From Spirochaetales bacterium (GTDB lineage: Bacteria; Spirochaetota; Spirochaetia; Treponematales; Treponemataceae), in the NCBI GenBank assembly GCA_016929605.1, contig JAFGIM010000150.1, positions 1-42,861 on the forward strand: DNA of 42,861 nt. The letters run 5' to 3'. The translations under genes were made by a program, and so were the position numbers. Position 1 is the first letter of the stretch; each line of letters starts with the position of its first letter. Below, piece by piece: positions 1-42,861 of this stretch. Under the pieces are notes generated by a model. That model was not told where the DNA came from. It saw nothing but the letters and a program-made list of their open reading frames with translations, and made no database searches.

Positions 1-12
1 CTATGGAAGACT

Positions 13-43
13 CCTTTGAGGAGCGCTCAGCGTTCCTCAAAGG
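13..43. repeat. Perfect long hairpin, 14-bp stem
   Basis: The arms at 13-26 and 30-43 pair over 14 positions, with one G-T wobble, around a 3-nt loop (TCA). Neither side carries a clear T-tract, so this is not a typical intrinsic terminator. It lies about 90 bases past the stop of the minus-strand oxidoreductase gene and may end that transcript or one entering from the left. The function is inferred; the pairing is seen directly. Confidence 0.7.
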
Positions 44-100
44 TATTTGTGCAGGAAAGTTGTTATGGTGGCTTACTTTTTTATGGGAAAAGGAGGAAAA

Positions 101-123
101 TACCAACAATCCTGCGAGCAGTA
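101..123 (-). repeat. Dispersed 23-bp repeat, copy 1
   Basis: The 23 bases here are the exact reverse complement of 16995-17017 and 42749-42771. This copy lies 8 bases past the stop codon of the oxidoreductase gene, so it would be in the 3' end of that transcript. The flanks do not match the other copies, so the conserved unit is short. Confidence 0.85.
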
Positions 124-131
124 TATAAAGC

Positions 132-1388
132 TTACCAACCTTCTAATAGCTTCTTGATCTCTTCAATATTCGCAGTCGTACCAAGCATGGCTTTTGCGGC
201 GGACAAGTGCTCACGCGAGCCCCACAGGATAACACCGCACACCGTCAAACCGTCCCCTGCAACGTTTTCAAGCACAAACTTCTCGTAGCGAGTGCCCGCC
301 TCGCTGGTGTGTTGATACACCTGATAGCGACCAGAAGCGACATCATCGGGACTAAGGACCGCCTTTCCCATACTGGATAAATCAACTCCGGTAATCTTGA
401 GTGTGGTATTGGGAATAGTTTGGGCATAATGGCGAAGCTCTTCTTGCGGAAGTAGATCCTGCGTCGCCAATATCGCACGAGCGGCAACAGGGACTTGTTC
501 CAGGGCAGCAGGAATAATGCCCCACACAATACCCGCGAATTCGGCACAATCACCAACCGCCCAAATAGAAGGATCGCTTGTACGCAAAAGATCGTCTACC
601 ACAATACCGCGGTTTACCGTTAACCCTGCTTCCCGAGCAAGATCGGTGCAAGGGGTTACCCCCATTGAAAGAATTGTTGTATCGCTACTAAAGGAGCGCC
701 CGTCTTTGAGCTTAATTGAAGCGGCCCGTCCATCCCCCTGCGCAGAAGGAAGAAAGGCTTCGGTATTGGCCAAGCAGACAACCTCTATACCCAATGATGA
801 AAGATGACTGGACAAAAGTTGTGCGCACTGATCATCGAGCTGACGAGGGAGTAAATGAGGAAATATCTCGAACACCCTCACCGATGCAGACCCTGCCACG
901 GTCAAAGCCCGGGCGGTTTCCAAGCCCAAAAGGCCGCCACCAATTACCGAGGCAGAACTACGACGCTCTGTCACACTACCCCTGATCGCAAGTGCGTCTT
1001 CAACTGTTCGCAAGGTAAAAACCCCGGGTAAGTCTACGCCGGGAATAGCCGGACAGTTAGAGCGGGCACCAGTGGCCAAAACCAGGGCATCCCAGTGCTC
1101 GGCTGTTCCATCTGCCAATATAAGTTGCTTTGCCGCCCTGTCAATCGAGCGAACTTCGGTGCCAAGGCGAACTGTAAAACCCTTTTTCTCATACCATTGT
1201 TCGGGATAGAACCGGATATCCTCGGGGGTGCTTTCTCCCGCAATAACCTCAGGAAGGCGTACTCGGGAATAAAAAGGATGAATTTCTTTACTATACACAA
1301 CGACCGTAACCGCATCCCCACCCAAGGTTTTAAGAGAAGCCGCCACATTGATGCCAGCGATGCCGTTGCCAATTACCGCAATACGCAT
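132..1388 (-). CDS. FAD-dependent NAD(P)H oxidoreductase (NirB-N/rubredoxin-reductase-like)
   Basis: A 418-residue pyridine-nucleotide-disulphide oxidoreductase-fold flavoprotein. The N-terminus carries an FAD-binding glycine motif (IAVIGNGIAGINVA). An NAD(P) dinucleotide motif (SASVIGGGLLGLETARAL) follows at about residues 145-162, and a second FAD motif ending in WAVGDCAEF at about 272-280. The layout matches the COG1251 group, which includes the N-terminal part of nitrite reductase NirB and rubredoxin or assimilatory nitrate reductase electron-transfer subunits. No redox-active CxxxxC pair is seen, so it is not a classical disulphide reductase. No rubredoxin or nitrite reductase gene is in the window, so the electron acceptor is unknown. 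It follows 1398-2018 by 9 bases; its ribosome site (TAGGAGAT) overlaps that gene's stop codon, so the two are probably co-translated. Confidence 0.87.
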   Translation of the reverse strand: MRIAVIGNGIAGINVAASLKTLGGDAVTVVVYSKEIHPFYSRVRLPEVIAGESTPEDIRFYPEQWYEKKGFTVRLGTEVRSIDRAAKQLILADGTAEHWDALVLATGARSNCPAIPGVDLPGVFTLRTVEDALAIRGSVTERRSSASVIGGGLLGLETARALTVAGSASVRVFEIFPHLLPRQLDDQCAQLLSSHLSSLGIEVVCLANTEAFLPSAQGDGRAASIKLKDGRSFSSDTTILSMGVTPCTDLAREAGLTVNRGIVVDDLLRTSDPSIWAVGDCAEFAGIVWGIIPAALEQVPVAARAILATQDLLPQEELRHYAQTIPNTTLKITGVDLSSMGKAVLSPDDVASGRYQVYQHTSEAGTRYEKFVLENVAGDGLTVCGVILWGSREHLSAAKAMLGTTANIEEIKKLLEGW

Positions 1389-1397
1389 AGAGATCTC

Positions 1398-2018
1398 CTA
1401 CTGTAATAATCTGGAAAGTCTTCTGTCCATCTCGGCCCCGTCTATGGCTGCGGACAAAAAATCCCGAATACATTCGCGAATCTGAGCAGGAAAGGTTTTC
1501 CAATATGAATCAGTCCAATTGCCTATTTCGTCTCTAAGCGAGGCTTCCTCGGATATGCCCATCTTTCCGGTGCTATAGGCCACAAATTGACAGACCATTT
1601 CGTACATGGCGTCTGGAGGTACGCCGTTAATCAATCCCTTGCGGGAAAGACCGGAATACGGACCGGGTGAAGCAGGCTTTTCGTCGTGGCTGCGATTCTC
1701 CGGAATCCAGCCGTCGATCAGCTCGGCCATTTGATCCTCGCTAAGCTCAGGAGCTTCTTTGCGAATCAAATCAACGGCGTATTCCCTGAACGTCCGTCGT
1801 ATTCCCTCCATCCCCTTCTCAATTGAATCCTGTACCACACCGCTCATCTTTTGAGCTGCCCGGGAAGGGTCAAGGGAGACAATACCCGTCTGGCTCGTCA
1901 AATCCATCCTGCGCCGTTCTACCGCAGTTTCTACCGCGTCTATTTCTCGCAGGGTACAACGATTAAGTATATAATCTAAAACGAGTATCAATTCCCGCTC
2001 TTCTTCTCTTGGTGCCAT
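1398..2018 (-). CDS. Hypothetical protein, cotranscribed with the oxidoreductase
   Basis: A 206-residue acidic, helix-rich soluble protein that I do not recognise. It has no signal peptide, no membrane segment and no cysteine pattern. The reading frame stays open upstream to 2150, but that extension runs over the promoter and start of the divergent hydrolase gene, so I place the start at ATG 2018 (MAPREEERELILVLDY). No Shine-Dalgarno sequence precedes this ATG. A promoter-like TTGCGA/TATTGT pair ends 9 bases before it, so the mRNA may have almost no leader. Its tight coupling to the downstream oxidoreductase suggests a shared role, but nothing in the sequence states it. Confidence 0.7.
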   Translation of the reverse strand: MAPREEERELILVLDYILNRCTLREIDAVETAVERRRMDLTSQTGIVSLDPSRAAQKMSGVVQDSIEKGMEGIRRTFREYAVDLIRKEAPELSEDQMAELIDGWIPENRSHDEKPASPGPYSGLSRKGLINGVPPDAMYEMVCQFVAYSTGKMGISEEASLRDEIGNWTDSYWKTFPAQIRECIRDFLSAAIDGAEMDRRLSRLLQ

Positions 2019-2027
2019 AGTTCTATA

Positions 2028-2056
2028 ACAATATCCCGAGACTCCGTATTTCGCAA
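2028..2056 (-). promoter_or_regulatory. Promoter for 1398-2018 operon
   Basis: A -35 box TTGCGA (2051-2056) and a -10 box TATTGT (2028-2033), read on the minus strand, are separated by 17 bases. The -10 box ends 9 bases before ATG 2018, which leaves at most a very short leader. Confidence 0.45.
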
Positions 2057-2077
2057 GACAAAGCGCCTGGGTAACCC

Positions 2078-2107
2078 TTGACCGCCCCTGCCCGCTCCAT
2101 TTATGCT
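2078..2107 (+). promoter_or_regulatory. Promoter placing transcript start at the ATG of the MBL hydrolase
   Basis: TTGACC (2078-2083), an 18-base spacer and TATGCT (2102-2107). Only 7 bases separate the -10 box from ATG 2115, and there is no purine-rich ribosome site. If used, this promoter gives a leaderless mRNA. Confidence 0.5.
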
Positions 2108-2114
2108 CTGAAGC

Positions 2115-2930
2115 ATGGAACTTGAGCTTCTTGGAACCGGAACCAGCCATGGTATACCGGTAATCAGCTGTACCTGCGACGTGTGCACATCAGTCGACAG
2201 CCGGGACAAGCGACTCAGGGCAAGCGCCTTGATTCGCCTTGATAATGGAATGACTATTCTGATTGACAGCGGTCCCGAATTCCGCATCCAAGCGCTTCGC
2301 GCCGGGTTATCCCGATTGGATACGGTTCTTTTCACCCATTCTCATGCAGATCATACCCATGGACTCGATGATGTGCGCATCTTTACCCATACGCAGGATA
2401 TGCCAATTTATGCCGAACAGCGGTGCGCGCAGGAAATCCGCGAACGATTTGCGTATATTTTTCACCGGACGCAGGAAGGGGGCGGAAAACCGCATATCAA
2501 GCTCATTTCGATAGAAGCGGAAAGCGCGGCCCAGGGTGAGGCAAACGCGTACTACCCTCCGCCAATAGACATTGGGGGCATGCAGATTATCCCGATTCCC
2601 GCCATGCACGGGTCAATCCCGGTACTTGGCTGGCGTATCGGCGACACTGCCTACCTTACCGACTGTAGCGCCATTCCAGAGGCATCGTTGGACCGCTTGA
2701 AAGGCCTTACCAATCTGGTAATTGGGGCTTTACGGGAGCGGCCGCATTCCACTCACTTTAGTTTTTCGCAAGCGGTAAGCGTAATACATAGAATCGGGCC
2801 TCAACATGCGTGGTTTACCCACATCTGTCATGATTTTTCCCATCAGGGAATTATCGACTGGCTAGACACTAACCATCCGGGCAAAAAAATAGAGCCCGCA
2901 TATGACGGGCTCCGCATTACTATCCGGTAA
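2115..2930 (+). CDS. Metallo-beta-lactamase-fold hydrolase, PhnP-like
   Basis: A 271-residue MBL-fold protein. It opens with LGTGTSHGIP followed by CTCDVC, as in the PhnP group of phosphodiesterases, where the N-terminal cysteines bind a structural zinc. The catalytic metal signature THSHADHTHGLDD lies near residues 74-86. Later ligands are likely the His in IPAMHGS (about 162), the Asp in YLTDCS (about 182) and a C-terminal His in the FTHICHD region. Known relatives cleave cyclic phosphodiesters such as phosphoribosyl 1,2-cyclic phosphate. No phosphonate genes are nearby, so the substrate is unknown. The 3' end of the gene contains the terminator of the convergent rpmB gene. Confidence 0.88.
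   Translation: MELELLGTGTSHGIPVISCTCDVCTSVDSRDKRLRASALIRLDNGMTILIDSGPEFRIQALRAGLSRLDTVLFTHSHADHTHGLDDVRIFTHTQDMPIYAEQRCAQEIRERFAYIFHRTQEGGGKPHIKLISIEAESAAQGEANAYYPPPIDIGGMQIIPIPAMHGSIPVLGWRIGDTAYLTDCSAIPEASLDRLKGLTNLVIGALRERPHSTHFSFSQAVSVIHRIGPQHAWFTHICHDFSHQGIIDWLDTNHPGKKIEPAYDGLRITIR
2883..2912 (-). terminator. Intrinsic terminator of rpmB, inside the MBL gene
   Basis: On the minus strand GAGCCCG (2906-2912) pairs with CGGGCTC (2892-2898) around a 7-base loop and is followed by TATTTTTTT (2883-2891). It starts 37 bases past the rpmB stop and lies wholly within the last codons of the opposing hydrolase gene. Confidence 0.8.
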
Positions 2931-2948
2931 TAACCGAAAGTAAAAAAA

Positions 2949-3140
2949 TTAGACCTTCTTGGTAACGTATCCGCTTCTTAAACAGCGGGTACACATCTTG
3001 AGGGTCATGGTTGTTCCACCGAGTTCGGTTTTTACTGAAACCAGATTCGGCTTCCACTGGCGACGGGTATGATTATAGGACTTACTAACTTTGTTGCCGC
3101 TTACCGTTCCCTTGCCGCAAATTTCACATCTCCGGGACAT
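2949..3140 (-). CDS. rpmB: 50S ribosomal protein L28
   Basis: A 63-residue L28, the usual length. It begins MSRRCEICGKGTVSGNKVSK and has the typical middle NHTRRQWKPNLVSV. Two CxxC pairs (CEIC near residue 5 and CTRC near residue 51) make it the zinc-binding form of L28. It sits alone between the convergent MBL gene and pyk, and has its own terminator downstream. Confidence 0.97.
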   Translation of the reverse strand: MSRRCEICGKGTVSGNKVSKSYNHTRRQWKPNLVSVKTELGGTTMTLKMCTRCLRSGYVTKKV

Positions 3141-3232
3141 ACACTACCTACCTTTACAAAAGGGACGAAGCCCTGATTTTCACATAATGGAAGCCAATAA
3201 TAGCAAATCGAGAAATGAATGTAAAGCCCTGC

Positions 3233-5041
3233 CTATACAGTTCCTTCATAAATCAGGCGTTCACGGCTGTCCAGGGTAACGGTAAAACCCGCTTCCAGCA
3301 CCCGCATCGCGCCAGAAACTTGCGAAATCCAGATAAGGCGCGGATTTATCATAGAAAGGATCTCTGCGCTCAATTCGGTGGGGTTTTCGATGACCAGACC
3401 GTCAACAAGCCGGAGTATCGGTACAAAGCTCATATCAAGGTTTCGGGTTACCAGTATATCCCCTCCTTTTTTACGCAAGGTCGCAAAAGCTTCTTCCAGG
3501 GATTCCGCCCGTACGATTCTGCCGGTAACCCGGCACGTTGCGGGCACTTCCAGGTTTCCCCCGCCCCCGTGTACGCCCCGCGCAAGAATGGTTCCCATAA
3601 AAATAACGCGAATAGTATTAACCATTACCGGCGAGACAATCGGCATTCCTGCCACCATAACAACCCGGTCGGAGGCCTTTAGGTAGCCAGTATCCAGGGC
3701 GGCGCGAAGGGCATTTTGGGTCATCTCCTCGGAATCTTCCGCGACGGTAACCGAAAGGGGAATGACTCCCCAGTTCAAAAGGAGCTGACGGCGAACCATC
3801 GGATCGGGAGTAGCCGCGATAATCGGCTGTTCAGGTCTAAACGTGCTCAGTAACCGGGCGGTATTACCGCTGAGGGTTGGAGATACCAGGGCTGCTGCCT
3901 CCAACTCGGTAGCTGTTTTATAGGCGGCATGAGCCATAATAGCGGCCACACCATCTCGACCGGGTTCCCGCCGATGAAACTGCCTCATTTTAAGCCGATA
4001 TTCCTCGGAGGCCTCTACCGTCTTGGCAATTCGAGCCATCATGGTAACCGTTTCTACCGGATAAGACCCATTCGCCGTTTCCCCGGAAAGCATTACCGCG
4101 TCTGTCCCGTCAAATATTGCGTTAGCAACATCAGTGAGCTCCGCCCGGGTTGGGCGCGGATTTTGGATCATTGAATCAAGCATCTGAGTCGCAGTAATAA
4201 CGGGCTTTCCAGCGCTGTTACATACCTGGATTATCTTCTTTTGAGCCAGAGGGATCCGCTCGGTTGCAAGCTGGACACCCAGATCGCCCCGGGCAACCAT
4301 GACTCCTGCCGAAACATCAACAATCTCTTCGATGTTATCAAGTCCTTCCTCATTTTCAATCTTGGCGATTACCTTAACCTTGGAGTTAAAAGGTTCTATA
4401 AATCGAAGGATGGATACCACATCCGCTGCAGAACTGACAAAACTCGCCGCGATAAAATCGATTCCACGGCTAATGCCAAATTCAATATCCCGTTTGTCCT
4501 GTTCACCCAAAATGGGCAAATCCGGATGGATACCAATTATATTCACGTTTTTTCGACTTCCTATAACACCGGAGTTTAGAGCCCGGCAGTGTATCGCCCT
4601 CTGTCCATCGGTGGAAAGGACCAAAAAATCAAGAAGCCCGTCGGCAACAAGAATATGGCAATCAGGGAGAATCTCGGCGGGAAGGCTTTTCCAGCTTAAG
4701 GAAATTACTCCGCTTTCATCTTCCGATGCGGCACGAACCGGATCATCGGTATTGGTAAAGATAAATGAATCACCCGAATGAACCTCGATGGTACCGCCTT
4801 GGGCGACAAGCCCGGTGCGAATCTCGGGGCCTTTGGTGTCAAGAAGCAAGGCGCAGGGAATACCTGTTTGCTCTGAGGCAGCCCGTACCCGATCGATTGC
4901 CTTACCATGATACTCGCTATCCCCATGCGAAAAGTTAAATCTCGCAACATTCATCCCTGCCTGTAGCAGAGCCTTTACCACCTCAATGTCTTCGGTCGTC
5001 GGTCCCATGGAACAGACGATCTTTGTTTTTCTGGAAAACAA
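3233..5041 (-). CDS. pyk: Pyruvate kinase with extra C-terminal domain
   Basis: A 602-residue enzyme converting phosphoenolpyruvate and ADP to pyruvate and ATP, the last step of glycolysis. N-terminal KTKIVCSMGP and NVARFNFSHG are the first catalytic motifs. The active-site signature is AKIENEEGLDNIEEI, followed by VMVARGDLGVQL and PVITATQMLDSM. The core normally ends near 470 residues. Here about 110 more follow, containing GGDILVTRNLDMSFVPILR and DGLVIENP, which resemble the extra PEP-utilising swivel-like domain of long bacterial pyruvate kinases. The start is a TTG at 5041 with AAGGAG 8 bases upstream. The gene is divergent from the ROK regulator across a 75-base gap. Confidence 0.95.
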   Translation of the reverse strand: MFSRKTKIVCSMGPTTEDIEVVKALLQAGMNVARFNFSHGDSEYHGKAIDRVRAASEQTGIPCALLLDTKGPEIRTGLVAQGGTIEVHSGDSFIFTNTDDPVRAASEDESGVISLSWKSLPAEILPDCHILVADGLLDFLVLSTDGQRAIHCRALNSGVIGSRKNVNIIGIHPDLPILGEQDKRDIEFGISRGIDFIAASFVSSAADVVSILRFIEPFNSKVKVIAKIENEEGLDNIEEIVDVSAGVMVARGDLGVQLATERIPLAQKKIIQVCNSAGKPVITATQMLDSMIQNPRPTRAELTDVANAIFDGTDAVMLSGETANGSYPVETVTMMARIAKTVEASEEYRLKMRQFHRREPGRDGVAAIMAHAAYKTATELEAAALVSPTLSGNTARLLSTFRPEQPIIAATPDPMVRRQLLLNWGVIPLSVTVAEDSEEMTQNALRAALDTGYLKASDRVVMVAGMPIVSPVMVNTIRVIFMGTILARGVHGGGGNLEVPATCRVTGRIVRAESLEEAFATLRKKGGDILVTRNLDMSFVPILRLVDGLVIENPTELSAEILSMINPRLIWISQVSGAMRVLEAGFTVTLDSRERLIYEGTV

Positions 5042-5077
5042 GTGTGTGTCTCCTTACCTGAACTGTTTGCCCTTCGC

Positions 5078-5106
5078 TTGTCCAAGGCGTGCCTGATTGG
5101 TATTAT
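5078..5106 (+). promoter_or_regulatory. Promoter for ROK regulator gene
   Basis: TTGTCC (5078-5083), a 17-base spacer and TATTAT (5101-5106). The -10 box ends 10 bases before ATG 5117, and there is no ribosome site, so the leader would be only about 3-4 bases. The opposite strand reads TATAAT across 5102-5107 and could serve the divergent pyk gene, though its -35 is weak. Confidence 0.6.
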
Positions 5107-5116
5107 AGACCAAAAG

Positions 5117-6274
5117 ATGAAAACACTAAATGCCCCCGGAGACCTTAATCTGTCGCGCGTCTTGCGCCTGGTATGGCAGGTAAAAGGAATTAGTAGAATC
5201 GAGATCGCACAAAGGCTCGGGATTGATAAATCGACGGTTACCAAGATAGCTTCCACCCTTGAAGACATCGGTATTATCCGCGCCTTTGCCCAGGGTACCG
5301 CCGGCCCCCAGGGAGGAAGGAAACCCATTCAACTTGAAATAACCCCTCAGTTCGCCCTGGCCCTTGGCATAGAGATTAACCCTGACGGAATTATCGTTGT
5401 GTTGGCAGATCTTCATGGAACTATTGTGGAATCATTGCGGGAAGAACATCCTTGTCTGTCCGTGCAAGACTCTTTTAATCGAGCCTTGGAGCGTATCAAG
5501 CCATCTATAGAAGCAAAGGGCGTTCCGCTTATCGGTATTGGCCTTGCCATACCCGCCATGGTAAACGCATCGAGCGGAACCATTCTTCAGTCAATTCCTC
5601 TCTGCCTTGATTCTCCGCTTGAATTTAGCGCGTGGGCAAGCGAAACCTACCAAGTGCCGGTTTTTGTGGATAACGATGCCCGTTCGGGCTGTATTGGGGA
5701 AATTATTCTTAAACGAGGTCTTGAGCCAGACAACGCCCTGTTCCTGTTAGCAGAAATAAGGCGACTTACCGGCTCGTCGGACAGCCCAAAAAATCTTTCG
5801 GTTGGCTTTGGATTTATTATTAACGGCCAGCCTCATTACGGCAATGATTTTACCGCAGGAGAATTCCGCAGCGTGTTATGGAAAGAAGGAAGCCACGGGC
5901 AGTTTAAGTCAGGGGCCCTTTCCTTGGACAAGATTGGTTCAAGTAAAAGTGTTACCGACTCAGTCCTTTTAGAACTCGCAAGCCATGTAGCCCTGCTCGC
6001 GAACCTTTTGGATCTGGACACTGTGTTTATCGCGGGTCTTCCTGATGATCTGACCAGAGAACTTTCGCAGCGAATCAGCGAAGAAATTTCGCGAAAATGG
6101 CCGTATTCCGCCCCACGTCGCACCGAGGTAATCCCTGCAAGTCTTGGCGATCTAGCTGTGGCGTACGGAGGCGCCGGTCACTGCCTTCAAAGGTTTTTCT
6201 CCCTGCCTAACATCTATCAGCGCTCAGGTTCCGGCCCGTCAGTTAAAGAATCCCTTGAACAGATAAAGAGCTGA
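5117..6274 (+). CDS. ROK-family transcriptional regulator (XylR/NagC type)
   Basis: 385 residues from ATG 5117. The frame is open upstream to 5042, but the promoter lies inside that extension. Residues 10-55 form a winged helix-turn-helix (IEIAQRLGIDKSTVTKIAS). The rest is a ROK sugar-kinase-like fold, with ALGIEINPDGIIVVLADLHG and FVDNDARSGCIGEI. The usual ROK zinc motif (CxCGxxGC) and the preceding GH are absent: the equivalent segment reads TAGEFRSVLWKEGSHGQF. That argues for a regulator rather than a sugar kinase. Its position between pyk and a sugar ABC operon suggests control of carbohydrate genes. It converges on lacI with a 3-base gap. Confidence 0.85.
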   Translation: MKTLNAPGDLNLSRVLRLVWQVKGISRIEIAQRLGIDKSTVTKIASTLEDIGIIRAFAQGTAGPQGGRKPIQLEITPQFALALGIEINPDGIIVVLADLHGTIVESLREEHPCLSVQDSFNRALERIKPSIEAKGVPLIGIGLAIPAMVNASSGTILQSIPLCLDSPLEFSAWASETYQVPVFVDNDARSGCIGEIILKRGLEPDNALFLLAEIRRLTGSSDSPKNLSVGFGFIINGQPHYGNDFTAGEFRSVLWKEGSHGQFKSGALSLDKIGSSKSVTDSVLLELASHVALLANLLDLDTVFIAGLPDDLTRELSQRISEEISRKWPYSAPRRTEVIPASLGDLAVAYGGAGHCLQRFFSLPNIYQRSGSGPSVKESLEQIKS

Positions 6275-6277
6275 CCC

Positions 6278-7306
6278 TTACAGGGAACCCAGGGATTCGC
6301 GGAGCTCCAGGGTAAAATCAAGACACACCGACTCAGCCGGTTTTTTAGCGATTAAATCGGTTACAAGGCGTGCGGCGTGCATACCCTTATCAAAGCCGGA
6401 CTGGCGTACCGTTGCCAGAGGCGGACTTAAATACGAGGCGGAAGGTATATCGTCAAACCCGACAACGGAGATATCCTTGGGAATGGAAAGACCCGCCTCA
6501 CGACAGGCTTCATATACGCCAAGGGCTTGAATGTCGGCAAGACATAGAATAGCGGTAGGACGGCGTGGCAGGGCAAGAAGTTCGCGGGCTGCTTCCTTGC
6601 CACTTTCGATTGTCGCTTCGGTATGACAAACCCTAGCCGTACTATATTGCCCAAACGAAAGCCCATAACGATCAAGAGCCTTGCCAAATCCGTTAAGTCG
6701 CATATCATTGGTTAAGCTGAAATGATCTCCGGTCTCGGAGAGAGTTACTCGTTTAAGCATAAACACAGCAACATCGCGATGGGAGCGGGAAAGTACTTCT
6801 TCCATAAGGGCTTCAGCGGCGGCCTCGTCGTCAATACCTACATTAACCAGATTAGTATGTTTGCCGCCGTCTATTGTAACAAAGGGCATTCGCCGTTGTC
6901 CCAACAATTCAAGAACCGACATTCCCGGACCAATGCCAACCGTAATAATCCCGTCAACCGCCGCATTCCTGATCGTCTTGGTAAGAACGCCATTTTGGGG
7001 AGACAGGATACTCAGGGACACATCGGAGCCGTCGCACACATAGCCGATTCCCCGCAGTATTTCCGCGATATAGGGATTATGAAAAACCTCGTGCACTGAC
7101 TGTGGAAGCAACACTCCAATGGCGCCGGTTTGGCGCATCGCAAGAGTTCGGGCGACCGGATCGGGCACATAGCCAAGCTCGCTCGCGATTGCCATGATGC
7201 GATCCCTTGTCTCGCCCGAAATCTTGTCCGGATTGTTAAAGGCAAAAGAAACGGTTGTCTTGGAAACGCCCGCTTTTTTGGCAATGTCGTTAATTGTCGC
7301 TCGCAT
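6278..7306 (-). CDS. LacI-family transcriptional regulator
   Basis: A 342-residue repressor with an N-terminal LacI helix-turn-helix (INDIAKKAGVSKTTVSFAFNN) and hinge helix, then a periplasmic-binding-protein-like effector domain (residues 60-340; SVVGFDDIPSASYLSPPLATV is the typical C-terminal motif). It is the last gene of the sugar ABC operon, 9 bases after the second permease. By position it most likely binds the three AAACCGGTTT-type palindromes upstream of the binding-protein gene and is released by the imported sugar. That link is inference. The ribosome site is weak. Confidence 0.93.
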   Translation of the reverse strand: MRATINDIAKKAGVSKTTVSFAFNNPDKISGETRDRIMAIASELGYVPDPVARTLAMRQTGAIGVLLPQSVHEVFHNPYIAEILRGIGYVCDGSDVSLSILSPQNGVLTKTIRNAAVDGIITVGIGPGMSVLELLGQRRMPFVTIDGGKHTNLVNVGIDDEAAAEALMEEVLSRSHRDVAVFMLKRVTLSETGDHFSLTNDMRLNGFGKALDRYGLSFGQYSTARVCHTEATIESGKEAARELLALPRRPTAILCLADIQALGVYEACREAGLSIPKDISVVGFDDIPSASYLSPPLATVRQSGFDKGMHAARLVTDLIAKKPAESVCLDFTLELRESLGSL

Positions 7307-7315
7307 ATCTATCCG

Positions 7316-8140
7316 CTACCCCTTAACCGCACCGGCGGCAATACCCTTGATGATATATTTTTGCAAGGCAAGATAAAAGAGCACAATCGGAAGTGCGGAC
7401 AGGGTCAAAGATGCGGTCATCGGACCGTACTCCTTAAGAAACTGTCCGTTAAAGATCATCTGGGCCAGTTGTATCGTTCCTTGCTTAATGACAATGAGCG
7501 GCAGGAGAAAATCGTTCCAGAGCCACAGGGCGTCAATTACCGCGACGGTAGCCACAATTGTTTTTAACAGGGGAAACACCACTGCAAAAAAAATGTACCA
7601 TTGGCCTGCCCCGTCAATCGCGGCCGATTCTTCCAGTTCACGGGGAACGCTTTTGATAAACCCATGAAACATAAAGATAGCCGTAGGGCATCCAAGGCCC
7701 CAGTACATCACGATGATACCCGGTATATTCATCAGATGCAAGTCGGCCGACAACACGGCAATCGGTACCATAATAATCTGAAACGGAATTACTAGAGCGA
7801 GGACAAAGTATCCATACAGGAGCCAAGAAAGACGGGTGTCTGTGCGCGCAAGCTTATAGGCGGCAAGCGCGCTTATTAAAATAATGCCAGAGAGGGATAC
7901 AACAGTGATGATAAAGGTATTCATAAACACCCTTGGGAACTCCATCGCCTGCCATGCGCGAATAAAATTATCAGGATACCACTGCCGGGGAAGCCCCATC
8001 GGATCAAGGGTAATAAGAGCGTCACTCTTAAAGGCATTAATAAGAACATACACGACCGGATAAAAAAAGACTGCCGCAACGATGCACATCAGTGCGGTGA
8101 GCAATATGCGATGTACAGCGATTGGCCTTGTGCCTCTCAT
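7316..8140 (-). CDS. Sugar ABC transporter permease, MalG type
   Basis: A 274-residue inner-membrane permease with six predicted membrane segments, normal length for the CUT1 group. The ATPase-contact EAA loop reads ELEESAAIDGAGQWYIFFAVVFPLL near residues 170-195. The N-terminus (YPVVYVLINAFKSDALI) and C-terminus (LQKYIIKGIAAGAVKG) are typical of the MalG/LacG side. Its ATG overlaps the stop of the upstream permease gene by 4 bases and is preceded by AAGGAGG inside that gene. The transporter ATPase is not in the window, so a shared MsmK-like ATPase is probable. Confidence 0.94.
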   Translation of the reverse strand: MRGTRPIAVHRILLTALMCIVAAVFFYPVVYVLINAFKSDALITLDPMGLPRQWYPDNFIRAWQAMEFPRVFMNTFIITVVSLSGIILISALAAYKLARTDTRLSWLLYGYFVLALVIPFQIIMVPIAVLSADLHLMNIPGIIVMYWGLGCPTAIFMFHGFIKSVPRELEESAAIDGAGQWYIFFAVVFPLLKTIVATVAVIDALWLWNDFLLPLIVIKQGTIQLAQMIFNGQFLKEYGPMTASLTLSALPIVLFYLALQKYIIKGIAAGAVKG

Positions 8141-9660
8141 TGTTCAACCTCCTTCTTCTTCATCACATACAGTTGAATACCGGTGACCAGGAAGATTATC
8201 GAAAACAGCAGCATAGCCTTGGCGGTGGCAAGGCCTGCTTGTTTACGCGCAAAGGCGTCAAAGTAAATATCAAGAACAACCGGAACCGTTCCAAAGGTAT
8301 AGGCAGACCCGGAGGTTATGGCGTAGATAAGATCGAAGCTCTTTAAGGCGTTCGCGATAGTCAGGAAAAAAGAGATGGTAATCGCTGGCACTAACAGAGG
8401 TAGCGTTATGGAACGGAAACGCTGAAAGGCGCTCGCTCCATCAATTCGCGCAGCCTCGAGTACGTCAGTGGGAATGTTTTGTAAGCCTGCCAGATACACA
8501 ATCATGTAATAGCCCGCGCCCTGCCAAATGGCTACAAGCACAATAAGAGACGGGGTTTTAGCCGGATCACTTAACCATTGATCCACTCCAGTAAGGCGAG
8601 GAAACAATTGAAAGAAGAGCATCTTCCACACCAGGGCAACAATAATCATTGAAAGAACATTCGGAAGGAAAAAAATAGACCGTAGCGCCTTTTGACCACG
8701 CAGCCCGCTATCAAGGGCTAGGGCAAGAACAAAGGCAAGAATGTTTATGCCAATTACCGAGAAAAAGGCGAAGAAGAGGGTAAAACCAATGACTCCAAGA
8801 TCAATCTTCCGACTATTCCAGCGGGAAGATAGCAAGGCCTTGATGTCCCCTACCTCATATAAACCAAGGGCTGCCTGGTGAACTGCATCCCGGCTTTGTG
8901 TAGAGAGCTCGTGACTACCCAAAAAATCTTCTACAACGGATTGGTATTCTCCGTGGTTTTGTGCAACACCGGAGCGACGAATCGCGTCGATAAAATCACT
9001 CGCGTCTGTTTCCGAAAGTGTTTCTGTATCAGTTATTTCTGGAAGATACCAAATAAGGTCCTCAAGATAAAACTCTACATCAGTTTCAATAAGTTCATAG
9101 CCCCCGTCGGACAGCTGGTAGTAACGATCAAATACCTTGCGCTCATCGGAGGTAAGGCGTGACAAAAAATGTGTATCGAACGAAGGATCATCAAGAAGAG
9201 CGGGCAATGCCGAGGTACTGTTATAGTAATATTGCGTATACATACGGGGATAAAAGGAAGAACCAATATTTCCCGAAAGAATGTCCTTGTAATTTTTAAG
9301 GCCTATATAGCGGTTTGACTCGCTTTGAAAGCCCGCGCGAGAGAAAATGCGTTCGGCTCTTCTTCGATTCAAAAAACCCGATAGCGCGCGTCGAGTCCAT
9401 GTCTGACCATCATCACTTAACGTATACACCGATAAAAGAAATTCTCTGTCGTCTGGCCGCTCAAGGCGCGCAAGGACCTTGGTTTCAAAGTCCGAGCTGG
9501 ATAGTACATTTGGCGCGCGCGGTGTTAAGCCGTCCCAATTAGTCAGGGATATCGCAAAGCCACGAAAAAAAGGAACGATAAAAAAAAGCGAGTACAACAC
9601 AAAAGCCGGGATAATAAATAGCGCAAAGTTCGCTTTTGCGCGAAAGTGGCTGTCTACCAT
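8137..9660 (-). CDS. Sugar ABC transporter permease, MalF type, with large periplasmic insertion
   Basis: 507 residues where about 300 is usual. TM1 is at residues 12-34. The remaining membrane core starts near residue 288 and has a normal EAA loop (TDVLEAARIDGASAFQRF, about 398-415). In between lies a roughly 250-residue hydrophilic region. The family motif YIGLKNYKDIL at about 118-128, normally close to TM2, shows that there are two insertions: residues 48-116 and 130-285. The second is acidic, with YEL, DVEFYLEDLIWYLPEI and many Ser/Asp. It resembles MalF in having an enlarged first periplasmic loop but shows no recognisable similarity to the MalF P2 domain. A docking role for the binding protein is inferred. 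Confidence 0.9.
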   Translation of the reverse strand: MVDSHFRAKANFALFIIPAFVLYSLFFIVPFFRGFAISLTNWDGLTPRAPNVLSSSDFETKVLARLERPDDREFLLSVYTLSDDGQTWTRRALSGFLNRRRAERIFSRAGFQSESNRYIGLKNYKDILSGNIGSSFYPRMYTQYYYNSTSALPALLDDPSFDTHFLSRLTSDERKVFDRYYQLSDGGYELIETDVEFYLEDLIWYLPEITDTETLSETDASDFIDAIRRSGVAQNHGEYQSVVEDFLGSHELSTQSRDAVHQAALGLYEVGDIKALLSSRWNSRKIDLGVIGFTLFFAFFSVIGINILAFVLALALDSGLRGQKALRSIFFLPNVLSMIIVALVWKMLFFQLFPRLTGVDQWLSDPAKTPSLIVLVAIWQGAGYYMIVYLAGLQNIPTDVLEAARIDGASAFQRFRSITLPLLVPAITISFFLTIANALKSFDLIYAITSGSAYTFGTVPVVLDIYFDAFARKQAGLATAKAMLLFSIIFLVTGIQLYVMKKKEVEQ

Positions 9661-9674
9661 ACTTACTCCATTTT

Positions 9675-9718
9675 AAAAAAAAAGCGCGGGATTCGGAATA
9701 TCCCGAAATGCCCGCGCT
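9675..9718 (-). terminator. Intercistronic terminator/attenuator between binding protein and permease
   Basis: AGCGCGGG and CCCGCGCT (9683-9690/9711-9718) form an 8-bp GC-rich stem with an inner TTCGG/CCGAA pairing. On the minus strand it is followed by an unbroken run of T (9675-9683). It sits between the binding-protein stop and the permease start and would reduce read-through. Confidence 0.85.
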
Positions 9719-9733
9719 GTATTCACCGTGCGT

Positions 9734-10972
9734 TTATTTCTTGACGGCCTTAGCCCAGGTTTCGTCAACATTCTTGACTACCGCGTCGGCGGTGGTCTTC
9801 TTGAACATATACTGCTGAGCCCCATTCTTACAGGCATCTTCAAATACGACAGTTGGATAAGAAGCAAAGGCCCAAGGATATGCGCCGTTTTTATCAACCG
9901 CCGCGAGTAAGTCCTGGAAGGGCTTTTTCATGCTGGAAAGGTTCGCACCCTTAAAGGCAGGAACAAGCTTGTAATCTTCTATCCAAATTTTTTGAGCCTC
10001 AGGGGTCGCAAGCCATTCAAGGAAGGCAAGCGCTGCCTGTTGCTTTTCTTTAGATGATTGAGCCGAAACCCCAAAACAGGAGTCGATGTCGGCATACATC
10101 TTGTTGTCGGAAGCCTTGTTAAATACTGGATAGGGAATAAAACCGCAATCGAGTTTGGGGTTTGTCGCAATGGCCGCACCATAAGACCACAGACCCTGTA
10201 CCATCATGGCTGCCTTTCCCTGAGCAAACGCAGCTTGTTGCTCGTTCCATCCCCATTCCGCTGCCTTGGGATCCATGTTGTCCCGATAAAAATCCAGGGC
10301 TGCAAAAAGCTTGGATGAATCGACAACGCCAAAACTTGATGAACCGGCATTCATATCTGCAACAAAGCGGTCTACCGGTATCTTCTTGTCTCCAACGAGT
10401 AAAGCGGTATGAACCAGGGTAATAAAATGTCCTGCCGACCAATTTTCGTTTAAAAGTCCGGCAAAGGGAGTTACCCCGTTTTTCCGTAAGGTAGCGCACA
10501 CGCGCTCAAGTTCTCGCGCTGTTTTAGGCTCCTTTAGCTTGTATTTGGCAAAGATTTCTTTGTTGTAGATAATCCCGATTCCGGCATAGTCCATCGGGAG
10601 TGCGTATTGCTTACCGTTCCAGGTTACCGAAGGCTTAGCACTATCGAGTACCTTGCCCAATACCGGTTGCTTGGAGATGTCCATTACATAGCCCTTTTGC
10701 GCGTATTCCCATACACGGGCATAGGTTTGCATCTGCAAGATATCCGGTAATTTTCCCTGGGCCGCTCGGGCAGACATGGTCGCATCAGCGTCATTCGGGA
10801 CAATCAACAGAGAAATCTTGACCCCGGTTTTTGCGGTATAGGTCTCCACCAGCTTCTTGAGCCCTTCCTGATTTTCCTGTTTGTAGTAGTACATCTCGAG
10901 GTCAACCTGCTGAGCGAATACCTGGCTCAAGCACAATAACACGGCCACCAGCGCACATACACTCTTTTTCAT
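9734..10972 (-). CDS. Extracellular sugar-binding protein of the ABC importer
   Basis: A 412-residue family 1 (CUT1) solute-binding protein. The signal peptide (residues 1-20, ending VFAQ) has no lipobox cysteine, so it appears to be released in the periplasm rather than lipid-anchored. The mature protein shows the usual pattern: PDILQMQTYARVWEYAQKG, YALPMDYAGIGIIYNKEIF, AFAQGKAAMMVQGLWSYG and a C-terminal ALAFLEWLATPEAQKIW. It captures an oligosaccharide for the two downstream permeases. The substrate cannot be read from the sequence. The first gene of the operon; SD GAGGAGAG precedes the ATG, and the promoter overlaps LacI-type operators. Confidence 0.93.
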   Translation of the reverse strand: MKKSVCALVAVLLCLSQVFAQQVDLEMYYYKQENQEGLKKLVETYTAKTGVKISLLIVPNDADATMSARAAQGKLPDILQMQTYARVWEYAQKGYVMDISKQPVLGKVLDSAKPSVTWNGKQYALPMDYAGIGIIYNKEIFAKYKLKEPKTARELERVCATLRKNGVTPFAGLLNENWSAGHFITLVHTALLVGDKKIPVDRFVADMNAGSSSFGVVDSSKLFAALDFYRDNMDPKAAEWGWNEQQAAFAQGKAAMMVQGLWSYGAAIATNPKLDCGFIPYPVFNKASDNKMYADIDSCFGVSAQSSKEKQQAALAFLEWLATPEAQKIWIEDYKLVPAFKGANLSSMKKPFQDLLAAVDKNGAYPWAFASYPTVVFEDACKNGAQQYMFKKTTADAVVKNVDETWAKAVKK

Positions 10973-11009
10973 TGCTCTCCTCCTCTCTTCTCTCTAATTG
11001 GAACACTAT

Positions 11010-11055
11010 TAAAACGGTTTATTAAACCGCTTTACCTCATTATTAAACCGGTTTA
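11010..11055. promoter_or_regulatory. Three LacI-type operators
   Basis: TAAACCGGTTTA at 11044-11055 is a perfect 12-base palindrome. TAAACCGCTTTA (11023-11034) and TAAAACGGTTTA (11010-11021) differ from it at one position each. Centre spacings are 21 and 13 bases. The perfect site fills the spacer of the promoter; the other two lie at and after the transcript start. The central C-G and AAACC half-sites are typical of LacI/CcpA-type operators, and the lacI gene of this operon is the natural candidate. Confidence 0.85.
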
Positions 11056-11067
11056 CCTATTTGTCAA
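11039..11067 (-). promoter_or_regulatory. Promoter of the sugar ABC operon
   Basis: On the minus strand TTGACA (11062-11067), a 17-base spacer and AATAAT (11039-11044) form a near-consensus promoter. The spacer contains the perfect operator. The transcript would begin near 11032, leaving a leader of about 60 bases. Confidence 0.8.
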
Positions 11068-11082
11068 CAGAATTATTGCTAT

Positions 11083-12600
11083 TTAACGAGGAACGAGCCT
11101 GCCGCCCTGACGAACCAGGCCGTATTCACCTTCAAGCAGGGACAGTAAGCCATCGTGAAGAAGATGAGACACCTGAGCTATTTCGGGGGAGAGCGACTCT
11201 TGTGTGGGAGGGACGCTCGTCATGATTGTTTCCATAAGAAGCTTTGCGGCAATAAACCGCTTATCCTTGCGAACCGCAAAAAAAAGCGGGTTTTCGACCA
11301 ATCCAATAATCTCCCAGGTTATTTGCTCTGCCTGGGCGTATAAACCGCTATCCTTATCCTGATCGGTTACCCGCAGGGGAAGCTTATAGGGGATTTCATC
11401 AAGACGGGGGCACAGCCATTCAAGATCAAAAAGGCCAACCCCACAATTAAACAGAACGGTTTTTCCGGCCTCTTCCAGGGATACGACCGTATCGGCGGAA
11501 ATAGCGGGACCGATATCAGCGCAGGTAAGGCGACCTTTTGCGTCGGAAACAAGAATACCGCCCTTAACGTCCATAGCCGTGCGAACAGAGGTTTCAAAAG
11601 CCGCCCCGGAACCGGAGAGAGCAAAGATCGCAAGGCTTACCGGACATACCGTATAGCCCATGTTGTCGATATTCCCGAGCCAGACCCAACGAACCCCGCT
11701 TTCGCGGAGTTTACGGTAAATGGGCGCCAGAATTGAAAAATTCTGACCATGTCCTCCCGGAAGGGGGATTGGTGTGTTGGCCTTTCCATGGGCACAGTCA
11801 AAAATTTTTCTGGGTGAACCCTGCGAAGAATGGGTAATGGCTGCCATCATCGTTTGACTTTCGGTAAAAATCTCGATAGACGGACAGCCAATCTCGTGGG
11901 CTAAACCCCGGAGCTCGTCACAAAGGACGTACTCCTTAAAAGCAGTCGCAATCGCCGCGTCAGTGTGTACGCTTGTCATTTGAAACGCCGGAAGAATGAG
12001 CTCGGGAAGGGAGCCGTATAGCTCACGATATCGCTTCTTGTGCTCAAGCAGCATACGGAGCTTCATCAATAAAAAGGAGTACCCGGAACTACCGTCAGGA
12101 TTTATGTACGCCGGAGTTATGCCCTTGGGCACATTACGACATTCTTCGGATAAACGTTCAAATAAAGCGGTATAGCGATCAAACAGCGGCCCGGCAAGGG
12201 AGCGATTCTTTTTAATGTCCACATAACTCGAAGCGGCTCCCCCATTGAGCACCCCATAAGCGGCTTTGGGATACAGAAAGATGCCAATACGCTCAAGGGC
12301 ATCCTTGTCAAAGAGAATTCCCTCGGATACTACCTGACCCACCGATTCCGGAGTAAACGGTATGGAAAGCTCTGCAAAGCGGGCGCGGGCAGCGGCAAGA
12401 GGCATAGAACGGGAAGGAGAGCGGGTCATGTCCACGATGGACGGATGAGAGATATCGGGAATCGAGATGGCATCGGAGGACTCGGCGTGATCAAAACGTC
12501 CCGAATTGAGATCATCCAAAAAGCTGATCATCCGGTCTATATCAACCCCGCCCGAAAGCAAACGGGAGACCAACTCCGGATGAAGATCGTCTTTGTTCAA
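11083..12600 (-). CDS. UDPGP-family nucleotidyltransferase (UTP-sugar-1-phosphate uridylyltransferase-like)
   Basis: About 505 residues of the eukaryote-type UDP-glucose/UDP-N-acetylglucosamine pyrophosphorylase family, which joins UTP and a sugar 1-phosphate to give a UDP-sugar. Recognisable parts are LNGGAASSY as the nucleotide-loop equivalent (normally LxGGxGT), LPGGHGQNFSILAPIYRKL, and VWLGNIDNMGYTV, where the Asp would bind metal. The nucleotide loop differs from the textbook form, and I see no clear LxGGxGTRLG, so the sugar is unknown. The frame is open to 12687 (GTG), but a good promoter lies inside that part, so I favour TTG 12600 (LNKDDLHPELV). A GTG just past the -10 box is the alternative. 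Confidence 0.75.
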   Translation of the reverse strand: MNKDDLHPELVSRLLSGGVDIDRMISFLDDLNSGRFDHAESSDAISIPDISHPSIVDMTRSPSRSMPLAAARARFAELSIPFTPESVGQVVSEGILFDKDALERIGIFLYPKAAYGVLNGGAASSYVDIKKNRSLAGPLFDRYTALFERLSEECRNVPKGITPAYINPDGSSGYSFLLMKLRMLLEHKKRYRELYGSLPELILPAFQMTSVHTDAAIATAFKEYVLCDELRGLAHEIGCPSIEIFTESQTMMAAITHSSQGSPRKIFDCAHGKANTPIPLPGGHGQNFSILAPIYRKLRESGVRWVWLGNIDNMGYTVCPVSLAIFALSGSGAAFETSVRTAMDVKGGILVSDAKGRLTCADIGPAISADTVVSLEEAGKTVLFNCGVGLFDLEWLCPRLDEIPYKLPLRVTDQDKDSGLYAQAEQITWEIIGLVENPLFFAVRKDKRFIAAKLLMETIMTSVPPTQESLSPEIAQVSHLLHDGLLSLLEGEYGLVRQGGRLVPR

Positions 12601-12637
12601 ATCGGAAACCCCCGCAATCTGTATTCCCTTCCACACA

Positions 12638-12665
12638 ATTCTAACTGATTGGCAAAATAAGTCAA
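12638..12665 (-). promoter_or_regulatory. Promoter of the UDPGP gene
   Basis: On the minus strand TTGACT (12660-12665), a 16-base spacer and TAGAAT (12638-12643). It lies inside the longest open frame and therefore argues for a start codon downstream of about 12631. Confidence 0.6.
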
Positions 12666-12729
12666 CGGGAGGCTTTATCCCGGCCACGGAAAGGAAAAGA
12701 GTCTATACACACAGATGGGGAGAAAGTAT

Positions 12730-14298
12730 ATGGAAATTGTCAGCTATGCACAAAGCGGTTATCAGGGAGAAATAGTCAAGGTAGAGGCGGACCTGAGGCG
12801 CGGTATCCCCGCTGTGGATATAGTCGGCTTACCGGATGGAGCGGTCCGGGAAGCTCGGGAGCGGATGCGCGCGGCTATCAGAAACTCAGGCTTGCCCTTT
12901 CCCCGCGACCGCGTACTTATTAACCTGAGCCCAGCAGCCCTGAAAAAGGAAGGAGGTGCCTTTGATCTCCCTATAGCCCTTGCCGTCCTTGGGGAATCGG
13001 AGGGTATCCTTACCAGCGACAATCCGCTATCCGTCCTGGTACTGGGAGAACTGGAACTGTCGGGTGTTATCCGTCCTGTATCTCTTACGCTTGCGGCGGT
13101 CTCCCTGGCCCTTGAAAAAGGAGTGCGCCACTGCATTATCCCCCGTGCGAACCTTGCCGAAGCGGAACACTGCCCGACTCATAACAAACACGTGGCTCTT
13201 ATCGGGGTGGATACCCTTACCGAAGCATTTCATCGCCTTGCGGCCCTGTGCAAGGGCGAAGAGTATGAGGCTGCAAAAGCTGACCACACTCGCCCCATGG
13301 AAGCCCCCTGCACCTGGGAGCCGGTAGAAGAAGGATATGAAGAGGTAAAGGGACAGGCTCTTCTGATTCGTTCGTTGACCATAGCCGCCGCGGGAGGACA
13401 CAATCTTATTGCCTGGGGCTCGCCCGGTTCAGGGAAAACCCTGGCACTACGGCGTTTTCCCGCACTGTTACCCCTTCTGGATACCGAACGCGCCCTGGAG
13501 GTGACCCGCATTTATGGCCTTGCCGGCATTAGTGCCGGGGAGCAAGGTCTTATTACCCGGGCCCCTTTCCGCGAACCCCATCAAGGAGCCTCCCTAGAAG
13601 GGATGACGGGAGGAGGCGTACGGCTCAAACCCGGGGAAGTCTCCCTGGCCCATGGGGGGGCCCTGTTTTTAGACGAAGCGGCCCAATTTAAGGGAAGCGT
13701 ACTGCAATCCCTGCGCGGTCCTTTGGAAACTGGATGGGTAACCGTAAGCCGCGCCGGAAAAACAGAGCGATACCCGGCCCGATTTCAGCTCTTGCTTACC
13801 ATGAATCCCTGTCCCTGTGGCAACTTTGGCAGCATGAATAAACCCTGCCTGTGCGCTCCAGAGGCGGTAGATCGGTACTGGAAGCGCCTGAGCGCCCCAT
13901 TGCTGGATCGTATGGATATCCGGGTAGCGGTAACAAACCCCGGACAATCCATGGCTGGGGAAGAAGGAGAAAACACCGAGCTATTGCGGGCAAGGATAGC
14001 CGTTGCACGCCTGCGACAATGGAGACGAAATCGCCGGTATTCACACTACTGGCTCAACGCTCACCTCCAGGCTAGTCATATTGATGAGGTATGCAAGATG
14101 GAAAGCCATGCTCAAAAGGTATACCAGGCCGCGGTGGGAAAGGGAGACTTATCTGGAAGGGGGGCCCATGCCGTGTGTAAGGTGGCCAGAACAATAGCGG
14201 ATATGGCCGATAAAGATCTTATTGGAGAGGCAGAACTTCAGGAAGCCCTGTCGTTACATGCCTGGGGAGAGGCAGCCCCGATATTTTTATACGCTTAA
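12730..14298 (+). CDS. comM: YifB/ComM Mg-chelatase-like AAA+ ATPase
   Basis: About 522 residues from ATG 12730 (preceded by GGGGAGA at 7-8 bases; an in-frame ATG at 12715 is less likely). The N-terminal LonC-like domain has DIVGLPDGAVREARERMRAA and LINLSPAALKKEGGAFDLPIAL. The AAA+ core carries Walker A GSPGSGKT (about 229-236), Walker B ALFLDEAAQF (about 310), MNPCPCGNFG and DRMDIRV. The C-terminal Mg_chelatase_C domain has LSGRGAHAVCKVARTIADM. In other bacteria ComM is a branch-migration helicase that extends recombination of incoming DNA in natural transformation. No other competence gene is visible. It overlaps the convergent PHP gene by 4 bases. Confidence 0.93.
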   Translation: MEIVSYAQSGYQGEIVKVEADLRRGIPAVDIVGLPDGAVREARERMRAAIRNSGLPFPRDRVLINLSPAALKKEGGAFDLPIALAVLGESEGILTSDNPLSVLVLGELELSGVIRPVSLTLAAVSLALEKGVRHCIIPRANLAEAEHCPTHNKHVALIGVDTLTEAFHRLAALCKGEEYEAAKADHTRPMEAPCTWEPVEEGYEEVKGQALLIRSLTIAAAGGHNLIAWGSPGSGKTLALRRFPALLPLLDTERALEVTRIYGLAGISAGEQGLITRAPFREPHQGASLEGMTGGGVRLKPGEVSLAHGGALFLDEAAQFKGSVLQSLRGPLETGWVTVSRAGKTERYPARFQLLLTMNPCPCGNFGSMNKPCLCAPEAVDRYWKRLSAPLLDRMDIRVAVTNPGQSMAGEEGENTELLRARIAVARLRQWRRNRRYSHYWLNAHLQASHIDEVCKMESHAQKVYQAAVGKGDLSGRGAHAVCKVARTIADMADKDLIGEAELQEALSLHAWGEAAPIFLYA

Positions 14299-15134
14299 GA
14301 AAGCGCCGGTCCAAGCTCCTCGCTCCAAAAACGCTCTTCTATTACAAGCTTGTCGGTTGTATGGCCAAGCCTGCGCTCAGGCCGAGCTGCGCCATGAAAG
14401 TCGCTTCCCGCGGTTACTAACAGAGAATGCTCCCGGGCCAGGGCTTCAAGACGTCGGGCATCGGTTACCCTGACCCCAGGATGCCAGGCCTCTATTCCAC
14501 GTACCCCCTGCGCCTTAAAATCGGCCAATATACCAGAAAGCTTTCCCCAGGAAACATACAAAGACAGAGGATGAGCCAAAACCGGTATACCGCCCGACTC
14601 AGAAATAATCGACACCCCTTCTTCTAACGAAAGACTTTTCCGATCGACAAAAAAAGGGCGATCGCGGGCAAGATAGCGATCAAAAGCTTGTTGGATATTT
14701 TTAACAGCTCCCATTTCAACCAGGGCACGGGCAAAATGAGGGCGCCCTACCGTCCCCCCATCAGCGATAGCCTCTACCCGATCAAGATCCAGATTAATAC
14801 CCGCTTCATGGAAGCGCATGGTAATAGTTTCGTTTCGAGTTCGTCGTCCCTGGTTAACCCGTTCAAGCATCTCTATCATCCGGGGAGAAGGTTCATCAAT
14901 ACCATAGCCCAACAGGTGACACTCACCCGACTTCCATTCAATATCAAGCTCGATTCCCCCAATAAGGCGTAACTGAGATCCCAAAGCCGCCTGTCGGGCC
15001 GCTGCCAACCCGGCAATCGTATCATGGTCTGTAAGGGCAAGAACCGTAAGCCCTTCCTCCAAAGCCTTGGCTACCAAAGCCTCTGGAGAAAAGGATCCGT
15101 CTGAAGCGGTTGAATGGACGTGTAGATCTATCAT
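14295..15134 (-). CDS. PHP-domain phosphoesterase (RNase AM/YciV-like)
   Basis: A 279-residue protein with the metal-binding motifs of the PHP superfamily: DLHVHSTASDGS at residues 3-14, ALTDHDTIAG at 33-42, GGIELDIE at about 59, VLAHPLSLY at about 190 and GSDFHG at about 243. Length and motif order match the TrpH/YciV group, whose E. coli member hydrolyses nucleoside 3',5'-bisphosphates and trims RNA 5' ends. No ribosome site precedes ATG 15134; a TACTAT box (15145-15150) lies 10 bases upstream, so the transcript may have only a 3-4 base leader, though its -35 is weak. Confidence 0.9.
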   Translation of the reverse strand: MIDLHVHSTASDGSFSPEALVAKALEEGLTVLALTDHDTIAGLAAARQAALGSQLRLIGGIELDIEWKSGECHLLGYGIDEPSPRMIEMLERVNQGRRTRNETITMRFHEAGINLDLDRVEAIADGGTVGRPHFARALVEMGAVKNIQQAFDRYLARDRPFFVDRKSLSLEEGVSIISESGGIPVLAHPLSLYVSWGKLSGILADFKAQGVRGIEAWHPGVRVTDARRLEALAREHSLLVTAGSDFHGAARPERRLGHTTDKLVIEERFWSEELGPALS

Positions 15135-15159
15135 ATAGATGGAGATAGTAGCAAAAAAA

Positions 15160-15189
15160 TGGACGAATAACCATAGAATGTGCTATACT
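15160..15189 (+). promoter_or_regulatory. Promoter giving a leaderless cNMP-TPR mRNA
   Basis: TGGACG (15160-15165), an 18-base spacer and TATACT (15184-15189). ATG 15196 follows after only six pyrimidines (CCCCCT), so no Shine-Dalgarno pairing is possible. Confidence 0.6.
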
Positions 15190-15195
15190 CCCCCT

Positions 15196-16164
15196 ATGCC
15201 CAAAGCCGTTCAATACAAGCCGAATTCCGTCATCTACTTCGCGGGGGACCTGGACGAAAAGGTTTTTTTGCTCCAAAAAGGACGAATCGCCCTTACCTCA
15301 ACCGATATTGAAACGGGAAAACAAGTTACCGAGTACATTCGAGAAGGTGAGTTCTTCGGCGTAAAATCCGCCTTGGGCCATTTTCCCCGTGAAGAAAGCG
15401 TTATGGTTATCACCGATGCCATAGTACTCGCCTTCTCTACTATGGAATTTGAAACCTTTGTCCAAAACAACACCCGCATTATCATGAAAATGCTCAAGGT
15501 TTTTTCCAACCAACTCAGGCATATTCACCGCCAAATTGAGTCTTTGCTTCATAGCGAAGAGCAAACCAATCCCGATGACGGAATGTTTTCGGTGGCTAAT
15601 TGTTTTTTTAAATCTCAGCAATACAAAGCTGCATCCGAGGTAGCCATTCGCTACCTTAAACTCTTCCCCTCCGGCCGCCATGTGCAGGAGATGAAGCAAA
15701 TTGCCCAAAATACCCTTACCTCTTCCAATTCTTTTGGAGAGCGAACCGCCAGCGATAAACCCCAAATTAGACAAGAGGGCGGCCCGGTGGGTAATGATCC
15801 CAATCTTGCCCTTACTCTGGCCGAAGGGCTTGCAGGGCAACAAAAATGGGACGAAGCATACAAACAGTACCATTCGGTTATCGAGGTAGGAGATTCCCCC
15901 GCACTGGGAAAGGCCTATGTAGGTGCCGGTATGTGTTTATACGAGCAAGAAGAATATGTACGCTGTGTACAATTATTAACGGCCTTTATCGCCCATGATC
16001 CCAAATCCATGCAAATGGGAGAAATCCTTATGTTTATGGGACTGTGTTACCAAAAAATGGAACAAATCGACAAGGCCAAGGCCTTTTTTGCCAAGGCCCT
16101 TACCATGGCCGGCCCCCAACTCGCTCCTCGTATCAAGGAGCTTCAGGCATCGTGTGGAGGTTAA
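15196..16164 (+). CDS. Cyclic-nucleotide-binding domain protein with TPR-like C-terminus
   Basis: 322 residues from ATG 15196. The frame is open upstream to 15139, but the promoter lies there. Residues 1-115 are a Crp-type beta-roll (YFAGDLDEKVFLLQKGRIAL, EYIREGEFFGVKSALG). No helix-turn-helix follows. Instead there is a helical linker, then TPR-like repeats from about 130 to 320 (GMFSVANCFFKSQQYKAASE, KWDEAYKQYHSVIEVGDSP, EILMFMGLCYQKMEQIDKAK). It is therefore likely a protein-interaction sensor, not a transcription factor. Only 3 bases separate it from the next cNMP gene, so the two are probably made together. Confidence 0.85.
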   Translation: MPKAVQYKPNSVIYFAGDLDEKVFLLQKGRIALTSTDIETGKQVTEYIREGEFFGVKSALGHFPREESVMVITDAIVLAFSTMEFETFVQNNTRIIMKMLKVFSNQLRHIHRQIESLLHSEEQTNPDDGMFSVANCFFKSQQYKAASEVAIRYLKLFPSGRHVQEMKQIAQNTLTSSNSFGERTASDKPQIRQEGGPVGNDPNLALTLAEGLAGQQKWDEAYKQYHSVIEVGDSPALGKAYVGAGMCLYEQEEYVRCVQLLTAFIAHDPKSMQMGEILMFMGLCYQKMEQIDKAKAFFAKALTMAGPQLAPRIKELQASCGG

Positions 16165-16167
16165 CCT

Positions 16168-16818
16168 GTGAGTGACGTATTTGCCGCTTTTTCGCGGTTT
16201 GCCAAAACTTTTCCCAAGGGATCGGTTATCTTTTCCGAGTTTGAACCCGGCGATTGTTTTTACCTGATTCAAACCGGTCGAGTCCAGCTTATCAAGATCG
16301 TAAACGGCTTTGAGAAAAACCTTGATATCCTCCAACCTTCCGAAATTTTTGGCGAGATGGCAATCTTGGAGAACTCTCCCCGATCGGCCACGGCCATAGC
16401 CTACGACGATGTTAAGGCGCTTGAGTTCAACAAGGCAAACTTCGAGGTTTTGATGATGGGAAACCCCGCCATCGCTATGAAGCTTCTTAAAACCTTTGTC
16501 AAACGTATCTTTGCTCAAAAACGCCGCTTTATGGTTCTGACGGTTCCGGAAAAAATGGCCCGCGTAGGCGATGTCTTCTTGATGCTCGACGAAACCCAGG
16601 CCAGCATAGATCGATCTACGGAGTTTAGAACCTTTACTATCAGTATGGACGAAGTAGCACGATGGGCAGGACTCCCTGTAGAGGAAGTTGAAGACGAGAT
16701 GCACCGCTTTATCGACCAGGGCAAGATGGAAATCTTTGACGACCGCATCGTTGTAAAGAATATCACCGAGCTTTCCCGCTATGTAAACGCACGTCGCAGC
16801 AAGCTTACCGAAAAATAA
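16168..16818 (+). CDS. Crp/Fnr-family cyclic-nucleotide-binding regulator
   Basis: 216 residues; GTG start with GGAGG 7 bases upstream. The cNMP beta-roll covers about residues 10-115 (GSVIFSEFEPGDCFYLIQTG, EIFGEMAILENSPRSATAIAY; the GEMAILENSPRSATA stretch resembles the phosphate-binding cassette of cAMP-binding Crp proteins, with an Arg before SATA). A dimerisation helix follows, then a divergent winged helix at about 150-205 (SMDEVARWAGLPVEEVEDEM). It likely responds to a cyclic nucleotide. Its target genes, and whether the winged helix binds DNA, are not evident. Confidence 0.85.
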   Translation: MSDVFAAFSRFAKTFPKGSVIFSEFEPGDCFYLIQTGRVQLIKIVNGFEKNLDILQPSEIFGEMAILENSPRSATAIAYDDVKALEFNKANFEVLMMGNPAIAMKLLKTFVKRIFAQKRRFMVLTVPEKMARVGDVFLMLDETQASIDRSTEFRTFTISMDEVARWAGLPVEEVEDEMHRFIDQGKMEIFDDRIVVKNITELSRYVNARRSKLTEK

Positions 16819-16847
16819 TTGACGAGGGGCCCTCTTTTTGTTACTAT
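16819..16847 (+). promoter_or_regulatory. tRNA-Thr promoter
   Basis: TTGACG (16819-16824) directly after the stop codon of the cNMP regulator, a 17-base spacer and TACTAT (16842-16847), ending 10 bases before the mature tRNA. The spacer contains a short GAGG/CCTC hairpin with a T5 run (16825-16839) that could weakly end the upstream transcript. Confidence 0.65.
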
Positions 16848-16857
16848 CATCACTCAC

Positions 16858-16930
16858 GCCAAGATAGCTCAGTTGGCAGAGCAGCACCCTCGTAACGTGC
16901 AGGTCAAGGGTTCGATTCCCTTTCTTGGCT
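16858..16930 (+). tRNA. tRNA-Thr (anticodon CGU)
   Basis: A 73-nt cloverleaf: acceptor GCCAAGA/TCTTGGC with discriminator T, D-stem GCTC/GAGC, anticodon loop CTCGTAA with anticodon CGT reading ACG, and T-stem AAGGG/CCCTT with loop TTCGATT. CCA is not encoded. The pair closing the anticodon loop (31-39) is C opposite C, an odd mismatch; the other four anticodon-stem pairs are good. Confidence 0.95.
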
Positions 16931-16940
16931 TAAAATGGAA

Positions 16941-16970
16941 AAGGTCAGTCGCAAGACTGGCCTTTTTTTA
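16941..16970 (+). terminator. Intrinsic terminator of tRNA-Thr
   Basis: AAGGTCAGTC (16941-16950) pairs with GACTGGCCTT (16955-16964), with one G-T wobble, around the tetraloop GCAA. A run of T follows to 16969. Confidence 0.9.
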
Positions 16971-16973
16971 TGG

Positions 16974-16991
16974 GCTAAGAAAGGGAATCGA
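16974..16991 (-). repeat. Inverted copy of the tRNA-Thr 3' end
   Basis: These 18 bases match the reverse complement of 16912-16929 (T-loop, T-stem and acceptor 3' strand of the tRNA) at 17 of 18 positions. The one difference would be a G-U pair in RNA. It starts 4 bases past the terminator T-run and directly abuts dispersed-repeat copy 2. Confidence 0.85.
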
Positions 16992-16993
16992 TA

Positions 16994-17019
16994 TTACTGC
17001 TCGCAGGATTGTTGGTAAT
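16994..17019 (+). repeat. Dispersed repeat, copy 2
   Basis: 26 bases identical to 42748-42773; the inner 23 match copy 1 inverted. The unit has 5-base inverted ends (TTACT side versus GGTAAT, extended ATTAC/GTAAT). It is followed by the 12-base palindrome ATTCTGCAGAAT (17018-17029). Confidence 0.85.
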
Positions 17020-17053
17020 TCTGCAGAATAATTTTAGTACAAGAACTCTTTCT

Positions 17054-17953
17054 TTATTTAGGCCAGGTCGAGAAGTTGATCTCGGCCCTGCTCCACAGCG
17101 CCTTTGATCCGTCTGAGTCTTTACCGTTCCCGGAAAATTCGGAATCGATAACACGAGTAAACGAGGCACGCTCTGCTGCAGCAAAATCAAGTCCTCCCTT
17201 AAGATCGCGTACCCGCTTCGCTACATCCCTGTGGAGTGCGCTTTCGTCGGTAGATGCAATCGCCTCTATACGATCGTCGCCAAAGGGCTCTCCGACAACA
17301 ATGCGAAAGGGTGCATTGGCTGGAGGAATAAGCAAAACTTCTCCTTTTGCAACAAAACTATCAGGGTGAAAGCGGTTCGGGAATAAAAGAACGGTAGTCC
17401 CGTCGCTCTGATGATCCAGAATAAGCAGATGACAGTCGCGCTCGGAAGTAAACCTAAAGGTTACCTGCTCTCCCGCCCTGAACTGGGATCTTCCATCCGC
17501 AGTAGAAAAGGAGACGCGAAACTGAACCGGTATCTTTTCTTCCCTCGCCTTTAGTTCCTTGATGGTTAAGACCGAGGCATTCCACCGCTCCAGCATCCGC
17601 TCCTTTTCCTTTTGGGGATATTTTACCAATAGCCACGCATGCCAAACCTTTCCAACCTTCTGGGTAGCGGTTCCGGAAACCTCGCAGTTAACAAGGGCAA
17701 ACTCTGGCGAAACCTGGAGTCCCGAAGCCTCAAGGGCCGGGGCAATCCCTATACGCTCAAGAATCAGGGCTTTTGCCGAGCGGACTGCCTTTTGAACAGC
17801 GTCATGCTCGCTCTCCCCGTCGACCGAGGAGCCTCGCTCATACATAAACTCGCCATCATCCTTATGCGGGCTGTCCCACCAATACGGCTGTTCGGCAAAT
17901 GACAGAGTAGCGACACCAAAACAGAAGAAGGCCAGAAACAATGCTTTCTTCAT
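17054..17953 (-). CDS. Secreted LPP20-like/DUF4384 protein
   Basis: 299 residues with a clear signal peptide (1-20, ending SFAE). Residues 25-115 resemble LPP20-type domains (YWWDSPHKDDGEFMYERGSS and a Ser/Ala-rich helix). Residues 145-240 have the DUF4384 pattern (FRAGEQVTFRFTSERDCHLLILDHQSDGTTVLLFPNRF). DUF4384 is often found with secreted caspase-like proteins and is thought to be a structural or binding module. Here the gene overlaps the caspase-FGE gene by 4 bases (ATGA), so the two products are translationally coupled and probably act together in the periplasm. Confidence 0.82.
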   Translation of the reverse strand: MKKALFLAFFCFGVATLSFAEQPYWWDSPHKDDGEFMYERGSSVDGESEHDAVQKAVRSAKALILERIGIAPALEASGLQVSPEFALVNCEVSGTATQKVGKVWHAWLLVKYPQKEKERMLERWNASVLTIKELKAREEKIPVQFRVSFSTADGRSQFRAGEQVTFRFTSERDCHLLILDHQSDGTTVLLFPNRFHPDSFVAKGEVLLIPPANAPFRIVVGEPFGDDRIEAIASTDESALHRDVAKRVRDLKGGLDFAAAERASFTRVIDSEFSGNGKDSDGSKALWSRAEINFSTWPK

Positions 17954-19590
17954 TCCGACTTCTCCTCGGCGCCCACTCTTGATCGGGCTACACGAAACCC
18001 ACGTTCACTGTTCGCGTTAACTCCATCATCGTCCTCCCTGTTCCAGGGATACATTGCCTTTTTTCCCTCGTCCCAACTACCGCCACGGATTATATGATTC
18101 GAACCTTTAAAGGGTCCACGGGGATCAACCTTATCTTCGCGAGTATAATCACTCTCAAAGTCCCAGCACCATTCTTCCACGTTTCCACTCATATCGTAGA
18201 GGCCCCACACATTTGCCTTTTTGGTCCGCACTGGCTGTGTGCTATCAAGAGAGTTCTTCTCATACCAGCCAGCCTCAAACGGATCATCGCTTCCCGCATA
18301 GGTAAGGCTTTCGCCAGTAAGTCCACCCTTAGCCGCATATTCCCACTCGGCCTCGGTAGGCAATCGATATCCATTTGCAGACCAATCGCAGCGCACAGTG
18401 TATTGCCCGTCGTAAATCTTCGAGTGCAGGGTGTCCCCCAGTTTTTCAAGGGCTTTTATCGGCATGTTTTTTTTCATTTCCCGAAACTCAGGATCATCAA
18501 ACGCCGAAAGCGTATACGCGGGGGTGAGTCCCTCCCGTTCGCTCAGCGCGTTACAGTAACGTATCGCATCGTACCAGGAGACGCATTCAACCGGCCTGGA
18601 AGGGTCCTGAAATGCGCTCGGATTGCTTCCGATTACCGACTCGTACTCGGCCTGAGTAACCTCGGTAACCCCAATGTAATAAGGACTTAAAGTAACCTTG
18701 TGATGTCTTGCCCTTCCTATATAAAAGGTGCCCCCATCAATAGAAGCCATAGCCGGACTTTGGTGTGTCTTGACCGGGGATACAGCAGCTACAGGAGGCC
18801 TTGAAGGGGATGCGGCTTCTTCTGCATTGCCAGGCGTCTGCTGCGCGGGGAGCCCTGCAAGATAGATAGGCTCAAAGGATTGGTTATATTCACCGGGAAC
18901 CTGTGCTCCTCCGGTTTTTTCGGAAACTTGTTTTCGGACTTCCATCAGGATATCCTGAAAACTTTTGCCCTCCTGACGGATCGCCGAACAAAGGGCCGGG
19001 GTAAACAGACCATCCTGCGCAATATTGCCCGCTTCGGCCGAATAGACCAGAATCGAATTTCGCGGGCGCACCGCCACAACGGAAAGGCCGCGTCCTGTAC
19101 TACGGGTGCTTGTAGCCGGCAGAGGATTATTCCGGCAGGCATCCAGAACAACGATATTGGCATTTGTTGCAGCGGCGTCAAGACTTGCCATAATCTCGTC
19201 CACAGAGACAGACCTGGTCTCGACCCTGCGTTCGTCCGGAATCTCGGCATTAGAAGGAATTAGGTAATTCTTGCCGTTTACCTGGATTCCATGCCCGCCA
19301 TAATGGAAAAAGGCGATTCCGCCCTGTTTTTCAAGCATTTCTTCAAAGTCCAGAATCGCATCCATCATGGCTTCGCGACTTGCGTCTTCAAGAAGGGTTA
19401 CCGTAAATCCAATTGACTCAAGCGATCCCTTCAGTTCCCTCGCCTCCGCTACAGGAGTTGCAAGACTCGCAAAGTGACTATACCGCGCGTTAGCAATAAG
19501 AAGAGCGTTTTTCTGTTGGGCATGTACCGAAAACCCGGCTACCACTAAAAAACTGACTGCCACAATGATAAATCTGAACTTTAGTACCAT
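17950..19590 (-). CDS. Secreted caspase-like peptidase fused to FGE-sulfatase domain
   Basis: 546 residues: signal peptide 1-24; caspase (peptidase C14) domain about 27-240 with catalytic His100 in HYGGHG and Cys152 in DACRNNP; a Pro/Ala/Ser linker about 245-285; then a formylglycine-generating-enzyme-like (SUMF1) domain about 285-540 with GGTFYIG, GYRLPTEAEWEYAA, LYDMSGNVEEWCWD, IIRGGSWDEG and RGFRVAR. The caspase dyad is intact. Copper-binding cysteines of true FGE are not evident, so the C-terminal half is more likely a binding fold than an oxidase. It is the first gene of a two-gene operon with the DUF4384 protein. The target is unknown. Confidence 0.9.
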   Translation of the reverse strand: MVLKFRFIIVAVSFLVVAGFSVHAQQKNALLIANARYSHFASLATPVAEARELKGSLESIGFTVTLLEDASREAMMDAILDFEEMLEKQGGIAFFHYGGHGIQVNGKNYLIPSNAEIPDERRVETRSVSVDEIMASLDAAATNANIVVLDACRNNPLPATSTRSTGRGLSVVAVRPRNSILVYSAEAGNIAQDGLFTPALCSAIRQEGKSFQDILMEVRKQVSEKTGGAQVPGEYNQSFEPIYLAGLPAQQTPGNAEEAASPSRPPVAAVSPVKTHQSPAMASIDGGTFYIGRARHHKVTLSPYYIGVTEVTQAEYESVIGSNPSAFQDPSRPVECVSWYDAIRYCNALSEREGLTPAYTLSAFDDPEFREMKKNMPIKALEKLGDTLHSKIYDGQYTVRCDWSANGYRLPTEAEWEYAAKGGLTGESLTYAGSDDPFEAGWYEKNSLDSTQPVRTKKANVWGLYDMSGNVEEWCWDFESDYTREDKVDPRGPFKGSNHIIRGGSWDEGKKAMYPWNREDDDGVNANSERGFRVARSRVGAEEKSE

Positions 19591-19655
19591 CGTATATCCC
19601 CATGTAAGGTGTTATTGATCTGTATCGCATACAATATAACATTTTAGTCAGTTAA

Positions 19656-19672
19656 TCATGTCCCTGACATGA
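19656..19672. promoter_or_regulatory. Palindrome in caspase/chemoreceptor divergent region
   Basis: TCATGTC and GACATGA are perfect 7-base arms around CCT. It lies centrally in the 196-base region between the divergent caspase-FGE gene and the chemoreceptor gene. It could be an operator or a small hairpin; no T-tract follows. No convincing promoter was found here for either gene. Confidence 0.5.
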
Positions 19673-19786
19673 AGTAAAGAAATATCTACTGGCAACTGTA
19701 CTCCTCCTTTCATTTTTTGCATATTAGTCCGCAATCTACTACGTTTTATAGATCCTGAATTGATATAGCCTTTTGCGGAGGGTCTG

Positions 19787-21349
19787 ATGAAAAGTATTAA
19801 AACCAAAATTAGTGGAATGGCTATTGGCATTACTATTGCGGTAACGGTAGTGCTTTTAACGGTGTTTTTTTTGTCTTTTAGTACAATGGTGAACGAGCAA
19901 ATGACATTGCTGGATACCACTCTTCGCGAAAGCTTTGACCGAACTATGCGATGGGAGGTTGAATCCGCCGTAACAATGGTAGAAAGGATAGCAAAACTTG
20001 AAAAAGAAGGCATACTTGATTCAAAAACAGCAGAAGAGAGTGCGAAACGACTCCTGAGAGACATGCGCTATGGTGAAGAAGGATATTTTTGGGCGGATAC
20101 AAAAGACGGAACAAACGTCGTCCTCCTTGGCGGCGCCGCCGAAGGAAAAAACCGTCTGGAGTCGGTGGATACCAATGGAAGTAAGTTTATCAAATCCATT
20201 ATAGAAAACGGACTTAAGGATGGCGGCGGCTATTCAGACTACTGGTTTCCCAAGGCAGGAACCGACAAACCGTTGCCAAAACGGAGCTTCAGTCTCTATG
20301 CCCCTTCATGGCAATGGGTTATTGGAACCGGCGCCTATATCGACGACATCGATACAATCGTGGCAGAAAAAAGAACTGAAGCCTCCTCCTTCGTTGTTCG
20401 TGCAATGGGCTTAACCATAGCCCTTGCCATCTTTGCGGCCCTAATCGCCACCGCTGTTGGCGTTGCAATTGGTGTAAAGCTGGTCAAGCCGCTTATGTAC
20501 GCTGCCAAACAAACCGAATTCTTTGCAGCGGGAGACTTCTCTGTTCCGTTCGACAAGAATGCAACGGAGCTTAAGGATGAAACAGGAATACTGTTACGGG
20601 CCCTTAACACCATGAGAGCACATCTTGCCGAAATGATTAATGGCATTATAACGGTTAGCAATTCCATCTCTATCGGTTCAAACGAACTTTCGGACACCTC
20701 CCAGGATGTTTCAACAGGAGCTTCCGAGCAAGCGTCGTCCACAGAAGAAATTTCGGCTTCGGTAGAGCAAATGAATTCGACCATACGGCAAAACGCGGAT
20801 AACTCGCGCGAAACAGAAAGCATCGCCCGCAAGGCGGCAAAAGACGCAACAGAGGGATCGGAAACCATGGATTCGGCAATACATGCGGTAAAACAAATAG
20901 CCGAACGAATTGTAGTAATTGAAGAAATATCCAGACAAACCAATTTACTTGCTCTTAACGCGGCTATTGAAGCAGCCCGCGCCGGAGAAGCGGGAAAGGG
21001 ATTCTCGGTTGTTGCGGGAGAAATCCGAAAACTGGCGGAACGCAGCGCCGCCTCGGCCGCAGAAATTCATGAAATATCCGCGACTACCACGGACGCTGCC
21101 CAAAAAGCGGGTATGGTTCTGGCGAATCTTGCACCGAATATTATCCGAACAGCAGACCTCGTTGGAGAGATTAATGCGGCATCGGCGGAGCAACGCATTG
21201 GCTCTGAACAAATAGGACAGTCAATGCTTCAGCTTGACACCGTTGTACAGAGAAATGCGGCAGCCGCCGAGGAACTAGCCGCCTCGGCCGAAAGCCTAAG
21301 CGCTCAAGCAGAAACACTTCGTGACACTGTGGCCAGATTCAAAGTATAA
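19787..21349 (+). CDS. Methyl-accepting chemotaxis protein with single Cache sensor
   Basis: 520 residues: TM1 at 8-33; periplasmic single-Cache domain about 35-200 ([39 protein letters not shown]), a fold that commonly binds small organic acids; TM2 about 203-232; HAMP about 233-285; and the cytoplasmic signalling domain to residue 520 with the hairpin tip [20 protein letters not shown]. It has no C-terminal CheR-binding pentapeptide (ends VARFKV). GGAGGG precedes the ATG. It supports a motile organism. It is followed after 25 bases by the C39-like lipoprotein gene. Confidence 0.96.
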
Positions 21350-21374
21350 TAGCCGCAAGACAAGAGGTTTCCCC

Positions 21375-21983
21375 ATGATCAGGTGTTTTGCAGTACTCGT
21401 TTTGGCAACCATGCTGTTCGGTTGCCAAGAAAATAAAAATAATTTTATATATAATCCACAATCTTTACCAAACGAATACCGGATAGACCTGGTACGCATC
21501 CCACAAAATGACAATTACTCATGTGCAACCACATCTTTGGCTACGATTATTAATTTCTACGAAAATCCGCAAAAACCTATAGACAAGTATGACATCTGGG
21601 AATTATCGGAAACAAAAATTAAGGATGTTCGCACACGCGGAAATGATGTTGAAGGTTTAGAACGAATTGCAGAGCACTACAACTACGCCTATTCCTTTAT
21701 GGAAAGGCTCTCCTTTGATGATCTGAGATACCTTATTACGCAAAACATTCCGGTTATCCTCTTTATAAAATTGAACGCGCGCTACACGCACGCACTGGTA
21801 GTAAACGGGTATAACAAAGAGCTACACCTATTTTATGTAATAGATCCCTCAACTACACAAACCATGCTATCTGAATCGTTTCTGGAAAATCATTGGGAAG
21901 CCTGGCTTTCAAAACCACGCAAAAAATCAAAAAGAGCCGGCTTTTTTATTCATAGAACTCAACTCCACCTGTCAGTTAGATAG
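21375..21983 (+). CDS. C39-like cysteine peptidase lipoprotein
   Basis: 202 residues from ATG 21375. The N-terminus is a lipoprotein signal (MIRCFAVLVLATMLFGC, acylated Cys17). The body is a C39-type papain-like fold: likely catalytic Cys in QNDNYSCATTSLATIINFY, His in YTHALVVNGY, and Asp in YVIDPST. Known C39 domains cleave double-glycine leaders in ABC exporters; stand-alone secreted versions are mostly unassigned. No exporter or leader-peptide gene is nearby. The base composition is more AT-rich than the preceding chemoreceptor gene. Co-transcription with that gene is possible (25-base gap, no terminator). Confidence 0.82.
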   Translation: MIRCFAVLVLATMLFGCQENKNNFIYNPQSLPNEYRIDLVRIPQNDNYSCATTSLATIINFYENPQKPIDKYDIWELSETKIKDVRTRGNDVEGLERIAEHYNYAYSFMERLSFDDLRYLITQNIPVILFIKLNARYTHALVVNGYNKELHLFYVIDPSTTQTMLSESFLENHWEAWLSKPRKKSKRAGFFIHRTQLHLSVR

Positions 21984-22050
21984 CACGGCTTTTGTACTCT
22001 ATGGGAAGATATATATGTGTTACAGAAAGATATAATTGTAAGGAGATACC

Positions 22051-22467
22051 ATGCCTGTTACCAGAATTGCCCATGTGTGCCTGAATGTTCAAGACCTTGA
22101 TAGATCTATACAGTGGTACAAAAAACTTGGCTTCAAAGAGGTCTTTCACTTTACCCGAAAAGGACAACCATTCGGGGTGTACCTGCAAATAGCATCAGAT
22201 TCTTATATTGAACTATTTGAAAATCCCGACATGGGGCAACCGATTAATACAGGAATTGTCCATTTTTGTTTGGAAACAGAATCTCTTGAAACCCTTATGG
22301 CAGAATATGACGAGGCTGGAATAGCATACACTCCAAAAAAACTTGGATGTGATCAAACCTGGCAAATCTGGCTAAAAGACCCCGATGGAAACGCTTTTGA
22401 AATTCATCAATACACCTTGAACAGCGCACAAAAAAAAGGTGGAATGACTGTTGAAGCTGACTGGTAA
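22051..22467 (+). CDS. VOC/glyoxalase-family protein
   Basis: A 138-residue single-domain vicinal-oxygen-chelate protein. It opens with ITRIAHVCLNVQDLDRSIQWYKKLGF (actual start VTRIAHVC, first metal-ligand His likely in AHVCL) and ends KDPDGNAFEIHQY, with Glu as the usual C-terminal metal ligand. Length is normal for lactoylglutathione-lyase-like and antibiotic-resistance-like VOC proteins. The substrate is unknown. AAGGAG lies 5-6 bases before the ATG. Confidence 0.88.
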   Translation: MPVTRIAHVCLNVQDLDRSIQWYKKLGFKEVFHFTRKGQPFGVYLQIASDSYIELFENPDMGQPINTGIVHFCLETESLETLMAEYDEAGIAYTPKKLGCDQTWQIWLKDPDGNAFEIHQYTLNSAQKKGGMTVEADW

Positions 22468-22553
22468 AACAACCATTAGCGATACATCTAATACATAGAA
22501 GGTTGAGTTTTTTATATAGCCTAATCGATTTTCGCATCGGTATATTATGTGTT

Positions 22554-22568
22554 GCGGGAGGCTCCCGC
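22554..22568. repeat. GC-rich hairpin in VOC-MATE gap
   Basis: GCGGGA and TCCCGC pair around GGC. No T-run follows, so terminator function is doubtful. It is the only strong structure in the first part of the 185-base gap. Confidence 0.5.
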
Positions 22569-22621
22569 GCATTAGCCTCGCTCAAGTTTGGTTAGTCTGC
22601 CTCTTTTCTATCTATCGTAAT

Positions 22622-22637
22622 ATAGAGTATTCTCTAT
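22622..22637. promoter_or_regulatory. Inverted repeat just upstream of MATE gene
   Basis: ATAGAG and CTCTAT, 6-base perfect arms around TATT, end 15 bases before ATG 22653, next to the ribosome site AAAGGA. It is a candidate operator for control of the transporter. Confidence 0.4.
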
Positions 22638-22652
22638 TCATAAAGGACACAT

Positions 22653-24023
22653 ATGAAAGATTTAACTCACGGAAGCGAAGCCCGCCTTATCTTATGGTTT
22701 TCCGTTCCAATGCTTTTAGGAAATTTGCTTCAACAACTTTATAACATGGTCGACAGCATCGTTGTAGGAAACTGGGTGGGCAAACAGGCCCTTGCCGCCG
22801 TCGGTGCGAGCTTTCCGATTATTTTTTTACTCCTTGCTCTCTTTACCGGAATTTCTATGGGATCGAATATCCTGATTGCGCAATACCAGGGAGCCAAAAA
22901 TACCGAGTGCGTTAAAAAAGCCATTGAGACAACATACCTTTATACCTTTTGGGGAAGTCTTATTCTGATGGCTATTGGCTTTTTTGGGGCGGGACCAATT
23001 ATGACTCTTCTGAAAAGTCCTGACTCGGTTAAGCCGCTTGCCGTTCTATACCTGAAGATATTTTCGCTTGGTATGCTCCCCTTTCTTGGATTTAACACCG
23101 TAGGTGGAATCCTTAGGGGCCTTGGAGACGCTAAGACCCCGCTTTATATGCTCGTCCTTTCAACAGCTCTTAATATTATTCTTGATCTGCTTTTTGTCAT
23201 TGTCTTTGGATGGGGCGTGGCGGGAGTCGCCTTTGCGACCGTTCTGAGTCAGGCAGTTTCGCTTGTTGCCTGCATTATCTACTTGAACTACAAACACGAA
23301 TTATTACGAGTCAAGTTTACTGCACTGAGCTTTGATCGCGAGATTTTTAACTTGAGCGTCCGTATCGGCATTCCTTCCGGCATACAGCAATCCCTTGTTG
23401 CCCTGGGTCTTGCCACTATGACGGGCATCGTTAATACATTTGGGACTGACGCAATCGCAGGATTCGCAGCTGCTGCGCGAATCGAAAGCATCGCCTCCCT
23501 TCCAGCCATGACGATTGGTATGGCAATCTCTACCTTTGTGGGACAAAATCTGGGAGCAGGAAAACCGCATCGCGTAAGGAAAGGACTTCGTGCGTCAATC
23601 CTCCTTTCCGCCGGGATTTCCGCTCTTGCAGCTATTTCCTTTTATCTCTTTGGGAACAGCCTTATCAAACTCTTCAATTCGGATGAAAACGTTATCAGGA
23701 TCGGTACCACGTATCTTCGCATACTTGGGCCCTTCTTTATCGTCTTCTCGTTTATGTTCATGCTTAATGGAGTAATCCGCGGGGCAGGAGAAACCTTTAT
23801 CCCTCTAATTACCACCTTGTTAGCCATGTGGGCAATTCGTATACCCGCAGCCCTTCTCCTTTCAGCAAAGCTTGGCCTTACCGGTGTGTGGTGGGCATAC
23901 CCTACCGGATGGTTCGTAGGCTCGATTATTTCTCTAATCTATTATCGCTCTGGCAAGTGGATTGACACCTTTGAGAAGATACATGGAAAGAATCGAGGAC
24001 AAGAGGAAGCGACTATTCACTAA
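22653..24023 (+). CDS. MATE-family efflux transporter
   Basis: A 456-residue, 12-segment inner-membrane protein with two MatE halves. The first half starts FSVPMLLGNLLQQLYNMVDSI and has NVGKQALAAVG-like sequence (NWVGKQALAAVGASFPI). The second half has MAISTFVGQNLGAGKPHRVRKGL and RGAGETFIPLITT. It exports organic cations or drugs by Na+ or H+ antiport; the substrate is unknown. The 3' end overlaps the convergent small secreted-protein gene by 11 bases. Confidence 0.95.
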   Translation: MKDLTHGSEARLILWFSVPMLLGNLLQQLYNMVDSIVVGNWVGKQALAAVGASFPIIFLLLALFTGISMGSNILIAQYQGAKNTECVKKAIETTYLYTFWGSLILMAIGFFGAGPIMTLLKSPDSVKPLAVLYLKIFSLGMLPFLGFNTVGGILRGLGDAKTPLYMLVLSTALNIILDLLFVIVFGWGVAGVAFATVLSQAVSLVACIIYLNYKHELLRVKFTALSFDREIFNLSVRIGIPSGIQQSLVALGLATMTGIVNTFGTDAIAGFAAAARIESIASLPAMTIGMAISTFVGQNLGAGKPHRVRKGLRASILLSAGISALAAISFYLFGNSLIKLFNSDENVIRIGTTYLRILGPFFIVFSFMFMLNGVIRGAGETFIPLITTLLAMWAIRIPAALLLSAKLGLTGVWWAYPTGWFVGSIISLIYYRSGKWIDTFEKIHGKNRGQEEATIH

Positions 24024-24486
24024 GGTGTAATCGTTCCAAAATTATTCTTTCAATACCGGGAGCCTTTTCCTTGATAGACGCAGAAGAAATCGCGTCAAGC
24101 TCAAGGGAAATTGCCTTAGGCTCCCCTCCCCAGGTGTTAACAACAACAACGTTTGAAGACCCGGGGTGCTTTTGGGCAAAATTACGAATCTTTCCATCCG
24201 CCTTGCCAGCCTTTATCGAGCCGAGAATAATGATCGCGCGATAGTCAGACGGTTCAACGCTCCTGAGCGCTTTTAAATCAGAACCCAGCACAAGGCGGTT
24301 TCCATTATCCAGGGAGTTGACCAAACCCTGTACTAGTTCGTCCTTGAAGGCGGAACCCGCGCTCGCTATCAAAATACGTTCAGTTTTCGCCTCACTTCCC
24401 GCAAGGGTTATAAAACCTTTCCCCGCACTATGCGCAAAAGCACACACAAGTATACCTATAACGAGCAAAACACATGACTTCTTCAT
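24013..24486 (-). CDS. Secreted flavodoxin-like protein
   Basis: 157 residues from ATG 24486 (AAAGGAGA upstream; the longer frame to 24600 has no ribosome site and crosses the opposing start). Signal peptide 1-20. The mature part has the alternating strand/helix pattern of a flavodoxin-like fold (ERILIASAGSAFKDELVQGL, YRAIIILGSIKAGK, SSNVVVVNTWGG). No clear FMN-loop (T/SxTGxT) is present; the equivalent is IASAGSAFK. It may act on or sense something in the periplasm. I do not recognise a characterised family. Confidence 0.65.
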   Translation of the reverse strand: MKKSCVLLVIGILVCAFAHSAGKGFITLAGSEAKTERILIASAGSAFKDELVQGLVNSLDNGNRLVLGSDLKALRSVEPSDYRAIIILGSIKAGKADGKIRNFAQKHPGSSNVVVVNTWGGEPKAISLELDAISSASIKEKAPGIERIILERLHLSE

Positions 24487-24584
24487 TGTCAGTCTCCTTT
24501 CAATTTGAACACGTACTGGACTTCTTTTAGTCCTTTGCATTGTCAAGTATACTAAGCGTATCAGCATACCAAAGGAAGGTTTAA

Positions 24585-24950
24585 GTGAATACCAAAACAA
24601 TTCTACTGTTTGCTTTATACATTATCGTGATTGGAATCCCTATCCATGGAGAAGAAACTATCAATGGAACCTACGTCATTCAAGATGCCGTCGAAAACTA
24701 TCAGGGAACTCGTTTTTTCAAGATTAGTCGAAACAAGTATCAGGAATATGAATTATCTGTTGATACCGCCTTTCAAGGAATTGCCTATTACGACAAGGAA
24801 GGACAAGAACTTTTTTGTGTTTTTACCAGCGCACATCAATACAGTACACTCCTTAAGGTGGTAGTAAAAGAGGGTCTTCTTAGGGTGTACTCGCTAGAAA
24901 ACAATATCTGGCGTGAATACCCCGGCACCTACAGAAAAAAAACATCATAA
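24585..24950 (+). CDS. Small secreted hypothetical protein
   Basis: 121 residues starting with GTG, preceded by AAGGAAGG. The signal peptide is residues 1-22 (ending HGEE). The remainder is rich in beta-forming residues (GTYVIQDAVENYQGTRFFKISRNK and repeated Tyr), as in small lipocalin-like or META-like beta domains, but no family is recognised. It is divergent from 24013-24486; the gap holds the palindrome AGTATACT at 24546-24553. Confidence 0.6.
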   Translation: MNTKTILLFALYIIVIGIPIHGEETINGTYVIQDAVENYQGTRFFKISRNKYQEYELSVDTAFQGIAYYDKEGQELFCVFTSAHQYSTLLKVVVKEGLLRVYSLENNIWREYPGTYRKKTS

Positions 24951-24964
24951 GCGGCATATTTCGG

Positions 24965-24993
24965 TTGATTTGTTGCGAGATTCAACATATTAT
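24965..24993 (+). promoter_or_regulatory. Promoter of the GH94-like gene
   Basis: TTGATT (24965-24970), a 17-base spacer and TATTAT (24988-24993), followed by an AT-rich leader with AGGAAGG before ATG 25026. Confidence 0.6.
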
Positions 24994-25025
24994 ACAATAA
25001 TAAAATCTCTCAGGAAGGATTAACC

Positions 25026-27959
25026 ATGAATACATACATTTCAGCGAGGACCGAATCAAGGAGCGCACGGAGTTTCTTGCAGGGATTATTCCCCAACCAA
25101 TGGCGAGGAGCGGCGGATGCTCGATTCCTTTCCAGCCGTTGTGTAAACGCTCTTGGTGTATGTGGCTTGCCCTTTACCGCCCCGGTACTACAGGAACTCT
25201 TAAAGATAAGAGCCTTTGAAGACTTACTGCAAAACGTAAAGAAATCGACAGACTCATTACTCCTTTGCGTAAATGAAAATGTCTCAGTTAGTGCCTTTCG
25301 GCATTCTGTCTCTTCTATATCCGAAATACATCTGCCGGCAGCCCTTCTGCAAGAAATAACGTCCCTTCTTTCTTCCGTTCCACACTGGGCTGGACACATC
25401 AATTCGGAAGGCGAACATGTAATCAACCTGAAGTTTCCCAGTCCCGGCCCCCATTTTTACTCGAATCTGTTAATGGGAAACCGGACAGGTTTTGACTATC
25501 CCTTACAAACAACCCCAAAAAGCGTTGTAGACCGTGTGGGTCGAGGCAGTTTTAGATCGCATGCAGCCACCCAGGTACTTGCAACTCGTTGGGACCTTAG
25601 ACAGGAAGAAAACGGATTTCCCAGTAACCGACAATTTTATCTTTGCGAAGCGGGTAAGCCTTTTTTTTATTCTGCAAATCCCGAAAGTGACTGCGTTTCC
25701 GAAGGCCGTTGCATTCACGGACAAAACGTCACACGCATAGAATACGCAACTACGTGCGGCGTAACTATTTCCCGAACGATATTTTTGCCTAAACAGGAAC
25801 AAGGCTTACCTCTTGCAGTAGAAATTCAGCGCATAGAGATTACCAATAAAAGCACTACGCCGCGGACCCTGCGCCTGGTATATACCGGGATGTTTGGACC
25901 GACCAAGCCCGGAGCCCTTCAGGAAGACGTTCTGTACAGCAACATCATCATGGAAGGTGGAATTCTCTACAACGACGATGGAACGGTCAAGGCGGTAAGT
26001 CCCAATTACTTCCCCGCTGCGGATAAAGAAGACCTGCGCTTTAATGCATTAGTGATTCGCGACGAAAAGACCAATCGCTTTCCGGACGAGTTCTGTCTTA
26101 ACTACAACGACTTTGTCGGAAGTGGCACCCTGGAAAACCCGGCATTTCTTGCTCAACTTCCCAACAAGCTCTCCCGCAAAGGGCCGGGCTTTTTTGCCCT
26201 TGCCGCGGAAATAACGCTCAAACCGGGGGAAACAGGATTCGTGGATAACTTTACCGGTCTTGTTTCCAGTAAGGCAAATCCATCCTTTAGCCAAGAGTCC
26301 CTTGCCAAGGAAGTGGACAATCTCCTTCGCTATTTCAAGGATACAGAGTCAGTGCCACAGGCCCTTAGGTCAGTAAAAGATTTCTTTACAAGCTATGCCT
26401 CCTTCTTTGCGCTGGAAAGCGAGCGAAAAGATTTCTCGGTGTACTGCAGCAAGAATCTACCCTTCCAGGTATTGTACCAAACCTTTGTCTCCCGATCCTT
26501 TGGACAAACCCAAAAAGGCTACCGAGAAATTGGATTCAGGGAGATACAGGATCTTTTTGCATCCATGTATTATTTTCATGCTCAGGGAAACAGCGCCTTT
26601 GCCAAACAACTACTGAGCGAATGGGTGGCACAGGTTCATGAGTTTGGTTTTGCGAACCACAACTTTTTTTGGGAAGGAAAAGAAGCAGGCAATTGGTCTG
26701 ATGATGCACTCTGGCTCCATCAGGCGGTAAGCCGCTATGTACACTTAACTGGAGACGTTGCCTATCTTGACGAGATGGTGTGCGTTGCAGGAGAAACAAA
26801 GAAAACAAGAAGTGTCTACGATACCTTAATCGCCGCCATCCGCTACTCCACGGAGATATCTATTGGCAAGCACGCTCTTCCCCTTCTTGACCGCGCGGAC
26901 TGGAATGATTGTCTTCGACTTGACCGCAACTATCATTCAGGAGCCGAAAAGGAAAAGATATACCGAGAAACCGGCAGCTATGAGTCAAACTGCACAGAAA
27001 GTGTAATGAATGCCTTCCTTGCAATAACCGCTGCAAAGGATTTGAAGTCTCTTGCAGAATTGAAACAGGATACAAAAACAGTTCAATGGCTAACAGGAGT
27101 TATAAGTCGCCTAGACTCGGCAGTCAAGAAACACGCATGGATTGGCAACACCTATGCCCGACTCCTTTTTAATCAGTATCCCGGATTTACCCATGCAGGA
27201 GCTGACGGGGATGGTCTTGATACAGACGGAAGCGGTGGAACCTTCTTCCTTAACAGCTTCTCCTGGTCTATTCTTTCGGGAACCGCGGACGATACACAAA
27301 TAGCCTCCATGCTTGAAGTAGTACGCAAAAAACTTAAAACACCGTTCGGGCTAAAGCTGGTATCTCCCAATGATCTGAGCCGGGTGGTCAGTGACGCGGC
27401 AAGCGCCGAGTACTTCCCTGGCGATCGGGAAAACGGGGCAGTATTTAAGCACGCGAGCATGATGGCGGTATCTGCAATGCTCGACGCCGCGAAGCGGGTG
27501 CAAGACCCTTCCCTGGCAAAGGAACTAGCCGGGGAAGCATGGACTATGATCGATCTGGTATATCCCGGTCGAACCATGGCCGATCCCTTTACCCTTGCCG
27601 GTAACCCCCGCTTTTGCACGCAATACAATAATAGCGAAACAGGGGAGAACATCGGACCATTATTGAGCGGCACCTCAACATGGTTTATTCTCGCCCTTCT
27701 TAAGGCCTATGGCATTGAACTTTCCGGAAAGGGTTTGACTATGGATCCCATCCTGAGACCTGAGGATCGATCAATGGCACTTACGCTAACCATGGGAGAT
27801 GCAACAATACATATCCACTATGAAAAAGACGAGGGCTTTAGCCGAGCAAAAGATTGCACGATGAGCGTTACCCTTGACGGAACGGCGATAAAGGGACATT
27901 GTATCCCGCTCCCGCTTTCTGCAGGAGAGCATGAGCTTACTGTTAGGCTTACATATTAA
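25026..27959 (+). CDS. GH94-like glycoside phosphorylase
   Basis: A 977-residue cytoplasmic protein with no signal peptide. The central and C-terminal (alpha/alpha)6 region resembles GH94 (former glycosyltransferase family 36) phosphorylases: GYREIGFREIQDLFASMYYF, NWSDDALWLHQAVSRYV, LLDRADWNDCLRL (DWND with the expected catalytic Asp near residues 625-628) and TGENIGPLLSGTSTWFI near the C-terminus. Such enzymes split beta-linked disaccharides or oligosaccharides with phosphate to give sugar 1-phosphate. About 150 N-terminal residues are not recognisable. The sugar cannot be told. It would match an imported glucan fragment and a UDPGP enzyme that uses sugar 1-phosphate. The ACT gene follows after 11 bases. 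Confidence 0.75.
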   Translation: MNTYISARTESRSARSFLQGLFPNQWRGAADARFLSSRCVNALGVCGLPFTAPVLQELLKIRAFEDLLQNVKKSTDSLLLCVNENVSVSAFRHSVSSISEIHLPAALLQEITSLLSSVPHWAGHINSEGEHVINLKFPSPGPHFYSNLLMGNRTGFDYPLQTTPKSVVDRVGRGSFRSHAATQVLATRWDLRQEENGFPSNRQFYLCEAGKPFFYSANPESDCVSEGRCIHGQNVTRIEYATTCGVTISRTIFLPKQEQGLPLAVEIQRIEITNKSTTPRTLRLVYTGMFGPTKPGALQEDVLYSNIIMEGGILYNDDGTVKAVSPNYFPAADKEDLRFNALVIRDEKTNRFPDEFCLNYNDFVGSGTLENPAFLAQLPNKLSRKGPGFFALAAEITLKPGETGFVDNFTGLVSSKANPSFSQESLAKEVDNLLRYFKDTESVPQALRSVKDFFTSYASFFALESERKDFSVYCSKNLPFQVLYQTFVSRSFGQTQKGYREIGFREIQDLFASMYYFHAQGNSAFAKQLLSEWVAQVHEFGFANHNFFWEGKEAGNWSDDALWLHQAVSRYVHLTGDVAYLDEMVCVAGETKKTRSVYDTLIAAIRYSTEISIGKHALPLLDRADWNDCLRLDRNYHSGAEKEKIYRETGSYESNCTESVMNAFLAITAAKDLKSLAELKQDTKTVQWLTGVISRLDSAVKKHAWIGNTYARLLFNQYPGFTHAGADGDGLDTDGSGGTFFLNSFSWSILSGTADDTQIASMLEVVRKKLKTPFGLKLVSPNDLSRVVSDAASAEYFPGDRENGAVFKHASMMAVSAMLDAAKRVQDPSLAKELAGEAWTMIDLVYPGRTMADPFTLAGNPRFCTQYNNSETGENIGPLLSGTSTWFILALLKAYGIELSGKGLTMDPILRPEDRSMALTLTMGDATIHIHYEKDEGFSRAKDCTMSVTLDGTAIKGHCIPLPLSAGEHELTVRLTY

Positions 27960-27970
27960 GGGAGAAAATA

Positions 27971-28384
27971 ATGGCGGGGATTTCAGATCTAGCAACTTTA
28001 TTAAAGGAGATGAGCCCTCGCCTTTCAACGGATTTTTTTGTATTCGCCTGTGTTACCGAGGAGCAAGCCATCCTTGATCACTATAAGCCCTGGGCGGTTA
28101 TTCGCGAAGAGGAAGGCACGACGGTTATACTTCCTGTAGACATCGCGAACAAACTGGAGATTGAATATGAAGGAGAATATGCGCGGATTACACTTACCGT
28201 TCATTCAAGCCTCCAAGCCGTTGGACTAACCGCCGAGGTTGCCAACGCGCTCAGAAACTCGGGAATAAGCGCTAATATTGTCGCCGGTTTTTATCATGAC
28301 CATATCTTTGTTCCCAAAGAGAAAGCCAAAGAAGCCATCGAATCGCTTAGACAATACTCAGCCATAAAGAAAACGTATGATTAA
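27971..28384 (+). CDS. ACT-domain protein (COG3602 type)
   Basis: A 137-residue protein of two ACT-like halves, recognisable by MSPRLSTDFFVFACV, AVIREEEGTTVILP, ITLTVHSSLQAVGLTAEVANAL and GISANIVAGFYHDHIFVP. This CASTOR-like/COG3602 family usually binds an amino acid. GGGAG overlaps the end of the GH94-like gene, suggesting an operon, though no metabolic reason is evident. Its stop TAA shares the TTAA at 28381-28384 with the convergent barrel gene. Confidence 0.87.
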   Translation: MAGISDLATLLKEMSPRLSTDFFVFACVTEEQAILDHYKPWAVIREEEGTTVILPVDIANKLEIEYEGEYARITLTVHSSLQAVGLTAEVANALRNSGISANIVAGFYHDHIFVPKEKAKEAIESLRQYSAIKKTYD

Positions 28385-29781
28385 AACGCAAGGGTAATTG
28401 AAGCCGAAAGATAATCGTTCTCCCGATAGCAGCCTAATTCTCCGTCGCGTGAACCACCAAAGAATCCCGCAGACAACTCAAAGACAATGTCGTCGCGAGT
28501 CCATGAGGCGGAAGGGATTAGATAATAATCTGTGTCTTCAATGCCGCTTATCATAGTACCCTTTATTTCAAGTTGATCACGTAAAAACTTTCTCGAGACT
28601 ATTGTCGTTATCCTTGTCTTTGTGATATCGGAGCCATCCTCAATATCAAAGGGTTTTGATCCTACATCATCGTCAAACAGTCGCACGGACCCGGCCACTT
28701 GCACATTAAAGGTAATTCCCGCGAATAAAGAACTGTCAAAACCCAGCGACCATACCAGCGATGGGTTATATATAGACGGATCATCGCCAGAGATATCTTC
28801 AGTTATATTTGCACCGAACTCACCCCTAAGGTTAATCCCTGCCAAAACGGTTGCAAGATCAAATCCAACCTGATGATAGCGATTGTATTCCTCCCGGACA
28901 AGAATGCTTGTCCCTGGAGTAACGACTAAAGAGATTGCAGGCCGCTTAAGATAGCCATAAAAGTACTGAAGCCCAACATCGGCAGAACCGAAGGTATTAG
29001 TAAAGCGAAATCCAATTTGAGAATTACCAAGAGCGCTTGTAGAAGGAGATGTATGTTCTATCGCATCGGGACCGGGAATCATATATAGCTGGGAGAGAAG
29101 CGCAAGGCTTGATTGCAGGGTAACCATATCACCCGGCATCCATCGCCCATCGCGCGCGAATTGATCACCCTTAAACGAGGGAAGATACACTGTCTCGAAT
29201 CGAGCCATTGGAGAAAGAGAAAGCGAGAGGCGAAGGAGCGGGCGTGCAATCTTTCGTTCAAGTTCATCAAGCACTGTTAAGTCACTATGATCTTGCGGAT
29301 TAATCACATCAAGAGGACCCTGACTGTCTGCGCGCCCCCAGGTGATTTTGCGAAGGCCAATTTCAACATCGACCTTTCCAAGATAGGCGCGAACAAAGGC
29401 CTCATCGATAGAAAAGGGAGAATCAATAGAAACGGTATTATCAGCGTCTACCGAAAGATATCCATCGCCACGTGATCCTGTGGCCAACAGGTTTATCTTA
29501 CCGGAAAACAAATCGCCAACGTCCACATACTCGCGACTAGAACCATCCTTCAGGTCATCGATAAACACATTAGTACCTGCGGACATTTCTCCAGACATGC
29601 GAAGCGTCTGGCGGATAGATTCAGAGGAAGTACTCTGGGGTGACTGCGAAGAATCAGGAGAATCAAAACCGAAACTGGGGAGCTCCTGGGAGCTTACCGT
29701 AATGACCAGAGAAGAGAGTATACAAAGAAAAAGAGCGAGCGAACACTTTATTCGAATATCCTTTCTGAAGGCGGCCATCAT
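28381..29781 (-). CDS. Outer-membrane beta-barrel protein (DUF1302-like)
   Basis: 466 residues with signal peptide 1-31 (ending VSSQ). A Ser/Gln-rich linker follows, then repeated amphipathic strands and a C-terminal aromatic strand ending SITLAF, the outer-membrane assembly signal. The stretch WGRADSQGPLDVINPQDHSDL near residue 145 is typical of DUF1302-like barrels encoded with RND transporters. It is the last gene of the tetR-RND-LolA-like set; its ATG overlaps the LolA-like stop (ATGA). Likely the outer-membrane receiver or pore for the exported substrate, possibly a lipid. No experimental function is implied by the sequence. Confidence 0.8.
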   Translation of the reverse strand: MMAAFRKDIRIKCSLALFLCILSSLVITVSSQELPSFGFDSPDSSQSPQSTSSESIRQTLRMSGEMSAGTNVFIDDLKDGSSREYVDVGDLFSGKINLLATGSRGDGYLSVDADNTVSIDSPFSIDEAFVRAYLGKVDVEIGLRKITWGRADSQGPLDVINPQDHSDLTVLDELERKIARPLLRLSLSLSPMARFETVYLPSFKGDQFARDGRWMPGDMVTLQSSLALLSQLYMIPGPDAIEHTSPSTSALGNSQIGFRFTNTFGSADVGLQYFYGYLKRPAISLVVTPGTSILVREEYNRYHQVGFDLATVLAGINLRGEFGANITEDISGDDPSIYNPSLVWSLGFDSSLFAGITFNVQVAGSVRLFDDDVGSKPFDIEDGSDITKTRITTIVSRKFLRDQLEIKGTMISGIEDTDYYLIPSASWTRDDIVFELSAGFFGGSRDGELGCYRENDYLSASITLAF

Positions 29782-30572
29782 TTAATCCTCCCTGTTGAAA
29801 GATAATCCACAGTAAACACTCCCTCAGGAATTACTTCATCATACTTAATGATATCCACGAAAATAGTCGTGCTTGTTTTTGCTGCTACGGTACTCATACG
29901 GGTGCGGGTTGGAGTTATACGATTCTGAACTTTTTTTGTTTCAAGAACTTCCAGCACTTTTACCAAGGCACCCTTCTTGTCGAATAATTCTATTTTCCAG
30001 GAAACCAATGTTTCTTCATCTATCCATGAAATCATTTTTGAATACTGATAGGATGAATCGTTGGGCACAGATTCAATAACATGACAGGACCTTCCATTAA
30101 GAGTTTCTTGGCGAATATAGGTATGCCTGTCTAGCGATACTTCGCGATCGGCCGAGGAAATATCATCATAGGATAAATCGGTACCCATAAAGCTACCCGA
30201 GCCTTCGGCAGATGCAATACGCCTGACCTTACCCAGAGAAGGTAGAAAAATCCATCGGTCATCATTGCCTTTGCTATTCTCCAATGTCAAAAAACGGGTT
30301 CCCGACACGCTTGCAGGGCGCTGAAACACGATGATAGTCCGGTTACCTTTATCACTATCGCTTGAGTATTGATCGATCAATCGTTCACTCTCGCTTCCAT
30401 CTTTGGCCGTTAAGACCATTCTTGATCTTGAAGAAACTGTCTTGGCCTTGATACGATCGCGTGAAGATTGAACGATGGTAAGCGCATCTTGCGAACACAC
30501 TGGCCACAGCAGGGCCAGAGACAACACGAGTGTACCGCATACTTTTTTTACTAGATTCCTTTGTGTGTACAT
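29778..30572 (-). CDS. LolA-like outer-membrane lipoprotein-sorting protein
   Basis: 264 residues with a signal peptide (1-27, ending VCSQ). The mature part has the unclosed-barrel pattern of the LolA-like family partnered with RND exporters (DUF1329/PF17131 group): RTIIVFQRPASVSGTRFL, DDRWIFLPSLGKVRRIA and the hallmark GSFMGTDLSYDDISSAD. Probably a periplasmic shuttle carrying a lipid or lipoprotein from the RND pump to the outer-membrane barrel. It starts 1 base after the RND stop, with AAGGAGAG inside the RND gene, so expression is coupled. Confidence 0.88.
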   Translation of the reverse strand: MYTQRNLVKKVCGTLVLSLALLWPVCSQDALTIVQSSRDRIKAKTVSSRSRMVLTAKDGSESERLIDQYSSDSDKGNRTIIVFQRPASVSGTRFLTLENSKGNDDRWIFLPSLGKVRRIASAEGSGSFMGTDLSYDDISSADREVSLDRHTYIRQETLNGRSCHVIESVPNDSSYQYSKMISWIDEETLVSWKIELFDKKGALVKVLEVLETKKVQNRITPTRTRMSTVAAKTSTTIFVDIIKYDEVIPEGVFTVDYLSTGRIK

Positions 30573-30573
30573 A

Positions 30574-33180
30574 TTATCTCTCCTTCTTGATAAAATCAGG
30601 CTTAATCCATGTTAGCAATACCGGTAAAACCGTTAAAGCAACTATGGAGCTGGAAAACATTGTGAGCGCGATTAAAAAACCAAATTGAGCGAGCATGTTA
30701 AACTTGGAGAGCACCAGAACAGCGAAACCGGCGCCGACAGATACTGCGTTTATCATGATCGCTTTTCCCGAAGTAACAAAAGTCCGCCTCAGGAAATTTC
30801 CCTGACCACCGCTAGCGACATACTCGCGATTATAAGCGGCAAGATAATGAATGGTGTAATCAATACCAATGCCAACGGCCAAGCTTGCCACCAGAGCCGT
30901 GCCTATGTTCAGTTTTATACCGGCTATCGCCATAACCGTGAAGTTAAGTAAGATAGAAATAGCAAGCGGCGCAATCCCTATACACCCAGCGAGTAGCGAT
31001 TTCCACGAAACAGACAGTATCAAAAATACGAGCAATATAGAAATTACGACGGATACAATTTGCGATTGCACAACCAGACGATTAAGAGATCTCTCGACAA
31101 AGGCCATGCCACCAACCGAAACAGTTACATCAGAAGGAAATTTGGCCTTTGCGTATTCCTCAATTTTCTTGACAACAACATCAGTATCAATTTGACCAAT
31201 GGTACGCAGTTGAACATTCATCCGTATCGCTGTTGGCTCCAGAGGATCATTAGCATAGGAGCTGGTGTCGCTTGAAAGGAGCGCAAGATAATTAGAAACA
31301 AGCAAGGCCAAATCTTCTTTGTTAGTCTTCCCATATTTGGCAGGATCTGCCGGTATTTCATAATAGGCTTCACCCTCAAAATTAATTGCCTTTTTTAACT
31401 CCCTAACCATCCCGCTAATATCACTTTGGCCACTTTCGCGTGATGCCTTATCAAGAATCGAAACAATCTCTTGCTGTGTTACGGGAGGCAGAGGTTCTAC
31501 TATAACCTCAGGCTCGGATACTTCTACCGTCTCGAATGAGCCAACATCATCTTGAAAAAAACCAAAGTCATCACTGTAAGAAGCAGGCTCTGGAGCAATC
31601 GCCTTAAAGCCCGAGGCATCCTCGTCGGCGTTATACACCTGATTGATCCGCTTGATCAAATCCTGAAATCCCATCACTTTGCCGGTATCAGGAACATAAG
31701 AAGTCAAATACGATGATAGTCCTTCCATTGCAACAAGCACATCTGGATGCAAAACTCCAAGCGGTTGCTCAGAACGTACGATGACGCTCACCGACTTAGT
31801 TCCAGCAAATTGGTCGCGAATAAACCTGTCCGACTCGACGACATCCGTTCCATCCCGAAAGTACTCTACCATAACATTGTCGATCACCAGCTTGGAGATT
31901 GAAAAAATTGAAAACAAGATAAAGATGATGGAGCAAAGCACAACGATCCGCTTTTTCCTGATAATTCCCATAAATGAGTCAGCAATGGCTCCACTGAGTG
32001 GATCTTCCGATTCGCTGTTGACCGTAGTGCCTGCCAACGAAGTTTGTTTTTTAGATGACCTGGGACCTCGAATAATCAGTACCGAAGGAATAAGTGTCAT
32101 CGCAACAATAAAAGAGGAAAGAACGCCAAAGCTTGAAAAATACCCAAACTCGCGAATTGGCAGAACGGAGGTAAAACAAAACGAGACGAATCCGACAAAG
32201 GTGGTTAACGCCGCAAGGGACACCGGTTTGCCTATTCTATAGACTATGTCCAAAACCAATGCTCGATGCGCATCATCAGAGAGCTCACTTGAACCGCGTT
32301 CATCAAGATAATGCGTCATTACGTGAATACCGTAGGCGCTTCCAACTGCAACCAAAATTACTGGCAATACCGTAGACAGAATCGAAAGCTTAACACCAAA
32401 AAGAGGCATGGCCCCGATTGACCAGATAGAAGCGATAACAACCGTTAATATTGGTAATAAGACCGCACTTAATCCCCTGAAGGAAAAAATAAGAACGGCA
32501 AGTACAACCACAACAACTAAAGGAATGAGCGTGGAAAGATCCGCTTCCATAGCTGAATTGACGTTAGAACTGAGAACAGGAAGCCCTGCCAGATACACCT
32601 TTGTATCATCAGTAAAAACCTCATGAGCCAAGTTCCTAATACCATCAAGAACAGCAAGGCTCTCCTCTCCTCCAGCCTCATCAGAGCTTATATCAAGAGA
32701 CACCAGAACCTGAGTTGAACGCTCGTCTTTGGAGATTAATGAGCGATCGTACAGTTCCCAGGAACGAACCCTTTTACGGATCTGCTGAATCTCTGCTTGC
32801 TCTCCCGTAAAAGACTTTGGAACCAGGGGTTCAACGACAATAGAGTCACCTTCTGAGGTAATGTAGTCAGTGGATACTATAGAGCTGACACTTTCGATTT
32901 TTTCAAGCTCTTGTAAGCGTTCATCGAAGTTCCGTACGCGAGATAGAAACTCGCCGTCAAATATTGAATCATACGGACGCTCAAGACCAACCAAAATAAA
33001 TACCTGGCTGCCGAATTCATCATCGATTGCCTCGGCTTCAAGACGGGCTTTATCATCCTTGGGCACAAACCGATAATTATTATTATCAAGTTCCATCTTT
33101 GGAAATTGAAAAGCAAATACCGCGGTAATAGCCGCCAGGACTGCCAAAATCGCCCAGGGATACCGAAATAAACGATTCAT
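30574..33180 (-). CDS. RND/MMPL-family lipid exporter
   Basis: 868 residues from ATG 33180 (AAGGAG 7 bases upstream; a GTG at 33186 lies too close to it). Two halves of six membrane segments, each with a large periplasmic loop. The hydrophobic core motifs are VGSAYGIHVMTHYLDERG in the first half and LAVGIGIDYTIHYLAAYNRE in the second. The second periplasmic loop contains an acidic insertion (residues about 525-570, many Asp/Glu/Pro). Related proteins move lipids, hopanoids or siderophores. It is the pump of the tetR/LolA-like/barrel set. Confidence 0.93.
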   Translation of the reverse strand: MNRLFRYPWAILAVLAAITAVFAFQFPKMELDNNNYRFVPKDDKARLEAEAIDDEFGSQVFILVGLERPYDSIFDGEFLSRVRNFDERLQELEKIESVSSIVSTDYITSEGDSIVVEPLVPKSFTGEQAEIQQIRKRVRSWELYDRSLISKDERSTQVLVSLDISSDEAGGEESLAVLDGIRNLAHEVFTDDTKVYLAGLPVLSSNVNSAMEADLSTLIPLVVVVVLAVLIFSFRGLSAVLLPILTVVIASIWSIGAMPLFGVKLSILSTVLPVILVAVGSAYGIHVMTHYLDERGSSELSDDAHRALVLDIVYRIGKPVSLAALTTFVGFVSFCFTSVLPIREFGYFSSFGVLSSFIVAMTLIPSVLIIRGPRSSKKQTSLAGTTVNSESEDPLSGAIADSFMGIIRKKRIVVLCSIIFILFSIFSISKLVIDNVMVEYFRDGTDVVESDRFIRDQFAGTKSVSVIVRSEQPLGVLHPDVLVAMEGLSSYLTSYVPDTGKVMGFQDLIKRINQVYNADEDASGFKAIAPEPASYSDDFGFFQDDVGSFETVEVSEPEVIVEPLPPVTQQEIVSILDKASRESGQSDISGMVRELKKAINFEGEAYYEIPADPAKYGKTNKEDLALLVSNYLALLSSDTSSYANDPLEPTAIRMNVQLRTIGQIDTDVVVKKIEEYAKAKFPSDVTVSVGGMAFVERSLNRLVVQSQIVSVVISILLVFLILSVSWKSLLAGCIGIAPLAISILLNFTVMAIAGIKLNIGTALVASLAVGIGIDYTIHYLAAYNREYVASGGQGNFLRRTFVTSGKAIMINAVSVGAGFAVLVLSKFNMLAQFGFLIALTMFSSSIVALTVLPVLLTWIKPDFIKKER

Positions 33181-33191
33181 TATCACACTCC

Positions 33192-33869
33192 TTATTTTTT
33201 TGACGTAGAAAGAATCAGTTGGGACCTATCGACCTTGGCGCCAGAGATGCCGCGAAGAAATATCTCAAAAACACGTTTCATTTCACTGACTACGATCGAC
33301 ATATCCCGTAAATCGCGCGGAAGACGCGCGACTGTATCAATGATCCCGGAGGACACAATAAGAACGGTGCGCGCAACAGTATCTGCATCAAGGTCGGCCT
33401 CCAGAGTTCCATCCTTAATACCCCTTGCAATAACATCTCTGATAAGGGTGACAAGTCGAACACCAGGATTTCGTGCGGTCCGGGAAGGACTTTCCTGAAT
33501 CAGGGGAAACGATGGTGCGATATAGTTTTTTATGCCTATGAGGATAAAGATGTCATTTGAATCGCTAAAACGATCAAGATATCCCTGCCAAAGCACCTTT
33601 ATCGCGGATATCCCCGAGTCGTTTTCGGACATTCTCGACTCGATATACTCAACGAATGAATGGCCCGCCTCTTCATAAATCGCCTCAAGCAGACTTTCTT
33701 TGTTTCGGAAATAGAGATACAAAGTCGCTTTACTGAGCTCGCATTCATGGGCAATATCGACCATACTTACCGCCTCAACCCCATGTTCCAGAATTAAATC
33801 CCTGGCAGAGTCCAGAATCAGTTTTCTGCGGGATTCCCGCTCCCGTTCTTTACGTTCAATTACGCCCAA
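33192..33869 (-). CDS. TetR-family transcriptional regulator
   Basis: 225 residues beginning with TTG (33869), preceded by GGGGAGGG. N-terminal TetR helix-turn-helix at about 28-60 (MVDIAHECELSKATLYLYFRNKESLLEAIY); the C-terminal ligand domain is divergent. It sits 11 bases upstream of the RND gene start on the same strand, so it likely represses its own operon by binding TGACCGCCGGTCA upstream. The ligand is unknown. Confidence 0.93.
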   Translation of the reverse strand: MGVIERKERERESRRKLILDSARDLILEHGVEAVSMVDIAHECELSKATLYLYFRNKESLLEAIYEEAGHSFVEYIESRMSENDSGISAIKVLWQGYLDRFSDSNDIFILIGIKNYIAPSFPLIQESPSRTARNPGVRLVTLIRDVIARGIKDGTLEADLDADTVARTVLIVSSGIIDTVARLPRDLRDMSIVVSEMKRVFEIFLRGISGAKVDRSQLILSTSKK

Positions 33870-33885
33870 TGGTCCCTCCCCGGAA

Positions 33886-33954
33886 AGTATAATGACCGCC
33901 GGTCAGTAAATAACCGGTAAACCAATAAATAACACCATGTTATAGAAATGTCAA
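33886..33954 (-). promoter_or_regulatory. tetR operon promoter region
   Basis: TATACT (33886-33891) is a good -10 box, placing the transcript start about 10 bases before the TTG start; its -35 is poor, as expected for a regulated promoter. A second, weaker pair further upstream is TTGACA (33949-33954) with TATTTA (33926-33931), 17-base spacing. Confidence 0.45.
33893..33905. promoter_or_regulatory. TetR-type operator
   Basis: TGACCGCCGGTCA, a 13-base palindrome with perfect 6-base arms around a central C. It lies directly upstream of the tetR -10 box and 77 bases from the -35 of the divergent operon. Confidence 0.75.
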
Positions 33955-33981
33955 TAGATAGTACCCAACAATGAGAACTCG

Positions 33982-34010
33982 TTGACATATCAGAGTCGAC
34001 AACCTACAAT
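33982..34010 (+). promoter_or_regulatory. Near-consensus promoter directly at an ATG
   Basis: TTGACA (33982-33987), exactly 17 bases, then TACAAT (34005-34010). ATG 34017 comes 6 bases later and there is no ribosome site; a leaderless mRNA is expected. Confidence 0.8.
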
Positions 34011-34016
34011 CAACCA

Positions 34017-35141
34017 ATGAAAAAATCACTAATATGCCTAGCAAGCTTTGTTTTCACCATTTATACGCTCACTGCCCAGTCCGCCTGGTTTGAAGCTCAA
34101 AAGGACGAGGCGGTAATCAAGTCGGTAACCGCGACATCAGAATTGATAGAAGGGCAATATGACGGTAAATACCTGTACCCTCCCATAAATATTCTGGATG
34201 GCAGCTTTGACACAACCTGGTGCGAGGCCGATCAAAACGGCCCCGGGATCGGCGAGTCAATTACCATTGAGTTTGAACATGCGGTGAGTTTTGATGAAAT
34301 ACAGATCGTAAATGGCTTTGTCTCCGGTAATGACTATTATGGAAAAAACAACCGTGTAAAAGGACTAAGGATTACACAGGTTGCAGGCAAACATTTTCAG
34401 CAAAAAGACTATACCCTTTCCGATAAAAAACCAAATTGGCAATCGATACAGTTTGAGCTCCTCCAAACAGCGCAAATCCTCACCCTCAAGATAACCGATG
34501 TCTATAAGGGCTCTAAGTATGACGATACCTGCCTCTGCGATATACGACTTATGTATAAAGGGAAACCTATTCCCTTTAAGAATGTTGCCCAGATAAAAAA
34601 GGTGCAGGAGGAAAACTCCCGTTATGCGCTTAATAATTCAACGACAAACTTTGAACAACAGTTTTTCTCACTTTTCAGGAAAAGTAACAGTGACACTCTC
34701 TTTTTAATGGGCAATAATCCCAAGGAATCGATGCTGATCAAAATAGACAATACAAATGCCAAAACCATACGCATTGTACACATCGATGAAATAGCAATAC
34801 TTCCAACAACGGATACAACCACCCTGAGAAATAACATCAACGCGTATACCACAAAGGAATTTGGTACAAACTTTAATGCACTCCTTGGCTGGCTCGATGA
34901 ATTTGAACCATCTCAGGCCGACTGGATCAGTCTTGAAGTACCATCAGGATACGAATGGGGAAAAAGAATATTCTACGAGATTGGCAATTCACGTATCCTG
35001 GTAAAAGAGAACATTGACTACATCGATGTGACCACGATACTTTTGGTAAAGATTGACGGAGATCGAATTTTCCTGAACGGAGTTCCCTACACAATCCTTG
35101 ACTCCTCGCGTGTACGCCATCAAGTCCTTAGCGAACTATAG
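34017..35141 (+). CDS. Secreted protein with NADase-type glycan-binding domain
   Basis: 374 residues with signal peptide 1-20 (ending LTAQ). Residues about 30-185 form a discoidin-like beta-sandwich of the NADase-type glycan-binding family: ILDGSFDTTWCEADQNGPGIGESITIEF, ITQVAGKHFQQKDYTLSDK, LKITDVYKGSKYDDTCLCDIRL. The C-terminal about 180 residues are not recognised. There is no catalytic NADase segment visible, so it is taken as a binding or structural protein in the periplasm or cell surface. It is the first gene of a four-gene unit with VanW, GNAT and a polytopic protein. Confidence 0.8.
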   Translation: MKKSLICLASFVFTIYTLTAQSAWFEAQKDEAVIKSVTATSELIEGQYDGKYLYPPINILDGSFDTTWCEADQNGPGIGESITIEFEHAVSFDEIQIVNGFVSGNDYYGKNNRVKGLRITQVAGKHFQQKDYTLSDKKPNWQSIQFELLQTAQILTLKITDVYKGSKYDDTCLCDIRLMYKGKPIPFKNVAQIKKVQEENSRYALNNSTTNFEQQFFSLFRKSNSDTLFLMGNNPKESMLIKIDNTNAKTIRIVHIDEIAILPTTDTTTLRNNINAYTTKEFGTNFNALLGWLDEFEPSQADWISLEVPSGYEWGKRIFYEIGNSRILVKENIDYIDVTTILLVKIDGDRIFLNGVPYTILDSSRVRHQVLSEL

Positions 35142-36011
35142 ATGTACCGCTTTACCCCACAGAAAAAAAGAAGCCGCTTACGGATAGAAATAGGACGGCT
35201 TTTCTTTTCTCTCCTTAGATACCGACTCTGGCTACAACAAGCTAAAAACTATCAACTGTGCCGCGTCAAAGACCCCTCATCTATTCAAGAGCAATATCCA
35301 TATAAGGTGTTTTCCCATCGAACCCCGCTTTTTCGCCATCTCTGCGATATTGATAGCCGTCTTCAGGAAAACAAGGTTGTTAATCTTTCTATTGCCGTAT
35401 CAAAATTACATGGAATCCTTCTTGAGCCGGGGAAAACACTTTCGTATTGGAAGTGTATCGGGTACCCGAGCGCAATACGGGGTTTTAAGAAGGGCGTGGT
35501 TCTAGTAAATGGAGTGGCCACCGAGAGAGTCGGAGGAGGCCTGTGTCAGCTTTCTAACTTGCTGTATTGGATGACCGTGCACACGCCTCTTTCGGTAGTT
35601 GAGCGATACCGACACAGCTTTGATGTATTTCCCGATCAAAATCGAACCCAGCCATTTGGAAGCGGTGCAACCTGTGTATATAACTATCGTGATCTTCAGA
35701 TAAAAAATGAAACAGATCAAAGTTTTCTTCTTGATCTTTCCATACACGATGGAGAACTCTGGGGATCTTGGCACTGCGCACATACCATTAACGACACGTA
35801 CGAGGTATATGAGCGAAGCCACTGGATTACACAGGAAATGCCTGGTCTGTATGTTCGACACAATATCTTGGGAAGAAGGCGTTACAGCCTGAACAGTACA
35901 CATGTCCGCGAATTACGCGACGATATATTGCTTACCGAGAACCATGCAATTATGATGTATTCACCGCTTATCTCGGCCCCCACATCCTTTTGCGATACAG
36001 GCAGCTTATGA
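35142..36011 (+). CDS. VanW-family protein
   Basis: 289 residues with the VanW core at about 75-205: LEPGKTLSYWKCIGYPSAIRG, KKGVVLVNGVATERVGGGLC, QLSNLLYWMTVHTPLSVVER and RHSFDVFPDQNRT. VanW proteins occur with vancomycin-resistance clusters and in many genomes without any; their reaction is unknown, and cell-wall involvement is suspected. There is no signal peptide. The ATG follows the upstream TAG directly (TAGATG) with no ribosome site, so translation probably depends on re-initiation. Confidence 0.88.
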   Translation: MYRFTPQKKRSRLRIEIGRLFFSLLRYRLWLQQAKNYQLCRVKDPSSIQEQYPYKVFSHRTPLFRHLCDIDSRLQENKVVNLSIAVSKLHGILLEPGKTLSYWKCIGYPSAIRGFKKGVVLVNGVATERVGGGLCQLSNLLYWMTVHTPLSVVERYRHSFDVFPDQNRTQPFGSGATCVYNYRDLQIKNETDQSFLLDLSIHDGELWGSWHCAHTINDTYEVYERSHWITQEMPGLYVRHNILGRRRYSLNSTHVRELRDDILLTENHAIMMYSPLISAPTSFCDTGSL

Positions 36012-36490
36012 TTCGTCCATATAATGAACAAGATTCAGAAGTAGTTCTTGATCTCTGGCAGCGGTTTGACGAGGTGCATATAAAGGAAGAACCACATATG
36101 TTTCGCTCACCTGGTTCGGAAGAAAGAATTGCACGCCTTGAAAAATACACCAGAGAGAAGCAATGCCAAGAGGGCTCAGAACCCTTCTTACTGGTTTGTG
36201 ACAGCGGATCCCGAATTAACGGTTTTATATGCGGCATAATTCGGGAAACACCTGCCGCTGCGTTACTGATACCTCATAGGATTGTAGAGCTTCATGCCAT
36301 ATATGTAGATCCGGGTTTCAGATCCGGCAGGACAAGCAAGAATCTTGTTCAAACCGCCCTTAGTCGGGCAAAGAATGCGGGAGCTACCAGTGCGGTATGT
36401 CATATATGGACATTTAACAAGGCAGCTCAAAAACACATCACTTCCCTGGGATTTTCTGTGGTAAGTTCAAAGTATGAAAAAAAACTATAA
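36008..36490 (+). CDS. GNAT-family N-acetyltransferase
   Basis: 160 residues from ATG 36008, which overlaps the VanW stop (ATGA). The acetyl-CoA site is ELHAIYVDPGFRSGRTSKNLVQTAL (Arg/Gly loop around residues 104-116), followed by an A..H...FNKAAQKHITSLGF C-terminal pattern common in GNAT enzymes. The acceptor is unknown. An alternative start at 35990 lies inside VanW. The last 17 bases overlap the next gene. Confidence 0.87.
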   Translation: MIRPYNEQDSEVVLDLWQRFDEVHIKEEPHMFRSPGSEERIARLEKYTREKQCQEGSEPFLLVCDSGSRINGFICGIIRETPAAALLIPHRIVELHAIYVDPGFRSGRTSKNLVQTALSRAKNAGATSAVCHIWTFNKAAQKHITSLGFSVVSSKYEKKL

Positions 36491-37916
36491 GCGCTGCTAC
36501 TATCCAATCGCCGTGGGGCTACTGCTGTTCAGCATCTTTTGTATACGGTACAGGACACTTGCCTTATCAGCGCACCCAACCGGGCTTGATGGATATTACT
36601 ATGCACTTCAGGCAAAGTCTTTTGCGCAAACCGGTAAGCTGGAAAATCCTGATACAGCTCCGGGATATTATCTATGCGGACTATTCGCGTTTGTAAGCAG
36701 GGACGCAATTATTGGATGCAAGGTTTATTCAGCCCTTGCATCCACGCTCATCGCCTTATCAGTGTTCACCCTTCTTTGTAGTCTCTGCCCGACGCAAAGC
36801 AAGAAACCCTTACTCGGGCTTCTCTTGTGCGCAGCTATCCCATCTTCGGTACAGCTCTCTGTTAATTACATAAACAATCAGACAGGTCTTTACTTCTTTT
36901 TATTTTACGCATCGCTTATTATTCATTTGCTTCATGCAAGACACCAAAGACGCCCCACCCTCTTTGCTCTTGCAGCAGTACTGCTTATTCTCTCTCTTTT
37001 ATCTCATTTAATAACTGCTACCTATAGTCTGTTTTTTACAGCTTGTATCGCTTACCGCGCATTACCAAAAAAGATAACCCTGCCCCTTATGGTTGGCATT
37101 GTTTTTTCTATGCTCTATGTTGCCGCTCGTCATTATCCGCGGTTTGCCGGTATATTCTCTTGGACACCTACCATTCCAGCGATGTCCTCCTTTATGCGCT
37201 CCCGACTCGACTGGCGTCTTATCGCAGAACTTTCACTTCTACCAATACTTTGTTGGGCAGCGTGCATATACACTACGATAGTAAAGAAACGTTTTATACC
37301 CTACATCGGCGCCGCCTTTCTTTTATACTTTCCCTTTTGGGGAATGAACTCTCTTGATATGGGGTATCGTCTTTTTCTTTCGGCAAGTCCCTGCGCCATA
37401 GTACTTTTAGTACACCTATTACACAATCCAAGAAACCGGCTTACTTCCTTAACTCCCGCTTATACAGGAGCCTTACTTATGTGTGTAGCTGGCATAGTCA
37501 CTTCTTCCAGTATCTATGATCCACAAAATGATCCCCCCTATGAATATTACCGTACAGTTGCTAATAAGATAGATATCGGGGACGACTCACTATTAATTGC
37601 ACATCTGGGCATGAACCATGTGTACACATACTATCAAAATTTGCGAATGGCTCTTAACTACGTTCCCGATTTTCCATTCCGTAAGGAAAAGCTATGGCGT
37701 CTTGCGTATGGAGTGCAATCAACTACAGTGCAACATCTTTTCCCCGAAATGGACACCTTTGAGTTTGCTTCTCTTGTTCAACCGATAGACAGGAAATATC
37801 TTCTGATTCGCGAGGACATGTGGAATGAGTATCTAAGGCGCGAACAGCCGGATATAAGAGAGACGCGGCGTAACTGGTATAATCCTGCTACTCCGCGCCC
37901 CAAGTTTATCAGGTAA
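36474..37916 (+). CDS. Polytopic membrane protein, GT-C glycosyltransferase-like
   Basis: 480 residues with about 9-11 hydrophobic segments between residues 8 and 345 and a soluble C-terminal 130 residues. The first extracytoplasmic loop has HPTGLDGYYYALQAKSFAQTG, with an acidic residue in the position typical of GT-C lipid-phosphosugar transferases, followed by APGYYLCGLFAF. The match is to the general GT-C layout rather than to a named family. If correct, it would transfer a sugar from a polyprenyl carrier outside the membrane. It is the last gene of the unit, overlapping the GNAT gene by 17 bases. Confidence 0.6.
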   Translation: MKKNYKRCYYPIAVGLLLFSIFCIRYRTLALSAHPTGLDGYYYALQAKSFAQTGKLENPDTAPGYYLCGLFAFVSRDAIIGCKVYSALASTLIALSVFTLLCSLCPTQSKKPLLGLLLCAAIPSSVQLSVNYINNQTGLYFFLFYASLIIHLLHARHQRRPTLFALAAVLLILSLLSHLITATYSLFFTACIAYRALPKKITLPLMVGIVFSMLYVAARHYPRFAGIFSWTPTIPAMSSFMRSRLDWRLIAELSLLPILCWAACIYTTIVKKRFIPYIGAAFLLYFPFWGMNSLDMGYRLFLSASPCAIVLLVHLLHNPRNRLTSLTPAYTGALLMCVAGIVTSSSIYDPQNDPPYEYYRTVANKIDIGDDSLLIAHLGMNHVYTYYQNLRMALNYVPDFPFRKEKLWRLAYGVQSTTVQHLFPEMDTFEFASLVQPIDRKYLLIREDMWNEYLRREQPDIRETRRNWYNPATPRPKFIR

Positions 37917-37920
37917 TCAC

Positions 37921-38793
37921 TTAGTCATAGCGTTTCCACAACTTGGCAGCCATGAGCGACGCCTCTTGATCAGGAGGCATGGCAGGATCAGGGAAATGCC
38001 GGCAAATAGATCGAATATCCCGCTCAAGCATAGGCCTCGCTCGCTCATTGTATCTCGCGTCTACTGCTTGAGGAAAATCGATAATAACCGGCAGATTATC
38101 CCTAACCAGAATGTTGTACGGCGAGAGATCTCCATGGATGATATTCAAGTGCAACATACGTTCAATTGCATCAAGAAGTATCTCCTTCATTATCCGCTTC
38201 GTATCGCCATTCACCTGAACATCCCGTAACCGGGGCGCAGTAGTAGAGCCGCCACTTTCCTCATAGATAAATTCCATTGCAAGGGCTGTTGCACTTTTTG
38301 CGTAAGGAACTGGGACCGGAATATTCGCTTGATACAAGCGCTCCATTACCGAGTATTCTGAATATACCCAAAACGCCTGCAACTCGCTGGGGGTAGAAAG
38401 AATATGCATGGAGTCACGCCGACTGATTCCCGCTTCCGCAAGCCTGCCTTGAAGATACGACGAAAGAGATTGAAAACTCCTGTGTTCAATGTTCTTATAA
38501 GCTTTAATCGCCACATCTACCGATGCCTTGTCGCCCTGACCAGGACAGCGATACACACAAGCCTCTTTGCCCTGCTTTAACACTGGCCCTTTGTCGCTAA
38601 TAATTCCCTCTCCGATAAAAAAATCAAAAAGGGAATAATCTTCAACATTGTCAAAATCAATTTGACTAAAGTAATCTACATGTTGCTCTGCGCCGGCGTT
38701 TTTTTTGATTCTGGAAATCTCCCGTCTTTGACGCTGTTTGCGCGGAACCTTCCATTCGAATTCATCTAATTCTTCGTAATCTAACGTGTTCAT
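37921..38793 (-). CDS. RIO-type protein kinase
   Basis: 290 residues. The RIO kinase-like core starts near residue 70. ATP-site Lys97 is in DVAIKAYK; Glu in YSEYSVMERL (about 146-151); the catalytic loop is HGDLSPYNIL (220-229; Asp222, Asn227); the metal-binding IDFPQAVD is at 238-245. This is the short RIO1-like form found in archaea and a minority of bacteria; no substrate is known in bacteria. The N-terminal 45 residues are basic and acidic patches (RKQRQRREISRIKKN). AAAGGA precedes ATG 38793. Confidence 0.92.
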   Translation of the reverse strand: MNTLDYEELDEFEWKVPRKQRQRREISRIKKNAGAEQHVDYFSQIDFDNVEDYSLFDFFIGEGIISDKGPVLKQGKEACVYRCPGQGDKASVDVAIKAYKNIEHRSFQSLSSYLQGRLAEAGISRRDSMHILSTPSELQAFWVYSEYSVMERLYQANIPVPVPYAKSATALAMEFIYEESGGSTTAPRLRDVQVNGDTKRIMKEILLDAIERMLHLNIIHGDLSPYNILVRDNLPVIIDFPQAVDARYNERARPMLERDIRSICRHFPDPAMPPDQEASLMAAKLWKRYD

Positions 38794-38857
38794 GATAATC
38801 CTTTGGGCGTGGGCATACCACGTCTGTTTACTGAGTGTGAAAAAACAGATGGATAAG

Positions 38858-38954
38858 GGTACTGCCGTCAGATTATCGTTATAGGTTTAGAGGGAAATAA
38901 CCGAACAAGGCAGTACCGCCAACACTATGACCAAATTACCGTACATATACTGCC
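38858..38954 (-). promoter_or_regulatory. Three-segment alternative-pairing element upstream of RIO gene
   Basis: Read on the minus strand, the order is GGCAGTA (38948-38954, overlapping the AAGGAGG ribosome site of the small ORF), GGTACTGCC (38909-38917, inside that ORF) and GGCAGTACC (38858-38866). The middle segment can pair with either outer one, over 7 or 9 bases, but not both. This is the layout of an attenuator or translational switch. Confidence 0.55.
38887..38946 (-). CDS. Tiny hydrophobic ORF (leader peptide or membrane peptide)
   Basis: ATG with a perfect AAGGAGG 6 bases upstream opens 19 codons (MYGNLVIVLAVLPCSVISL) and a TAA. The peptide is almost wholly hydrophobic, enough for one membrane span. 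It lies 93 bases upstream of the RIO kinase gene. A leader peptide controlling that gene, or a type-I-toxin-like peptide, are both possible; I have no homology evidence. Confidence 0.45.
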   Translation of the reverse strand: MYGNLVIVLAVLPCSVISL

Positions 38955-39022
38955 TCCTTACAAAGCATTGATTTATTTTACTGTAGCACTGTCAAAGGGG
39001 ATTTGACAAGAGGTTTTATACC

Positions 39023-39661
39023 TTAATCCACATATGCCTGGCATGCAATGCGAAACTCCTCTTGAGAGGTATGATACCCCTTTTCCCGTGGTGGAAAAGT
39101 TGCATCAAAAGCCTGGGCTGCATCAGAATCAAACAGATATATATCGCTTGTGATATACTTCCAATTTCCATCAACTTTCCAATTCCCGGTAAGATCGTAT
39201 GCCAATAAGGCAACGGGAAATCTTCCCTCCGTATCCGAGATTCCCAAGCTCTTTGATCCAACAAAACCATGCTTACAATAATCATGAGGATACCCATAAA
39301 TGACCACCATCGGGTATCCCATATCGCGTGCTTTTTGCAAAGAATGACGGATTAAGGCAGTTCCAACACCCTTACGCTGAAAGCTCTTTCGTGTGCCCAC
39401 CGGTCCAAAACTGACGATGGGTATGCGTTCTCCTTGTTCATTTTGAAGAGCGGCCTTTGCGTACATAATATTACCAACAATCTCTCCGTCGACGAGTGCG
39501 ACAAAATCGAGTTCCGGAATAAAATCTGGATGAGATCGCATACAATGCGCAAGATAGTGTTCGTCGCATCCCGGTGCGTGATGATCCCAAAACGCGTCCC
39601 GCTGCACTTCCTCGACTCTCCGATAATCTGCTGGCTCTTCAAGCCTGATTGTAATATCCAT
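39023..39661 (-). CDS. GNAT-family N-acetyltransferase
   Basis: 212 residues from ATG 39661 (AGGAG 9 bases upstream, inside the preceding gene; the frame is open further but is antisense-like low-quality sequence). Acetyl-CoA motif: SFGPVGTRKSFQRKGVGTALIRHSLQKARD around residues 84-113, with QRKGVG as the pyrophosphate loop. YCKHGFVGSKSLGI follows. This resembles the YhbS-type predicted acetyltransferases. The downstream region holds the tiny ORF and RIO kinase, 76 bases away. Confidence 0.92.
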   Translation of the reverse strand: MDITIRLEEPADYRRVEEVQRDAFWDHHAPGCDEHYLAHCMRSHPDFIPELDFVALVDGEIVGNIMYAKAALQNEQGERIPIVSFGPVGTRKSFQRKGVGTALIRHSLQKARDMGYPMVVIYGYPHDYCKHGFVGSKSLGISDTEGRFPVALLAYDLTGNWKVDGNWKYITSDIYLFDSDAAQAFDATFPPREKGYHTSQEEFRIACQAYVD

Positions 39662-39666
39662 ACTGT

Positions 39667-40623
39667 TCACTCCTGAGCGTCTTGCCCACACGATGGTATC
39701 GTATACAAAAGAGCCATAATCAACACACACATATACAGCGCAGCCTGCAGCAACACAATTCCAGCCTGACTCAAAAATAAAGAACCAGAAATAAAACAAA
39801 GAAAAGAAAGCACACCCACAAGAAAATTGAGCGCATGCAAAAGAAGAAAAAACTTCCATCTACCGGTATCGATGATACGGAGAATCGAAAAGACAAGCAA
39901 GGGCACTAATAAAAAAGTCGGAATGATAAACCGTAAAGGAGCAGAAAAAATAATTAGTGCAAGTAACATCTGAAAAAAACCCTGCATAAAAAATAACGAA
40001 ACTACTACAGAGACTACAAGAATGAGGGAATAGAGCGATATGGCTACGGTGTATGAATAGCGGCACATTCCTCTTGAGATCCTGCCTTTACTATCTCTTT
40101 GAGAACCAGAAGATCTATGTCTATACACTGTGACAAGCGCATATACTCCAATGCAACTTAGAAGCAGAACAACAATGATTTGAACGGCGAAAAATGACGT
40201 TTGCTCAGATATCAGAGCAAACCCTTTCGATTGCTCCGACAAAGAGACAAGATGCATCCCGCCTATTAAAATAAAAAAAATGAGGCGAAAAAAAACATAC
40301 ATCCCAATCGATTTAATCCACCGTGAAAAAGACAATAAAGCGACTTTGTCAGAGGAACCACTAACCAGAAAACAGCCAATCAACAACAGACAATTCCAGG
40401 GCTGTATGGAAAACACAGAAGCGAATGAATTGGTAAAAGAGAGAAAGTAGGGATTGGTCAGATCGTGACCAATAACAATGTATCTGAGTGATTGAATAGC
40501 GGCAACCAGTAGTCCCGGAATATTCAATGCCCAGAGCAAGCCTAATGAGGAGATAAAATCCCTTCGGGTAGAGTCCTTGTGATTGGATAAAAAAAGATGA
40601 TTCAGGTAAGCGAGCGGTTTCAT
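39667..40623 (-). CDS. Polytopic membrane protein of unknown function
   Basis: 318 residues with about seven strongly hydrophobic segments (for example SLGLLWALNIPGLLVAAI, MYVFFRLIFFILIGGMHLV, FAVQIIVVLLLSCIGVYALV and a C-terminal pair). A basic loop (YRHRSSGSQRDSKGRISR) lies near the middle. No transporter or enzyme motif is seen; the layout is Yip1/DUF-like at best. It is the middle gene of a GNAT/membrane/GNAT run. Base composition is AT-rich relative to the left half of the window. Confidence 0.7.
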   Translation of the reverse strand: MKPLAYLNHLFLSNHKDSTRRDFISSLGLLWALNIPGLLVAAIQSLRYIVIGHDLTNPYFLSFTNSFASVFSIQPWNCLLLIGCFLVSGSSDKVALLSFSRWIKSIGMYVFFRLIFFILIGGMHLVSLSEQSKGFALISEQTSFFAVQIIVVLLLSCIGVYALVTVYRHRSSGSQRDSKGRISRGMCRYSYTVAISLYSLILVVSVVVSLFFMQGFFQMLLALIIFSAPLRFIIPTFLLVPLLVFSILRIIDTGRWKFFLLLHALNFLVGVLSFLCFISGSLFLSQAGIVLLQAALYMCVLIMALLYTIPSCGQDAQE

Positions 40624-40642
40624 ATATTCCTTTTCGCGCGAT

Positions 40643-41065
40643 TTAGTCGCGGACCAAAGACTTTCCCATACTGATACGAGGCTCTACATGATACCCATTT
40701 TTGGTATAAAACTCACAAACACCGCTATTTGATTCTACAACTTGTAAATTGATCTTAACGCAGCCACGATTGGCCAGTTCGGATTCGGCTCGGGATAAAA
40801 GAAAGGTGCCGATATCTTTATGCCGATGTGCTTCGCTTACCGCCAGTGAATAAATCCAGCCCCGGTGTCCGTCGTATCCGGCCATTATCGTGCCGACAAC
40901 CTGCCCATGTTCCTCCGCCACAAAAAACAAACCATCGCCTACCGCAATCTTTTTATCGATTACGAGCGATGGTTTATTCCGTGCGTCCGGATATCCGAAC
41001 GTTTTATCCCACAGATTGATTACCTGCATTCGATGCGAACTATCTATATATTCTGTTATATTCAT
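40643..41065 (-). CDS. GNAT-family N-acetyltransferase (YpeA-like)
   Basis: About 141 residues from ATG 41065 (GTG 41074 is also in frame but sits directly at the -10 box). Acetyl-CoA region: WIYSLAVSEAHRHKDIGTFLLSRAESELANRG at about 70-101, then VVESNSGVCEFYTKNGYHVE. Short single-domain GNAT of the YpeA type; the acceptor is unknown. No ribosome site; the -10 box ends 9 bases before ATG. Confidence 0.88.
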   Translation of the reverse strand: MNITEYIDSSHRMQVINLWDKTFGYPDARNKPSLVIDKKIAVGDGLFFVAEEHGQVVGTIMAGYDGHRGWIYSLAVSEAHRHKDIGTFLLSRAESELANRGCVKINLQVVESNSGVCEFYTKNGYHVEPRISMGKSLVRD

Positions 41066-41074
41066 AATGATCAC

Positions 41075-41104
41075 ATTATAACATGCCCATTAAAAGATAG
41101 TCCA
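41075..41104 (-). promoter_or_regulatory. Promoter of the GNAT/membrane/GNAT run
   Basis: On the minus strand TGGACT (41099-41104), an 18-base spacer and a perfect TATAAT (41075-41080). ATG 41065 follows after 9 bases, so only about 2-3 bases of leader are expected. Confidence 0.6.
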
Positions 41105-41121
41105 CAAAGAATCTGATCTTG

Positions 41122-42648
41122 TTACTGATACACCCGCACGTAATCGATAACCATATCAGCCCTGTTCATTGCATCATCCATTCCCTTCATGCCGCCCCAA
41201 AGGCCTCCCATAGCAACATTGAGGATCAAATGGAATGGCTTGTCAAATGGCCACACCCCATAGCGTGGAGCCTCTTTAAGAAAGTGATAAAACGGCTCGC
41301 CGTCAACATAGAAAAAGATAGCCTTGGGTGTCCACTCTACTGCATAGGTGTGGAAGTCGTCGGTAACACCCGCAATCTTGGCGGCTCTTGTTTTTTGCGT
41401 ACCCTTTCTATGATTGTAGTCCTGAGTATGAACGGAGGTATGAATCTTGTCTTGTTCAAAACCAACGTGTTCCATGATGTCAATTTCTCCGGAAGCAGGC
41501 CAGTCACCAAAGGTATTATTTTCGCTCATCATCCAAATAGCGGGCCAGGTTCCCCTACCCTTGGGGAGCTTTGCGCGTACCTCTATGTACCCATAGGTCC
41601 AGGAGGCCTTACCACGTGTAAGTAAACGCGCGCTTGACCACTTTCCTTTTGAATCCTTAATGGCGCTAATGGTGAGAGTGCCACCACTTACGCGGGAGTT
41701 ATCCCGGCTTTGTGTGTATATCTGGAGTTCTTCGTTCCACTTTCCCGAATCCGCCGCGTCATAATCCCATTTGGCGGGGTTCGGCGCCCCTTCATAATCA
41801 AACTCATCTGCCCAGGCGATTTTTTTTCCGGCAAGACCCTTCGCCCCTTCTTTCTTAAAAAGATCACTAAGACTTAGACCCATGTCTTTTGCCTCAGGGA
41901 TATCGGCACTGCCAGTCTTAAAGAAAACCGCCCTGCCGTACAGCGAGGGATCTTGATAGGATAAGTCGTCGGTATCCAGGGAACTCCAAATCAACTTTGA
42001 ATCACGATCAAGTGTCGTAGCTCCATTGGCGTGAGCCTGAAAACCTATATTCTTTCCATGCTCCACATTGAAGCCCTTGGGGAGAGGAAGAGCAGCCTCA
42101 AAGGCCCATCCTTCCTTGGTTTTGAATACGTGAGAGCGTACGCGTGAACCAGGAGAGTTTACCCCGGTAAGCGAAAGCGTATCCGTTTCTTTTTTTCCGA
42201 TATTGGTCGCGTTAATGGTCAGCTGCATGATTCCTTTTGAATAGGATCGTGCAGAAAGTTTATTCGTAAGGTTTACGTAAAACTCCAGGGAATCCTCGTT
42301 CCAAAAATCCTGTTTATGCTTGCCCGCGATTATCTTCGTATCCTGGGATGCCATATACACATAAAGCTCAATGCCGTTAGAAGCCACTGCAAAATCAAAC
42401 CATTGATTTTGAGTTGTATCGGGACTAATCGCAGGCCCGGTGGATACCCGCTGCACGGGGATACCCTTCCAATCATCGAGCGATCCGTCCAGAGTAATCT
42501 GTACCGGAAATGGAATATACACCACCGAGCCAGGAATTTGATCGGGAGCAATGGTGCCCTTGTCCTGTGCAAAAACTGACAGGGAAACTAATACCAAAAG
42601 AGCGAATACGCATACTGCGCGAAGACGCTGCCACACTGATGAGTTCAT
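41122..42648 (-). CDS. Secreted laminarinase: CBM9-like domain + GH16
   Basis: 508 residues: signal peptide 1-27 (ending SVFAQ); CBM9-like beta-sandwich about 45-245 (ITLDGSLDDWKGIPV, DFWNEDSLEFYVNLTN, GWAFEAALPLP); GH16 domain about 275-508 with WADEFDYEGAPNPAKWDYD, the catalytic site GEIDIMEHVG (first Glu nucleophile, last Glu acid/base) and HLILNVAMGGLWGG. The GH16 laminarinase group cuts beta-1,3-glucans. Start ATG 42648 has AGGAGGGG upstream. The product would release oligosaccharides for import; whether the ABC system at 7.3-11 kb takes them is inference. Confidence 0.94.
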   Translation of the reverse strand: MNSSVWQRLRAVCVFALLVLVSLSVFAQDKGTIAPDQIPGSVVYIPFPVQITLDGSLDDWKGIPVQRVSTGPAISPDTTQNQWFDFAVASNGIELYVYMASQDTKIIAGKHKQDFWNEDSLEFYVNLTNKLSARSYSKGIMQLTINATNIGKKETDTLSLTGVNSPGSRVRSHVFKTKEGWAFEAALPLPKGFNVEHGKNIGFQAHANGATTLDRDSKLIWSSLDTDDLSYQDPSLYGRAVFFKTGSADIPEAKDMGLSLSDLFKKEGAKGLAGKKIAWADEFDYEGAPNPAKWDYDAADSGKWNEELQIYTQSRDNSRVSGGTLTISAIKDSKGKWSSARLLTRGKASWTYGYIEVRAKLPKGRGTWPAIWMMSENNTFGDWPASGEIDIMEHVGFEQDKIHTSVHTQDYNHRKGTQKTRAAKIAGVTDDFHTYAVEWTPKAIFFYVDGEPFYHFLKEAPRYGVWPFDKPFHLILNVAMGGLWGGMKGMDDAMNRADMVIDYVRVYQ

Positions 42649-42658
42649 ACTAACCCCT

Positions 42659-42690
42659 CCTGTAACCCCAAAAAATCTAATAGTTACAGG
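42659..42690 (-). promoter_or_regulatory. Inverted repeat between GH16 promoter and ribosome site
   Basis: CCTGTAAC (42683-42690) and GTTACAGG (42659-42666) are perfect 8-base arms around 16 bases. One arm overlaps the -10 box, the other touches the ribosome site. If transcription starts upstream, this would fold the ribosome site into a stem; otherwise it may be an operator. Confidence 0.5.
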
Positions 42691-42716
42691 ATAGGCCTAT
42701 TGGTTGAATCAGTCAA
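42688..42716 (-). promoter_or_regulatory. Promoter of the GH16 gene
   Basis: TTGACT (42711-42716), a 17-base spacer and TATCCT (42688-42693) on the minus strand. Confidence 0.55.
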
Positions 42717-42730
42717 CAAAATAATGTTGA
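42713..42730. promoter_or_regulatory. Palindrome upstream of GH16 promoter
   Basis: TCAACA and TGTTGA, perfect 6-base arms around AAATAA, overlap the -35 box. A candidate operator for glucan-dependent control. Confidence 0.45.
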
Positions 42731-42747
42731 TAAGACGAATAAAAAAT

Positions 42748-42773
42748 TTACTGCTCGCAGGATTGTTGGTAAT
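42748..42773 (+). repeat. Dispersed repeat, copy 3
   Basis: 26 bases identical to copy 2. It is followed by the short hairpin ATTGC-GTA-GCAAT (42773-42785). The rest of the window (to 42861) holds no supported gene. One minus-strand frame is open from 42859 to 42713 across the repeat, but it shows no recognisable protein. Confidence 0.85.
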
Positions 42774-42861
42774 ATTGCGTAGCAATTTCCTTGTTTGGCC
42801 TGGTGATACACCTTACCATCAGTCGCTCCTATTCCACAAAGCAAAGCGGATTTCTCCCCTA

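Follow-up and report, generated by a model that had tools for sequence, protein, structure and literature searches.

The VanW family was reportedly without an assigned function before 2024, the year in which two of its proteins are said to have been shown to be L,D-transpeptidases. Certain VanW proteins are L,D-transpeptidases, those of Clostridioides difficile being established as such (PMC12729407, PMC11986978), and other VanW proteins are without this activity (reviewed in PMC12729407). The VanW protein described here is encoded in a stretch of DNA of 42,861 nucleotides from a Treponema-like spirochaete (hereafter the window). It and its counterparts in related gene cassettes share with LdtCd4 and LdtCd5 of C. 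difficile the VanW domain and an invariant cysteine and histidine (PMC12729407). LdtCd4 and LdtCd5 carry a transmembrane anchor and PG4 domains; the tests applied here gave no clear sign of either in most cassette VanWs, which are linked instead to a predicted GT-C glycosyltransferase. This second protein resembles ArnT, PglB/STT3 and PMT in its modeled fold over about 360 residues and in an acidic residue in the first external loop, but differs from them in sequence (about 10–12% identity, with no Pfam or NCBIfam match), in a conserved C-terminal domain of its own, and in sharing an operon with VanW. We propose, tentatively and at slightly less than an even chance, that the four genes in the window represent an envelope module that is conserved among spirochaetes and has not been described before, for which we infer an envelope glycan as the target.

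The four genes (Table 1) are tightly coupled. The DISC and VanW frames meet as TAG-ATG with a gap of 0 nt, VanW and the GNAT gene overlap by 4 nt (ATGA), and the GNAT and GT-C genes overlap by 17 nt; the ORF caller had started the GNAT gene at a TTG at 35990, upstream of the ATG at 36008. By inspection, none of the four starts in the window operon is preceded by a convincing Shine-Dalgarno sequence. The original prediction had read these junctions, the weak ribosome sites and the promoter correctly, but had not drawn a consequence of the promoter's position: its −10 box ends 6 nt upstream of the DISC ATG, so the transcript would probably be leaderless if this promoter is used. In many relatives, the first gene is instead preceded by an SD-like purine stretch.

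Table 1. Features of the four-gene operon, in window coordinates.
Feature	Position	Strand	Description
Sigma-70-like promoter, TTGACA-N17-TACAAT	33982..34010	+	consensus match at 11/12 positions
DISC ORF	34017..35141	+	secreted discoidin-like protein (predicted)
VanW ORF	35142..36011	+	VanW-family protein, 289 aa
GNAT ORF	36008..36490	+	acetyltransferase, 160 aa; ATG start
GT-C ORF	36474..37916	+	polytopic membrane glycosyltransferase, 480 aa; GT-C fold (predicted)

Is the operon more than a chance arrangement? About 40 further spirochaete loci have these genes side by side, which argues that it is. Among 274 genomes of the host family, 32 encode the GT-C protein, 34 encode VanW and 31 encode both (nominal Fisher p 2e-36, the genomes not being independent), and the two genes are adjacent wherever contigs allow; the families named in the original prediction thus do co-occur in related genomes, in clusters. 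Four family genomes depart from the joint pattern (G219, G189, G236 and G240), and the sole one with GT-C only, G219, has a contig (locus L190) that breaks off within DISC, ahead of the expected position of VanW. In a sample of the phylum the joint pattern was found in 24/29 against a background of 60/393 (nominal p 2e-17, again for genomes that are not independent), and the distance matrices of VanW and GT-C are correlated (r 0.86), with 0/2000 permutations reaching as high a value. GT-C relatives stand alone without VanW at L222, L226, L228 and L229. The exact four-gene operon recurs in Sediminispirochaeta smaragdinae SEBR 4228T (G578) and in a relative from another family (G581), and a three-gene form occurs in Treponema sp. 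C6A8. Elsewhere in the phylum VanW–GT-C pairs are shuffled, and linkage is kept through the orders DISC-VanW-GTC, VanW-GTC-DISC, DISC-GTC-VanW, GTC-VanW-x-DISC and VanW-GTC; at L218 and L219, where an antisense ORF covers both DISC and VanW, these were located by a six-frame HMM search. One rival explanation is that chance or vertical inheritance holds together unrelated genes with no shared function; in its favor, many cassette loci come from one genus and are not independent. Given the patchy presence (32/274) with joint gain and loss, the gene orders that differ between families of the phylum, the overlapping genes and the correlated divergence, we regard that explanation as very improbable. 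The constant core across the phylum is VanW plus GT-C, usually with DISC as a secreted or lipoprotein discoidin protein and often with an acyltransferase. The divergent placement of the operon relative to a TetR/RND operon, to which the original prediction also drew attention, is incidental; relatives do not share this arrangement, and a functional link between the two was rejected on that ground.

The 480-aa membrane protein matched no Pfam or NCBIfam family, and a sequence search found no solved homologue for it or for VanW. Its AF2 model, of moderate confidence (pLDDT 69.5), matched ArnT in a Foldseek search (5ezm, E 2.1e-5), and in VIA-align the best 50 PDB entries were all GT-C proteins, with Z up to 21.9 (STT3, 8agc; rmsd 4.5 over 364 residues). 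By structure prediction, then, the product is a GT-C-fold protein, as had been suspected from its sequence. A GLDG motif with Asp39 (36588-36590) is invariant in the 6/6 rows of alignment A1; Asp39 falls in the first predicted external loop, at the start of model helix 37-53, just past loop 31-36. The C-terminal domain, from about residue 350, is conserved. The best structural matches (STT3, PMT, PglB and ArnT) are protein- and lipid-modifying GT-Cs, and the module could accordingly glycosylate periplasmic or outer-membrane proteins or glycolipids rather than peptidoglycan, in an OST-, PMT- or ArnT-like manner, with VanW in an accessory or lipid-linked role. The acceptor is not deducible from a shared fold, however; in other contexts VanW is associated with peptidoglycan, and those neighbours with a recognizable substrate lean the same way, so that we consider this reading rather unlikely. 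Peptidoglycan-type neighbours are few and lineage-specific: M15 peptidases adjoin L221, L223 and L228, SH3 domains lie near L220 and L224, a GH3 glycosidase is found near the cassette in 5 loci and NlpC/P60 in 3.

What might the VanW protein do? Its VanW domain (PF04294) is matched by Pfam at E 8.7e-37, and Cys135 (35544-35546) and His158 (35613-35615) are invariant in 41/41 cassette VanWs. In the AF2 model (pLDDT 82.3), Cys135 sits at the N-terminus of helix 134-146; the N-terminal helix 12-32 is basic. The fold could not be placed, as Foldseek returned no match at E <= 0.001 and the best VIA-align Z was 3.9, over residues 217-275 only, with a G5 domain among the matches. The original prediction called the VanW reaction unknown, which is out of date now that some VanWs are L,D-transpeptidases (PMC12729407, PMC11986978), although this VanW appears to be without their anchor and lacks their peptidoglycan-binding domain. 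By hydropathy, most cassette VanWs have no signal peptide or hydrophobic segment of transmembrane strength, a few homologues being borderline (mean KD up to 1.57), and a Pfam scan found the VanW domain alone, with no PG_binding_4 domain upstream. Lacking a signal peptide or strong membrane helix, the cassette VanW probably differs from the C. difficile VanW L,D-transpeptidases in acting on the inner side of the membrane. A YqeG phosphatase–VanW fusion suggests a cytosolic life for another VanW, which lies outside the cassette clade.

These observations bear on whether VanW is instead an exported L,D-transpeptidase like LdtCd4/LdtCd5, cross-linking peptidoglycan or attaching proteins (perhaps DISC) to a wall that the GT-C enzyme also glycosylates. 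Such enzymes are established in the family (PMC12729407, PMC11986978), the cysteine and histidine are invariant, no YkuD L,D-transpeptidase was found in the genome of the window or in G105, G012, G032 and G578, and the M15 genes near some cassettes are of the D-Ala-D-Ala-carboxypeptidase type and could supply tetrapeptides. The apparent lack of an export signal or strong transmembrane helix, the missing PG_binding_4 domain, the fusion (though from outside the cassette clade) and the existence of VanW proteins without L,D-transpeptidase activity (PMC12729407) nevertheless leave it, in our judgment, unlikely. Automatic annotation labels VanW as accessory to glycopeptide resistance, and in a survey of Leptospira it is scored as vancomycin resistance (PMC11435864); on this view the other genes would be coincidental. 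The protein scores 155.9 bits against a cut-off of 365 in the NF033128 VanW resistance model, and this shortfall led us to reject a resistance origin; the scanned neighbours include neither a van ligase nor vanH or vanX, and VanW is linked to GT-C instead, which leaves hardly any probability to it. Across 73 Bacillota VanW loci, any constant partner was confined to closely related genera, and the flanks held no relatives of DISC or GT-C.

The remaining two members vary in their ties to the core. DISC has a predicted signal peptide (residues ~1-21) followed by a NADase_transloc/F5-8C discoidin domain at residues 32-177 (PF25302, E 2.1e-28; NCBIfam NF047619, E 4.8e-33, above cut-off; phmmer match to 7ji1_A, E 1.1e-7). 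It resembles the NADase-type (SPN translocation) discoidin proteins in this region but carries no catalytic NADase domain, the translocation/glycan-binding domain being the sole Pfam and NCBIfam match, and cassette members have an extra, family-specific C-terminal part (~190-374). Full-length homologues adjoin VanW in nearly all cassettes; many DISC paralogues occur outside them, and within the host family the DISC and GT-C distances are weakly correlated (r 0.29). The GNAT protein matches Acetyltransf_1 (PF00583, E 6.4e-9; 36.5 bits against a cut-off of 20.7). G105 has an orthologue at the corresponding position (56% identity), as do G578 and G581 (E ~1e-38). In 14 loci a WcaF-like hexapeptide acyltransferase is present, absent from the window, where GNAT takes the slot; it matches models of the WcaF-type extracellular-polysaccharide acetyltransferases (E ~1e-20) but falls below the curated cut-off (74.2 versus 192 bits). 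The acyltransferase is therefore an optional member of changing type, and acetylation is not the module's defining step. The envelope glycan acetylation or glycosylation system originally envisaged is supported in part: the families co-occur, the modeled membrane protein has a GT-C fold, and an acetyltransferase recurs as an optional partner.

Our best reading remains an envelope-glycan modification module, possibly acting on peptidoglycan. We envisage that a cytoplasmic acyltransferase, GNAT here and WcaF-like elsewhere, would acetylate a sugar precursor, and that the GT-C enzyme, acting on the outer side of the inner membrane, would take a sugar from a polyprenyl-phosphate donor and attach it to an envelope glycan, which may be peptidoglycan or else a polymer linked to the wall or to lipid. 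VanW, as a putative Cys/His enzyme, would work beside it at the inner membrane face on a lipid-linked or peptide-bearing acceptor, possibly by peptidyl transfer as in its L,D-transpeptidase cousins, and DISC may bind the product outside. A bolder version, to which we give a low probability, couples two enzymes at the membrane: VanW, on the cytoplasmic face, would carry out a new cysteine-based reaction on lipid-linked wall precursors and feed a dedicated GT-C. The product would be a peptidoglycan or wall polymer that is both acetylated and glycosylated, of a kind not known from other bacteria.

Literature searches on VanW in Treponema and other spirochaetes, or together with glycosyltransferases, returned no description of such a module. 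The module suggests that treponemes, those of the rumen among them, modify an envelope glycan in a manner absent from the papers searched. Spirochaete VanW genes should not be counted as vancomycin resistance. Across the phylum, this anchorless type of VanW gains a constant partner in the GT-C glycosyltransferase, and an exact copy of the module exists in a cultured organism with a complete genome, S. smaragdinae; together these make the role of stand-alone VanW proteins directly testable.

Our comparative analysis revealed a conserved module of VanW and the GT-C-like membrane protein, usually joined by DISC, the discoidin-type product of the first gene, and often by an acyltransferase, a conclusion we regard as well supported. 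The window comes from a spirochaete MAG (2.16 Mb, 78% complete), and in the named genome collection searched the closest VanW relatives lie on Treponema contigs. Among 59 relatives, GT-C, VanW and full-length DISC were found in the same three genomes, in addition to the window's own, with one extra GT-C match, weak and partial, in G048. Across 274 genomes of the window's family, 32 carried GT-C and 34 carried VanW, with 31 having the two together, which bears out the expectation that the families co-occur in related genomes; the contig of the sole genome with GT-C only (G219) stops inside DISC. The three genes adjoin one another as DISC-VanW-GTC at nearly every locus and often overlap. In a phylum-wide sample of 393 genomes, GT-C was present in 29, VanW in 60 and both in 24, and beyond the family the VanW/GT-C linkage is kept with varying gene order. 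Pairwise VanW and GT-C distances are correlated (r 0.86 overall, 0.80 within the family), with 0 of 2,000 permutations as high, p-values being nominal because of the genomes' common ancestry; the correlation of DISC with GT-C is weaker (0.67 and 0.29, respectively). The shuffled gene orders across separate families are a stronger argument for a module than these p-values.

Coordinates of features in the window and of two VanW fusions in relatives
Feature	Position	Remark
Inverted repeat, CCGGT/ACCGG	33895-33925	imperfect; adjoins divergent TetR gene
Promoter-like site	33982-34010	
DISC	34017-35141 (+)	374 aa
VanW	35142-36011 (+)	289 aa; TAG|ATG junction with DISC
GNAT	36008-36490 (+)	ATGA junction with VanW
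GT-C	36474-37916 (+)	480 aa; 17-nt overlap with GNAT
RIO1-like kinase	37921-38793	directly downstream, convergent
Caspase-like (C14)/FGE-sulfatase fusion	17950-19590	
GH94-type phosphorylase	25026-27959	
GH16 + CBM9 beta-glucanase	41122-42648	
YqeG-type HAD phosphatase-VanW fusion	L204:2466-3830 (G225)	455 aa
YidC (60KD_IMP)-VanW-G5 fusion	L203:1795-3651 (G236)	618 aa

Reading frames, junctions and promoter-like site agree with the original prediction. Only 6 nt separate the end of the -10 box from the first ATG, so transcription from this site would yield a leaderless message, which would explain why the first gene has no ribosome site; in relatives, a Shine-Dalgarno-like purine stretch often precedes this gene. 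The inverted repeat, noticed by eye, is a possible TetR operator. Elsewhere in the window, the GH94 and GH16/CBM9 genes hint at a plant-fibre or beta-glucan lifestyle.

The membrane protein matched no Pfam or NCBIfam model. With an AlphaFold2 model built from six homologues (pLDDT 69.5), the top Foldseek matches were exclusively GT-C (ArnT 5ezm, E 2.1e-5; also OST, AftB, ALG12 and PMT), and VIA-align placed STT3/OST first (Z 21.9, rmsd 4.5, 364 aligned), followed by PMT, AglB, PglB and ArnT, all 50 entries listed being GT-C enzymes. Since every top structural match is GT-C, the suspected fold is supported. An invariant GLDG motif with Asp39 is placed at the first predicted external loop.

DISC carries a signal peptide and an NADase-type discoidin domain above Pfam and NCBIfam cut-offs; the same searches detected no NADase catalytic domain. 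In several relatives a lipobox, judged by eye, marks it as a predicted lipoprotein. Some treponemes have additional DISC paralogues scattered around the cassette (L177 and L173; up to three per locus).

The window's GNAT is a weak match, yet above the Pfam cut-off. At 14 other loci a hexapeptide acyltransferase (164-185 aa) occurs, mostly touching the GT-C gene, its best models being WcaF-type polysaccharide acetyltransferases at below-cut-off scores, and at the distant locus L225 an unrelated GNAT overlaps GT-C. The acyltransferase is thus recurrent, yet optional and interchangeable. Orthologues of the window's GNAT occupy the equivalent position in G105 (56% identity, sequence partly masked) and, in the order DISC-VanW-GNAT-GTC, in G581 and G578 (almost surely the Spirochaeta smaragdinae type strain), two members of a different family in the class. 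On the VanW tree, G105 is the window's partner (SH-aLRT 96); the family's 32 cassette VanWs all group together as a single clade (SH-aLRT 100), separate from Bacillota VanWs.

What reaction might VanW, a PF04294 protein, perform? One main rival holds that it is an exported L,D-transpeptidase, as are two C. difficile VanW proteins with a transmembrane anchor and PG4 domains; certain other VanWs lack this activity (PMC12729407, PMC11986978). Cys135 and His158 are invariant in 41 of 41 cassette VanWs, Cys135 beginning a helix in the model (pLDDT 82.3), and no YkuD L,D-transpeptidase was found in G000 (the window's genome), G105, G012, G032 or G578, some of which are incomplete. Unlike the C. difficile enzymes, cassette VanWs mostly lack a segment of transmembrane strength; they carry no signal peptide, and a basic helix forms the N-terminus. 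The G225 fusion, outside the cassette clade, suggests that an anchorless VanW can be cytosolic; VanW-containing frames of similar length suggest the same fusion in G112 and G228. Foldseek returned no PDB fold relative of VanW at E <= 0.001. The G236 fusion adjoins PEP mutase and a 2-aminoethylphosphonate aminotransferase fused to a nucleotidyltransferase, placing that VanW in a predicted phosphonate-synthesis cluster.

Near the cassette lie M15 D-Ala-D-Ala carboxypeptidase family genes (L221, L223, L228), SH3 domains (L220, L224), a GH3 glycosidase (five loci) and NlpC/P60 (three loci). These peptidoglycan-type neighbors are few and lineage-bound, so we lean toward a peptidoglycan target without regarding it as proven. 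The structurally matched GT-Cs include enzymes acting on protein, lipid and polysaccharide, and glycosylation of protein or a glycolipid is the other main rival. Our best reading, held at slightly less than even confidence, is an envelope-glycan modification system: of the system originally proposed, the conserved module and GT-C fold speak for the envelope-glycan part, and acetylation, its enzyme being optional, would not define the system. The literature searched gave no prior description of a VanW and GT-C module. A Leptospira survey scores VanW genes as vancomycin resistance (PMC11435864); the linkage seen here in spirochaetes calls for caution over such counts.
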